This document shows, in pieces, positions 1 through 64,000 of a stretch of 64,000 bases of DNA (its first letter is position 1; each line of letters starts with the position of its first letter). The notes below the pieces were generated by a model, which did no database searches, was not told the origin of the DNA, and saw only the letters and a list, made by a program, of their open reading frames with translations. This stretch comes from Conchocele bisecta. Its lineage: Eukaryota > Mollusca > Bivalvia > Lucinida > Thyasiridae. The stretch covers positions 33,899,175 through 33,963,174 of the forward strand of contig CM055269.1 of NCBI GenBank assembly GCA_029237695.1, written 5' to 3'. The translations under genes were made by a program, and so were the position numbers.

Positions 1-135
1 GAAAATGTTGTCAACTTTTGACGCCATTTACGGAAAATGTTGTTAATTTTGTAAACGTATTTCATAAAATTACGCAGATGCCCGAAGGTACAAAATCATA
101 TGGCCTGTCTCATATTTCGCCACGTGTGACATTTC
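1..135. repeat. Family Q palindrome, right half, ending at the ZnT6-like splice acceptor
   Basis: The window opens inside a Q element: gtcaacttttgacgcc, atttacggaaaatgttgt, then aggtacaaaatcatatggcc and a cctgtctcat end. The same order occurs at 47325-47460. Q therefore supplies intron sequence right up to the acceptor of the exon at 144. Confidence 0.6.
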
Positions 136-143
136 ATCCCCAG

Positions 144-260
144 ACGACTCCATCACACTTGCTGGGTCAGCTGGACAAGGTGCTACGAGAGGCATCCACG
201 CTGGACGGGGTGTTGGAGTTCCGCCACGAACATTTCTGGACACTCTCCTTCGGCTCACTG
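144..260 (+). CDS. SLC30A6: Zinc transporter ZnT6-like, penultimate coding exon (partial gene)
   Basis: This 39-codon exon encodes the start of the cytosolic C-terminal domain of a ZnT6-type cation diffusion facilitator. It reads TTPSHLLGQLDKVLREAS, then a segment ending EHFWTLSFGSL, which matches my memory of vertebrate SLC30A6. The upstream AG is in ccccag (138-143) and the donor is ctg|gtatgt at 260/261; both ends are phase 0. In this family ZnT6 pairs with ZnT5 in early secretory and trans-Golgi membranes, where the heterodimer supplies zinc to secreted enzymes such as alkaline phosphatases. ZnT6 itself is the regulatory subunit and lacks some zinc-site residues. The transmembrane exons lie upstream, outside the window. 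The open frame extends left of 144, but that part is repeat-derived intron (family Q), so I start the exon at the AG. Family identity is strong; the exact 5' splice site was not tested. Confidence 0.85.
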
Positions 261-280
261 GTATGTACTCCATAGCACAT

Positions 281-395
281 GGTGGTTGGTCAGGAGCACG
301 CGATAGGTAATTCAACGATAGGGTGTTCATCCTTACCGGAATGAAAACTTACATGGTTTGGCCCTCATTTACATTTTCTGCCTTTTGATACTTGA
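281..395 (+). repeat. Family P, degenerate copy
   Basis: Starts tggtggttggtcaggagcac and runs to tggtttggccctc. It is a diverged version of the P1 start at 411 and lies just inside the ZnT6-like intron. Confidence 0.55.
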
Positions 396-408
396 GGGCT
401 TCTATACC

Positions 409-700
409 TCAGTGGGTGGTTGGTCGGTGAACGCGACGGCGTAAATTAACGGTGGGGTTCCTCCTTATAGGAATCACGATTTGCCTGGTTTGGCCCTCAG
501 GTATGTTTTTATCTTTGACTCTTGTTACCTGGGAGTTGAATTTGGTTATTGCCCATTATAAAAGTACATGTAGTAAGATTATTACTGATCCTACTGCTTT
601 TGGGAGAAGGCCAAGTGATTCTGGTGTGGCGAAGACCTGGCATTGACCCCGGCCTTAAATGACTTAGCTGATGATAGGCCATTAAACCCCAACAAACAAA
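409..700 (+). repeat. Family P (SINE-like) copy 1
   Basis: gtgggtggttggtcggtgaa through gattctggtgtggcg, followed by a tail taggccattaaaccccaa and caaacaaacaaac. A near match is at 61062-61330. The tail resembles those of mollusc SINEs, but I could not see a clear tRNA-like promoter in it. Confidence 0.6.
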
Positions 701-708
701 CAAACCTA

Positions 709-786
709 CTATACCCCATTAAAAAGTAATAAGATTAGTGCTGAAACAGCACTAATCTTATTACTTTTTAATGGGGTATAGTACTG
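709..786. repeat. Perfect hairpin, 36-base arms
   Basis: Left arm tataccccattaaaaagtaa continues to agtgctg; the right arm is its exact complement around a gaaac-like centre. It interrupts family P sequence, so it is an insertion or a foldback. Confidence 0.85.
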
Positions 787-815
787 CTGATCATATTACT
801 TTTGGGGTTGTAGCT

Positions 816-1110
816 AAGTGACACCTGGCACCAGATCAGGGTATTCTAATTTCAGGGCTGGATATACATGTATATCTTTTTATGTAAATATTCAGTTCTG
901 ATTTTGGGAATTTCCCTCATTATGGACAGGTTAAATACGGGATGTCCAACCCGTTGGCCCGGCCTTAATGACCTAAGCTGTTGACAGGCCGTTAAACACC
1001 AATGATCAATGATCATTAATAGCTAGTTGCAGGAACATTGTTTATGCTGAATCTTTATTTCTGGTGCTGTAAGAGTACCTGACACCAGATCAGGAAACTG
1101 CATTTCAGAA
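816..1110 (+). repeat. Family P, 3' portion and related fragment
   Basis: accagatcagggtattctaa and aaatattcagttctgatttt match 61290-61370, then gacaggccgttaaacaccaa forms a second tail near 990. A further accagatcaggaaactgca fragment lies at 1086. Confidence 0.5.
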
Positions 1111-1459
1111 CTGAACATTTTTATTGCATTAAAGTGCTGATTGGACTGTGCTTCACCCACAGTCAATTTATGCTGAACATTGTTCTTCTCGGCCATATCC
1201 TGTTGGCATGTACGCAGTTCCATTATTTTGTAAACCCATTGGCGAAGTGAAGTTCCTGCATCTTGGTGAGCAGGTTAACCACATGTGGCAAAGCTGGAAT
1301 TATTGTGTTTACAATGTTTACAGCTAGCAAAGACCCAACCATTTTCATTCCATTACACACATGCCCAATGTCGGGTCAAATGGAATTGTAATTCAATTGA
1401 AGTTTGCAAAAAAATACCTTTACATATTGGGATATTATGTTCCCTATTCCTACAATTCT

Positions 1460-1676
1460 GGGGCCCGTTTGTAAATGAAAATTTAGGATAGTCTGGAAAT
1501 GTCAATTGATGGATTTACATTTATTGAGCATAGGCTGCATATGCAGCCTATGCTCAATAAATGTAAATGCAATACTTGTTTACAAGAAAACATTATTAAT
1601 GTGAAAGTTACAGACTACCATAATTTTGCACTTACAAATATTTTTGTCGTACAAGGTTTAATGAAACGGCCCCCAG
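1460..1676 (+). repeat. Family A palindrome, copy A1
   Basis: Core gcataggctgcatatgcagc with the short arm on the left and the long arm on the right (aagaaaacattattaatgtg). The left end is degraded (gggcccgtttgtaaatg); the right end is aaacggcccccagg. It lies in the ZnT6-like intron. Confidence 0.85.
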
Positions 1677-1917
1677 GTACCCATTAATAAGGGATTTACT
1701 TGAATATTGGTATACATGATAACCACCCATTCTGATTTTCTAATTGTGCACCATGTACTGTATAATTGATTCACTTGAATCGTCATTTACTTGTTCACCT
1801 TATTGTTTCAGAAGTATTCTGTTTGTTTCCATGGCCAAAATAGACCAATCAGATATTAAACAGGTTGTGTGGAATATCACAAGTAATTTCCCTTAGAACT
1901 ACTTCTGAACTACTTCT

Positions 1918-2216
1918 GTAGCCGATTTCACTAACATTGCAAAGTATATTTATCAAAGTGCGCTTTGAGGGAGAAATTTTCAATTTAAGGATAAATTTAT
2001 TAATTTTTATTATACTGAATTTATTACATTATCACAGCCATTTTGGCTGTGATAATGTAATAAATTCAGTATAATAATTCTGCATACTTTTAATTATCAA
2101 ATATTTTCAGTCGTTAGTTCTACATGAAATAATGCATTTCAGGAAAAATAAATGATTACTCCCTCAAAGTTTACTTAGCTAGATAAGTATGATTTGCAAT
2201 TTTGGTGAAATCAGCG
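1918..2216. repeat. Family G palindrome, copy G1
   Basis: gtagccgatttcac to gtgaaatcagcg with the centre ttatcacagccattttggct. The arms read agtatatttatcaaag and ctccctcaaagt. It lies in the ZnT6-like intron. Confidence 0.85.
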
Positions 2217-2364
2217 AGTGGAATTCGTTGAAATTGCTGGTTAAGCAACATGATGTCAAACCGACAAATTCCACCAATTATAATGCTATTGTTGTCCCAG
2301 ACCTTGTTCGGAAGGGAAGTTACACATGATTTTCCAAGTTTACAAGTGCGCTGTATGTTTACAG

Positions 2365-2811
2365 GCTGGTTCAGTGCAGGTGCGTGTTCGCAGAGACGCT
2401 GATGAGCAGCTCGTGTTGGCCCACGTCTACAGTCGACTATCCAACATCGTGTCTACACTTACCGTGCAGATATTTAAAGACGACTGGGCGCGGGGTTCCA
2501 CATACAACATCCTGGGGGGACAGGGTTTTCCCCAGGGCTCTGCCTTCTACTCCGGCGGGTCGCCAAACTCAACACGAGTTCCCTCCCCTACACAAGACCT
2601 CTCATACACATCACAATCATCATCATCATCGTACTTTAAACCAACACTAGTGCCACAGCAGTTTGGTGATCATAGTTTATCACAACACACAGGGGGGTAT
2701 ATAGATCACAAGGCGGCGGGATATCAGGCCCCAGGGCCGATGTATAGCACCCTAGGGCAGAGTTCACATGGGCACTCTCATGGAGGCGGAGCGCACGGGC
2801 ATTCTCATTGA
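2365..2811 (+). CDS. SLC30A6: Zinc transporter ZnT6-like, last coding exon and stop
   Basis: This 148-codon exon ends at TGA (2809-2811). The first 40 or so residues are conserved: AGSVQVRVRRDADEQLVLAH, then a VSTLTVQIFKDDW motif. They complete the ferredoxin-like C-terminal domain that cation diffusion facilitators use to dimerise. After the DDW motif comes a low-complexity tail rich in Ser, Gly, Pro and Gln that is not alignable by eye to vertebrate ZnT6. It ends in a His-Gly stretch (HGHSHGGGAHGHSH). A histidine-rich C-terminal tail is not something I know from vertebrate ZnT6, so it may be lineage-specific zinc binding; that is inference. The acceptor is tttacag|gct. A diverged copy of the final 26 codons follows at 2846-2923. 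No clear AATAAA lies within the next few hundred bases, so the 3' UTR end is unknown. Confidence 0.88.
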   Translation, partial: AGSVQVRVRRDADEQLVLAHVYSRLSNIVSTLTVQIFKDDWARGSTYNILGGQGFPQGSAFYSGGSPNSTRVPSPTQDLSYTSQSSSSSYFKPTLVPQQFGDHSLSQHTGGYIDHKAAGYQAPGPMYSTLGQSSHGHSHGGGAHGHSH

Positions 2812-2845
2812 TCTCGGACACAAATACTGTGGGGTTAGGATTTTA

Positions 2846-2923
2846 TGGCCGGTGTATAGCGCCGTGGGTCAATGTTCACATGTGCATTCTCATGGAGGTG
2901 ATGGGCATGGACATTCTCGTTGA
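2846..2923 (+). pseudogene. Tandem duplicate of the ZnT6-like C-terminal coding end
   Basis: These 78 bases align without gaps to 2734-2811, the last 26 codons including the stop. Both end in a TGA and carry the same His-Gly pattern (SHVHSHGGDGHGHS against SHGHSHGGGAHGHSH). The copy is 34 bases past the first stop, so it is out of frame with the gene and probably part of the 3' UTR. Several substitutions fall at third codon positions, so it may once have been the coding end, or splicing may reach it. Confidence 0.75.
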
Positions 2924-3059
2924 TAGCTGACTTAGACCCATGTAGACGTAGAAATTTATCAGGTGCCAAACTGAGCATTTAGTGGTCACATTCTTTCACT
3001 CCTAAATATATACATGTATACAGATGGCCTTTTCCAAGGTATTTTCGGACTATTCCATA

Positions 3060-3375
3060 AATGTGGCTGGAACTGGAGAAATGGGGCTTATGTAATTTGT
3101 GACCAGTTGTGGCTCTGTATCAAATAGCACACTCCTGCAGACTGCGATCTATATAGCTTATTAGATGCATAACAGGTGTTTCATTGATAGAATGGCAAAC
3201 AGTGCAGATCCTGGTCAGACTGTGCACAGGCTGATCTGGATATACACTGGTCACAAAAGCTCTGTTTCTCCATTCACTGCGACAAATTTGACTTTTGCTT
3301 TAGCAGTGAATAATAATGGCAAACGCTGCAGATCCTGATGAGACGGCTCGTTTCGAGCCGTCTCATCAGGATCTG
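3060..3375. repeat. Family N copy N1 with perfect internal hairpin
   Basis: ctggaactggagaaatgggg, a diverged dyad near 3215-3245, then a perfect hairpin at 3324-3383 built on gatcctgatgagacggctcg. N elements carry these dyads at the same place. Confidence 0.65.
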
Positions 3376-3574
3376 CAGTGTTTGCACATGTTGGATATAT
3401 GGTCTGTAGGGTTGAAGGGTCAACCAATGAGTATTGTATCAGGCATGTGTTCAATCTGGATTCAAAAACTATTTTGGCTGGAGTTTCTTGGTTGAACGAC
3501 GTCACATGACGTTACAGGACATATTATCGAGATGATACAACATGTCTTCATTCTTTTAAAAAAAAAGGGTAGTA

Positions 3575-4240
3575 TACAGTAAACACTCGTTTACTCAAAG
3601 TTCAAGGGACTGAGAGAAATACTTGAGTTAAAGGTACATGCCCACTCAGTAGGTTGTAATATAGGGAGACGGATAGTTTTGTATATGACATTTTCTGGCA
3701 ACATAACCATTCATTCACCATTACCCTACATATTGATTGGTATTATTCTCCATTTTATATGAGACTTAAATTTCCACACTTCAGGGGCGATAACCGTGCT
3801 TCCTTAAAATGTTAACGGACATTAATAGTTACTCTCTGTATTTATTTTTTGATGTGCAAGGATCATACTTTATAATCTGTCAAACATATTATTTTTTTCC
3901 AGTGATGTATTTAATAACCTTAAATAATTAAAAAAATACCTTGCCACATTTGCATATGAAAATAACCTGATACCAACGCGCGTCACTATCAGTAAAATAA
4001 ATATTATTGAATGATTATATCTGTATATCGGGCACTCGTAATTTTTAGAACTGGTGGAATAGTGACACAATTATACACTTATTTAATTCCTATAAAGAAC
4101 AGTTTGTGCCTAATGAGTGGGCATGTACCTTTTTAAAAGTTAACGTGAATTATTATATTGGATAACATGTACTTGGGACCAAGACTGAGTTATCTGTAGT
4201 TTGACTTAAGAGAGTTTGAGGTAACGAGTGTAGACTGTAC
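3575..4240. repeat. Family V element, interrupted by M1
   Basis: Ends tacagtaaacactcgtttac (3575) and ggtaacgagtgtagactgta (4220-4239) are imperfect inverted repeats flanked by TA, as in Tc1/mariner-like elements. M1 lies between them. Confidence 0.6.
3631..4134. repeat. Family M element, copy M1
   Basis: aggtacatgcccactcagta at the left and gtgggcatgtacct at the right are inverted ends. The inside includes caccattaccctacatattg and ataaccgtgcttccttaaaa, shared with M2 and M4. It sits inside V. Confidence 0.8.
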
Positions 4241-4280
4241 TTGTGTGTTTTGTAAGATTTTGAAACGTTACCTGATAAGT

Positions 4281-4406
4281 AGAATACCAGGCTAGTGCTC
4301 AATGATATCAAGTTTATCAGTCTCGGCTTACAAATTGTAGGAATTCCTCTGTGAGCCTGTGACTGCCTGGTAAACTTGATATCGTAAGACGCTAAGCTGG
4401 TATTCT
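4281..4406. repeat. Imperfect inverted repeat
   Basis: agaataccaggctagtgctc and gctaagctggtattct are inverted, with inner arms atgatatcaagttta and taaacttgatatcgt. A single copy in the window. Confidence 0.65.
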
Positions 4407-4484
4407 CTATTTTTGCTATTTTTTTCTGGTTTTCCCAAACTGTGACTGCTCATCATTTGTAAGTCGGACTACTTTGGTGAAGGA

Positions 4485-4600
4485 TTATAGATCTGTGATT
4501 GTAAAATGAGACAAACCATGTGATTTTGTACCTCGGAACATGTGCAATTTTTCATAAAAATATTTACAGAAAGTATTTATACCGGACGGTACAGGAACTT
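4485..4600. repeat. Family Q fragment
   Basis: catgtgattttgtacctcgg, then ttcataaaaatatttacag, as at 47190-47250. Only one half is present. Confidence 0.5.
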
Positions 4601-4692
4601 TGCTGAGTTATTGCCTGCAACTATGGGTAAATATGCTCCTGTCTCCCTTTCCAAATGAGGTCCACAATTTGCAACCCGTTTGACCAGAACCT

Positions 4693-4925
4693 GGGGCCCG
4701 TTTTACTAAACTTCGTACAGCTAAAATGTTCGTAAGTGCAAATTTACGATCGTCTGGAAATTTCAATTGATGGATTTACATTTATTGAGCATAGACTGCA
4801 TATGCTCAATAAATGTAAATCCAATAATTGTTTACAAGAAAACATTGTTAATGTGAAATTTACAGATTATAATTTTGCACTTACGAACATTTTAGTCATA
4901 CGAAGCTTAGTGAAACGGCCCCCTG
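4693..4925 (+). repeat. Family A palindrome, copy A2
   Basis: gggcccgttttactaaactt to agtgaaacggccccctgg. Short arm left, long arm right. The centre is reduced to agactgcatatgctc. Confidence 0.88.
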
Positions 4926-5110
4926 GACTTTGACTACGCCACTGAAGTGCTGATGTACAAATAAGTTTGAACAAGTAATGTGATATTTATTATTTTATGT
5001 TCAACCAAAATAAATGTATGGTCCTTCGTGGTAAAAAGTGTGTTATTAATTATTTGACCAGTATTGATCCCATAGCATGCTTGTGTGGCCCGCAGTGCAT
5101 GTTGCATTAC

Positions 5111-6616
5111 AGGTACATGCCCACTCAGTAGGCATAACAAATGGAGACAGATAGTTTTGTATACTAGTATTCTGTGGATATGACATTTATCTGGTAAACT
5201 AAACATTCATTCACCATTACCCCACGTATTGGTTGGCATTATTATACATTTTATATCAGACGTAAATTTTCACACTGATATCAGGGGCGATAACCATGTT
5301 TCCTTAAAATTTTAATGGACATTACTATTTATTTTCTGTATTTACTTTTTGATGTGTTGGGGGTATATAGGAGTCAGCTTGTCGGTCGGTCGGTCTGTCT
5401 GTCGGTCCGTTGGAAATTCCCTTCGGCTCTATATCTTCTACACCCATGCATGGATTATCAAATGGCTTGGCACAAATGTTTCTCATGATGAGAAGGTGTG
5501 TCGCGATAAATAACCACGCACCTACGTCCAAGGTCAAGGTCACAGTTGAAGGTCAAAGGTCAAACCTATCGAAATTCCCTTCCGCTCTATATGTTCTACA
5601 ACGATGCATGGATTATCAAATGGCTTGGCACAAATGTTTCTCACGATGAGAAGGTGTGTCACGATCAATAACCACGCACCTACGTCCAAGGTCAAGGTCA
5701 CAGTTGAAGGTCAAAGGTCAAACCTATTGAAATTCCCTTCCGCTCTATATCTTCTACACCGATGCATGGATTATCAAATTGCTTGGCACACATGTTTCTC
5801 ATGATGAGAAGGTGTGTTGCGATCAATAACCACGCACCTACGTCCAAGGTCAAGGTCACAGTTGAAGGTCAAAGGTCAAACCTATCGAAATTCCTTTCCG
5901 CTCTATATCTTCTACACCGATGCATGTATTATCAAATGGCTTGGCACATGAGAAGGTGCGTCGCGATCAATAACCACGCACCTACGTCCAAGGTCAAGGT
6001 CACAGTTGAAGGTCAAAGGTCAAACCTATTGAAATTCCCTTCTGCTCTATATCTTCTACACCGATGCATTGATTATCAAATGGTTTGGCACAAATGTTTC
6101 TCATGATGAGAAGGTGTGTCGCGATCAATAACCACGCACCTACGTCCAAGGTCAAGGTCACAGTTGAAGGTCAAAGGTCAAACCTATTGAAATTCCCTTC
6201 CGCTCTATATCTTCTACACCGATGCATGGATTATCACACTATGCCCAGGGTCAAGGTCACAGACTTTATGCGTTTGAAACCTTAATGCTCGGCTAAATGG
6301 CTTATAATCAAAAATGCCTCGTTTTCTTTGGCTGCCAGTGGGGGTATTCGTGTGCCGACAGGCCACATTTCTAGTTTTGTTCAGGTGATTCATTTAATTA
6401 ATAGTATAAATAATTTAAAAATATCATGCCTCATTTGCATATGAAAATAACCTGATATCACCGCGAGTCACTATCAGTAAAATAAATATTACAAAATGAT
6501 TATACCTGTATAGCGGACAAGTGTAATATTTTAGAACCGGTGGAATAGTGACACAATTATACACTTATTTAATTCCTTTAATGAACATTCTGTGCCTACT
6601 GTGTGGGGATGTACCT
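5111..6616. repeat. Family M element, copy M2, split by a minisatellite
   Basis: Left end aggtacatgcccactcagta and right end gtgtggggatgtaccttt. Between tttttgatgtg (5345) and gttcaggtgattc (6377) lies about 1 kb absent from M1, starting ttgggggtatataggagtc. Confidence 0.75.
5409..6240 (+). repeat. 158-bp tandem repeat, about five units
   Basis: The word atgca in gatgcatggattatc recurs at 5446, 5604, 5762, 5920, 6064 and 6222, giving spacings of 158, 158, 158, 144 and 158. The short unit has lost 14 bases. Each unit holds ccaaggtcaaggtcacagtt and aggtcaaaggtcaaacc. The open frames running through it are a by-product of the repeat, not a protein I recognise. Confidence 0.93.
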
Positions 6617-6619
6617 TTA

Positions 6620-6710
6620 ACAGAAGACCTGCAGCAAACATTGTAGGCACTGACCAGTCTACACAGGCTGATCTGGGGCTAGTCTTGTCAGAAACTCCTT
6701 CAGTGCATGT
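6620..6710. repeat. Family N fragment N2
   Basis: cactgaccagtctacacagg, then ctgatctggggctag: the internal dyad of family N. No ends are recognisable. Confidence 0.5.
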
Positions 6711-6719
6711 TAGTCATCA

Positions 6720-7035
6720 CTGTGGGTATAGTATGTCACGGGCACGTGCTATTTGAATGGGGTGCACTGAATCGGGTAAGAAAAATCTTCCACTTCAGAC
6801 AATACTTTATTTAATACATGTATCTCGGTAACTACTGAACCCATTTTGACACGATAAAACACAGGTACCCTGGTAAATGTATTTATGAGTTATTTCGAGA
6901 AAGAATTTGCTGGAAATAAGGAAAGATGTGGTGCACTAGGGTTTAAAATTCGGGTTTTCGGAACGGACTGGTGAATGTGCAGTATTATTGCATGTCGGCA
7001 CTACTCTATCTGGGCCTGTGAGCTATAAGCTGATT
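6720..7035. other. No feature seen
   Basis: Between N2 and the 7 kb array I see no gene, RNA gene or repeat that matches another part of the window. Confidence 0.4.
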
Positions 7036-7945
7036 TTTAGCTCGACTATTCGAAGAATAGTTATTAGCTCGACTATTCAAAGAATAGTTATAACTTGTGT
7101 AGTCGCCCCGGCGTCGGCGTCACTGTCACGCCTTGGTTAAGGTTTTTAGTCAAGCTTGTATATGGAATACTCCTGGCCCTACACCCACCATACTTGGACA
7201 ACTTCATCTCCTAGTGATGTACATCAACAACCCCTGACCTATATTTGACCTTGACCTACATTTAACCTTGAATTACTTAGTTAATTCCCCTTGGTTAAGG
7301 TTTTTAGTCAACCTTGGTTAAGGTTTTTAGTCAAGCTTGTACATGGAATACTATTGTGCATACAGACACCATACTTGGACAACCTTTTCTCATACGGATG
7401 TACATCAATAACCCCTGATCTATATTTGACTTTGACCTACATTTCCTCAATACTTGTTCTATATGGACCTGGACTTATCTCTGAATACTAGTTAATTCCT
7501 TGGATTACGGTTTTTAGTCAACCTTGGTTAAGATTTTTAGTCAAGCTTGTACATGGAATACTATTGTGCATAGAGACACCATACTTGGACAACCTTTTCT
7601 GATAGGGATGTACATCAATAACCCCTGATCTATATTTGACCTTGACCTACATTTAACCTTGAATTACTTACTTAATTCCCCTTGGTTAAGGTTTTTAGTC
7701 AAGCTTGTATATGGAATACTCCTGGGCCTACAGCAACCATACTTGGAAAACTTCATCTCCTAGTGATGTACATCAATAACCCCTGACCTATATCTGACAT
7801 TGACCTACATTTAACCTTTAATTACTTAGTTAATTTCCCTTGGTTACGGTTTTAAGTCAACCTTGGTTAAAGTTTTTATGCAGGCCACGGCCACCTTCTT
7901 TGTCAAGCTATGTGTACATCGACAACCCTCGTAGTCGAGCTATGC
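7036..7945 (+). repeat. Tandem array of 160-210 bp units
   Basis: Opens with two copies of tagctcgactattc and agaatagtta, then repeats ggtttttagtcaagcttgta at 7141, 7322, 7532 and 7691, each followed by accatacttggacaac and tttgaccttgacctacattt. It closes at gtagtcgagctatgctgttc. Units vary in length through internal losses. Confidence 0.85.
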
Positions 7946-8505
7946 TGTTCTCCTACAGCTCTTGTTTACCGATGTCCGTACCCAATGAAAATGAAAGTGT
8001 GAAAGTAAATACAAAATATACAAACCTCGTGCTGTTACTGCGCTGAGACCCGTGCACCTTTTGAACCAATCTTGCATTCAACTCCCTGCAATTGTACCGA
8101 CAGACAAACGGCGACAACTACTGGGGTCTGATGAAACAATGTTTAGGGATGGTCTCCCTTAGTTTGCACGTGCACACTTTTACCCGCCAATTCAAGTAAT
8201 GGTATTACAACTGATATAACTACCTCACCACCACCCCCACCCCCGCAATAACATCCATATATATTAAATAAAATTTATTTTGACATGAAGTATGAACACC
8301 GATTAAACGTGACTTAGCTTATAGACCTCCTTATACACGATGTTGAATGATTTAATGTTGTGTAGCACAAAACTGGTCATTCCGAATAATTCGTCAAAAT
8401 GACAGCGCATTCAGCTGAAATGTATCCAATAATTACATATGGAATCCTTAATGTGATATAAAATTTAAGTATACATAAAAACGAGCAAAATATAAACTCC
8501 TTAAT
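7946..8505. other. No feature seen
   Basis: AT-rich sequence with a short C-rich patch (accacccccacccccgc, 8230). No open frame of note and no match to the named repeat families. Confidence 0.4.
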
Positions 8506-8639
8506 TTTATGAAATTCGGCAGAAGCCCTGTGAACGCTGCACAGACAGGGTATGCAGTGGTTGTTGCGAACAGAAACTTATATACACGAGTAGATTTCAA
8601 GAGCTACGGTTCACAGCTAATGCAATGGCAGATTGTTGA

Positions 8640-9115
8640 AGCCGACACACGGGGAATTGTGTCAAAAGATGAGCCAAATCCCAAAAAGATGGGCCACAAT
8701 CATTGATTTGTCCTATATAACCCAACCATTTACTACACCTGCCGATTTACATTCTGCTCTGGATGTTCACTAATTAAAATACAGTTTGATAACATGTTCC
8801 TTTTAAATTACAAAATAAACCTATATGCTTGAACAATATGTAAATGGAACATTAGCATGTTTGTGACGTAGATTAGTACATCAATAGTTTCTGCAAGCAA
8901 AGAGGATTGATGCCATAAAATATCTGGATGATTTTCTTTACCGTTACACTTTTGAGTATCGGGCATGACTATCTGATGATTTAGTGCAAAAGCGTAGACA
9001 AATAAGGAGCTGCAAAATGGCTCAAAGGAACATGGTTCTTCCGAAGCGAGCTTCTCTTCAACAAGACTGAGGAGAAACACGATGTTCCGACGGTTGAACC
9101 GATGCAGGGGCGGAT
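8640..9115 (+). repeat. Family F repeat, copy F1
   Basis: From cacggggaattgtgtcaaaa to gatgttccgacggttgaacc. A collinear copy starts at 9449. Includes tcactaattaaaatac, gtagattagtacatcaatag and gatgatttagtgcaaaagcg. Confidence 0.85.
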
Positions 9116-9166
9116 CCAGCATTTGGTGAACGGGGGAGGGGGGTGTTGTCTGGCTGCGAAGGTAAC

Positions 9167-9245
9167 TCTTGCAATCTACTCCCGTACCGTCCGTAGCTAG
9201 CTACGGACGGTACGGGAGTATTTGCAAGTTACCGTTCGCAACTAG
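9167..9245. repeat. Short palindrome centred on gtagctagctac
   Basis: gcgaaggtaactcttgcaat and gcaagttaccgttcgc are the outer arms; ctcccgtaccgtccgtagct with its complement form the inside. A fragment, ctcccgtaccgtcccgc, recurs at 21110. Confidence 0.8.
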
Positions 9246-9349
9246 GGGGGTTGTCCTATTTTCGAGCTCTTTAAAATGCACTTTCCTGTGCTTTACGGCA
9301 TTTCAATCACTGGTGGTAAACTGTGATCGATGTAAACTCCGTGGCTTAA

Positions 9350-9350
<1 letters not shown>

Positions 9351-9386
<36 letters not shown>

Positions 9387-9410
9387 CGGGGAGGGGGGGG
9401 GGGGGGGGGT
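9351..9410 (+). repeat. Poly-G tract
   Basis: 36 G in a row (9351-9386), then G runs broken by single C and A. Exact length is unreliable in most read types. It lies between F1 and F2. Confidence 0.9.
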
Positions 9411-9439
9411 TGCAAGCCGGAGCCCCACCCCACCCACCC

Positions 9440-10215
9440 CACACGGGGAATTGTCAAAAAATGAGGCACATCCCAAAAAGATGGGCCACAATCATTGATT
9501 TTTCGTGTATAACCCAACAATTTACTACACCTGCCGATTTATATTATGCCCTGGATATTCACTAATTAAAATATAGTTTGATAACATGTTCCTATTAAAT
9601 TACAAATAAACCTATATGCTTGAACAATATGTAAATGGAACAGTAACATGTTTGTGACGTAGATTAGTACATCAATAGTTTCTGCAAGCAAAGAGTGTCT
9701 ATGACACATAAAATATCTGGATTATTTTCTTTACCGTACCACTTTTCAGTATCGCGCATGAATATCTGATGATTTAGTGCAAAAGCGTAGACAAATAAAG
9801 AGCTGCAAAATGGCTGGAAGGAACATGGCTCTTCTGTAGCCTATTTCACCAACATTGCAAAGTATACTTTTCTAGCAAAGTATTACTTTGAAGGAGTAAT
9901 CTTTTATTTCCCCGAAATGCATTGTCATATAGAACGAACGACTGCATATATGTGATGATTAAAAGTATGCGGAATTATTATACTGAATTTATTACATTAT
10001 CACAGCCAAAATGGCTGTGATAATGTAATAAATTCAGATTCAGTATAATAAAAATATTAAATTTATCTTAAAATTGAATGTTTTCCCTCAAAGTATACTT
10101 TGCTAGATAAGTATACTTTGCAATATTGGTGAAATAGGCTACTGGTCGGAAATACGAGCTTCTCTTCAACAAGACTGAGGAGAAACACGATGTTCCGACG
10201 GTTGAACCGATGCCG
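9440..10215 (+). repeat. Family F repeat, copy F2, split by G2
   Basis: From cacggggaattgtcaaaaaa to gacggttgaaccgatgccg, parallel to F1. Family G palindrome G2 is inserted at 9836. A G tract separates F1 from F2, so the two form a direct repeat about 0.8 kb apart. Confidence 0.85.
9836..10142. repeat. Family G palindrome, copy G2, inside F2
   Basis: gtagcctatttcaccaacat at the left, ttggtgaaataggctac at the right, centre cacagccaaaatggctgtga. F1 has no such insertion at the matching place. Confidence 0.9.
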
Positions 10216-10389
10216 ATGATACAACTCCTCGTATTGTCTGTGAATACTCCCAGGGCGTTTTCTTGATCATGATCGACCGTCTGTATATGCCGCGTCCAAA
10301 ACAGCAGCGGGCGCCACCATATTCAGGGATGCGAATGCTCAGGATATATACTGAAATCAGGATGTGAGATTCCTTATAATTGCAGAAAA

Positions 10390-10640
10390 ATACTAATGCG
10401 AAATAGGCTACAAGTTCGGCAAGCAAACAGTGCCTATGGCATGCGGCTGTAAAGATTTGAATTGTTTTGTACTTTGTTTAGAAAGGTGTTTCGTGTATAT
10501 ACAAACACTAATTGACCATCCAAGACACACTATAATCATCTGTGATGACATATCCGAATTATTTTCTTTACTACCGTACTACATGTGCATTTGACTACAC
10601 TGGGCATGAGTAACTCTTGATTTAGTATGATTAAGCCAAT
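10390..10640 (+). repeat. Family F fragment, diverged
   Basis: gcaagcaaacagtgcctatg, attattttctttactaccgt, gggcatgagtaactcttga and tttagtatgatt follow the order of F1 with many changes. Confidence 0.5.
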
Positions 10641-10747
10641 ATCTTTACTTTCTCCGTATATATCTGTAATTCCGTATATCCGATAACGGAAATGTCCGAT
10701 TTTATATTCGTATTTCAAGTAAAGCGGGACGATTCCATGTGGTATGA

Positions 10748-10962
10748 GTTTTGACAAATGCGGCTGCGACTGGAGAAATCGGGCTTTTGTGATATGTGAC
10801 CAGTGTTGTTATTGATCAAATATCAATCCTGTAGCCTATTAACGATCTCTTGTTTCTTGGAAGTATGGCAGGTGATTCATTGATGGAATGGCGACCAGTG
10901 TAGATCCAGATCAGCCTGCACAGGCTGATCTGGATCTACACTGGTCGCTAAACCTTTAAACC
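10748..10962. repeat. Family N copy N3 with perfect dyad
   Basis: ggctgcgactggagaaatcg, gtgaccagtgttgttattg, then gaccagtgtagatccagatc and its complement around tgcacaggc. Confidence 0.75.
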
Positions 10963-11699
10963 GCATTTAATCCAGCTGAAGTCACAAATGCGTTCCAAAT
11001 AGCGTTACAGTGTCGTTAATTACATGTTGAACGCGGTACAGCGGCTGTTACGTGGCTATATACTGTCTCTCTATGGGGCTTTGTGAAGCAGCAAGGCGGG
11101 CGATACTCCACCTATTGTCCACATGATGGTCATTTAAGTTTAATCGCACCATTCAGTTTTATTCACCCCGATCACATCAAAAAGAAGATGATGGTCTTCT
11201 TTACTGGAAGGCATTCAGTTTCTAACGACAATGGGTAAATGATTCGCCTTTATGAGATAGTCCAAAATCAGGGCGCGTGCCGTACAATGGATACAGTTGC
11301 CGGGTAGCGCCACCCCGAATGGCCGATTGTTGTTAAACCCGTCTCGGGGACAATATTGCTGTCAAGTGGGCGCGATGCTGTTTTATTGGGTTACTTTGAA
11401 GAGTAATGTTGTGTCAATGGTTATGATAGCGCCACGCAATAACCGTTATCTTGACGTCAATGGCCGTTGTAACTCGAGTCGGCCATACCACCACATGGTC
11501 AGCTTCTCGGGGAAATCGCAATGCGGGTAGGCGAGTTATGAGGTTGTTACAAGTTTCATAATTGCGACCTTGTCACGTGAACAGGGACCTCACGACGTGT
11601 GCGAGCAGCGTAGCCCCAGAGCAGCACACGGAATTAATGACTGAATGTCTAACTGCGGAAGCCCCAATCAGCCAGACAATCGAGAATGGTGCGCAACCT
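10963..11699. other. No gene recognised
   Basis: More GC-rich than its surroundings. Open frames of 77 and 75 codons exist (11297, 11562) but show no known motif, and the second runs into repeat A3. No match to the repeat families. Confidence 0.4.
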
Positions 11700-11903
11700 G
11701 GGGGCCGTTTCAGTACTCGTTTCACTAAACTTCGTACGACTAAAATGTTCGTAAGTGAAACTTTAGGATCGTCGGGAAATTTCAATTGATGGATTTCCAT
11801 TTATTGAGCATAGGCTGCATATTGTTAATGTAAAATTTACAGACTATCGTAAATTTGCACTTACGAACATTTTAGTCGTACGAAGTTTAGTGAAACGGCC
11901 CCC
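11700..11903 (+). repeat. Family A palindrome, copy A3, centre deleted
   Basis: ggggccgtttcag, then ttcactaaacttcgtacgac. The left arm runs to gcataggctgcat and jumps straight to attgttaatgtaaaattt of the long right arm. It ends aaacggccccctg. Confidence 0.85.
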
Positions 11904-12760
11904 TGATCTGGGTATATGTTGGTCGCAATCGTGTTTTAAACGCATATGTAAGTTGTGATCGTAACCTGTTTAAGAAAAATAACCAACCATCGTTATCCTT
12001 TAACATTTCTAACATTCATTAAGATTGTATATTCCCATGCTATGTCCCAATACAACTTGCATCTACAACGTGCATTAGTGTGGACATCAACGATGCAGTG
12101 ATTTTGTCGCGTTATATTAATATTGCGGTATTGTGCGAGTGATAGTGACGGGGGTGTTGAGGCGCGCCTACAATGGGTCTTGTTTGTTTCCAGGTGGAAC
12201 CAAATTCCATCAGAATATGATGGTCCTTTCTCTAACCCAAAGACACAAAGGGCACGATATGAATATAATTAGTGTTAAACAGAGGGGAAAATAAAATAAT
12301 CATATTGGCAGAGCATTATTCTAAATCGCGTACAGGGCAGCTGTTGGCGAAATGGAAAACAATGCTCAATGATGGCCAATAAGTCACAATAGTTTCATAT
12401 TTTTAACAAAGGTCCGGTATCAATTGAAACTATTAGTCTTGTCTGTTCGTGGGATAACGTGGTTTTTCGCTTCAGCGGGTGCCGGAATTTGTCTAAAATT
12501 ATTTCGAAATTTGATCATTTGTTTCCGTAAATCACTTTAAAGTTGGCGAAAATATTAGAACCCGATGGCCAAGTTTCAATGTGATTTGCGGGATATTAAT
12601 GTATACTTTGATGTGATAAGGTGTATTATCTGATATGTGTGTTCAATTATTATATTCCGATTTCACTGATTGATACTGACATATTCATTCACAAGGAAAA
12701 CATAAATTTACCAGCACAGCAATGTACGACCAGCCATATTGCGTAGACGGATAGCGCACG
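11904..12760. other. Mostly unassigned; weak Q-like segment
   Basis: The stretch gtttccgtaaatcactttaa, aagttggcgaaaa at 12520-12555 resembles an arm of family Q. Otherwise nothing recognised. Confidence 0.35.
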
Positions 12761-12761
12761 G

Positions 12762-12824
12762 TGCAACTTTGTTTAAAGTTACGTACTTCCGGCGGAAGTA
12801 CGTAACTTTAAACAAAGTTGCGCC
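12762..12824. repeat. Perfect palindrome, about 30-base arms
   Basis: gcaactttgtttaaagttac, gtacttccg and its exact complement, without a spacer. A single copy in the window. Confidence 0.88.
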
Positions 12825-13943
12825 GCCATTATATAATAATAATTATACAAATGTTGTTCATATGAATATGACGCTGTATGCACATATATTGTGTATGAAT
12901 ATGGTGTATGTTTAGATGTAACACAGAGGAACGTATTCCCGTGATATGGCTCTTGTATTGCCCTCAAAAGATAAAGTTCAAGCAGTCGAAAATCAAAAGG
13001 AACGAATTAATCTTGCATTTTTAATTTAAATAATGACTTTGATACGATGGTTTCTGAGAGGGCCGCCTGGTTGTTTAATATCTTGTTAAGGGGCTACTGT
13101 CAGTGAAAGGTCGACCTTTAGCCAGTGACTGACCCCCGATCATAGCTACGCAAACCCCACGCCACTCTGACCAGTACGTGACCACACTATAATTGCAGAG
13201 AAAGGTTGCAATTTCCATCACCCTCCGCGACCCTTGGCCTATCCATAATGCATTGGTTTTGAAATTTTAAAAAATCTAAGTGAAAAATTAATAACACCCT
13301 ATTCGCGTCAATCAGCTTATGTTTTACCATACATGTTAGTTCTATTGTCCGGTCAGTATCGAGTGACCACTCTCCGCAATTATAAACAGGTGAACGGTGC
13401 AATAAGACTCTTTACGTTTTATGAAAGTTCAATTTGTCCATCAATCATGCAGTTTTGACTTGACCGCAGGATGATTATCATTTTTTGCAATTTTTGGACA
13501 ATTGTGTCCAATTCATCAATAACTCGTGGTCATACAAGGAGGGGTCATCTGGGGATGAAGGAATAGTCAGTGGTATTAAATTCCTGCAGTTTAACTACAG
13601 TTCCGAGTCGCTGTTGACATTAATTACAAAGTACTCTTTTTTGATCCGTTTTATCCTTTCGCTGACTAAGTACCAGTAACGAGATATTAACAGACAACGC
13701 TGGCGCTACGGACATGTATACAGGCGCGATTCCATTGGCTGCTGCACATTTTGAAATTTCAAAATTATTGGTGATGCTGGTGGTCGTAAATTTAATGTTT
13801 GCGCCCCTCAAATAATAATTGATACAATGCTCCAAATAGATTGAAAAATAAATATTTTAAATATGTCACGTGATCACGCTACCGGCGATGCTCTCTGTAC
13901 CATACAATGGCGTGAACGTGTCCGATGGGGTAACATATGCACA
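12825..13943. other. No feature recognised
   Basis: Only a small hairpin near 13095-13130 (gtcagtgaaaggtcgac, then a related inverted arm). Short open frames lack motifs. Confidence 0.35.
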
Positions 13944-14105
13944 GTGGAACCTCTCTAAACCGGATACCAAGAAAACACATGCGATCTTATTTTTCTTGGC
14001 CATGTATCTCAGGTGATAATGTCTGTTCGTGATCGCATAGCACACAACTATGGCTCAGAATGATCAAATGCGTGATTTACAGTGAAACATCTCTAAGCCG
14101 GAGAC
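13944..14105. repeat. Family D element D1
   Basis: acagtggaacctctctaaac at the left, then tgataatgtctgttcgtgat, and a second same-strand cagtgaaacatctctaagcc at 14080. Internal words match D7 and D8. Confidence 0.7.
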
Positions 14106-14109
14106 CCTG

Positions 14110-14265
14110 GAGATTAAATTGTTAAATTGAGGGAACGAATTGCCATTTCGTGGGAAAGAATTGTTATATCGTGGGAACGAATTGTTAAATTGAGGGAACG
14201 AATTGTTATTTCGTGGGAACGAATTAATAAAAAAAAAAGTTATACGTCCACTGCGGGGCTCCGTA
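14110..14265. repeat. Family B element B1, right arm only
   Basis: Modules read from the right end inwards: ACGAAATAAC, TCAATTTAAC, ACGATATAAC, ACGAAATAAC, TCAATTTAAC (complement strand), each behind AATTCGTTCCC. Right end ctgcggggctccgta. The left arm is missing. Confidence 0.85.
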
Positions 14266-15094
14266 GATACTTGTATGTTATAATTGCGCAATATTCTAAT
14301 GTTTTCATCAGCTGATATATAGTGTATCGGAATACGGCTAAAGCGTAGTTTATGGATTGTTCTTTGTTTGCGTATTTTCATGCACGCGTAATAATAAAGT
14401 ACGAACTAGTTCCGCAGAGGACGGCAGACGATCATAACTTTAGAACCAATGAACATTTCACAATGTTCGTCAGTTTCTGTTTGAAACAATACAACGTTTC
14501 TAAATGTTTTGCGAAGAGAACCACAGACATGTGAATTGTCTAGTATAAGTGTATCATGCACGGGTGAAACATTTGGCCCAGCCACGTGATACTGGTCCCG
14601 TGGTCACTCCGCGTGCATGTCAGCTTTGCGGGTTTATTGTCGTATTTTATGACCGCGTCGTGTGCGAGCGGGTAATTTACAATTTAACAGCCATAATTGA
14701 ATTTCGCTTTTTTGACCAGCATCCATAATTACACGAGCGCGCAAGGCGAATTCACGTGGCCCGACGGTTTAAACTGTTCGTCCGCGGTTTATTGTAAACT
14801 GGCCAGTTTATCCGGGTATGTACTATCAGCCATTTCACCAGAGCATCATGTCCGATGCATTCAACGAAACTTCGTTACAAATTGCATGTTTTGTTTTGTT
14901 AAGATTCCGTAAATATATTATTGGCAGGAATTTCATCCTTATAAAAAATGTGCGATATCTCCTGAAAAAAATAATTAACAAAATGTAATATATTTTCCGT
15001 AAATGATGTCAGTGGACTGAATTAGAGGAATAAATCCATTTGTGACTTCTTATGTGACCCCTTCGGTATTATTGTCTTTATATATAGTGTAGCT

Positions 15095-15150
15095 CCGGAC
15101 CTGCACATGTATCCGCGCAATCGGATCAGGATCTACACTGTTCGCTACTT
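15095..15150. repeat. Family N fragment
   Basis: tgtagctccggacctgcaca, gatcaggatctacactgttc: the internal dyad, degraded. Confidence 0.5.
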
Positions 15151-15239
15151 GATATAGAAATGTACCATATTGTCATTAACAGTCGGTGTACGCCATTATC
15201 CGACTACATCCGACTCGTGATTGTGCTGTCTCATCACCA

Positions 15240-15717
15240 GGGGCCCGTTTCTACGGAGCCCCGCAGGGAACGTAGAACTATTTTTTTATTAATTCGTTCC
15301 CACCACGAATTAACAATATGTTCCCTCAATTTAACAATTGTTGTTATTTCGTGAGAACAGAATTGTTATATAGTGGGAACGAATTGTTAATTCGAGGGAA
15401 TGAGTTGTTAAATTGAGGGAACGAATTGTTATTTCGTGGGAACGAATTAAAAAAAAGGCATGCCCCCTGCGGGGCTCCGTACGTTTCACTAAACTTCGTA
15501 CGACTAAAATGTTCGTAAGTGCAAATTTAGGATTGTCTGGAAATTTCAAGTGATGGATTTACATTTATTGAACATAGGCTGCATATGCAGCCTATGCTCA
15601 CTAAATGTAAATCAATCAATTGGTTACAAGAAAACAATGTTAATGTGAAATTTACAGACTATCAAAACGTTGCACTTACGAATATTTAACCGTACGAAGT
15701 TTAGTAAACCGGCCCCC
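15240..15717 (+). repeat. Family A palindrome, copy A4, interrupted by B2
   Basis: ggggcccgtttc at 15240 continues as cgtttcactaaacttcgtac at 15482. The right end is agtaaaccggcccccag. Core gcataggctgcatatgcagc, short arm left, long arm right. Removing B2 and one CGTTTC gives a normal A copy. Confidence 0.93.
15252..15481. mobile_element. Family B element B2 with 6-bp target duplication
   Basis: 230 bp from tacggagccccgcag to ctgcggggctccgta, flanked by CGTTTC at 15246-15251 and 15482-15487. It is inserted in family A. Left modules: a damaged one and TCAATTTAAC. Right, from the outside: ACGAAATAAC, TCAATTTAAC, TCGAATTAAC, ACGATATAAC, ACGAAATAAC. Confidence 0.95.
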
Positions 15718-16595
15718 AGATGCATGTATACTGGGCATCACCTCAACTGGGCGTGTTTTCTGATGGCGGGCCGTACAGTTGGGCCCGGCTACCGTGAGCT
15801 TGCCGCCTGTTGCAGCAATCATGCACGCCCTGTAACCTGTGAACTAATTCAACCCCCGAGCCAGCTGTGCGTAGCGATACAGAATGACATTTCTTTGACA
15901 TGTCGGCGTAGAACCCGTATTGCTGTGCGATTCACACCAGCACTGTGCCACAGATTCATACATATAAAACTTGTTATGTAAGACAATGCAAGCAAGCACA
16001 ACATACACTTTATATTATTATACAAGTGTGTGGAAAATATGAATATATTGTCATTAAACTAAATGATTAAAGCTGATTCTACGCAAACGCAAACACAAAG
16101 TAGTCCGTGATCCCTGAGCCGAATCATACAACCCGACAAGCGAGCTAAGAGGTTGATCTGAGGTCATAAGTTTTGGCGTATATGCTAAGTAACTTTAGTG
16201 CAGTAGTCGGGTAACGCTTGAGGTCAATCGAATGCCGACTGGCATCTAATTTATGCCCGTCGATTATAATCAAGTGACATTTGAAAAAGATTTTAACTAA
16301 AAAAAATCCTTTATGACATATGAGTCCGCGGGTTTTGTATAAATGTTTATTATTATTTTGACGGCGTGGTTTATCGGCGTTCGGTCATTGCGAGGTCAGC
16401 GCAACGCAGGTCAAACGGGGTAACATTTTCTTTACACCTCATTGCAAAAGGTAGGATGATAGAGTTTCTAATCGTTCTGGCTATCATGCTGTGTGCCTGT
16501 CTGTCAGCGGATACGATCAGCCTTTCTATTGGCTGATGTGTTACAAAGTCAACCCTTAAACGGCGGGAACCGAACTTGTCTGCTACTTTTCATAT
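15718..16595. other. No gene recognised
   Basis: An open frame of 103 codons at 15670-15981 starts inside A4 and has no known motif. The rest shows no match to the repeat families. Confidence 0.35.
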
Positions 16596-16599
16596 CTAT

Positions 16600-16795
16600 C
16601 AAATTCCTTAAAACGTGTTTTGACAGCGCATGAGAATCGTCTCCAATGGAGACGATTCTTATGCTCTGGCAAAACATGCGTTCAACATAAAATGGAAAAT
16701 ATACAGACAGTAAACAGCAAACGACAACATATAATTCAACGTTGTAAGGAATAATGCTGATTAAGAAGGCTGGCTAACCCCTAACCGACCCCGAC
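16600..16795. repeat. Family R element with central dyad
   Basis: ttgacagcgcatgagaatcg, tctcc, with its complement gagacgattcttatgctctg. Then agcaaacgacaacatataat, as in R copies at 24600 and 44850. Confidence 0.6.
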
Positions 16796-17065
16796 ATTGA
16801 ACAAACCAATTTATATGGTCGGCGCAAATTAGGCGTAACAGAATAAGTATTTCCACGGTTTGTAACGAATAGTCGTTAGTTCAACGCCATTGTATGTTTC
16901 ACCGCCATGTAACTTCGTGAAGACGGTACACGAAAACATACCGTCATTCTGTTCATCGTAATAAACCATATTGTAACCATATATTCAGACAGTCAGCGTA
17001 TATTTATATCTTATTGTGCTCATATAGCTTACACGAATTACATTGGGATATTCTTATACCAAGCA

Positions 17066-17307
17066 GGGGCCCGTTTCACTAAACTTCGTACGGCTAAAAT
17101 GTTCATAATTGCAAAAATATGATGGTCTGTAAATTTCACATTAGTTGTTTTATTGTAAACAAATATTGGATTTACATTTATTGAGCATAGGCTGCATATG
17201 CAGCCTATGCTAAATAATTGTAAATCCAACAATTGAAATTTCCGGACTATCATAAATTTGCACTTACGAACATTTTAGTCGTACGAAGTTTAGTGAAACG
17301 GGCCCCA
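17066..17307 (-). repeat. Family A palindrome, copy A5
   Basis: ggggcccgtttcactaaact to gtgaaacgggcccc. Long arm on the left (atttcacattagttgtttta), short arm on the right. Confidence 0.9.
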
Positions 17308-17403
17308 GGTGTCCTCGGCATATTCTCGAATGGGAACTATATAACGGCCTACGCTCTTCGGTATTCAGATGTTCAGAACCACGAGCTACGTGTGGGCTCT
17401 ACT

Positions 17404-17713
17404 GTACGCGGAGCCCCGCAGCGGATGTAGAATTATTTTTTTATTAATTCGTTTCCACGAAATAACAATTCGTTCACTCAATTTAACAATTCGTTCCCAC
17501 GAATTAACAATTCGTTCCCTCAATTTAACAATTCGTTCCCACGAAATAACAATTCGTTCCCACGGGAACGAATTGTTAATTCCTGCGAACGAATTATTAT
17601 ATCGTGGAAACGAATTGTTAAATTGAGGGAACGAATTGTTATTTCGTGGGAATTGTTATTTCGTGGGAATGAATTAATAATAATAAAATCCATGTCCCCT
17701 GCGGGGCTCCGTA
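17404..17713. mobile_element. Family B element B3
   Basis: tacgcggagccccgcag to ctgcggggctccgta. Flanks ctactg and ctgctg could be a target duplication with one change. Left modules: ACGAAATAAC, TCAATTTAAC, ACGAATTAAC, TCAATTTAAC, ACGAAATAAC. The centre is cgttcccacgggaacg. Confidence 0.88.
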
Positions 17714-17970
17714 CTGCTGTGCGCATGCGAGTAAAGACAAGCACATAATATTGGTGCAAACATCGTTATGTCCCTTTGTCTATCGGCGTCTTTTGATTCT
17801 GTAAAACATGAAGCGTTAGTGGACTCTGGGTCATGACCCAGGTGGTGGAACAAACGGACCAAAAATGCTATTAAATAATGGAATGCATTTGTTAGGTCAT
17901 CTATGTACGTTCCTCCATCTATAACAGTGTGCCCACTTTTACATGTACATGTATATAACTATGTATATCG

Positions 17971-18233
17971 TATGGAGCCCCGCAGGGGACGTATAATTTT
18001 AATTTTTTTATCAATTCGTTCCCACGAAATAACAATTCGTACTCTCAATTTAACAATTCGTTCCCACGAAATAACAATTCGTTCCCACGGGAACGAATTG
18101 TTAATTCGTGGGAACGAATTGTTATATCGTAGGAACGAATTGTTAATTCGAGGGAACGAATTGTTAAATTGAGGGAACGAATTGTTATTTCATGGGAACG
18201 AATTAATAAAACAAATGCATGTCCCCTGTGGAC
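17971..18233. mobile_element. Family B element B4, right end damaged
   Basis: tatggagccccgcagggga at the left; the right stops at tgtcccctgtgg without ggctccgta. Left modules: ACGAAATAAC, TCAATTTAAC, ACGAAATAAC. Right, from the outside: ACGAAATAAC, TCAATTTAAC, TCGAATTAAC, a diverged ACGATATAAC, ACGAATTAAC. Confidence 0.85.
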
Positions 18234-18437
18234 ATGACCATGTGTGCATTTATTTACCAGTCTGTAGAAGTTAATGATGCACATGTTGGTATCTGTATAT
18301 GCATGGTGCGCACGCGCAGAATTTACAAACTGGTACATTGCTTACATTACATAATGACATGTTGAATGCAAAATTACAGTACTGCGCGACCATAGAACAC
18401 TAGATATACGACATTTATAGTGACGATGTCGAATACA

Positions 18438-18540
18438 TTTTCACTGACCCCTTCCACCTCACCAAGCTAGCCCCCTTCTTCCACTGACCCCTTCCGCCTC
18501 ATCAAACTAGCCCCCTTCTTTCACTGACCCCTTCAGTCGA
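18438..18540 (+). repeat. 40-bp tandem repeat, 2.4 units
   Basis: cactgaccccttcc recurs at 18442, 18482 and 18522, each followed by ctagcccccttctt where complete. Confidence 0.85.
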
Positions 18541-18801
18541 TAATATTGACACGTTTCGCACAGAGTCGGGTTTTCACAATACAGACTGTTATTGCATCTG
18601 CCGTCTCTTGTCAGTGACATAAATTCAAATTATATCCCCGAATGCATGCGGATGGACGTGCGCATTAAACAAAGGCGACTCTGTTGAAATAAAATAATTG
18701 GTGTTGAACTGACCGTCCATTGTTATATAAAGCTGGCTGCCATTGGCTGTGCGGTATGTGTGCAGTAGGAATTATGGGTAATATTCAGCGGGGACAGAGT
18801 A

Positions 18802-18974
18802 TGAGGTTTCCTGACTTAGTTCATATTTGACGATTCTCCAAAACTGATTTTGAAAATTTGCAATATTTTGTGTCAATGACATTAATTAATAATGTCATTG
18901 ACACAAAATATCGCAAATCTTCAAAATCAGTGTTGGAGAATCCTCAAATATGAAATAAGTCAGGAAACCTCATT
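18802..18974. repeat. Palindrome with about 80-base arms
   Basis: tgaggtttcctgacttagtt at the left, agtcaggaaacctca at the right. The centre is aatgtcattaattaataatg, within acacaaaatat arms. A few mismatches. Confidence 0.88.
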
Positions 18975-20170
18975 TAATGTCATTAAAAGTTGACGAAAAT
19001 GTCAGAGCACACGCGGAATATGATTCTAATTACTATATCAGATAAACAGAATCGTCATTGTGCTTAAGGACCCATTCTATCCCTGATCATCATTTGATAC
19101 AAACATATTTGCTTCGTAAATGTGATGGGCTATTTTAAAATATATTGAATAAATGTTGCTGTTTTACTGAAAAACAGTTGTCGCACCTGGTCTCACAGAT
19201 GGCAATACACACTGTATACAGAATGCGATTTAAGTTCAGTAGCTACTTTAGTAATGGAAACTGAAAGGTAAGTTTGCATATTAATGGTTTATTTAAAGAA
19301 TGGACAAAAAGTACGTCCCTTCAGTACATAATGATGTGGAATAGTCAGTTTTCCACGAGGATGAAGCCATTAAAAGTAGGGATTCGTCATTGACACATTC
19401 TGGTCACTCTGAATAACCTTGCACATTACACTACTGGAGTATCAATAATTGACACGTCACAGCGTCCGATGTGTTGACGGTCACACGGGGCCCAGTGGTG
19501 ACTTTCCCTATAATTACGTTAGCGGTTCCATTAGCGATTAGTGTAATTCTGCGACAGAAGCCTGAGTAAATGTCACGTCAAACTGTCCGGCCCGCGATGT
19601 CTTCATGACCCAGTCATTGCCGCCGGCTGAAACAAAAGAGCACAGAGTTTGCGCGTGTTTTCACACTGTTTGGAAGCGCATGATCGAGTGTCTGGCGCAT
19701 TTAGGCCACCGGAAGAGCAGTCGCATATATAGTGTTATATAAAATCGTTTATTCACTCAGGTCACATGACATGACAACATGAGGTATACAACAGAAAGTA
19801 GGAAGACACAATGGCGATACATGTAACAATCAAAATGCATTATATACCTTACATGTACATGTACAATTTCTTAATATAATTATAGATTATTTTTGACAAG
19901 ATAATGCATTACAATTGTTTATTAATGAGTACTGGAAGAGAATTAGAAACCACAGAGCGCTTACTATAGGGAGGGCACTGTTCATTCGTACATTTCAAGA
20001 ATAATGATTGCAAAAAGAAAAAAAGTGTAATAAGAAAGAAATGTGTTAAAGATACATTTTTTATATGGCTTAGTCCCAGATTGGTCTACGCATCACGCGT
20101 TCCAGTCGTGTGTAATCGGTGTTTGCGACTGAGATTTCATAAGTTGTGTATTTTACGGTAAATGAATTAG
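18975..20170. other. Mostly unassigned
   Basis: A Q-like arm (aaaagttgacgaaaatgtca) is at 18985. Beyond that no known repeat, RNA gene or coding motif. It is one of the longest stretches here without recognisable repeats. Confidence 0.35.
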
Positions 20171-20177
20171 CAACATC

Positions 20178-20411
20178 ATGACAATTCCGCCTCCGAGCGT
20201 CGCCGGAGACGGGACTACGGTGTTGCCTGATGATGCGAAATCGAAAGTTGAGAGCAACGGCTTAACAAACAGAGTACATTTAAATGACATGTGTTATACG
20301 GAGTTGCTTTCACAGTGTAACAAACATGGTGTATTACAAATAATAATACAATTCAATTCAATACGACGTCCACCAGACCGGTCGACCGATTTCACTAGAA
20401 AATCGGCATAA
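20178..20411 (+). CDS. Possible first coding exon, unidentified
   Basis: An ATG in a fair context (catcATGa) opens 77 codons beginning MTIPPPSVAGDGTTVLPDDA, and continues KSKVESNGLTNRVHLND. It lies outside the repeat families and has a mixed composition unlike the repeat-derived frames. A donor candidate is aacatg|gtgtat near 20330; after it the frame turns Ile- and Gln-rich, as intron sequence would. I recognise no domain. No downstream exon was found, so chance is quite possible. Confidence 0.2.
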   Translation: MTIPPPSVAGDGTTVLPDDAKSKVESNGLTNRVHLNDMCYTELLSQCNKHGVLQIIIQFNSIRRPPDRSTDFTRKSA

Positions 20412-20571
20412 CTTTGTTTCCTATGAAATCGGACAATCTGTCCGACAAGTATCCCATCAAACACCACACATGTAAGATCGGATATGTATTGAAAATAGGT
20501 ATACTTGCTGAATTAACGTATAAACGAACAAAATAAAACCACTTGCCTACATCTACATGCTGTAACTTGTA

Positions 20572-20602
20572 GCGACGCACGCACGCACGCACGCACGCAC
20601 AC
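20572..20602 (+). repeat. (ACGC)n microsatellite
   Basis: gacgcacgcacgcacgcacg and two or three further units, running into acacat. Confidence 0.9.
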
Positions 20603-20805
20603 ATACCAAATATGCATATACACATGTGCACACATAAATAAACATACGTGTACATGGCCGATACCCTTTACCTATGATTGGAATAGTTGAGATGGTAGCG
20701 TGTGAGCATGTCTGTGTATATTGGTTATATTACAATGCTACGGTATGACATGCGAAACAAGTCGAAAGGAAGTCAGAAGTAATAATTTGATTTGGTATTT
20801 AAATA

Positions 20806-21034
20806 GCTGGGGACCGTTTCACTAAACTTCGTACGACTAAAATGTTCGTAAGTGCAAAATTATGATAGTCTGTACATTTCACATTAACAATGTTTTCTTG
20901 TAAACAATTATTGGATTTACATTTATTGAGCATATGCTGCATATGCAGCCTATGCTCAATAAATGTAAATCCATCAATTTAATTTTTCAGACGATTCTAA
21001 ATTTGCACTTACGAACATTTTAGTTGTACGAATC
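20806..21034 (-). repeat. Family A palindrome, copy A6, right end lost
   Basis: ggggaccgtttcactaaact at the left, long arm left, short arm right. It stops at tagttgtacgaa before the usual end. Confidence 0.88.
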
Positions 21035-21204
21035 TGACTGATATCTCGACTGTTTATTATGATGTTGAGATGAAATACTGGGCTTAATTGCGTGCAGTAA
21101 CTCTACAAACTCCCGTACCGTCCCGCAACTATGCTTGGCCTGTAGTCGTTTCAGATTGATAACTCCAGCGTCGACTAGCATACTTGTCCAATGCTGTCTT
21201 TTCC

Positions 21205-21634
21205 AAGGTGCATGATCACGTGGTTAGAACACCAACAACAATAGCTGAAGTGTTGAAAGCGCGCCCACTCCAAAGTAAGTATTATTTTATAGTTTCTTTA
21301 ACATGCAACATGCAGCAAACGCGTCTTCGTGAGCTGCAGTTGGTGGTCTTGGGACGTCGGCACATACGTATGTCGTTTTTGCGAAGTATCGATTTCCGTG
21401 TCAGTATTACAGTAAACACGGAAATCGATTCTTCGCAAAAACGATAGAAGTTTGGGCCAACGTACCGATACCACCAAATGCATCTCAACAATACGCGTTT
21501 GATGCGCCATATGTCATCAAAATCAATCACATAATAAGGACAATATAAAAGAATACGTACCTTGAATCGGAGACGTTTCTGGAAGTTTCAGTATTTGTTG
21601 CTGTTGTTGTAACCACGTAATCATACACCTTGAT
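21205..21634. repeat. Family K palindrome, copy K1
   Basis: caaggtgcatgatcacgtgg to accacgtaatcatacaccttg. Inside, gcgaagtatcgatttccgtg faces cacggaaatcgattcttcgc, and gcatcaaacgcg-like arms flank it. Confidence 0.9.
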
Positions 21635-21903
21635 GTCAGTGCTATCTATATTTATTCTGTTGTGAGGTCATTTGTCTGTTACATATGTACCATGGCTGAC
21701 AATTAGTGCTGATGTGAGAGGGCCAATTGGTTTGGAAAAGTGTTACATGTTGCTACTGAACTTGAAACATCTCATATATATGGACAACTTTAAATTAGTA
21801 TGTTCAATTTGGATTGGTTTCCTGTCCATTAATATCAAATAATACAGCCTGCTCATGCTTTTAAAGCACACTAGCATGTCGTTGATTGGTCATAATATAC
21901 CCG

Positions 21904-22184
21904 GGGGCCGTTTCACTAAATAGCGTACGACTAAAATGTTCGTAAGTGCAAATTTGGGGTATTCTGTAAATTTCAATTACTGATGGATTTACATGTATTG
22001 AGCATAGGCTGCATATGCAGCCTATGCTCAATAAATGTAAATAATTGTTTACAAGAAAACATTGCTAATGTATGTAATGGATTTGCATGTATTGAGCAAC
22101 ACTGTTGATGTGAAATTTACAGACTATCATAATTGTGCACTTACAAACATTTTATTCGTACGAAGTTTAGTGAAACGAGCCCCT
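21904..22184 (+). repeat. Family A palindrome, copy A7, with partial internal duplication
   Basis: gggggccgtttcactaaata to gaaacgagcccctg. Short arm left, long arm right. The long arm holds an extra atggatttgcatgtattgag, a second bit of the core. Confidence 0.88.
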
Positions 22185-22189
22185 GTATT

Positions 22190-22258
22190 ACAGTGAAACC
22201 TCACTAATCTGGACACACTGGACGTCCCAGCGTGTCCAGTGTAGTGAGGTTATACTGT
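22190..22258. repeat. Family D short palindrome D2
   Basis: acagtgaaacctcactaatc, then gtccagtgtagtgaggttat, around ctggacgtcccag. A diverged solo pair of D ends. Confidence 0.7.
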
Positions 22259-22360
22259 TATTATGGGACTATATCGTTTCCGCTATAACTCGTGGGTCTA
22301 CCGATTACTGACGTTCGACTACATGTAGATCATGTAGATCGGAATCCGCATCGAACAGTT

Positions 22361-22673
22361 CTGTAGTCGATGTCATCAAAATTGCAAAGTATACTTATCT
22401 AGCAACGTATACTTTGAGGGAGTAATCATTTATTTTTCCCGAAATGCATTATTTCATATAGAACTACTTACGACTACATATATTTGATGATTAAAAGTAT
22501 GCAGCATTATTATACTGAATGTATTACATTATCACAGCCAAAATGGCTGTGATAATGCAATAAATTCAGTATAATAAAAATGAATACAAAATTATCATTA
22601 ACTTGAAAAGTTCTCCCTCAAAGTGTATTTAGCAAGATAAGTATACTTCGCAATTTTGGCGAAATAGGCTACT
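22361..22673. repeat. Family G palindrome, copy G3
   Basis: gtagtcgatgtcatcaaaat to cgaaataggctac. Centre cacagccaaaatggctgtga; arms agtatacttatctagc and its partner. Confidence 0.88.
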
Positions 22674-22679
22674 GGAATA

Positions 22680-23245
22680 TTTCTTGTTCAGCCCCTTCAA
22701 CTATAAGTTCACAAGTGGTTTCAGAATCTATTGTCCACTCAATATCTTACTGCATTCCTCTATCAACATTGTATTCTGTTGATGGGAGATAGAACGCAGT
22801 TAACTGTAAATGACCAGTATCTTCAAAAGGACTATTTCGTACAAAGCTATTCAGATGCGACCTGAAAAAGTTCATTTCGTCGAATAATCAGCCTGTCTGA
22901 TTACTTTGCTTCTTATCAATACGTCAAATAGGAATTAAACTTAATGTTACCCCCGGTTTGTGGTTTTATTGGCTAATAAAGACAGTTATTGTCAACGATA
23001 GCTGGTGTCCTTACCCGACCGTTGCCCCTATGAGGACACTCGTTGTGCGGTTATGTTTGTTGACATTATATAAGCGCATGCGCATAGCATGTAGACAAAC
23101 ACACAGAGACTTGTCCTTTGTATAGGAGAATCTTTCTAAACGACATACCGAGCCTGTGTTGAATTTTCATGCGTTTTGTCATCATTTATTCTTAATCCTT
23201 GATGACAAGCATCTGAAATACGTCTTGGAGTGTGCGTATGCCTGA
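22680..23245. other. No feature recognised
   Basis: A small imperfect hairpin at 22755-22800 (attcctctatcaacattg and its partner). Nothing else stands out. Confidence 0.35.
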
Positions 23246-23246
23246 A

Positions 23247-23464
23247 TTACAATGGAGCCTCTCTAAACCGGACACACTGGGGACTTCCCATGGTGTCCGT
23301 TTTAGAGAGATTCCACTGTGCTGCGAGACTTCCCAGGATGTCCGGTTTATAGAGATTACACTGTACTGCGGGGTGGCGGGAGGCTCACAGGATGTCCGGT
23401 TTAGAGATATCACTGTACTGCGGGACCTCCCAGGGTGTTCCGCTTTGAGAGATTCCACTGAAAG
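23247..23464. repeat. Family D element D3 with several right ends in a row
   Basis: One left end (tggagcctctctaaaccgg) followed by four diverged right ends (gtccgttttagagagattcc and variants) at about 23303, 23358, 23392 and 23434. An amplified terminal piece. Confidence 0.8.
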
Positions 23465-23850
23465 ATTATGCCACGTGATCTTTCTAAATGGACAAGAAAT
23501 TACCAATGTGTGTAATGACGTGCACTATATAAGGAATACAAGACTGTGTTGGTGCAACTTTCCAATCCTGTCTAGCATTTGGTATATAGGCTAGCGCCCG
23601 AGTATATAGTATTTCATCAAATACCGCCCCACAATATTATGTGTTCATCAATTGAAATTCGTCATCGGATCGTCGGGAAAATGAACTTTTAAACTTGTCC
23701 GATGTTTACCGAATTATTGAATGTTAACAAAAGTTGCATAACGGTTGTCTGTGACGCCGCTTGCGTACAGATAGCAAACTTCATATTTGTTCATGCAAAA
23801 CCCGCCTTTGTCCTCTATGAGACTATCATGGCCCAACTATGCAATTATTA

Positions 23851-24205
23851 AAGGTGCATGATCACGTGGTTACAACAACAACAACGTCGCCCACTCCAAA
23901 GTAAGCATGCTTTGATATTTTCCTTAATATGCAACTGATTTTGCATTTTGATGAAATATGACGCAGCAAATGCAACTTCATGAGCTGCATTTGGTGGTCC
24001 AGGGAGTTCGGCACATACTTATAATTACGTCGTTTTTGCGAAGAATCGATTTCCGTGTCGATTTCCGTGTCGGTAGACACGGAAATCGATTCTTCGCAAA
24101 AACGACAGAAGTTTGGGCGAACATACAGAGATCACCAAATGCAGCTTAACAAGACGCGTTTGATGTGCCACATTTCATCAAAATCCGTTACGTAATAAGG
24201 ACACC
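23851..24205. repeat. Family K palindrome, copy K2
   Basis: aaggtgcatgatcacgtggt at the left. Centre gattccgtgtcgg-like arms with gtagacac between them. It stops at ttacgtaataagg without the right CACGTG end. Confidence 0.88.
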
Positions 24206-24299
24206 AGTCTAGCTTCTATTCTGATCTCGTCTTCCTGCTGTCTGATATTCATTATAACAATTGTCAGAAGCAGGACTGGTGTGTTACTGTGTGATTATC

Positions 24300-24352
24300 G
24301 ATCAGTGTATACCCGGATCAGACTGATCTGGACTGCACAAGTCGCAACTTTA
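24300..24352. repeat. Family N fragment
   Basis: ggatcagactgatctggact, then gcacaagtcgcaact: the N internal dyad. Confidence 0.5.
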
Positions 24353-24499
24353 ATTAGGTGATAAGCCCCATGTCACCAAGCACGTTTTGTTTTATTTTTA
24401 TGGTGCTTGCTTTCCGTGGCCGACTGACAACGACTCGGTGTTTTACATGGAATCCGAAATTACGCTCGTCTGTCTACCTATCTATACCTTAGACCGCTA

Positions 24500-24660
24500 T
24501 TCACAAAAATTGTCGTGTTGCTTTTACATCTTGCCTTATTTGTCAAAGCATGTTGTAAATTATTCTAAAGCGCTGTCAAAGCATGTTTTTGATGATAACA
24601 ATGGAAAATAGAAAATAAACAGCAGACGACAACAAATTAAGATAGCGGCCTAAGGGTTAA
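24500..24660. repeat. Family R copy
   Basis: aaattgtcgtgttgctttta at the left, aacagcagacgacaacaaat and taagggttaat at the right. Middle ctgtcaaagcatg. Confidence 0.6.
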
Positions 24661-24777
24661 TTACATACGTGTTTTGCAAATACTCCATCTAAGTATTCAA
24701 ACACTAAGATTGAAATACCGTGTTTTCTTTTCATATTCTTTTGTGAAAAAAAAATTAAAACATTAAAACAATCCGTC

Positions 24778-24872
24778 AACACTGTAGATCCTGGTGAGAT
24801 GGCTTGCTACACCGTGTAATCTGGATCCATATTGTGTAGCAATCCGCGTCATCTCGATCTACACTGTTATCA
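24778..24872. repeat. Family N fragment
   Basis: aacactgtagatcctggtga and tctcgatctacactgttatc form an inverted pair. Confidence 0.6.
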
Positions 24873-25246
24873 AGCGTTCGAGAGATGCATGGGAAGTTGA
24901 AACATTTGTAAAGGTTAACTGTCTGGCGTATCTCGACCAAGTAGAGATAAGCGCCATTTATTCAACATTGGAGAAACATGGAATGCCATTGTATTCTAAT
25001 TATGTATGGGCCATTGGGGTTTAAGGGCTTTAGGGAACTTTGTAGTAGGGAATCGAAAGTGTTATCTTTATTGGCCGGAATTGTTGCGAAAGGTCAGTCG
25101 ACTGGTCAATTGGCAAACGCAGTACTTCACCGAAATAAAGGTAATCGATGGACTTGTGTACAAACTTCGTATTGAAAAATCGATGGATACTGTCTGTAAT
25201 GAGAAATTAGAAATTCTCACAACGTCATATCAGAATATGGCGTCTC

Positions 25247-25546
25247 TACGGAGCCCCGCAGGGGACATGGATTTTTTTTCATTAATTCGTTCCCACGAAA
25301 TAACAATTCGTTCCCTCAATTTAACAATTCGTTTCCTCGAATTAACAATTCGTTCCCACGATATAACAATTCGTTCCCACGATATAATAATTCGTTCCCT
25401 CGAGTTAACAATTCCCATGGGAACGAATTGTTATTTCGTGGGAACGAATTGTTAATTCGTGGGAATGAATTGTTAAATTGAGGGAACGAATTGTTATTTC
25501 GTGGGAACGAATTAATGAATTGTACGTCCCCTGCGGTGGCTCCGTA
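25247..25546. mobile_element. Family B element B5 with 6-bp target duplication
   Basis: 300 bp from tacggagccccgcagggga to ctgcggtggctccgta, flanked by CGTCTC at 25241-25246 and 25547-25552. Left modules: ACGAAATAAC, TCAATTTAAC, TCGAATTAAC, ACGATATAAC, ACGATATAAT, TCGAGTTAAC. Right, from the outside: ACGAAATAAC, TCAATTTAAC, ACGAATTAAC, ACGAAATAAC. Confidence 0.95.
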
Positions 25547-25599
25547 CGTCTCAGCCATGTAACATCTGTATGTTCGCCATTAAATTTGCACATTGTTGT

Positions 25600-25808
25600 G
25601 ATACGACTAAAATGTTCGTCTGGAAATGTCAATTGATGGGTTTACATTTATTGAGCATAGGCTGCATATGCAGCCTATGCTCAATAAATGTAAATCCAAT
25701 AATTGTTTACAAGAAAAGATTGTTAATGTAAAATTGACAGACTACATGTATCAAAATTTTGGACTTACGAACATTTTAGTCGTACGAAGTTTAGTGAAAC
25801 GGGCCCCT
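25600..25808 (+). repeat. Family A palindrome, copy A8, left end lost
   Basis: Starts within the arm (tacgactaaaatgttcg). Core gcataggctgcatatgcagc; long right arm; ends gtgaaacgggcccctg. Confidence 0.88.
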
Positions 25809-25977
25809 GCTATATAAGTGTATGTTCGGGCGCTTGTCTGACTGTCATCTTTGTACTTTGAATAAAATTGTCCATATATGCCTTTCCATTCAGCTACGTG
25901 TATTTACTACAAATAAAGTCCGCCAGATATGAACACTCATGATCAGAAAATAAATTAGCCGGCTCTGGTAGTACCTC

Positions 25978-26215
25978 AGGGGGCCGTTTCACTAAATTTC
26001 GTACGACTAAAATGTTCGTACATGCTCAATTTTGATCGTCTGTACATTTCACATTAGCAATGTTTTCTTGTAATCAATTATTGGATTTACATTTATTGAG
26101 CATAGGCTGCATATGCAGCCTATGCTCAATAAATGTAAACCCATCAATTGAAATTTTCAGACGATACTAAATTTGCACTTACGAACATCTTAGTCGTACG
26201 AAGTTTAGCGAAACC
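25978..26215 (-). repeat. Family A palindrome, copy A9, next to the 4 kb element
   Basis: gggggccgtttcactaaatt at the left, long arm left. The right end stops at agtttagcgaaacc, where different sequence begins. Confidence 0.88.
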
Positions 26216-26291
26216 CAGGATCGGCAAAAATCGGCGATGTAATAAGGAAGGTGGCTGCCGCTACCCCACATAGACCTTGAGCCACCAATAA

Positions 26292-26334
26292 CCCCCCCCC
26301 CCCCCCCCCCCCCCCCTACTCCCCCCCCCCCCCC
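26292..26334 (+). repeat. Poly-C tract
   Basis: 25 C, then tact, then 14 C, just outside the tgtgggatttttg arm of the 4 kb element. The mirror arm at 30378 has a G run. Confidence 0.9.
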
Positions 26335-26429
26335 TGTGGGATTTTTGGTGACTATGATTTTCAGATTCAGTAGCCTATTGTCTATTAATCCTGAATGTCT
26401 GCGCTCAAAAAGCCGCTGGATGAACAAAT

Positions 26430-26960
26430 AGCGGCCATTTTCCAAGATGGCCGCCATGCCATTTTGAGCCGTTTATATTATGACTGTTAATTGATATTTA
26501 GGCAAGTACAAACCCTGTAAATAGCTACGATGTTTTGCCAAATTGGTTACTGAATGGTATACAATGGACATTATACATCATTACATCATACTATACCAAT
26601 AATTTCCAAAATGGCCGCCAAAATTGGCATTTTTCAACATTATTTTCAATATAACTATTATTGAGAACTATTACAAAAACTGTAATGATGTTAAAATGCA
26701 CTTATTTTTCATTGCATTACTTATATATACCTGTGAAAGGAACATGTATCCCTTTAAATATCACATAACTCTCAAAATATTTCAAAATGGCCGCCATAAA
26801 CTACATATTTACTACTGTCTGGAATTTCGAAGATGCTATAAAAACACGCAATGGTCATATATTATAATACAAATTGACCTAAATATAGTTTGCTTAGCAT
26901 TCACAGTCATGTTCCATGATACAATAATGTTGTTATACATTCAAAATGGCCGCCTAATAT
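26430..26960. repeat. Interspersed aaaatggccgcc words in the 4 kb element
   Basis: Variants of the 12-base word occur near 26446, 26610, 26788 and 26945, separated by AT-rich sequence, with mirror forms at 29365 and 30275. The long open frame here (26624-26974) is AT-rich and without motif. Confidence 0.6.
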
Positions 26961-26974
26961 GTTTATTTTCATAA

Positions 26975-27828
26975 ATCACAATAAAAAATCATGTTTTTCT
27001 CAGCAATTCAAATTGTATAAAATTGCACAAAAACATGTTTAAAACATTTGCTGATGGTTGTGATGATTGAAAGAATCTATTATATTGGTTGATTGATTGA
27101 CACAATCAGTGACAATCACAATAGTCACCATTAGGTAGTATTAATAACATTTAAATACAGTATACATGTGAATCATGTATATGATCATCAGGCATGTGTA
27201 GTGACAATTGCAAATCAAATTAGGTTCGCATAGTAGTAGGAATTTTCACTGTCTGCACCAGTTGTCTAATTAAATACTTACAGAACCATTTTTAATCTTA
27301 TTAATACTCTGAAATATATGGTAATAGTACGACCCTGTTACTTGTAAGTGAACAGATTGATGATTCATGGTTGCAAATGAAATCAAGGTATTACGTAATC
27401 CGGGACATCTGTCTATTATCAGTTAATTATGTTTGATTATTAGCATTTGTATCATTCAACATTGATTAGTTAACAAAACCACAGCTATGTGTATAAATAG
27501 TAACACCATTGTTATATTAAATTAAATGTACAGTATATGAAGTGAGGAGGCATATATTGTACTTCTTTTAATTTGATGTTACACTCGTGCTACATTATTT
27601 GGATGTATGCAATAAAATAATTCACACTGGCCAAATAAATGATGCAGCTATACTATTTGAAGAGAGGGCTATATTGATATCATGATGGTTAAGTTAAGAT
27701 AGATGTATCTCCATAGAGTGTCGACGTGTAGCAGTACAAACATGTGATAAAATGTTAGGGTCTCTTGCGTCATGTTTGATCTAACTAAATTAAGACTTGC
27801 ATGGAGCATCACTTTTATATCAATCAGA
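26975..27828. other. AT-rich interior of the 4 kb element
   Basis: No coding motif, RNA gene or match to other families; it leads into the 21-bp array. Confidence 0.4.
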
Positions 27829-29285
27829 TATAAAGATGTTCTGCCACAATGTAACGTTCCACCACAGTGTAGTGATGTTCCACCACATTATAAGACCGTT
27901 CCGGTACAATATAAGGATGTTCCATTACACTATACGGATGTTACATCACACTACAAGCCTTTTCCATCACAACATAAGCTTGTTCCATCACGATATGAGG
28001 GTGTTCCACCACAATATACGGATGCTCCATCACAACATAATACTGTTTAATCACACTATAGTGCAGTTCTACCACGATATAAATATGTTTATTCAAACTA
28101 TAAGGCAGTGCCACACAATATAAAGCAGTTTCATCACAATATAAGGCAGATAAAACACATTATAAGGCAGTCTTCACACATTATAAAGATGTTCCATCAC
28201 AATATCAGGAACATTACTTGCACTGTAAGACAGTTCACCACAATATAAGGATGTACCACCACACTATAATGCAGTTCCAACACATTATAATACAGTTCCA
28301 TCGCAATATAAGGATGTTCCGTCACACTATAAGGATGTTCCGTCACAATATAAGGCTGTTCCATCACAATATAAGGATGCTCCACCACAGAATATTATGT
28401 TTCCTCACACTATAAGACAGTTTCACCACACTATAATACATTTTCGTCACAATATACGGCAGTGCCACCACATTATAAGGCGGTCACCACAAGATAATGA
28501 TGTTCCACCACACTATAAAGGATGTTTCACCACATAATTAATGGTGTTTCATAACAATATAAGGCACTTCCACCACACTATAAGGCAAATTAATTACAAT
28601 ATAAGACAGTTCCACCACTATATAATGATGTTGCATCACGATATAAGGATACATCACCACCATATAAAGATATTTTGTCACAATATAAGGCAGTTCCACC
28701 ACAATATAAGACAGTGTCGTCACACTATATGGCAGTGCCACCACATTATAAGGCGGCTTCACCACCATATAATGATGTTCCACCACACTATAAGGACGTT
28801 CCACCACAGTATAATGATGTTTAGTGACAATATAAGGCAAATTAATTACAATATAAGACCGTTCTACCACATTATAAGGCAGTTTCACCATAATATAGGG
28901 ATGTTCAGCCACACTATAAGGCAGTTATCACGCAGTATACGGCAGTTCCATTACATACAAGAATGTTCCACCACTCTCAAAGGATGTTCCACCACGATAT
29001 AATGATGCTCCATCACATTATACATATGTTTCCTCACAAATAAGGCAGTTCCACCACAATATAAGGCAGTTTCGTCACACTATAATGCATTTTCATCACA
29101 TTATACGGCAGTTTCACCACAACATAATGTGGTTCCACCACCACACTATAATGATGTTCCATCACAATATAAGGCAGTTGCATCACACTACATGTATAAG
29201 GATGTAATCAGCACGACATAAGGATGTTCCACCAGATTATAAGGCTGCTCCGCCACCTCAATATAATAATAAGGAAGTTACAAAT
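27829..29285 (+). repeat. 21-bp minisatellite, about 1.45 kb
   Basis: The unit is GTTCCACCACAATATAAGG plus two variable bases; by length there are about 65-70 units. Common swaps are CAC/CAT, AATAT/CTATA and GGCA/GGAT. Because 21 is a multiple of 3, long frames with seven-residue repeats (PPHYKDV-like) run through both strands. These are by-products of the period. Confidence 0.95.
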
Positions 29286-30265
29286 GATATAGACCATTAT
29301 GTCCATCTCCACAATCATATCGAGCGATATATTGCTGTATACATATATATAAATTATCAATGTGGCGGCCATTTTGAAATTGCATAATTAACAAATTGAT
29401 CCAACTTCATCCATTATATGTATGGTTTCATCTTATGTCGGATAGCGAAGTGAAAACAAAACATGGTTTTATTATTTTATCTTAAAAAATTGTTTTTATC
29501 TTTCAGGATTTTCTTCCTCCGTCAGGCATATTTGATGCACGATATTAACACCATTACTGAATATTGTAAAAAAAGGAGAAGAAATCTATGTACAAAATGG
29601 ATAACTATTATCGTATATTAACTCCTGTTGACGATAATGATCACATGCCTCGAACTATATTAATATGTGTACAATTATTCCCAATCGATGCAGTCAATTA
29701 ATATTTAAGAAGCTAAGAAGCGATGCGTACAGACGGACGAACATTCGACAAATAGTATCTGCAGTCTGCATAGACAATACTAATAAATATGTAACTAGTT
29801 GTCTGTCCATAGCAACCGGTTTTAAGGATCTGACGTTGCATAATATTGAATACCGGTGAAATAACCATTGTAAAATTAGTGGGTGGGGAATGGTAAAAAT
29901 GTGTTGTTTTTCACTTTGTATATTTTGCAGTAGACACAAAAAAATTGGGCGTATTTGCATTGGATATGTTTAATAGACACTCCTAGCTTACATTAACATT
30001 GATAATATGAAAAAATACCACGTTTGCATAAAGTTATTAACATGTATATTTTACCATTGAAATTGGGTGGGTGGGGTAATCAAACACGTAAAATTTGACT
30101 TCTGGATTATCAGATTTTGTTTAAGTGTACCTTATTAGGTTCCATATTGTCCAACATCTCTGAAAAAGTGCAAAAATACTACTTTATGTAATTAAAATGA
30201 TATAATTTGGTCAATTTTTAGTTAAAAATGTGATTTATGAAGATGGGAAAAAGTCCGAGGGTGAC
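29286..30265. other. AT-rich right interior of the 4 kb element
   Basis: Contains aatgtggcggccattttgaa at 29360. Open frames at 29665 (+) and 29694 (-) overlap each other and lack motifs. Nothing else recognised. Confidence 0.4.
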
Positions 30266-30698
30266 CTACTTCAAAATGGCGCCATATGTTCATCCAGCGG
30301 GTTACAGAGCGCAGACATACGGCATAACACTCGCAATTGAATGTAGTTTTAGGAAAAATATGTCTGCAAAAATCCCACAGGGGGGGGAGGGTTTCGGTAT
30401 CTGGCTCACGGGCTAACAGTCAATGGTATAAAGTTGCCGAACTTCACACACTAAATTATAGCAATAATCTGCAGGGCGTTGACGTTCATACTTCGCTATA
30501 TCGTTATTGAGCGACAATTCAAAAATATGCGACAACATATTATCACAAATTCGCCTGATTAAGTGTGTATTAGCAAAATTCTTAGGTCACTCTCCACAAA
30601 GTTGAATGTAAATAAAGTACGCTTCAAACGCAAATGGAAATACTACTCGGTCATAACGCGTATGTAATGTAATGCAATTAGAGTTATGTACTCGGAAC

Positions 30699-30906
30699 TA
30701 CAGTGAACCGTCTCTAAACCGGGTCCCCAGGATGTCCGGTTTAGCGAGGTTTCACTGTAAATCAGATGTTTGATCAATCCTAGCCATAGCTGTGTGCTAT
30801 GCGATCATGAACAGGCATTATCACCTGACATAAATGATTAAGAAACCCATCAAAATAAGATAACAGAAGTTTTGGTGGTGTTCGGTTTAAAGAGGTTCCA
30901 TTGTAT
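30699..30906. repeat. Family D element D4
   Basis: acagtgaaccgtctctaaac, then gtccggtttagcgaggtttc, and a distal gttcggtttaaagaggttcc ending ttgta. The internal gcgatcatgaacaggc matches D7. Confidence 0.75.
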
Positions 30907-31107
30907 AAGGGCGGTAATGCCAGAGCCTGGCTCATAGTAGTGGCTTTGTTCGTTGTTCAATAATCAAATGCGCAAAGCTGTTCTGCTAGTCCCCGACAGC
31001 CCCTTTCACAGCTTAAATGGGACATCCACATTTGTTTCCATCTCGTTCCCACGATATACATCTCGTTCCCACAACATGTGTAAGCAACCGTTTGTGGTGT
31101 ATGTATA

Positions 31108-31380
31108 TACGGAGCCCTGCAGGCGACATGGATTTTTTTATTAATTCGTTCCCACAAAATAACGATTCGTTCCCTCAATTTAACAATTCGTTCCCTCGAA
31201 TTAACAATTCGTTCCCACGATATAACAATTCGTTCCCTCGAATTAACAATTAGTTACCACGAAATAACAATTCGTTCCTTCAATTTAACAATTCGTTCCC
31301 TTTATTTCGTGGGAACGAATTGTTATGTCATGGGAACGAATTAATAAAGAAAATTAATTATACGTCCCCTGCGGGGCTCA
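31108..31380. mobile_element. Family B element B6
   Basis: tacggagccctgcaggcgac at the left; gtcccctgcggggctca at the right, with the final bases changed. Flanking atgtat at 31101 and 31383 may be the target duplication. Left modules: a changed ACGAAATAAC, TCAATTTAAC, TCGAATTAAC, ACGATATAAC, TCGAATTAAC, ACGAAATAAC, TCAATTTAAC. Confidence 0.85.
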
Positions 31381-31792
31381 TTATGTATGTAAACACTAGC
31401 CCAGGTATTTCGATATGTGAGCTTGAAGAGCGAAGCGATTATGTCAAGTGTTGATATGAGGTAAATATTGATCTCGTTGTGTTTATTGTTTTCCTCCCGT
31501 GGCCATGCTTATTTGTCAAGGCACGAATCGAGTCCATGGATATTTTAGGCGAACTTCATTTGTCTGACCATTGGAATGGTAATCCAAATTGTCTGGCTGT
31601 CACGCAGGGCGACTTACGACTGTATGACAACCAGAAAATTCGGATTATTGGAATTGGTGATTCCATTCCAATACTGATAGGAAAGGGGAATGTCTTTCTT
31701 TGTCATAGGGTAGTTCAAATGAAATGATACAATATTCATTTTAGCTTACAACTTCTAACAGTGACGCTGTGTATATGATTATGAAATATCCT
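31381..31792. other. No gene recognised
   Basis: An 82-codon frame (31479-31727) of mixed composition, including NGNPNCLAVTQGDLRLYD, is open and outside the repeats. I recognise no family, see no splice context and do not call it. Confidence 0.3.
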
Positions 31793-32021
31793 GGGGCCCG
31801 TTTCACTAAACTTCGTACGACTAAAATATTTGTAAGTGCAAACTTATGATAGTCTGTAAATTTCACATCAACAGTGTTTGCTTGTAAATAATTATTTGAT
31901 TTATATTTATTGAGCAGCCTATGCTCAATACATGCAAATCCATCAATTGAAATTTACAGACAGTCCTAAATTTGCACTTACGAACATTTTGGTCGTACGA
32001 AGTTTAGTGAAACGGGCCCCT
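31793..32021 (-). repeat. Family A palindrome, copy A10
   Basis: ggggcccgtttcactaaact to gtgaaacgggcccctg. Long arm left. The centre has lost most of gcataggctgcat. Confidence 0.88.
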
Positions 32022-32158
32022 GATACCACCTACCTACCTGAACCTTTGAGGAATTCCTTACCGACATCATTACACAATGAAGGCTTCCTGTCAAGAACTT
32101 TTTAAAATTAAATTTACTATAACCCGTGACTGTCTTCTGGACATGGTCTGGATCTCCA

Positions 32159-32325
32159 GGGGTCCGTTTCACCACTAACCATCGTACGACTAAAATGTTC
32201 GTAAGTGCAAATTTAGGATCGTCTGCAACTTTCACTTGATGGGTTTACATTTATTGAGCATAGGCTGCATATGCAGCCTATGCTCAATAAATGTAAATCC
32301 ATTGAATGTTTACAAGAAAACATCA
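32159..32325 (+). repeat. Family A palindrome, copy A11, joined to an M fragment
   Basis: ggggtccgtttcacc, core gcataggctgcatatgcagc. The long arm stops at tgtttacaagaaaacat where M3 begins. Confidence 0.85.
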
Positions 32326-32462
32326 GTAGGCACAAACTGTTCTTTATATCAGAGACATCATCTCTGAGACATTTTCTGTCAAAATAAACATTCATTCACC
32401 ATTACCCCACGTATTAATTGGCATTATTATACATTTTATATCAGACTTAACTTTCCACACTG
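32326..32462. repeat. Family M fragment M3
   Basis: agtaggcacaaactgttctt, attcattcaccattacccca, ttatatcagacttaactttc. One end only. Confidence 0.75.
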
Positions 32463-32492
32463 ATATTAGTTGTGATTGAGTATACCGCATGA

Positions 32493-32790
32493 AACGTGGC
32501 TGTGACTGGAGAAATGTGACTTCTGGTATGTGTGACTTGTGTAGCTCTTAATTGTTCGTTCCGCTTATATGTAAGAGTGGGAATTGGCTCGAACACCTTC
32601 CATACTCGGATCTCTTGACCAAATAGCACACATTTATACATGTGGTTGGATAGCCGTCTATATTACTTGTTTCAGTAATGTAATGTCAAACAGTGCATAT
32701 CCTCATCAGACTGTGCGGATACACAGCCTGATCTGGATATACCCTGGTCGCAAAACCCATAAGCCCCATCGCTACAGGCAGAGCCACAAG
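32493..32790. repeat. Family N copy N7
   Basis: tggctgtgactggagaaatg at the left. At the right aaaacccataagccccat and gagccaca (the inverted end). The internal dyad is degraded. Confidence 0.75.
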
Positions 32791-32934
32791 TGTGCTAATA
32801 ATTAGAGGCGATGGAATGGTAAAACGAAACCGTTAAAATCAAACTTGAATGTATCTAGTACATACTTCACATACCTGCTTAAACGGACATACATGTATAA
32901 CTGCTGTACAATAATTAAAATGGTAGCACTTATT

Positions 32935-33132
32935 CACGGAGCCCCGCAGGAGACGTACAATTCTTTTTTTTATTAATTCGTTCCCACGATGTAACAATTC
33001 GTTCCCTTAATTTAACAATTCGTTCCCACGAATTAACAATTCGTTCCCACGAATTACCAATTCGAGGAACGAATTGTTATTCCGTGGGAAATAATTAATT
33101 AAACAAATCCATGTCCCCTGCGGGGCTCCGTA
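32935..33132. mobile_element. Family B element B7 with 6-bp target duplication
   Basis: 198 bp, the shortest copy with both ends. cacggagccccgcaggagac to ctgcggggctccgta, flanked by CTTATT at 32929-32934 and 33133-33138. Left modules: ACGATGTAAC, TTAATTTAAC, ACGAATTAAC, ACGAATTACC. The right arm is a single module. Confidence 0.93.
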
Positions 33133-33138
33133 CTTATT

Positions 33139-33500
33139 AAACTGAAATAGTTTAATAACATACCCGTCCACGTATTATTAATCATTCTACATACAAGTAT
33201 GTTCTCCAATATTGATAGATACTCAAATTTCAGTTGCCTAATTATCGTTTTATAACAATGATAAAGTTCGAGTATGGTTATCGACCGCGTAATATTCAAA
33301 CAATATCATAAGTTGAATAGAAATTCAATGACGCGCCAACACACATACATGTACGGGCGTCGTCGTTTTGTAGCGGAATATTGTGTCACTTTAGCTAATA
33401 GTTATAATGACATAGTTTAACGAGTGTCTGCTCAGTCTCATGAGAACATGCCAGAAAAACTAAAATGTGCTATTAAATACTGCATCGTAACGCATACATA
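33139..33500. other. No feature recognised
   Basis: No coding motif or repeat match. Confidence 0.35.
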
Positions 33501-33590
33501 TAGTTGATATATTGGATGTTCAATAAATTAATTTCTCGCTCGCAGGCGCGAGCGAGAAATTAATTTATTGAAAATCCAATATGTGAACTA
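33501..33590. repeat. Palindrome centred on cgcaggcgcg
   Basis: attaatttctcgctcgc and gcgagcgagaaattaat form the inner arms; tattggatgttcaataa and ttattgaaaatccaata form the outer. Confidence 0.88.
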
Positions 33591-33594
33591 TAAT

Positions 33595-34262
33595 GTACTT
33601 ATTGCTTACCAGTCAATCAGTTCTGTGAAACGTTACATGCAATGAAAGTAAAGTAACTACTCTAGACAGGTATTGTGACGAATCAGACAGCAACACATGC
33701 ACCATGTGACGTCATGCCGTATATCGTATAGTTGAACAACACCAACTGCACTAATGAAACAATAGGTTCACATACTCCTAAGAAATAAAAGAAAATCAAC
33801 ATCGTCAGGTAACACATTATTATTAACATTATTTGGTCACTGAAACTGTGCTTACATCATTGACCAACAGGTTCAGTGCTTTCAAGACGTAAATACTACG
33901 GATATTCTGATATGAAAACTGGTGTTAAACACCCCAACATGTTGCACAAGTAAAATAGAGCAGTAATGGATCAGCATATGCATGCAAATTGTGTATGTGG
34001 TCTCAAAACATAATAACTATTTTTCATACCGGACTACCCACTTGGTTCTTGAAACTATTTAGCGTATTCATACGATAACGCGGGAATTTGCTCGATCGTT
34101 CCATTGAACATGTTGAAGGCATGCACGAACTTGACATATTTATACATTTCATGTATACGTATAGATACATTTATATACAAGAGTAACATGGAAGTAATAG
34201 AAACTCCTCCGAAATCTAGAAATATCCAGAATAAATTAAGTCCCCATGTGCACATGTATGTA
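33595..34262. other. No feature recognised
   Basis: AT-rich. A frame on the minus strand (34055-34306) is hydrophobic but overlaps repeat C1 and lacks motifs. Confidence 0.35.
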
Positions 34263-34264
34263 AA

Positions 34265-34523
34265 TAGAGGATAGTAGGTTAGTATCGTGAATGGGAAAAC
34301 TACCATTCACGGCATTAACCTACTATTCTATTTATCCCGTCAACATTACAAATAGCTTTAAAATTTAAAAAATAACCCCAGCCGCATCCTCAAAATCGGA
34401 GAATCGACTAGTATGACAACCGCACATAATTCATACGCAGTGATTAGGTCGTATTGACCGGATATCAAACATGTTTCACGGCACCGTGTTTCACGGCACA
34501 TACGTACTGTGTTGACGGGATAA
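34265..34523 (+). repeat. Family C two-hairpin element, copy C1
   Basis: First hairpin: gatagtaggttagtatcgtg and cattcacggcattaaccta with most of its middle lost. Second: ttatcccgtcaacattac to gtgttgacgggataa, holding tttcacggcaccgtgtttca. It has the longer inner variant with aaaatcggagaatcgac. Confidence 0.85.
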
Positions 34524-34699
34524 ATGTATAACTTGCATGTATGCCTGTCTAAGAGTTACATATTGTTGTAAGCAAATATCAACCAACGTATGCATATTAA
34601 TGAAATAAAATGGAAATCAATTGCAGGTACAACTAAAACATAACCAAAACAAACACACTTTCGAATCCCACATTGTAAAATTGTGTCTCGTATTTATGC

Positions 34700-34768
34700 A
34701 ACCCAAATTTTCTGACGTTTTAGAAGGGCGATTATCGCCCTACTAAAACGTCAGCAAGTTTGGGTTAC
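34700..34768. repeat. Palindrome centred on gcgattatcgc
   Basis: aacccaaattttctgacgtt, ttagaagg and the inverted right arm with small changes. Confidence 0.88.
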
Positions 34769-35214
34769 CATTTCTGGCGCCCAACGATTCGTGTCGTCTC
34801 TTGCTAAGCCGATCTCGACGAACTGCGCGCGACAAACGAATTAAGTGAATCAACCAAATAAACAATATTCAAAAGAATAATGATAAACTACATTCATAAA
34901 ACATAAAGAAACAGATCACGGGACGACCTATAGTGATGATTGGCTAGTACGCCGGACAGGTGCATTATGGGGCGGAATAATTGTAGAGCATGCAGACTCC
35001 TTAATCGGGGGCGCGTGCGCACAATGCTCGTTTAATATATTCGTATTCAGCCGTGGGTTGTGAAAAGTGATCATTTTCGAATAAAATGCAAATGGTGTGA
35101 CAGTCCGCTCGTCTTGATGCACGATCTCCCACCGCGCACGGCTGGTCGGCGAGTCTCGGGTGTCAATCGAGCATTCCCCCGACAATCACCAAATCGGCGC
35201 GTAAGAATACAATA

Positions 35215-35360
35215 CGTGAGATACAATGAGACACGATACGATATCATACCATACCATACGAACGGATGTGAAGCGACGTGATGCGATGCGAAATGCGATG
35301 CGATACGATTTGGTGCATGCGCAATGCGATGAGATAGCGATATAATATGTCACAATGCAC
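35215..35360 (+). repeat. Degenerate GATGCGATAC-type microsatellite
   Basis: Runs of gatacgata, ccataccatac and gatgcgatgcgat mixed over 140 bp. Period 5 with changes. Confidence 0.75.
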
Positions 35361-35544
35361 GTTTTATTGTCTATGAATGTTTATGGCTTACTAAATACAA
35401 ACTAGTGAATGGAAGTACTTACAGAGGAGATGAAGTAGAATATACATGTATGTTTGATTTTTAATTATGACCTTCCAATTGAGTGTGCCAGAAATGGGCT
35501 TTAGTCCCCTTATTCCAATGATCCCTTCAATCACTTGGTAACAT

Positions 35545-35759
35545 GGGGCCCGTGTCACTAAACTTCGTACGACGAAGGTGTTCGTAAGTGCAACATTTTT
35601 ATTCCACATTAACAATGTTTTCTTGTAAACAATTATTGAATTTACATTTATTGAGCATAGGCTGCATATGCAGCCTATGCTCAATAAATGTAAATCCATA
35701 AATTGAATTTTCCACTTACGAACATTTTAGTCGTACGAAGTTTAGTGAAACTGACCCCT
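35545..35759 (-). repeat. Family A palindrome, copy A12
   Basis: ggggcccgtgtcactaaact to tttagtgaaactgacccctg. Long arm left; the short arm is further shortened. Confidence 0.9.
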
Positions 35760-36201
35760 GATCTCCAATGTATACGATTCACGTGGCGGCCTAGCAATAT
35801 ACAGTACGTATGTGTAGATTCAGCTCTATGCTGGACAAGAAAAGTCGCCGTTTATTGGGTTTGTGGTCACGTGTCCCTACTGGGTGCGGAAAGTGCGCAC
35901 TTTCGGCGTGCTTCTTTAATAATGGGGTAAACATGATCACAAAATAACAATCCAAAATTCCGCGGGTGAAATTTGATTTTTATTGCACCGGAAAACCGAG
36001 TCAAGATATCAAATGTTGTTTTTTTTAAGGTGCAAACATTGTGCGAATGTCATATAAATAACTGGTTTATTACAACTCATATAGCCGGAAATCAAACCGT
36101 AAAGAAGTTTGTGACAGCACCATTGTCGATCAGTTGTTATCGTGGTTGATTTAGAAACGAAATTTATACCCAACGAAATTGAAATCCATTGTTATTTACC
36201 T

Positions 36202-36405
36202 GGGTGCCGTTTCACTAAACGTCGTACGACTAAAATGTTCGTAAGTGCCAAATTATGATAGTCTGTAAATTTCACATTAACAATGTTTTCTTGTAAACAA
36301 TTATTGGATTTACATGTATTGAGCATAGGCTGCATATGCAGCCTATGCTCAATACATGTAAATCCATCAATTGATATTTCCAGACGATCCTAAAACGCCC
36401 CCCTG
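36202..36405 (-). repeat. Family A palindrome, copy A13, right end lost
   Basis: gggtgccgtttcactaaacg; core gcataggctgcatatgcagc. Long arm left. It ends early at gacgatcctaaaacgccccc. Confidence 0.88.
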
Positions 36406-36474
36406 ACACTTTCACGAAACAAATATCTCGCCGAGAATTTCCCACCGTTCCTTAGCCGAGCCTAGTGAAGTTAA

Positions 36475-36895
36475 TGTGTCTGTGACTGGAGAAATGGTTC
36501 TTATGGGATTTGTGACCAGTGTAGCTCCTGATCAAATGTTAGGCTCCTGTGTCCTCATAATGAGATACATTGGTTGTTAGTAGCTTGACTGATGTTTCAT
36601 TGATGGAATGGCGAACAGTGAAGATTCTGATCAAACTGTGTGGATCTGGGGTCCGTTTCACTAAACTTCGTACGATTAAAATGTTCGTAAGTGCAAACTA
36701 ATGATAGTCTCTAAATTTCACATTAACAATGTTTTCGTGTAAACAATTATTGGATTTGCATCTATTGAGCATATGCTGCATATGCTCAATAAATGTAAAA
36801 CCGCCACTTGAAATTTCCAGACGATCCAGATTTCCGTCAAACCCATAAGCCCCATTTCTCGAGTCACAGCCACAAAATCCATTGTCACTATATAA
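36475..36895. repeat. Family N copy N8, interrupted by A14
   Basis: tgtctgtgactggagaaatg at the left, aacccataagccccatttct and gtcacagccaca at the right (inverted ends). A14 lies at 36648-36830. Confidence 0.88.
36648..36830 (-). repeat. Family A palindrome, copy A14, inside N8
   Basis: ggggtccgtttcactaaact; centre catatgctgcatatgctc. Long arm left (cattaacaatgttttcgtg). The right end is missing after gacgatcc. Confidence 0.88.
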
Positions 36896-37037
36896 CATGC
36901 ATTTATTTATCGGGTAACGTATTTTGCTAACGGATGGAAAAAATAACTTCGTTGAAAGGAACGCAGATTGGTTTACATAGCATCATTACACAGACCTCAT
37001 TCGGTAACGACCAGTGACACGTCGGCCATATATTTTA

Positions 37038-37212
37038 TGGACATGGATTTTTCATTAATTCGTTCCCACGAAATAACAATTCGTTCCCACGGTGTTATTT
37101 CGTGGGAACGAATTGTTAAATTGAGGGAACGTATTGTTAATTCGTGGGATCGAATGGTTAAATTGAGGGAACGAATTGTTATTTAGTTCCGTAGAACTGC
37201 GGAGCTCCGTAG
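37038..37212. repeat. Family B element B8, left end lost
   Basis: ggacatggatttttcatt at the left without the terminal TACGGAGCC. Modules from the centre rightwards on the complement: ACGAAATAAC, TCAATTTAAC, ACGAATTAAC, TCAATTTAAC, a damaged one. Right end ctgcggagctccgta. Confidence 0.85.
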
Positions 37213-37575
37213 AACATGGGCCATCACATCTCAACCATAGCGTCATGCATCTACCATTCGTGGTACGAGCATGTAAATTGTGACATTGCATAGTGATGGA
37301 AAGAGAGCTTACGGGAAATGTCAATGTTTACATACAATATTGCACTACATTTTGGATGACTTCAGTACAATTTTTACCTACGCGTGTTACTTACTTCAAT
37401 ATCCAGGATAAAATAGCACTATTAGTACCAACAGGAAATGTATATGTACTTTATCAAACAATCGTTTACTGTCGCCATGCCATACCACTCAAAGTTTGCC
37501 TGACAATAACGCATTTACATTGCCAACCATGTCTACCATACATAGCTTGATAATGTCAGTCATATTGTTACCTCC

Positions 37576-37973
37576 AAGGTGTATGGTTACAACAACAACA
37601 AGTACTGGAACTTCCAGAAGCCCTCCGATTCAAAGTACGTATAATTTAATTTTGTCCTTATTACGTAATGGATTTTGATGAAATATGGCGCATCAAACGC
37701 GTCTTGTTAAGCTGCATTTGGTGATCTCTGTTCCTTAGCCCACATTTCTGTCGTTTTTGCGAAGAATCCATTCTTCGCAAAAACGACATAACTATGTGCC
37801 GCACTCCCGGGACCACCAAATGCAGCACATGAAGACACGTTTTCTGCGCCATATTTCAGCAAAATCCGTTGCATATTAAGGAAAATATCAAATAATACTA
37901 GCTTCAGAGTGGGCGAGCTTTCAACACTTTCAGCCATTGTTGATGTTGTTGTAACCACGTGATCATGCACCCT
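37576..37973. repeat. Family K palindrome, copy K3
   Basis: caaggtgtatggttacaaca to ccacgtgatcatgcaccctg. Shortened centre gcgaagaatccattcttcgc. The arms hold acgcgtcttgttaagctgca. Confidence 0.9.
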
Positions 37974-38252
37974 GACCGTGTAACCTGATGTTAAATAAAA
38001 GTATGTTCTGTTCAAAACGTGCATTTCTGTGTACCGCAAACTGCTAATAATGAACGGTTCGTGTCTGGCTGTCATCTGACCGCCTGCGCAGTGATACAAT
38101 GTGACAGACCACGTGACGAGAATGCGTCATGTATTGGCCGAGATTGGAGGCAAATTGCGGCCACTCATCATCGATGACGTGTCTGCAGATCATGCAACGT
38201 TTTCTGGCATTTCCCAGCACGTCTTAGAGATGTGCACTATCGATTTCCTATT

Positions 38253-38495
38253 TGTGGCTGTGCCTGAAGAAATGGGGCTTATGAAATCTGCGATCAGTGT
38301 AGACCCGGATCAGACCGCGTCTGCGCGGGCTGATCAGGGTCTTCACTGTTCGCTATCCAAATGAGAGAAATTCACATAACAAATCTACCAAACAGCAAAG
38401 ATCCATATAAAGCTGCAAGAGTAAATTAGCAAACCAGGGCCAAGGTTGATAATCACAAATACCATAAGCCCTATTTCTCTAGTCACAGATGTATT
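38253..38495. repeat. Family N copy N9
   Basis: tgtggctgtgcctgaagaaa at the left, taccataagccctatttctc and agtcacaga at the right. Dyad gatcagaccgcgtctgcgcg. Confidence 0.8.
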
Positions 38496-38714
38496 GCACT
38501 CATCATGAACGTACACCGCACACCTCCCACCAGCATACACACTGGCCAGCTGTTCCTGCATTCTGTCCAATACGAGTTTATAATTTATTCTGTAAAACCA
38601 TGTTTACCCCGGTATATATATATGTATATCTGACGAATCATACACGACATACACACGTCAGAAAGCACTCGTATGTATGGAAACGCTATTATACACTGTT
38701 TTGAAATCGTCAAC

Positions 38715-38900
38715 ATGTCTGATTCTCCGAAATTTCTATATATGGAATTAAAAGATCAGAGAAGCGGTCAGCCAGAGTTGACCAGTGTCAGATTTCGCAA
38801 TCGATATTACCATTCCCTAACAGAGGCTAGCGGGGTCATCTGTACACGCATACCGTGCATACAAGACAACAGCAAGACCCCGGCGTTTTTCTACGATTGA
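38715..38900 (+). CDS. Short open frame, unidentified
   Basis: An ATG in a good context (caacATGt) gives 61 codons to a stop, beginning MSDSPKFLYMELKDQRSGQP. The composition is protein-like and the frame lies outside the named repeats. I see no domain, and no promoter or splice partner, so it may be chance. Confidence 0.15.
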   Translation: MSDSPKFLYMELKDQRSGQPELTSVRFRNRYYHSLTEASGVICTRIPCIQDNSKTPAFFYD

Positions 38901-39700
38901 GAGGAAAATCCCGCTCATTGGGTGAGAAATGTCGACCTTCCCTGGCACTCCCGCGCACATGATTTCATTTGCCATGCATGATTCCGAGAAACGGCCATGA
39001 AGATGTGAACCCTAAATGTTAGAAAGTAATTTATTTCACTCTCCTACTATGATGTTGCCGGTAAATATATGTAATGTGTATTGCATAGCGTTATAGAGAC
39101 ACAATTGTGTCCTGTAATGTTTCTACACGCACCGCACACTTGTGTTCAAGTAGAAACAAAATTGCTACCCTGCTCCATACCTCTTGCGAGGGTAGCAATT
39201 TAACCTCATCTCTTTAATGTAACGCATGGAAGAGTGATTTTTGCAATCGGTTATCCGGCGTGTTTGATATGTTAGCGATATAAAACTTTAAAAGCTGTAT
39301 CAATAAATTATTAATAAAGAACATACACATGCAGAAATTTGTTAGTTTACCGTGTCAAGGTGTTTATCTGACATTTACATGCATATCTAGTAAATTTGAA
39401 AGCTTAATTTCGTTATGTTGAATGTTGAACAACAACTTGAGAAAAGATAGCTTCCATGGGAAAATGATTTCCCTGTTCTATTATTTATAAAATATACAGC
39501 TTACTAAATGTTGACATAACATCAACAGGTTTGGGCATGCACTTCGGTTGATCACATCTTTTGAATGGGTCAAATTGTAGCCGTAGATAACATATCGGAG
39601 GCGAATTATTGTAGCTTATTTTCAAGCAGATCATGTGTAGCATTAGTACTCATTATGTTACATGTCATTAAGTAGCATTACTATGGCCATAATAGATACA
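38901..39700. other. No feature recognised
   Basis: A small hairpin at 39158-39200 (aattgctaccctg and cagggt-like partner gagggtagcaatt). Otherwise unassigned. Confidence 0.35.
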
Positions 39701-39702
39701 CA

Positions 39703-39982
39703 TATATGGAGAATAGTAGTGCCATGAATGGGAAAACATATCTGCCAAAGCCTCGCCCATCCCGTGTCCGTGCCGCGTCAGATATTTTCCCCATTCACGG
39801 CACTAACCTACTATTCTATTTATCCCGTCAACACCTACAAATAGCTTTAAAATGCAATAAAATACCCCCGCCGCAACCTCAAAATCGGAGAATCGACTAT
39901 TATGACAACGGCACATATTCATACGCAGTCGTATTGACAGATATTTTTCCCATTCACGGCACTAATCTACTATTCTCTATAA
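39703..39982 (+). repeat. Family C composite, copy C2
   Basis: gagaatagtagtgccatgaa, then cggcactaacctactattct, then ttatcccgtcaacacctaca with the long inner variant. Instead of the normal end it runs into a second cattcacggcactaatctac. Confidence 0.85.
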
Positions 39983-39998
39983 CGTTCGTGAAATAAAC

Positions 39999-40235
39999 GC
40001 AATGGAAAAATATCTGGCAAGGCTTAGGAAACGGGATGGGCGAGGCTCTGCCGAGCACATCCCGTTTCCGTGCCGCGCCAGATATTTTTCCCATTCATGG
40101 CACTAACCTACTATTCTATTTATCCCGTCAACACATACAAATGGCTGTAAAATGCAAAACTAGTATTGACTGGATATCAAAAATGTTTCACGGCACCGTG
40201 TTTCACGGCACATACGCACTGTGTTGACGGGATAA
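39999..40235 (+). repeat. Family C two-hairpin element, copy C3
   Basis: aatggaaaaatatctggcaa, aacgggatgggcgaggctct and its partner, then ttatcccgtcaacacataca to gtgttgacgggataa. Left TIR missing. Confidence 0.88.
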
Positions 40236-40239
40236 ACAG

Positions 40240-40492
40240 AGGAGACCGGCTCAGTGGCCTAGCTCTTATTAGAATAGTTCCCTCTGGTTTTTTAACGTGC
40301 CCAGACTATCCTTCAAATTTGATACACTGGACTACCGCCTTTTTGTAAAGTCCCCATCCAAAAGGACTAGTAGAGCAGGAAATACAAAGTATCTCAGAAA
40401 TACTGACGCCCTGGAACTGAACCCTGAATCGAACCCGGGTCGCCAGCGTGGCAGTCCGACGGCGTTACTCCTCTGCCACAAGAGCCCGCTAT
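40240..40492 (-). repeat. tRNA-derived SINE, minus strand
   Basis: On the minus strand 40490-40425 reads tggcagaggagtaacg (box A-like) and, about 35 bases on, gggttcgattc (box B, pol III consensus GGTTCGANTC). The body continues to lower coordinates with cttttggatggggactt and gcacgttaaaaa, words I associate with conserved central domains of invertebrate SINEs. This is a SINE head, not a working tRNA: it does not fold to a full cloverleaf by eye. Confidence 0.65.
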
Positions 40493-40620
40493 ATATGTGT
40501 GTGACTAATGCATGGTCCTTGAAGATTATGAGACGTTAAACACCAACATTGGATGCCTAAAGTCGGGTAGTGATGCTCTCAATGGCGTTTCTCTAGTATC
40601 ATTAATCGCTGCTGTCCGTT

Positions 40621-40840
40621 ATACAGTGGAACCTCTCTAAACCGGACATCCTGTGTCCCCAGGGTGTCCGGCTTACAGATATCCCACTGTAATTCAGGCA
40701 GATGATTCCTCAAAGACGTACATGCGTGCATTGCGATCATGAACATGCATTATAATCTGGGGAAAATGACAATGAAATACATCAAAATGAAGCATACATC
40801 TGTTTTCTTGGTGGCCGGTTTAGAGAGGTTCCACTGTATA
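40621..40840. repeat. Family D element D5
   Basis: TA-flanked: tacagtggaacctctctaaa to gtttagagaggttccactgta. Inside: ccagggtgtccggcttacag and gcgatcatgaacatgc. Confidence 0.85.
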
Positions 40841-41039
40841 CCTTATCAGCGGATAGAAAAAACTGTTCGCATCAAATGTTTTATTGTCGTTCAACACTAT
40901 ATCAACATGCTAGGTTCCTGTGTATACTTAATGCGCTTGTGGTACGAAGAAAACACACTTGATGTCAGTTTTACTGCTCCACTTGGCAATACTAACCTAG
41001 CAATAGAATTACCTCCCCTATCGCATCGCCGTATTTCGC

Positions 41040-41225
41040 CGATATTGATTTCGAAAATCAGTCATAATTTCAGTAACTGATGTCGAAAGTTGACAGAAAA
41101 TTCAGAGCTCATGCGGAATTTAATTTCGCATGAGCTCTGAATTTTGTGTCAACTTTTGATGTGATTTACGAAAACTATGACCGATTTTCGAAATTACTAT
41201 CGGCAATGCGAGAAGGGAGGTAATT
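41040..41225. repeat. Family Q-type palindrome
   Basis: tcagagctcatgcggaattt with the inverted tttcgcatgagctctgaatt. Outer arms gatttcgaaaatcagtcata and tgaccgattttcgaaat. The same design recurs at 56930. Confidence 0.88.
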
Positions 41226-41634
41226 CCAGAGCCGTGTCCATATTTAATTGTCTACTGAGGGCCCATTTGGTCAGCGGGGAAACTGGACTCTGGGGGAAAA
41301 TGATCACAAACAACACAACGTGTGAAAGGGTGAAGGAATAATTGTAAATTATGCGTATAACTATCAGTTGTGAAGCCTTCTAATGCATGTAGTAAATACT
41401 GACAGACGGGACCACGACGGCCTACATGTATATACATATTGCTCCAGCAAGTGACTAACGGGTGAAATTTGGCCTCGGCTGAGAAAAGGTAACCTATACT
41501 GTCTGTTCCGCGTTTTTCTGCCGACGAACTTTTGGCAATTAAACAATTAAGCAATTAAATCTAAAAAATATTTAAATGTAGGTACTTTTACACAAATAAC
41601 AAAAAAAGTTACCCTCCGTAAAAAAATGTGTTTC

Positions 41635-41875
41635 ATGAAATTTCATCAAATATTGATTTTATAGTAAAAACACGATGTTCCTATGGGATTTTAACATGGG
41701 GGAAAAGAGAGGGGAGGAGTCAAAAACGAAAAATTTGGAAATTGACTCCGAAACTTGGCTAGATAGCTTGGAAATGATGTAACTAAGAAAACAAAACATA
41801 GATTGTGCCCCATGTTAAATTCCCATAAGAAAATATTTTTTTCACAATAAAATCAATATTTTAAGGAATTTCATC
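41635..41875. repeat. Imperfect inverted repeat
   Basis: aaatattgattttatagtaa faces ataaaatcaatattttaagg; cctatgggattttaacatgg faces ccccatgttaaattcccata. The inside is not repeated. A weaker relative lies at 55380-55560. Confidence 0.75.
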
Positions 41876-41879
41876 ATTG

Positions 41880-41983
41880 GCGCTGCACGGATTCGGGATG
41901 TGCTCGGCAGAGCCTCGCGCATCCCGTTTACTAAGCCTTGCCAGATAGTCTTTTCCCATTCACGGCACTAACCTTCTATTCTC
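41880..41983. repeat. Family C first hairpin only, copy C4
   Basis: gggatgtgctcggcagagcc, gcatcccgtttactaagcct, cattcacggcactaacct. It lacks the left end and the second hairpin. Confidence 0.8.
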
Positions 41984-41999
41984 TATATGCCTGCTATAT

Positions 42000-42070
42000 A
42001 GTGGAACGTCTCTAAACCGGACAACCTGCGGACCTCCCACGGTGTCCGGTTTAGAGCGATTCCACTGTAC
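42000..42070. repeat. Family D short palindrome D6
   Basis: tagtggaacgtctctaaacc and ggtttagagcgattccactg around a short GC-rich loop, flanked by TA. Confidence 0.85.
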
Positions 42071-42214
42071 TACCTGTACTAGTGTCACGGCTACTTCAGT
42101 GATTGGATGGATGGCGAGCATTGCAAACACTGATCCCATCGGGGCTATGCTGGTCGAACGTTGTAAGCTCATTTTTCTCAGAGAGAGGCACATTTATTGA
42201 AATACCTGTAGTAC

Positions 42215-42335
42215 ATATGTGACTGGGGAAGTGGAGCCTATGTGTTTTTGCGACCAGTGTAGATCCAGATCAGCATGTGCCTCCGCACAGTCTGATCAAG
42301 ATATGCACTGTTCGCCATTCCATCAATGAAATACT
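42215..42335. repeat. Family N fragment
   Basis: tgtgactggggaagtggagc, then accagtgtagatccagatca and gatcaagatatgcactgttc. Confidence 0.65.
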
Positions 42336-42435
42336 CAGCAAGCTTATATAACAAGCAATACAAATCGTTAACAGGTTACACAAGCGTGATAAGGAGCTAC
42401 ATTGGTGACAAATTACATACACCCCAGTGCAAGCC

Positions 42436-42518
42436 ACACATACACTACACATATACACTACACATACACACTACATATATACACTACACATATACACTAC
42501 ACATACACATGTACACAA
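42436..42518 (+). repeat. ACACTACACATAT microsatellite
   Basis: Units of about 13 bp, tacactacacata, repeated with changes. Confidence 0.85.
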
Positions 42519-42580
42519 CTACGATTTTGAGAATTTGAAGAATTAAGATACATAGATACAAACATAAGAATACTAAAAGC

Positions 42581-42616
42581 TACGGAGCCCCGCAGGCGAC
42601 GTGGAATTATTTTGTA
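42581..42616. repeat. Family B left end fragment
   Basis: tacggagccccgcaggcgac, then gtggaattattttg, cut off by the C palindrome. It probably belongs to the same B copy as the modules at 43055-43334. Confidence 0.8.
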
Positions 42617-43053
42617 TTATAGTGAATAGTAGGTCAGTGCCGTGAATGGAAAAAATATCCGGCAAGGCTCAAGAATTTCTTTATTTCTCATCAGAAGTAT
42701 ATGTTGCGACCACTCATTTGAACCGTCTCGCCGAGACGGTTCAAATGAGTGGTCACAACATATACTTTGGTTCAGAAATAAGGAAAATAGATAGAGAATA
42801 GTAGGTTAGTGTCGTGAATGGGAAAACATATCTGGCAAGGCTCAGGAAACGGGATGGGCGAGGCTCTGCCGAGCACATCCGTTTCCGTGCCGCGCCAGAT
42901 ATTTTTTCCCATTCACGGCACTAACCTACTATTCTATTTATCCCGTCAACACCTACAAATGGCGTCAAAATGCAAAAATAGTATTGACTGGATATCAAAA
43001 ATGTTTCACGGCACCGTGTTTCGCGGCACATACGCACTGTGTTGACGGGATAA
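42610..43053 (+). repeat. Family C composite, copy C5 (left arm of the palindrome)
   Basis: gaatagtaggtcagtgccgt, S hairpin (42690-42775), agagaatagtaggttagtgt, the full first hairpin, then ttatcccgtcaacaccta to gtgttgacgggataa. Confidence 0.9.
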
Positions 43054-43336
43054 AATTCGTTCCCGCGAAATAACCATTCATTCCCTCATTTTAACAATTC
43101 GTTCCCACGAATCAACAATTCGTTTAAACGAATTAACAATTCGTTGCCTCAATTTAACAATTCGTTCCCACGAAACAACAATTCGTTCCCACGATATAAC
43201 AATTGTTATATCGTGGGAACTAATTGTTAATTCGAGGGAACCAATTGTTATTTCGTGGGAATGAATTGTCAATTCGAGGGAACGAATTGTTATTTCGTGG
43301 GAATGAATTGTCAATTCCAGGGAACGAATTGTTATT
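43054..43336. repeat. Family B module array B9 (centre of the palindrome)
   Basis: Left: GCGAAATAAC, TCATTTTAAC, ACGAATCAAC, a changed ACGAATTAAC, TCAATTTAAC, ACGAAACAAC, ACGATATAAC. Right from the centre: ACGATATAAC, then TCGAATTAAC and ACGAAATAAC alternating three times. The last module is cut by ttatcccgtc. Confidence 0.88.
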
Positions 43337-43742
43337 TATCCCGTCAACACAGTGCGTATGTGCCGTGAAACACAGTGCCGTGAAACATTTTTGATATCCA
43401 GTCAATACTATTTTTGCATTTTAACGCCATTTTTAGGTGTTGACGGGATAAATAGAATAGTAGGTTAGTGCCGTGAATGGGAAGAGCCTCGGCAGAGCCT
43501 CGCCCATCCCGTTTCCTGAGCCTTGCCAGATATTTTTTCCCATTCACGGCACTAACCTACTATTCTCTATCTATTTTCCTTATTTCTGAACCAAAGTATA
43601 TGTTGTGACCACTCATTTGAACCGTCTCGTGCGAGATTCAAATGAGTGGTCACAACATATACTTCTGATGAGAAATAAAGAAATTCTTGAGCCTTGCCGG
43701 ATATTTTTTCCCATTCACGGCACTAACCTACTGTTCTCTATT
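43337..43742 (-). repeat. Family C composite, copy C6 (right arm of the palindrome)
   Basis: ttatcccgtcaacacagtgc to ggtgttgacgggataa, then agaatagtaggttagtgccg, first hairpin, S hairpin (43577-43690) and cggcactaacctactgttct. The mirror of C5. Confidence 0.9.
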
Positions 43743-43782
43743 TTGTGGGACCAAAGTGCTTAGAAAATACGCAGTTGAACAG

Positions 43783-43980
43783 TTGAACCACCCTAAACCG
43801 GACGCCCTGTGAGGGTTTAAAGATGTTCCACTGTAAAACAGACAGATGACTACCTCAAGACACGCGTGGCTGCTTTGCGATCATGAACATACATTATGTA
43901 CGTAAATGGCGCTGAAACTTATCAAAATTAAGTAAAACTAACAAGTCTCTGTGTCCGGTTTAGAGAGGTTCCACTGTATG
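43783..43980. repeat. Family D element D7
   Basis: acagttgaaccaccctaaac-type left end, then gcgatcatgaacatacatta and a right end gtttagagaggttccactgta. Confidence 0.8.
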
Positions 43981-44146
43981 TCAATAACCCACTTGACGTG
44001 AAAACACCCGCTCAACTGTATTGTGAAATAGTCATTAGCTATTACAGTTATTGTACACTTTTCCGTCTGAAATCTGATCATATGACTCGCCACGACGAAA
44101 TTGTCTTCCATGAGGTTTCGGCCAGTATAACCGCTGATCAACACCT

Positions 44147-44381
44147 AGGGCCCGTTTCACTAAACTTCGTACGATTAAAATGTTCGTCAGTGCAAATTTA
44201 GGATCGTCTGAAAATTTTAATTGATAGATTGACATTTATTGAGCATATGCTGCATATGCTGCATATGCAGCCTATGCTCAATAAATGTAAATCAAATAAT
44301 TGTTTGCAAGAACACATTGTTAATGTGAAATTTACAGACACAAATAATGTTGTCGTACGAAGTTTAGTGAAACGGGCCCCA
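44147..44381 (+). repeat. Family A palindrome, copy A15
   Basis: gggcccgtttcactaaactt to gtgaaacgggccccag. Short arm left. The core is lengthened by an extra catatgctgcatatgctg. Confidence 0.9.
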
Positions 44382-44684
44382 GCACCATGACAAATATACT
44401 ACACATATTAATATTAGAATCCATAGTAATACAATATGTATTGACAGAAGAGCGAACACGTCCCTGACGAGACGGCGTGGACCGCAGTCTACACTGATCG
44501 TATATACACACCTACTTGCACATGACGCATAGTGCATTAAAAATTCGTATATTTGACTCAAACTGTTCAAGTATACGCATTATTAACAGCGATAATGCAT
44601 GTCACTTATTGTGGCGTTGTATCCATTAAAGCACGTACAGTTATATAATCGGACCATCTGATGACAAAAACGACCGTATTAACC

Positions 44685-45310
44685 CTTACAATGCTGAATT
44701 AATATTTGTCGTATGTTGTTTATTTTCCATTTTTCTTATTAAACTTATGTTCATATTAAACTTATGTTTTTACAACACTTTAGAATCATTTCCATTGGAA
44801 GTACTGTCAAACCATGTGAAAGAAGATTAAATATAACACAACAGCAGACGACTATTTTCGTTTCCCGCAGTCTCAAGGTGCATGATCACGTGGTTACAAC
44901 AACAAGAACTTCGCCCACTCCAAAGTAAGTATTATTTGATAGTTTCCTTAATATGCAACGGATTTTGATGAAATATGGCGCAGCAAACGCGTCTTCATGA
45001 GCTGCATTTGGTGGTATATGGAGTTTGGCACAGACTTATGTCGTTTTTTGCGAAGAATCGATTTCCGTGTCGGAGACACGGAAATCGATTCTTCGCAAAA
45101 ACGACAGAAGTTTGGGCGAAAATACAGAGACCACCAAATGCAGCTTAACAAGACGCGTTTGGTGCGCCATATTTCATCAAAATCCGTTACGTAATAAGGA
45201 TACTATAAAATAATACGTACTTTGAATCGGCACTTGTTGTTGTTGTTAAAAACCACGTGATCATACACTTTGAGTCTAAGGGTTAAACAATTTAGTCTTA
45301 GATATTTTAA
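44685..45310. repeat. Family R element interrupted by K4
   Basis: taacccttacaatgctgaat, ttgtcgtatgttgtttattt at the left. cagcagacgac at 44844, then K4, then agtctaagggttaa at 45273-45286. Confidence 0.75.
44874..45273. mobile_element. Family K palindrome, copy K4, inside R
   Basis: caaggtgcatgatcacgtgg to ccacgtgatcatacactttg, flanked by AGTCT on both sides. Centre gattccgtgtcgg-type arms. The most complete copy. Confidence 0.9.
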
Positions 45311-45389
45311 ATGATACTATTGCACATTTGCGCTGAACAAATCAACCCGATTTTTGTTTGTTGACTGTAGTAATGCGCCTTCGGATTGA

Positions 45390-45770
45390 AGGGCGAACAA
45401 TGTAGGCCCTGACCAGTAGCCGATTTCACCAACATTGCAAAGTATACTTTTCTATCAAAGTATACTTTGAGGGAGTAATCATTTATTTTTCCCGAAATGC
45501 ATTATGTCATATAGAACTAACCACTGCATATATTTGATGATTAAAAATATGCAGAATTATTCTACTGAATTTATTACATTATCACAGCCATAATGGCTGT
45601 GATAATGTAATAAATTCAGTATAATAACAATTATTAAATTTATCCTAAAATTGAAAATTTCTCCCTCAAAGTATGCTTTGCTAGATAAGTATACTTTGCA
45701 ATGTTGGTGAAATCGGCTACTGATGCGCAGTCTGGTCAATGTATGCACTGGTCGCAAACGTCAATTTGTC
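45390..45770. repeat. Family N copy N11, interrupted by G4
   Basis: gaacaatgtaggccctgacc at the left, then after G4 gatgcgcagtctggtcaatg and actggtcgcaaacg. Confidence 0.75.
45414..45722. repeat. Family G palindrome, copy G4, inside N11
   Basis: cagtagccgatttcaccaac to ttggtgaaatcggctactg: the best preserved ends of the family. Centre cacagccataatggctgtga. Confidence 0.93.
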
Positions 45771-45999
45771 ACTTTTGGCCGAGATACAGACATACGTAAC
45801 CACAAAAATGACGTAAGGATTGGTATGTAACATCATTTTATGTGTTTAATTAATTTATATCGCAGCTGGGTAATTATGTGGTTTATACCAAATATATTTG
45901 ATCTTACTGTGTATTTATTAAAACGTACCCAGTGAACTTACACCCATCCCGAATATAAGCTGAATGAGAACGTATTTACCCGGTATGTGAGTAGATACG

Positions 46000-46030
46000 G
46001 GAATAGTAGGTTAGGGAATAGTAACGAATG
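46000..46030. repeat. Family C end fragment
   Basis: gggaatagtaggttagggaa, tagtaacg. Only the terminal words are left. Confidence 0.45.
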
Positions 46031-46045
46031 ATTATGATGTCCACC

Positions 46046-46181
46046 GGGTGCCCGTTTCACTAAATACATGTATGCAGCATATGCTCAATACAAGTAAATC
46101 CAAATAATTGTTTACCAGAAAACATTGTTAATGCGAAAGTTTGCATTTTAGTCGTACGAGGCTTAGTGAAACGGCCACCAG
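46046..46181 (+). repeat. Family A palindrome, copy A16, left arm mostly lost
   Basis: gggtgcccgtttcactaaat jumps to gcagcatatgctcaatac, then the long right arm, ending gtgaaacggccaccag. Confidence 0.82.
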
Positions 46182-46450
46182 TTCACTCTTAGCACGCATT
46201 TAGCTCTTGCAATTATGATTCAATGCGCAATTTATATATTTCTGACATTTTCTCAATGTTCACCATCTCACAATTAGGAACAAGATTGCGTAAACTGTAC
46301 ATTGTTTAAAACCGTATAACTTTTGACTGCTGTGGAATATCTGGGTAGGAGTTTCGACATTTGGTTTCAAATACATATCAGTGTATAGCTGCTTCAGTCA
46401 TGATGTATCCATGTACAATCTTATTTCACTTATACTTTAAAACAGTTCTG

Positions 46451-46694
46451 AGGGCCGTTTCACTAAACTTCGTACGACTAAAATGTTCGTAAGTGCAAAA
46501 TTATGATAGTCTGTAAATTTCACATTACCACTGTTTTCTTGTAAACAATTATTGGATTTACATTTATTGAGCATAGGCTGCATATGCAGCCTATGCTCAA
46601 TAAATGTAAATCCACCAATTGAAATTTTCAGACTATCCTAAATTTGCACTTACGAACATCTTAGTTGAACGAAGTTTAGTGAAACGGGCCCCTG
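46451..46694 (-). repeat. Family A palindrome, copy A17
   Basis: agggccgtttcactaaactt to gtgaaacgggcccctg. Long arm left, short arm right. Intact core. Confidence 0.92.
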
Positions 46695-47185
46695 AAGTTT
46701 TTGACGTGGTATGATTTCATCAGAGAGTGTTTTTTTCACGATGCATACACCATAAGTAAGGGGTTTGCTCACAATAGCTCTGAATTTCGCACATTTTACA
46801 GAAACTAAGAAAGAAAATAATTCTGTGCAAAGCAAAGCAAAGCTAGTTAACGTACATTAATTATATTCGCGTGAACGCAGTCGCCATGGAAACGGAATAA
46901 CGTGAACTGTATGAGACAATTGTCAAATTCGTTTATAATTTCAATCGGTTACACTCGACTAAAGTAATCTCTTATTGAATGTCAGGCAGCGGTTGTTGGT
47001 GCATCTCGGGTCATGCTATAATTTCGACGAAATGGGCTATTATTATCATTTAGTGAATTAGCTTTGTAATTTGGACAATTTGGGTTCATTGCCTGACCGT
47101 TTACAATAGGTAGCGTATTGTCCGAGTATTGGTCATAACGGACAATCGCTATCTCACGCCGTGAAGATGCACATTATACTACAGA
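46695..47185. other. No feature recognised
   Basis: A short inverted pair near 47095-47160 (gtagcgtattgtccg and cggacaatcgctat). Nothing else. Confidence 0.35.
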
Positions 47186-47187
47186 TG

Positions 47188-47460
47188 TGTCCCGTGATTT
47201 TGTACCTAAGAAACTGTGCGACTTTTAATGAAAAATATTTACAGAAACTGTTATATTTTCTGTAATTGACGTCGAAAGTTGGCGAAAGCTTCATAGCAAA
47301 TGCGGAATTCTATTCCGCATTTGCTGTGAACATTTCGTCAATTTTCGACCTCATTTACGGAAAATATCGTAAACATTGTAAATATTTTTCATGAGGCACA
47401 TCCTGTAAGATACAAACTCACATGACTTGTCTCAGATGTGTCCCGTTTCACACACTGGCA
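47188..47460. repeat. Family Q palindrome, fullest copy
   Basis: gtgtcccgtgattttgtacc to ttgtctcagatgtgtcccg; centre aaatgcggaattctattccg. Arms gacgtcgaaagttggcgaaa and cgtcaattttcgacctcatt. Confidence 0.88.
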
Positions 47461-47464
47461 ACTA

Positions 47465-49180
47465 TCGTGCATTCATAAACGTTGATATTGAAGCGGAAAA
47501 ACGTGCCGCCCTGACAAAGAAATAAATATAATAATAAAGTGCTGACAGAGTTAGGCATTGTATTCTGTCAAACTGCATTGCATTATGGATTAGGTTGTCC
47601 AAGTCACCAATGTTTCACTTTTGACCTTGGCTATGGATTCGTTATGTCTCTGCCGCTCAATTTGAAGCTTTCGATTGGACATGTCTGTTATCACAGGTGA
47701 TTCTAGCGTGTGTTGGGTGGTCAATTATTGTTTGTATATACATGAAACACCTTTCTAAACAATGTACAAAATGTATGAGGATTATGTAATTATGAAAGGT
47801 ACTAAACCGGCATTCGTCACCATTGTATGAAAATCCCACACGAAGTCGTAAATTCATACTCGCATTACAGCTTGTCGAAACCGCTGTTTGGGGTGGGAGT
47901 TCGGCATAGCTGTTACAGTTGCTAATACATTATATTTACTCCGTTATATAGCAGTATTGGCCTCGGAAATGTGTCCGATCTTTTACGACCTAGCAATAAT
48001 GCTGATTCTTTTAAAACAAAACAATGTACGTACAGCTCGAAAACGCGTTGACATAGCGCATCGGGAAATATATCGTTGCGGAGTACTAACATTGTCCCAA
48101 CTTCTGCAATAGGCGACAATGATATAAGTCGGTTGACGTTTCGTGAGAGTCCGTTGTCTCGAGGCCGTCCGGGTTCGGCCTATTAAAAACTTCGTAACCT
48201 TCTATATGGAGTATATGGAGGGAGTAAAAACATTTTTTAGCTTCACTTGAGGAACATGTGGGGTGTTGGTCATGTGATATAAACAGAGTTTCCGTGGCCA
48301 ATACAAAATGTAAACAATAGTGGGGGACATGACGAGGTTGGATTTTTATTTCTTAGGAGTAAGTGAACCTATTATTTAATTCATGCAGAACCAGTACAGA
48401 CCGGCTGCAGGTTATGTACAAGTAGGTCACAACATCCATACGAATAGTGCAAGTAGGAGAGACTGGCCTTATTGGATGGGATTTGGTTAAAGTATATATA
48501 TAGTAAAACTATTTGATGTCTTCTAACCTATACTGTGATAATTTGTGGGTGAAATCTTACATCAACACAGGCATTGGAGGTGTGACTTGAACAGCCAATC
48601 AGATGTCGGACTACAATTTATTAGAGGGAGAATTACTTGAGCGGACAGCAGTGCCATCTGACGTCATAATGACGCACTACTAACCCATATATTGCTTGCA
48701 TCATTCTGCTTGATGTTTTCTGCTTGCGACTTTCCGCTTTCGGACTGTGGCTTGATGCTTACTTCCTGCGGCTTTGTCCTTACTGCTTTCGGCCTTATTC
48801 AACGTGATAAGTGCTTTGTTCTTACTTGCTATTGCAAATGCTTAGTGCAATAAAACAGGGACACGAATAAGGACGTATAAATAATTGTAATGTAAATAAG
48901 ACGAATGAACAAAGCAATCAGCAGAATGGACATGTAAGAAAGACAAATATAATTACAACAAGCAGATTTCAAATGTAATAAATACAAATGACGAACATGA
49001 ATATAAGCTATGATGTCATCAGCACGCAAGCATCAAGTCACATAGAATTATGGCGGATATTACATTCCATAGCGTGTTGCCACGAAATGTATAAATTCTG
49101 GTACAATCCGCGATACAAATGTATATACGACGACAATATATATGCAACATACATGTATATACGTTTAGCAATATAGGAGT
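47465..49180. other. Longest stretch without recognised repeats; no gene called
   Basis: A 74-codon frame at 47888 and a 71-codon frame on the other strand at 48086 are open but lack motifs. A loosely repeated tgcttgcgactttccgcttt, tgcttgatgcttacttcctg region is at 48700-48800. I see no RNA gene. Confidence 0.35.
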
Positions 49181-49181
49181 T

Positions 49182-49519
49182 TTATCCCGTCAACACAGTG
49201 TGTATGTGCCGTGAAACACGGTGACGTGAAACATTTTTGATATCCTGTCAATACGACCTAATCAATGAGTATGAATATGCGCCGTTGTCATACTAGTTGA
49301 TTCCCCGATTTTGAGGATGCGGCTCGGGTTATTTTTTGCATTTTAAAGCTATTTGTACTGTTGACGGGATACATAGAATAGTAGATTAGTGCCGTGAATG
49401 GGAAAAATATCTGGCGCGGCACGGAAACGGGATGGGCTCGGCAGAACCTCGCCCATCCCGTTTCCTAAGCCTTGCCAGATATTATTACCATTCACAGCAA
49501 TAACCTACTATTCTCTATA
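49182..49519 (-). repeat. Family C two-hairpin element, copy C7
   Basis: ttatcccgtcaacacagtgt to gtgttgacggg-type inner end, long inner variant (gattccccgattttgaggat), then agaatagtagattagtgccg to taacctactattctctata. Confidence 0.92.
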
Positions 49520-49689
49520 TAGCCGGTTGGGTTGAGACGTTTGCCGCTCATACAATGGAATAATTATAATGTATTTAGGTCCACCATCACCACTATTGAT
49601 TTTTGCTCCCTAAACTAACAAATGACCACACATTTTGCTTTTCTCTGCTACTTTCATTTTTCGTATGAATGTTGTGTGACTTACTTTCT

Positions 49690-50340
49690 CATAACCTGCA
49701 CCTATTCTGCTCTGGATATTCACTAATTAAAATATAGGTTTTAATTATTGTTAAGAAAAATAAATTCAATCTCCTGTGACCACCCTGGTTGTGGCTTAAA
49801 AATTCAGCGGCTGGGATTGAAACCGCCTCACCTGATAAAGATGCTCTGACTTACAAAATAACGCCAAAGCATATGCTTGAAACTGATGTAAATGATACAT
49901 TATCCCATCAACACAGTGCGTATGTGCCGTGAAAAACGGTGCCGTGAAACATTTTTGATATCCAGTCAATACTATTTTTGCATTTTACAGCCATTTGTAG
50001 GTGTTGACGGGATAATTAGAATAGTATGTTAGTGCCGTGAATGGGAAAACATATCTGGCGCGGCACGGAAACGAGATGTGCTCGGCAGAGCCTCGCCCAT
50101 ACCGTTTCCTGAGCCTTGCCAGATATTATTTCCCATTCACGGCACTAACCTACTATTCTCTATTTAACATGCCTGTGAAGTAGATTAGTGCATCAATTGA
50201 TTGCTTTCTGCAAGCAAGAGTGTCTATGGTATAACAAATCCGGCTTATTTTCTTAACGTACTACTTTTGACTACACCGCGCAACCGCGCATGAATATCTG
50301 ATGATTTAGCGTGGTTAAACCTTTACGTGCTGCATTTTAC
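49690..50340 (+). repeat. Family F copy, interrupted by C8
   Basis: attctgctctggatattcac, taattaaaatatagg; agcatatgcttgaaactgat; then after C8 gtagattagtgcatcaattg, ctgcaagcaagagtgtctat and gaatatctgatgatttagcg. Confidence 0.75.
49900..50163 (-). repeat. Family C two-hairpin element, copy C8, inside F
   Basis: ttatcccatcaacacagtgc to ggtgttgacgggataa, then agaatagtatgttagtgccg to taacctactattctctat. Short inner variant. Confidence 0.92.
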
Positions 50341-50344
50341 GAAA

Positions 50345-50915
50345 TCGATGTGAAAATATGCAATTTTCGTCAGTACATGAGTCAGATAAAATGCATACTT
50401 TGATAAATGTCGTGTCCATTGCGGAAGCTGCGACATCAACACACATGATTATAATAACCCGCCTCTAAGTTCTCTGGCCGTTCCCTACCCTATTAGACTA
50501 CCAATTAGTTTCGAAATGCGTTTTTGCAGGAAGAAAATTGCGAAATAATTGCCTCTTGCGATGACCGCTTTCTTAGATGTCGTGTACATGCAACGAGCCT
50601 ATGCAATTAACCACTGGATGACTTCCGTGGGGGCACGACCCCACAGGAAAATCCCGCGGCATGACCCGGTCACAACCAGAGTCAGTTTACATATTTTCCT
50701 GTGATGTCTATTGCTTTAAGCCGATTGACTTGGTAAATTGATATCCTGCACTTTAATACAAATGTAGTAGTTTATTTATCTCAGCAGCGGTAAAAACGCA
50801 GATATGTATGTTGAGTGAATGTTAGCTATTCTTCGTTACAAATTGTACCTTATTACTATTGGCAGATGACCAGCTTAGCCTCAAAGCAAAGGAATCGACA
50901 TCCATAGTGTCTGAT
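50345..50915. other. No feature recognised
   Basis: A slightly GC-richer patch at 50620-50680. No coding motif or repeat match. Confidence 0.35.
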
Positions 50916-50917
50916 CT

Positions 50918-51148
50918 AGGGGCCGTTTCACTCAACTTCGTAAGACTAAAATGTTCGTAAGCGCAAATTTGGAATCGCGTAGAAATTTCAATTGATGGAT
51001 TTACATTTATTGAGCATAAGCTGCATATGCAGCCTATGCTCAATAAATGTAAATCCAATAATTGTTTACAAAAAAACATTGTTAATGTGAAGCTTACAGA
51101 CTATCATAATTTTGCACTTACGAACATTTTAGTGGAAACGGCCCCCAG
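50918..51148 (+). repeat. Family A palindrome, copy A18
   Basis: ggggccgtttcactcaactt to gtggaaacggcccccagg. Short arm left, long arm right. Confidence 0.92.
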
Positions 51149-51208
51149 GATCTTGACTTATACGTTCATGTATACATGTACGTTTTTCTGTACGAATGTG
51201 CAGGATAT

Positions 51209-51370
51209 TATAGGAATGAATGGCCTTTTTGTGGAATTTATCGGGGTGTAAACTTGGAAAAGTCGCGGGAATACTGGACGAAGGCCGGAAGGCCTCGTCC
51301 AGTATTCCTGCGACTTTTCCAAGTTTATATCCCCGATAAATTCCACAAAAAGGCCATTCATTCCTTATAA
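51209..51370. repeat. Family L palindrome, copy L1
   Basis: aggaatgaatggcctttttg to caaaaaggccattcattcct; inner aaaagtcgcgggaatactgg and its partner, centre gaaggccggaaggcctcg. Confidence 0.93.
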
Positions 51371-51575
51371 TTCCAGCATTTGAAAGAAATTCATCAAGAA
51401 AATGTGTTTATTTTCCGTTTTCTTAAGAATTATTTTAACTGCGCCTCACGGTTACGGAAAGTAGTTCGGCGTGGGAGTTTACTGGGATATAAATTTTGGA
51501 CAGAGACTTGCTACGGGCCAATCAAATGTTAGGGAATTGTGTAAATATGTTTGTGCTGGAATTATGTAACATTAA
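51371..51575 (+). repeat. Sequence following L1, repeated after L2
   Basis: ttccagcatttgaaagaaat to gtgctggaattat; almost the same at 52251-52452. L plus this flank was duplicated as one block. Confidence 0.9.
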
Positions 51576-51601
51576 ATAATTGCGTCATACATTAAACATT
51601 A

Positions 51602-52078
51602 AAGGCACATACTCACTTAATAGGCACAAAATGTTCTTTATAGAAATTAAATAAGTGCATAATTGAGTCACTATTCCGCAAGTTCTAAAACTCAGTAATA
51701 GTTATTTTACTGATAGTGACGCGCGGTGGTATCAGGCTATTTTCATATGCAAATGAGGTATGCTATTTTTTAATTATTTATACTAATTAAATGCGTCACC
51801 TGAACAAATAATATGAAAACCAGATTATAAAGTATGATCATTGCACATCAACAAATAAATACAGGGCATACATAGTAATGTCCGTTAACATTTTAAGGAA
51901 ACACGGTTATCGCCCCTGATATCAGTGTGGTAATTTTCATCTGATATAAAATGTATAATAATGCCAATCAATACGTGGGTAATGGTGAATGAATGTTTAT
52001 TTTGCCAAAAAATGTCTCAGATGATATATCTGATATAAAGAACAGTTTGTGCACACTGAGTGGGCATGTACCTTTAAA
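51602..52078. repeat. Family M element M4, opposite orientation
   Basis: aggcacatactcacttaata to gtgggcatgtacctttaa. It includes cgttaacattttaaggaaac and ataatgccaatcaatacgtg, reversed relative to M1. Confidence 0.85.
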
Positions 52079-52088
52079 TAGAGGATAT

Positions 52089-52452
52089 TATAGGAATGAA
52101 TGGCCTTTTTGTGGAATTTATCGGGGATATAAACTTGGAAAAGTCGCGGGAATACCGGATTATCCCCGATAAAGACCTCGTCCGGTATTCCCGCGACTTT
52201 TCCAAGTTTATATCCCCGATAAATTCCACAAAAAGGCCATTCATTCCTTATAATTCCAGCATTTGAAATAAATTCATCAAGAAAATGTGTTTATTTTCCG
52301 TTTTCTTAAGAATTATTTTAACTGCGCCTCACGGTTACGAAAAGTAGTTCGGCGTGGGAGTTTACTGGGATATAAATTTTGGACAGAGACTTGCTACGGG
52401 CCAATCAAATGTTAGGGAATTGTGTAAAGATTTTTGTGCTGGAATTATTACA
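52089..52452. repeat. Family L palindrome copy L2 plus duplicated flank
   Basis: As L1, but the centre carries an extra gattatccccgataaagac. The flank from ttccagcatttgaaataaat matches 51371-51575 with few changes. Confidence 0.92.
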
Positions 52453-53068
52453 TGGTGAGTTATGTTTTATATGATATGTATTAAACGAGGTCACTGATTT
52501 AATAAGAAACGAAGCTATGCCGAATTAGACTGCCAAGTTTCTTCTTAAATGAGTCAACTTGTTTAACAAATATCATATTAAATCAACATCATAAAGCACG
52601 CTTTTTACATGTTTTTAACATATTCTTACACTAGTAATTTATGAGTGCAATATGCTGATTTATGATACTGAAAAAGCCAATTTTATGCATAAATACATAT
52701 CCGTATGCCTGTTCCGGTTTACATATTATATAATTATTCAATATTCGTTATAAATACTGACACGACAGGCGTGGTACGACATGCAAATTATGGCAGGTTG
52801 TCTAATTACAGAAACCACACAAGAACAGCAATGCTATTGCGAACAAAGACATATTTGGGGACCATCAAAAAGTCGCATAGCGGCAAAAATGGTCCGCTGA
52901 CTAGGGTTGTTCTTTGCAATACCTGATTACATTTTCTGAATTGATGTTACATGGTTGGGAGACTACGAAGGGGATTTTTATCATTTACACAACCATTTCG
53001 TAATTACGTGTAATGTGATTACCGTGGAATGATAAAAATAACCTTGGCAAATGTCACATGATGACGGA
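52453..53068. other. No feature recognised
   Basis: AT-rich. Short open frames without motif. Confidence 0.35.
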
Positions 53069-53069
53069 G

Positions 53070-53535
53070 TTAAAAGTGGCTGTGACTGGAGAAATGGGGA
53101 TTGTGGCCAGTGCGATCAGTGTAGACCCAGACCAGCCTACGCTTCCGCGCAGTCTGATCAGGGTCTACACTGTTCGCCATTCCAAGAACGAGTCATCCGT
53201 TATGCTTCTAGCAAGCGATATACAGCGGAACCTCTATAAACCTGACACCCTGGGATACTTCCCAGGGTGTCAGGTTTTTGAGAGATTCCACAGTAAAACA
53301 GGGAGATGACTACTTCAAGACACGCGTAAGTGATTTGTGATCATGAACAGACATTAACACTGGAGATAACGGGCAATGGAACCTATCGAAATTAAGCACA
53401 ACTAACCTTTCTATGTGTCCGGTTTAGAGAGGTTCCATTTTAGATAGTTATCAGGCCACTTGAGTGTGCTATTTCATCAGGAGCTATATACTCGGGTCAC
53501 AAATCCCATAGAGCCCATTCTCCTGTCACAGCCAC
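53070..53535. repeat. Family N copy N12, interrupted by D8
   Basis: tggctgtgactggagaaatg at the left; tcacaaatcccatagagccc and ctcctgtcacagccaca at the right. Dyad tcagtgtagacccagaccag and its partner. Confidence 0.9.
53219..53446. mobile_element. Family D element D8, inside N12
   Basis: TA-flanked: tacagcggaacctctataaa to gtttagagaggttccatttta. Terminal hairpin accctgggatacttcccagg. The inside matches D7. Confidence 0.88.
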
Positions 53536-53949
53536 ATTCTACAATCTACAAACTGTACGACTCTCTGGCTGAGTGTGTTTGTTTTATCGCAGTACTTGTA
53601 TATCATCAATGATTAAACAGATATATTCGAAGTGAGATCACAACGTTCAAAGCCCTACATAGAGCGCAATGCCAGTTGACATATTTGTAAACTTACGGAA
53701 ACTAAATCACTTGTGTAATATTCAACAATGCACATGTATATCCTATAGCACTGAGCAAACTGAGATATGTGTGACCCACAAAATACACACTTTAATCATC
53801 AATAACAACACTTATTAGTACTTCAAAAACTGGATTGCAGATAGGCTGTACTTTGCTATCAATCTGAAATTTTGATTTTTTCCATTTGGTTCAATTACAT
53901 TCAATGTATTACACTCAATCCGATTTACATATACATGGCATCAACAGGT

Positions 53950-53990
53950 ACAGTAGAACCTCTCTAAACCGGACACCCTGGCGGCTGAAA
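53950..53990 (+). repeat. Family D left end only
   Basis: acagtagaacctctctaaac and cggacaccctgg, with no right end nearby. Confidence 0.65.
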
Positions 53991-54079
53991 CATCATTCCA
54001 TCATTTTAACAAGAGACAAGGCAAGGCCACAAACGCCTGGTTTTCTCCAAGACATAGACAATTGGATAACATATATTTA

Positions 54080-54470
54080 TGCAAGTATGGTGGTTCTAGG
54101 TGGTATAGTAAGTGAGAAACAAAATTTAAACGCGAACATGTAACGTTGAAAATGTCTAAGTCGATTACGCTGAAAAAATAGGTAAAGGTAAACAAAGGTC
54201 ACGTGTTGGATAGTGGTATGTGTTGGACACCCGTTGGTTATGATGGTGTGCAAGTATGGTGGTCCTAGGTGATACAGTAACAGAGAAATGGACCTAAACA
54301 CTAACACTTAACATTGAAAATGGGTAAGTCGATTACGCGAAAAAAAAAATAGGCCAAGGTCTAAAAAAGGTCACATGCAGGATAGTGGTATGTGATGGGC
54401 ACCCATTGGTTATGAAATTGTGCAAGTATGGTGGTTCTAGGTGGTACAGTAACAGAGAAATGGAACGTGC
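54080..54470 (+). repeat. 170-bp tandem repeat, 2.3 units
   Basis: tgcaagtatggtggttctag recurs at 54080, 54249 and 54421 (spacings 169 and 172). Units hold gtcgattacgc and aaaggtcac. Confidence 0.9.
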
Positions 54471-54915
54471 TCAAATTTCACTCTCGACGTCAAGAAATGT
54501 TATTGTTTCTTTGTCAATTTATTTGCTTGGTTTCGAGCACAAATTTTGAGTGTTTCACTTGGAATAACTTCGTGTGTCCAACGATGGTTCTGTTTGAAGA
54601 CAAGTGTGCCTACTTCAGCCGCATAAAACAAATATACGACCTCATTGCGACAGGAAACGTGGTGCTAAATCTCATACAAAACTGCACCGAGAACCCGGGG
54701 TTACGATAAGAAATGTCAGAGTGGGAACCAATTATTATTGATGGACGTGCATGTCTGTCTACATGCCTGGCATGCAGCATGGATCACAGCGCGGAATCGT
54801 GGGAATTTCAGACTTCTGGATCCGGCATGCGCAATACAACTGGTACTGGTATCGGCGTCTGCCATGCATTGTGTGTATGCTTTTATTCCGTTACATGCAC
54901 ATAGTTATGTACGCA
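54471..54915. other. No gene recognised
   Basis: An open frame runs out of the tandem repeat to 54709 with a Cys- and Phe-rich stretch (FICLVSSTNFECFTW). I know no such family and do not call it. Confidence 0.3.
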
Positions 54916-54917
54916 TG

Positions 54918-54990
54918 AAATCGAAGGGATAAGTTGAAGAAAGGGGCAAACTGGAGTTAGCCCCTTTCTTCAACTGATCCCTTCAATTTA
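54918..54990. repeat. Inverted repeat
   Basis: gaagggataagttgaagaaa, ggggc and the inverted partner gcccctttcttcaactgatc. Related to the 40-bp repeat at 18438. Confidence 0.8.
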
Positions 54991-55284
54991 CAAGCAACGC
55001 GTTATGCTTTGACTGTTGTGGAGTCAATCAGATAAGCCATATTTTCGACAGAAGCCAGTTACCGGCTATATTTGTTTATACAGAAGATGGGATACCTGGT
55101 GGTCTGGGTCTTTTAAGGTCAGCGCGCACAGGTCAAACAGAGGATAAGTCGATCTGGAGGCCGGCCAAATTATGAAAAAGTAATCACGGCTGTCATTCTT
55201 TGTTCCCGTGGCAGTATACAGGACGAACAACACGGTCAGGAATGTAATACGCTCAAATTATCTTTTGTTCCTGTAATACTAAAC
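54991..55284. other. No feature recognised
   Basis: No coding motif or repeat match. Confidence 0.35.
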
Positions 55285-55354
55285 GTTTCCAGACGATCCT
55301 ATATTTGCACTTACGAACAGTTTAGTCGTACGAAGTTTAGTGAAACGGCCTCCC
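55285..55354 (-). repeat. Family A right end only, A19
   Basis: tttccagacgatcctatatt through tagtgaaacggcctcccagg: the outer short arm. Confidence 0.85.
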
Positions 55355-55807
55355 AGGATCTGCATTATTTGTAGATAGTGTGTGGAAAGCGAAAATATTT
55401 TGAAAACTACCACTGAAACTTGGTTAGATAACAAAGAAATGATCGGACCAGAAACAAATTAGTTAAATTTTGCAAATACATGTACTAAAATTATTTATAG
55501 AGATTTAAAATCCCACAGAAAAAAAATCGTTTTGCATAATAAAATAACATTGCAAGGTAGTTCGCCTATTAAACTTGTTTGAGGATTATATATTCGTTAT
55601 TATTGTGAATTAAGTTTTGATAATATTAGATTGAATACGTTTCATTAGAGATATAGGGAACATGAGTGTTGCGTAGGTCACTTGTGTCATTGCCCAAACC
55701 CCATCGCCGGATTTTACCTGAAACATACATACAGTAGCGTGAGTCAATTATTTGAAGAAAAGGAAACTCGATCGATGATAATCGCAGAACACGGCTAGCA
55801 CAAAAAT

Positions 55808-55829
55808 AACACACACACACACACACACA
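55808..55829 (+). repeat. (CA)n microsatellite
   Basis: Eleven CA-type units in aacacacacacacac, continuing to acaag. Confidence 0.95.
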
Positions 55830-55974
55830 AGTATGGTTGTATTCCATTGGTTGATTTGTGTCGCTGAATATAACACAGATAACTTTGGAAATAACGGAAT
55901 AATGCGTTTCCGATTGTAATTACAGACTGTACGCACCAACTTTGATAAGGCATGGTTCATATGACGGGCGAAGG

Positions 55975-56066
55975 CAACATTGACCTATTATATGTGCGAC
56001 CAATGTAGTCTCAGATCAGACTGCGCATCTGCGCAGTCTGATCTGGGACTACACTGTTCGCCTGTC
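55975..56066. repeat. Family N internal dyad, nearly perfect
   Basis: accaatgtagtctcagatca, gactgcgcatctgcgcagtc and the inverted right arm to acactgttcgcc. Confidence 0.85.
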
Positions 56067-56895
56067 AGTCATTACTTACCCATGCATTACGTTTATCATC
56101 ATCAATTGATTTAGATCGTGATTGCCTTCCAAAAAGCCTTATACAATTTGCAAATACGCTGGATGAAAACAAGCACATTTTGTCATGTCGAGTCTCGTTT
56201 GTCTCTCACCCATCCATCATCGCAATAACTCCATGACGTATCAGCCGGCAGATTGCATCTTCAATAATGTTCATTTCACGCAGGTAATAAATCATACCCG
56301 CAACTGCGCATTTTCAAATTTCACCCACAGTATACATAATTTTTATATGTAAATAGGGTACGTAATATTTCACGGAAACGTGACATACTATTATACTTTT
56401 AAAAGTGTTTACAAATTACTAGCATTTTGAATTTGATTAATCACATGTTTATACAGTATATACATGGTTAATTAGAGTCGATTTGCATCAGAGATATTAA
56501 AAGTACATTGTAATACAGCACATGCGAAAAGTTCATTCCGGCTGTTAATAAACATACTACATGTATATATAATTATATATTAAGTCGCGTTCAGTGTTAT
56601 ATGTAATCTGCAACTCAGTAAACAAAAAACACATTCCAGTGATGATATAACCATCTCTGACACATTGCATTTTTTTTAAATACCGGGCGAATGCGGTGCC
56701 ATCTTGGAACGGCCAATAGACACCGGTAAATAATGACTTTCAGACCATGAAATCGTTATTTATTGACATGCTGAGCAATATTAGTACGTTTTCGTCAATC
56801 GGTGACCAGAAAACTGATGGTTTTATAATCAAGTAAAGTTCAGACAGGATTTCGAAGAAAATGTATGAGTTCGGCTCCGGTATACCTCCCTTACC
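56067..56895. other. No feature recognised
   Basis: AT-rich. Short frames without motif. Confidence 0.35.
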
Positions 56896-57130
56896 GCATA
56901 GTTGTGTTTCGCCAATTGCGATTTTCAGAATTAGCAATGTTTTACTTCAATAACGTCCAAAGTTGACATAAAATTCAGAGCTCATGCGGAATTTAATTCC
57001 GCATGAGCTCTGAATTTGATGTCAACTTTCGACGTTATTGAAGAAAAATATTGCTAATTCTGAAAATCTAATTCTGACTGTTTTGAAAATCCCCGACACT
57101 GTTTACGGAATGTATGATTATCGGCTAAAG
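56895..57130. repeat. Family Q-type palindrome
   Basis: aaattcagagctcatgcgga and tccgcatgagctctgaattt; outer attttcagaattagcaatgt and its partner. Flanked by ctcccttaccgcatagt-type arms as at 41040. Confidence 0.88.
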
Positions 57131-57390
57131 ACGGTGATGGTATAAAGGAGGAGATTTCAGAGCCGGGTTCATATGCCAAGTTTACCCCCTTGTTTTGGTT
57201 TTCGCCTGTTTCAATTATTCATATGCATGTCTTTGTTGTTTGACACGCTGGCTGGACAATGCATGTTTTGACACATTGATGACAACTGGTAATGGAGAAA
57301 GTGGTCATTATTTCGGCCACTCACCATATATACAACCTTGTCACAAACTTGGTCAGTTCCACGAATGCAGAGAGATAACCCCTTTCATCT

Positions 57391-57420
57391 GTAGCCGATT
57401 TCACCTAAGTGCACACACGG
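57391..57420 (+). repeat. Possible family G end fragment
   Basis: ctgtagccgatttcacctaa. Only this end word is left. Confidence 0.45.
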
Positions 57421-57431
57421 GTGTACTATTT

Positions 57432-57592
57432 AGTTTAACCCTTACTACGCGGAATTAAATGCTGTCGTCTGCTGGAAAGTTTTTATTTTCAATATTTCTC
57501 GACAAAAATCTGACTGGAGACGATTCTCATGTGCTGTCAAAACCTTTTTTTTTGTTAAGAAATTTCCGTCAACAGCGTAGGAAGGGTTAAGG
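57432..57592. repeat. Family R element, compact copy
   Basis: tttaacccttactacgcgga at the left and gcgtaggaagggttaa at the right are inverted ends. Inside: ctgtcgtctgctggaaagtt and ctgtcaaaac. Confidence 0.75.
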
Positions 57593-57830
57593 GAGTACGT
57601 TTCAATGTATGCATACATTAATTAATATTGTTTTTTCTAAATTGTTGCTAATTTTATACATACAGTATGTGAATTCTGCATAATTTTAATCGTCAAACAT
57701 ATTAGGCGTTTGTTTTTATTATGAAATAACACATTTCAGTAGACATAAATAATTACTCTATTATGTACATGTAAGTGCATTTAGTACTTTTGATGAACTC
57801 GTCTGCTAGCTGAAAGGGGCTGCACACTGA
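57593..57830. other. No feature recognised
   Basis: AT-rich, faintly like a family G arm (gtattacatttcag, ataattactc), too weak to call. Confidence 0.3.
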
Positions 57831-57835
57831 TCAGT

Positions 57836-57940
57836 ACAGTGGGGTCAGCGTGTAAGTGCACACACGAACGAACACGACAGGTTGGAACCAACCTGTCGTG
57901 TTCGTTCGTGTGTGCACTTATACGCTGACCCCACTGTAGC
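57836..57940. repeat. Palindrome with about 50-base arms, CAGTGGGGTCAGC ends
   Basis: cagtggggtcagcgtgtaag to cttatacgctgaccccactg; centre caggttggaaccaacctg. Flanked by TA on both sides, as Tc1/mariner-type insertions are. Single copy here. Confidence 0.93.
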
Positions 57941-58400
57941 TATGCATGTTACATGTCAATGACATAACACTCAAAGGCTGCATGTAAAAGCCGCGGAAAC
58001 GGGAGATATGGCTACATTTACGAATTTCTCACTTTTTTTTGTTGCGGAATTTCATACTAAATATGGGTCTTTGGATGAGTGTACACTCTGTCGAGTGCTC
58101 TCATGATGGTTGTCACTTTATTGGGAAAATAGATGCGTTTGATAAATCAGCATTTGTTTTTGCACATGTTTAGCTGAAAGCAGTAGTAGTAGTAATTCTG
58201 TATTCCTCCATAAGGAGAGTTATTTGGTGTAAACATATTTCAGTATATCATACATTTACAGGTAGTATAACAGCATGTTAACGAAACATTGCTTATAGAG
58301 TTACCCTTGTTTCCTTTACTTCATATGGTGAGACATGCATTGAATAACGTATGGAATGCAACTAAAACGAATAAAACATGCGTGCTGACGTTTGCGGAAC
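57941..58400. other. No feature recognised
   Basis: No coding motif or repeat match. Confidence 0.35.
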
Positions 58401-58401
58401 T

Positions 58402-58646
58402 GGGGCCCGTTTCACTAAACTTCGTACGACTCAAAAGTTCTTAAATGCAAATTTAGGATTGTCTTGAAATTTCAACTGATGGATTCACATTCATTGAGCA
58501 TACATGTATATAGGCTGCATATGCTCAATACATGTAAATCCAATAATTGTTTACAAGAAAACATTGTTAATGTGAAATGTACAGACTATCATACTGTTGC
58601 ACTTACGAACATTTTAGTCGTACGAAGTTTAGTGAAACGGCCGCCT
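58402..58646 (+). repeat. Family A palindrome, copy A20
   Basis: ggggcccgtttcactaaact to gtgaaacggccgcctgg. Short arm left. The core is altered (catacatgtatataggctgc). Confidence 0.9.
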
Positions 58647-59600
58647 GGACCTTCAACGTTTATTTTTCGGAGGGCAGGGTTTGTGGTTTACATGTATCTA
58701 TGACGTGTGACGTAATCGACGTACTCTATGTTCACGTGTATCGAAATATTACAGCATGATAGAAGCATATCAAGTACCTTTCAAAACTGTTATGGTGTGT
58801 CGAAATATATTTAAAAATGTGTTTGAATTTGTTATCACGTACAATGTGCCGCACTTAAACACTCAGTTTATATCGTATATGAAGGTGCTGATGCGACGCC
58901 TCATCTGGCTCTACCCTCATTCGTATGTGCACCCTGTACGATTAGTTGTACAGGGGTCACGTGAACTCACAATCAATTACCCATCAATAGGTTTTCTAAT
59001 ACGTCTCCGCCATTGGCGTTATTGATATAGCGGGGTAACGCTGTGGTCAGCGCTCATCGTGCATAAAGTAAGAATTTTCAAGTAGATTTTTGACATCTCT
59101 CGCTGATCCATATAGCATATCTAGATGAGCCGCCAGTTGTAAGAAAACCGGGCTTCTCAATGCTGAGTACCATTCGCAACCAATTGCGGAGTTTTGTCAC
59201 GGTGAACGCATTCGACTTTTAAAATTATAATCTCGTCAGATATATAGCATAGCTTCTATTTCGTTTCGTGAAAATAAACCAGTCACAAATACACGCGGTT
59301 GAAACGAAACGCGCTTTATGTAACGGCGGAAAAATCATTAGTTCACCAGCGTTTCTGCAATCGGCATCTTTAACTGCTTTTGTAGATGGTCAGAGATGGT
59401 CAGATTCGCGCAAACAGCTGCAGGTCCCGGTCACGGAGCGGTCAGATGCAATGGTCAGACGCCGGCCCCTTAGTGATTATTAATTTTCATATTTTTTACC
59501 CGCTTGGGGGAAACTGGGGTTATTACCGCGTGGGGTCACGTGGGGTGCAGTGTCAAGGTGTTCTGTTGTAGCCAGATTGGCGGGAATTGCAACATGCGCG
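58647..59600. other. No gene recognised
   Basis: An 89-codon frame at 58756 and a 71-codon frame at 59268 are open but have no known motif. Confidence 0.3.
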
Positions 59601-59614
59601 ATATTACCCATTTT

Positions 59615-59692
59615 GCAACCAGTGTAGCCCCTGTTCAGACTGCACGGACGTGCAGTCTGAACAGGGGCTACGCTGTTTGCATGTCAATATCA
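59615..59692. repeat. Family N internal dyad, perfect
   Basis: accagtgtagcccctgttca, gactgcacggacgtgcagtc and the right arm to ctacgctgtttgc. Confidence 0.85.
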
Positions 59693-60230
59693 TAACAATC
59701 ACCGGTTGCACAACCACGTATATACAGTGGTTGGTGTATAGTATGAGAAGTGGCTGTGGTGTTTCAAATGTCCAAGTGGTAGGGTGTTGTATCGGACCTC
59801 CCGGTTATTACGGGGCAACCATGGTTCATGAGAACGGACTGACTGCACGTCCAGGTGAGCTGGATCAGAATCAGAATCACACAGACGCTTACAACTGGGG
59901 CGTTATTAATTCGTCATAATTTGTTGGAAAATATAGTTCTTTCTCAAATGATCCAGATATTTACTTTCTGCGAGACGCAAATAAAATACATGTACATTGT
60001 TTAAATATTATATATTGCCGGATTTATAGTTAACTGAACAGTCCAAAAAATCGCTGTTTGTAACTTGGTATGCATTTAGCGATCGATAACCACAAAACAT
60101 TTGTTGTGCATCATGGCTGAAAATTCGTTCCGAGTTTCCCCCACCTTACCATCTTAATCAAGATACATTTCACATACCAAACACACTTTAATAATATCTC
60201 TATTTAAAGAAACAGTACTAATATATTTAT
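59693..60230. other. No gene recognised
   Basis: The open frame to 59919 includes VVGCCIGPPGYYGA. The word tccaagtggtagggtg and cctcccggttattacgggg look faintly like a tRNA-type SINE head, but box B is missing. Confidence 0.3.
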
Positions 60231-60233
60231 ACA

Positions 60234-60495
60234 GTGGAACCTCTCTAAACCGGACACACCGGTAGACGTTCCGCTGTAAATCAGACATGATGCATGTATG
60301 TCTGTAATTTGCGAGCTTGAACAGGCAGTATCATCAGAGGTAGATGACGATGGCACACAAACTTGGAAAAGTTGCGGGAATACTGGACGAAGGCGGGAAG
60401 GCCTCGTCCAGTATTTCCGCGACTTTTCCAAGTTCATAACATTAAGTATACAAAGGCTGCGACCGTGTCCGGTTTAGAGAAGTTCTCCTGTAATT
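60234..60495. repeat. Family D element D10, interrupted by L3
   Basis: tacagtggaacctctctaaa to gtttagagaagttctcctgta. The L3 palindrome lies at 60358-60437. Confidence 0.85.
60358..60437. repeat. Family L fragment L3, inside D10
   Basis: aacttggaaaagttgcggga to cgcgacttttccaagtt; centre gaaggcgggaaggcctcg. Outer arms of L absent. Confidence 0.88.
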
Positions 60496-60522
60496 AATTT
60501 TAATATATGTGAATAAATACCC

Positions 60523-60768
60523 GGGGGCCGTTTCACTAAACTTAATAAGACTAAAATGTTCGTACGTGCAGAAATATGATAGATTGTAAATTGCACATTA
60601 ACAATGTTTTCTTGTAAACAATTATTGGATTTACATTTATTGAGAATAGGCTGCATATGCAGCCTATGCTCAATTAATGTAAATCCATCAATTGAAATTT
60701 CCAGACTATCCTAAATTCGCACTTACGAACATTTTAGTCGTACGAAGTTTAGTGAAACGGGCCCCTGG
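60523..60768 (-). repeat. Family A palindrome, copy A21
   Basis: gggggccgtttcactaaact to gtgaaacgggcccctgg. Long arm left, short arm right. Confidence 0.92.
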
Positions 60769-60805
60769 TATGCATGCATGATATACCTCATTTAAAATAA
60801 GTACA

Positions 60806-61053
60806 ATGTAACCTCTCTAAACCGGACACCCTGGGAGGTCCCCATGGTGTCCGGTTTAGAGAGGCTCGACCTCCCAGGATGTCCGGTTTAGAGAGACTCC
60901 ACTGTAAATCAGGCATATGGGCACCGCGAAACAGCTCCATGTGGTTTGCGATCAAGGACAGACGTTATCAACGGTGAGAGATGACAATAAGCACATACAA
61001 TTAAGCAGACATCGATGACATGGGTGTCCGGTTTAGGGAAGTTCTACTGTACT
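60806..61053. repeat. Family D element D11 with an extra terminal copy
   Basis: acaatgtaacctctctaaac, two right ends in a row (60850, 60880), then the internal D part and gtttagggaagttctactgta. Confidence 0.82.
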
Positions 61054-61061
61054 CATACAGT

Positions 61062-61375
61062 ACCCAGTGGGTGGTTGGTCGGGCTAATGCGACGGCGTAA
61101 ATTAACGGTAGGGATTCCTCCTGATAGGAAACACGATATGCCTGGTTTGGCCCTGTACGATTTTATATTTGGCTCTTTTGTTACATGGGAGTTGAATTGG
61201 GTTATTGCCTATTATAAAAGTAGTACGATTATTACTGATCCTACTGCTTCTGGGAGGGGGTCAAGGGATTCTGGTGTGGCGAGGAAATGGCATCAGATCA
61301 GGATTATTCTGATTTCAGGGATGAATATATAGTTTTTTTATTGTAAATATTCGGTTCTGATTTTGGAATCCACCC
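61062..61375 (+). repeat. Family P copy P3, continuous
   Basis: gtgggtggttggtcgggcta to attcggttctgattttggaa. It shows that the parts at 409 and 816 belong to one repeat. Confidence 0.75.
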
Positions 61376-61684
61376 CCACCACCACGCCATTTGTACATGT
61401 ACTTGAACATGTATATAATACGGTACCCATCCACCAGTTGCCAGGGAGTCGCTATGATGCTACATATGTGGGTATGTTTATGCACGTATGTAGGTGGTGT
61501 GTTCACATGACCAACTTCGCTACTGTATGCAAAGTTGCTTATATTAAGCAGATAAATATTCATGTCGCAAATATGTACATATGAACGGGCAATAAATGGA
61601 CACCGGCTGGGAAAATGTACAGTACGACGTGTGCCACGCATGAGCAGCGTAGCCCCAACTATATGGAACGCCAACCCTACATAA

Positions 61685-61755
61685 ACTCAAATAATTAATG
61701 CTAGCTCTAAATTTAATGCTAGCTCTAGCAATACTTATTTGAGTTTATGTTGATT
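61685..61755. repeat. Short inverted repeat with direct copies inside
   Basis: taaactcaaataattaatgc and tatttgagttta at the ends; aatgctagctct twice inside. Confidence 0.75.
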
Positions 61756-61861
61756 TTTGCGTTACATACAGATCAGCCTGCACGTTAGGGCATGCGCAGT
61801 CTACCAGACAGCGCGGATGTGAATGGGGGTCTGGGGATCTGAGAATATACTCTGGTCGCCA

Positions 61862-62233
61862 TATGCATTCCACAGGCACTTTGTGGTATGAATCAGAAAA
61901 GTCTTTTTAAATCATACCCAATTTTATTCCGATATTAAATATCTAAGACACTCGCCATCTTTTCAACCAACGGAAGTGGATTATTTACCTTGGGCCCCGG
62001 CTCGCTAATTCAGTAATTGTAACGCGTACGAAGGCCGGGACCGGCAGGGTCCCGGCCTTCGCGCGCGTTACAATTACTGAATTGGAGAGCCGGACCCAAG
62101 GAACACTAGTACCACTTCCGTTGCTTGAAAAGATGGCGAGTGTCCTACCTTCTAGATATCTAAAATCGGAGTAAAATTGGGTATCATTTAAAGAGAATTT
62201 TGCTGTTAATACCACAGTGCCTGTGATGCATTC
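61862..62233. repeat. Palindrome of about 370 bp, GC-rich centre
   Basis: gcattccacaggcactttgt to cagtgcctgtgatgcattcc. Inner arms gccatcttttcaaccaacgg, taattcagtaattgtaacgc and tacgaaggccgggac meet their partners around cggca. Small differences between the arms. Confidence 0.92.
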
Positions 62234-62239
62234 CGTCAA

Positions 62240-62555
62240 TGCAAGATTGGCCGTGCCCCTGAATAACAGTTCCAATCCAGCTTTGGTTGTATGTGCACAT
62301 TTTTATTTAGATTATATTTAAGGGTCAGAATTGGCTCGAAGACTTTCTAAACCCGGGCATTGGAACCCAAAATGTGTCAGGCTAATGGCCGTTTGCGCGT
62401 TTGTTTCCGAATTTACTCATTATGTGCGATACAGTCGAAATGTGTGCATTTAGTGAAGGAGGCGATGAGGCGGTTAATTTAACCTAGCTAGTTCATTCTC
62501 CTATCGCATTTGTAAGAGCACACTTACATAAAATCGTTTTAATTTGATCAGAACA
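62240..62555. other. No feature recognised
   Basis: No coding motif or repeat match. Confidence 0.35.
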
Positions 62556-62622
62556 TACACCACTGGCCAGAAATGAGACAAGTCATGTATGTGATTTTGT
62601 ACGTAATAAGATGTGTGGTTCG

Positions 62623-62983
62623 TACGGAGCCCCGCAGGGGACATGGATTATTTTCATTAATTCGTTCGCACTTTAATAACAATTCGTTCCCTCGAATTAG
62701 CAATTCGTTCCCACGATATAACAATTCGTTCGCACTTTAATAACAAATCGTTCCCTCGAATTAACAATTCGCTCCCACGAAATGACAATTCGTTCCCTCA
62801 ATTTAACAATTCGTTCCGGCCTCGAATTAACAATTCGTTCCCTCCATTTAACAATTGTTATTTCGTGGGAACGAATTGTTAATTCGTGGGAACGAATTGT
62901 TAAATTGAGGGAAATAATTGTTATTTCGTGTGAACGAAGTAATTAAAAAAAAAAAAATTCTACGTCCCCTGCGGGGCTCCGTA
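62623..62983. mobile_element. Family B element B10, longest copy
   Basis: 361 bp from tacggagccccgcagggga to ctgcggggctccgta. No matching 6-base flanks seen. Left modules include an unusual GCACTTTAATAAC type twice. Right, from the outside: ACGAAATAAC, TCAATTTAAC, ACGAATTAAC, ACGAAATAAC. Confidence 0.93.
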
Positions 62984-63321
62984 ATAGCAAGTACTACACG
63001 TACTAGTTTAAGCAAAATACCATTAAATATCGCACCCTCTTACATACCAATGGCATTGTCCTCACAGCTGTACGTAGCCATTTCGGATTATGAAATTCAG
63101 AGACATAGGCAATGTTAAGGTCTATCGTTTATGTATAGTGGATCGTTAGGGACATATATGTTCATAGTCTACATCGCGTAGAAACGAAAATTAGGAACCT
63201 TTTTTTAGTCTATAAGCGGCATGGAAACGAAATGATGAAATGTAAGTTTCTTAGACTAGAAATGAAGGAAGCAAAGGAACGAAATTTAAGGTTATTAATT
63301 GTCAACTCTACGCATAGTAGA

Positions 63322-63395
63322 TACAGTGGAACCCCTCTGAACCGGACACTCGGGAAACATATGGATGTTTAACTTAGATGTGTTTCGCTGTTATA
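63322..63395. repeat. Family D left-end fragment
   Basis: tacagtggaacccctctgaa and ccggacactcggg. The expected right end is not found here. Confidence 0.65.
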
Positions 63396-63469
63396 TATCT
63401 CTGATTACAATGACTTCTCATTATTGAAAAACATTAGAATGTGTCATGAAGCGATAACATGTCTGATTT

Positions 63470-63533
63470 ACAGTGGAACATCTCCAAACCGGACACCCTC
63501 CCAGGGTGTCCGGTTTAGAGAGGTTCTACCGAC
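63470..63533. repeat. Family D short palindrome D13
   Basis: acagtggaacatctccaaac and gtttagagaggttct around caccctcccagggtg. Confidence 0.82.
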
Positions 63534-64000
63534 ATACGGAATGAACATTAAGATACGGGGCGAAAGAAAAAAGAGACGAAACATCCATAATAATAAGTAT
63601 TGTCTGTTTCGTGGAATGCTGCCCAAGATTTATTGCCATAAAAACACGACCAACTGATTTTTTTTTCATAAAGCTATCCGTAACAGTCATTTAGAAATGA
63701 GCCTCCTTTTTATTTCACGAACATCCGTCAAATAATTACGCTATTTCAAAAAGATGGCTCATCCCTAAATTGTGCTGAAGAATGATTTTATGGTAAAACA
63801 ATGGAGTTTTAGGTTGTTTAAATAGGTTTAAAAGTTGGGCAGGTCTACTTGAAACAGACAGTATATAGCTAGTTTACCATTTGTATGCGATATCCAACCA
63901 GCTGTGACAAGTTTCTCAATGGAGGTCATGATGCCGCAACCTGTTACGCACGTTGGATAAGTTACAGCATGAATAATTCAACACCCATAATTATGGGAAG
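63534..64000. other. No feature recognised
   Basis: AT-rich right edge of the window. No coding motif or repeat match. Confidence 0.35.

Follow-up and report, generated by a model that had tools for sequence, protein, structure and literature searches.

The DNA at positions 15,252 to 15,481 of the window (the whole stretch that we analysed, 64,000 nucleotides of the Conchocele bisecta contig CM055269.1) is built of inverted arms of 21-bp modules, and it raises the question of whether such a structure is a transposon, to which group it would belong, and whether the order of its modules is inherited or free to change. Ten sites in the window show TACGGAGCC...GGCTCCGTA ends or module arrays, and these are copies or fragments of what we call here the TACGG element; a previous reading made from the letters of the window (the sequence-only reading) had counted ten as well, and module arrays were indeed found at ten places. 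Allowing up to two mismatches, the window contains the 15-base end TACGGAGCCCCGCAG 15 times, compared with a mean of 0.01 in shuffled sequences. The end is followed by a T-rich spacer of about 20-30 bases and then by 21-bp modules, in each of which AATTCGTTCCC precedes a 10-base tail; the arms join in inverted orientation. Spacers are of two kinds, type I (GGGGACATGGATTTT..) and type II (GGGGACGTAGAATT..). The five module types that had been proposed are real, discrete tail classes set by the variable module positions 12, 14, 16 and 17:

Module class A: tail ACGAAATAAC
Module class B: tail TCAATTTAAC
Module class C: tail ACGAATTAAC
Module class D: tail ACGATATAAC
Module class E: tail TCGAATTAAC

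Of the 446 modules with no more than one mismatch in the core, 339 show one of these five combinations; the next commonest (n=20) can be read as the element's centre. Successive modules are exactly 21 bp apart in 369 of at least 409 steps. Using this code, and reading each arm from the outside, the ten sites are as follows, E1 being on the minus strand and the others without an assigned strand (TSD, target-site duplication):

E1, 14117..14265, minus strand: single arm with its end, A B D, degenerate A, B.
E2, 15252..15481: complete, 230 bp, sitting in the terminal repeat of another MITE; left arm type II, C-like module and B; right arm type I, A B E D, then degenerate A; TSD CGTTTC/CGTTTC, left at 15246..15251 and right at 15482-15487.
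E3, 17405..17713: about 309 bp; left arm type II, A B C B A; right arm type I, A (A) B D C; left end starting at 17405 with TACGCGGAGCC; TSD by eye CTACTG/CTGCTG (5/6).
E4, 17971..18230: left arm type II, A B A; right arm type I, A B E D C; right end eroded, right limit approximate.
E5, 25247..25546: left arm type I, A B E D D E; right arm type II, A B C A; one-base insertion in the right end; TSD by eye CGTCTC/CGTCTC, outside the 41 copies counted below.
E6, 31108..31383: left arm type I, A B E D E A B; right arm type II, two A-like modules; TSD TGTATA/TGTATG (5/6).
E7, 32935..33132: left arm type II, D B C C; right arm type I, A; TSD CTTATT/CTTATT.
E8, 37039..37211: left end lost, left limit approximate; left arm with type I spacer and module A; right arm a damaged first module, then B C B A.
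E9, 42581..43741: TACGG end at 42581, with arms of another palindromic family in place of modules next to it; 21-bp module array in the centre at 43054-43337; right TACGG end absent.
E10, 62623..62983: 361 bp; left arm type I, diverged array; right arm type II, A B C A; no recognisable TSD (1/6).

The script set the start of E3 at 17407, so that it was counted without a TSD; the boundary at 17405 was drawn by eye.

The window also holds other repeats. The MITE that hosts E2 spans about 15240-15730 and has the ends GGGGCCSGTTT..ACTAAACTTCGTACG. The units of a second palindromic family are TTATCCCGTCAACAC..GTGTTGACGGGATAA and AGAATAGTAGGTTAGTGCCGTGAATGGG..; this family occupies 34261-34524, 39702-40236, 41878-41991, 42619-43741 and 49177-50166, and its stretch at 42.6-43.7 kb surrounds an array of 21-bp modules beside a TACGG end. 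At 27854-29187 a different 21-bp unit, GTTCCATCACAATATAAGGCA, is repeated about 62 times in a degenerate array (67% matches) that has no TACGG ends and whose motif and period resemble those of the modules of the TACGG element. A tandem repeat with a 158-bp unit (about 5 copies, 91% matches) lies at 5413-6236. Three of the six window ORFs of at least 120 aa, including the one that overlaps E5, were searched against Pfam and gave no match.

The genome-wide search for the ends that had been proposed from the sequence alone proved productive, the TACGG end at one mismatch or fewer being found 34,629 times in the 1.89 Gb (1196 contigs) searched, compared with 33 for the same pattern read backwards as a control; if every end has a partner, this corresponds to about 17,000 copies. 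Two exact patterns had 0 matches each in viral contigs. Complete copies were defined as two ends at three mismatches or fewer within 3 kb; pairing the ends present in the window and at 50 loci yielded 41 non-redundant copies, 5 of them from the window and 36 from the first 7 Mb of contig C1, which makes the sample a non-random one; the window copies with one eroded end (14117, 17971, 25247, 37039 and 42581) were left out. Lengths run from 198 to 562 bp in 38 of the 41, and three exceed 600 bp. One of the longer loci (L032:5022-6679, 1658 bp, exact TSD) appears by eye to be a copy with a nested palindromic element inside, and another (L039:6384-8303) two adjacent copies. At L043:4500-4622 a TACGG end is duplicated on either side of a small palindromic insert.

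A 6-bp TSD is exact in 16 of the 41 copies, where random pairing (unseeded) gives a mean of 0.46, and lies within one mismatch in 27, where chance gives 1.3; the 16 exact duplications all differ from one another, and 14 copies have none at one mismatch or fewer. Other lengths tried, from 2 to 10 bp, were not clearly above chance; the closest to an exception was a single exact 5-bp match. Moreover, E2 splits the terminal repeat of another MITE, and when its flanks are joined with one CGTTTC they give a continuous match to the other end of that MITE. The transposon-like character with inverted arms is thus confirmed by the duplications and by this nested insertion: the TACGG element is a transposon, and it inserts with a 6-bp duplication.

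Alternatively, the arrays could have been tandem repeats of a satellite kind, not a transposon in themselves but captured and dispersed by other mobile elements, as the array at 42.6-43.7 kb, lying within another palindromic family, and the 21-bp array without such ends at 27.9-29.2 kb might suggest. However, a module array is present behind 103 of 106 TACGG ends (the other three have no module within 70 bp and show, by eye, insertions or rearrangements near the end), the 6-bp duplications directly flank those ends, and the copies have a common centre and module order. We rejected capture on these grounds, and regard it as very improbable.

As a transposon, the TACGG element has the features of a foldback: long terminal inverted repeats with internal tandem repeats make up most of its length, and the number of modules differs among copies and between arms. 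The copy at 15252-15481 folds as single-stranded DNA into a single long hairpin of -65.9 kcal/mol; 200 shuffled versions average -22.4 (z -12.9).

Regarding module order, the sequence-only reading had described A then B as nearly always outermost, with inner modules differing in number and order in every copy, and had suggested a fixed outer pair beside a free-running interior. A followed by B is certainly common, but "nearly always" goes too far, module 1 being A in 64 of 82 arms and module 2 being B in 50 of 81 (41 copies, unclassified modules counted as misses). The number of inner modules does vary; to say the same of their order was misleading, since it is arm-specific and non-random. One type I and one type II end were found in 38 of the 41 copies, the exceptions being two with II/II and one with I/I ends; one copy with II/II spacers (L047) has ABCBA and A-D-E-D-C as its modules. 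When arms were typed by spacer alone and one arm of each type was forced on every copy, module type differed by arm, as only 0, 2 and 0 of 2000 within-copy swaps reached the observed value at positions 3, 4 and 5; the dependence was weaker outside, with 49 of 2000 swaps at position 2 and 628 at position 1.

Interior module adjacency exceeded that of 1000 out of 1000 shuffles on each arm, and among the 125 possible A-B-x-y-z strings the best were ABEDC for the type I arm and ABCBA for the type II arm. Several arms match neither. Triplets from the window and loci L001-L050 (n=499) included ABE (44, with 4.4 expected), BED (41, 3.1), ABC (22, 3.3), EDC (21, 1.9) and CBA (17, 3.3), against 8 for ABD, 7 for ABA and 2 for ABB; in all, 76 of 125 possible triplets are represented, so that scrambling has been extensive. 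Module runs such as ABEDC also appear to have been gained or lost as a block (L038). As exact 52-base strings, ABE and ABC were found 1415 and 928 times genome-wide, with controls at 0. The centre CGTTCCCACGGGAACG, at two mismatches or fewer, lies in one orientation in 22 of the 41 copies and reversed in 2, and an alignment of the interior only agreed with the orientation defined by the spacers in 33 of 37 (the 41 copies without the reference, L025, and the three over 600 bp). Module order is inherited and arm-specific, and a free-running interior is not supported.

The proposed comparison of end order with interior order gave a divided answer: outer positions are clearly more uniform, but the conclusion of a free interior fails. 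Entropy for positions 1-6 was 0.36, 1.13, 1.76, 2.03, 2.15 and 2.19 bits on arm I, and 0.93, 1.66, 1.97, 2.00, 1.80 and 2.25 bits on arm II. This inward climb on both arms, together with a position 1 showing no difference between arms, could mean that the outer two modules are functional transposase sites under selection while the interior array evolves freely, and selection on that pair could act at the moment of transposition. Nevertheless, the outer modules have as many core mismatches as modules 3-5 (means for modules 1-6 of 0.55, 0.60, 0.56, 0.44, 0.60 and 0.69), with no outer-to-inner gradient across modules 1-5, and the order of the interior modules depends on the arm and departs strongly from random; the same entropy profile is also obtained from an anchored register with gain and loss of whole modules. 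We therefore consider selection on a fixed outer pair improbable. The outer pair probably looks fixed because the ends anchor the register, which decays inward with each gain or loss of a module; being kept only near the end, it makes entropy by position from the end increase inward. The anchored register can account for the uniformity of the outer pair without requiring a special role for it.

The arm-specific order, the shared centre and the copies of 307-315 bp (7 of the 41: window 17407, L001, L012, L014, L025, L033 and L047) point to a single ancestor of about that length. It is probable, in our judgement, that the TACGG element is a MITE-like DNA transposon of the foldback type, non-autonomous and mobilised in trans, with IS3EU as its most likely superfamily, and that its copies descend from one ancestor of about 310 bp whose modules were later gained and lost. 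That ancestor would have read type II end, A B C B A, the palindromic centre CGTTCCCACGGGAACG, inverted C D E B A, and type I end. A transposase supplied in trans would act at the TACGG ends, joining these to target cuts with a 6-bp stagger; slippage or unequal exchange would afterwards add or remove whole 21-bp modules, or runs of them such as ABEDC, the register disappearing progressively from the ends inward until only the outermost modules look fixed. The modules, phased two helical turns apart, may provide additional transposase-binding sites, by analogy with Galileo. A further and more speculative idea, which we think rather unlikely, is that in an IS3EU-type foldback the two ends are told apart by the ordered codes A-B-E-D-C and A-B-C-B-A of helically phased, predicted binding modules, so that pairing would depend on an ordered multi-site array and not on the terminal repeat alone.

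The assignment to a superfamily was approached through the termini and the TSD. In the parts of the sources available to us, complete IS3EU families have TA..TA termini and usually a 6-bp TSD (PMC10045372), and the ends of TET-bearing fungal IS3EU elements are TAYGG..CCRTA, with inverted repeats over 30 bp (PMC12730594). The TACGG..CCGTA ends of our element, and its TSD of 6 bp (exact in 16 of 41 copies and at one mismatch or fewer in 27), agree with the IS3EU (IS3EU/GingerRoot) features in those excerpts, whereas foldback arms of 21-bp modules belong to the TACGG element and are absent from the same excerpts (PMC10045372, PMC12730594). Limited profile searches of its own genome found no element with TACGG ends enclosing a transposase, so the placement in IS3EU, the most likely one, is based on the ends and the TSD length. 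The same foldback transposon might instead come from a hAT6 lineage or from an undescribed superfamily with a 6-bp TSD; hAT families with such TSDs are known (PMC12730594, in the portion available) and no transposase is linked to TACGG ends, but the agreement of TACGG..CCGTA with IS3EU ends (PMC12730594, PMC10045372) makes this unlikely.

In its own genome, the integrase-core profile PF24764, which we infer to correspond to IS3EU, had 406 candidates, of which 150 were scored; it had 0 in 14 control genomes, a weak control as these are well-known genomes, mostly of prokaryotes. Many of the places matched by PF24764 (at least 150) have long open frames, and some pairs score identically, suggesting recent activity of DNA transposons, which is not tied to the TACGG element. 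By eye, among the 100 matches listed of the 151 exact 45-base type II ends, none was seen less than about 52 kb from such a place; among the matches listed, the closest array noticed was an exact ABE on contig C1, about 12 kb from one. The IS481 profile gave 67 scored matches of 13,649 candidates, and the two that we read are Gypsy-type pol without TACGG ends. Polintons were considered too, but their ends are AG..CT. They do share the 6-bp TSD (PMC10045372, in the part available). Dada families, in the portion of their description at hand, are without terminal inverted repeats and located in small RNA genes; Dada was rejected, as the TACGG element has such repeats, its 16 exact TSDs are all different and Rfam, run on the whole window at the gathering score, matched no family.

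The design itself is not without precedent, contrary to the earlier statement that no described element shares it: Tetris and Galileo, in the accessible text of their papers, have inverted arms with internal tandem repeats (PMC4079207, PMC3688188, PMC3573991). Tetris, from Drosophila virilis, is likewise non-autonomous, its terminal inverted repeats contain tandem repeats of variable number and its autonomous partner was not found; its repeats are of about 220 bp, whereas the TACGG element has 21-bp repeats in five classes with an arm-specific order and a whole length of about 310 bp (PMC4079207, in part). Galileo, also from Drosophila, has tandem repeats in long inverted repeats whose number changes independently in each arm, and some of these repeats bind the THAP domain of its transposase, according to the excerpts available (PMC3688188, PMC3573991). 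It differs in being much longer than the TACGG element, in having a known transposase and in belonging to the P superfamily. The P superfamily has 8-bp TSDs. FB of D. melanogaster and TU of the sea urchin also have inverted arms of short tandem repeats; judged by description and not by sequence, their ends and repeat units differ from those of the TACGG element. Both groups are cited as foldbacks in the text seen of the Tetris paper, where foldbacks are assigned mostly to Mutator, with exceptions (PMC4079207). Ordinary MITEs are similar in being short, with no coding capacity seen, a high copy number (here 34,629 ends), terminal inverted repeats and a TSD, unlike the TACGG element in that nearly the entire length of the latter is a modular inverted repeat.

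We regard the TACGG element as a new family among foldback elements. In the literature covered, which left subscription papers and Repbase outside its scope, IS3EU and foldback came together in one paper, where a cited title contains foldback and a table lists IS3EU, and their combination may perhaps be new; if the placement in IS3EU holds, one more superfamily has foldback members. The module strings can moreover be used as barcodes that record the gain and loss of units of short tandem arrays in a hairpin-forming transposon, whose copies appear to start from one known order.
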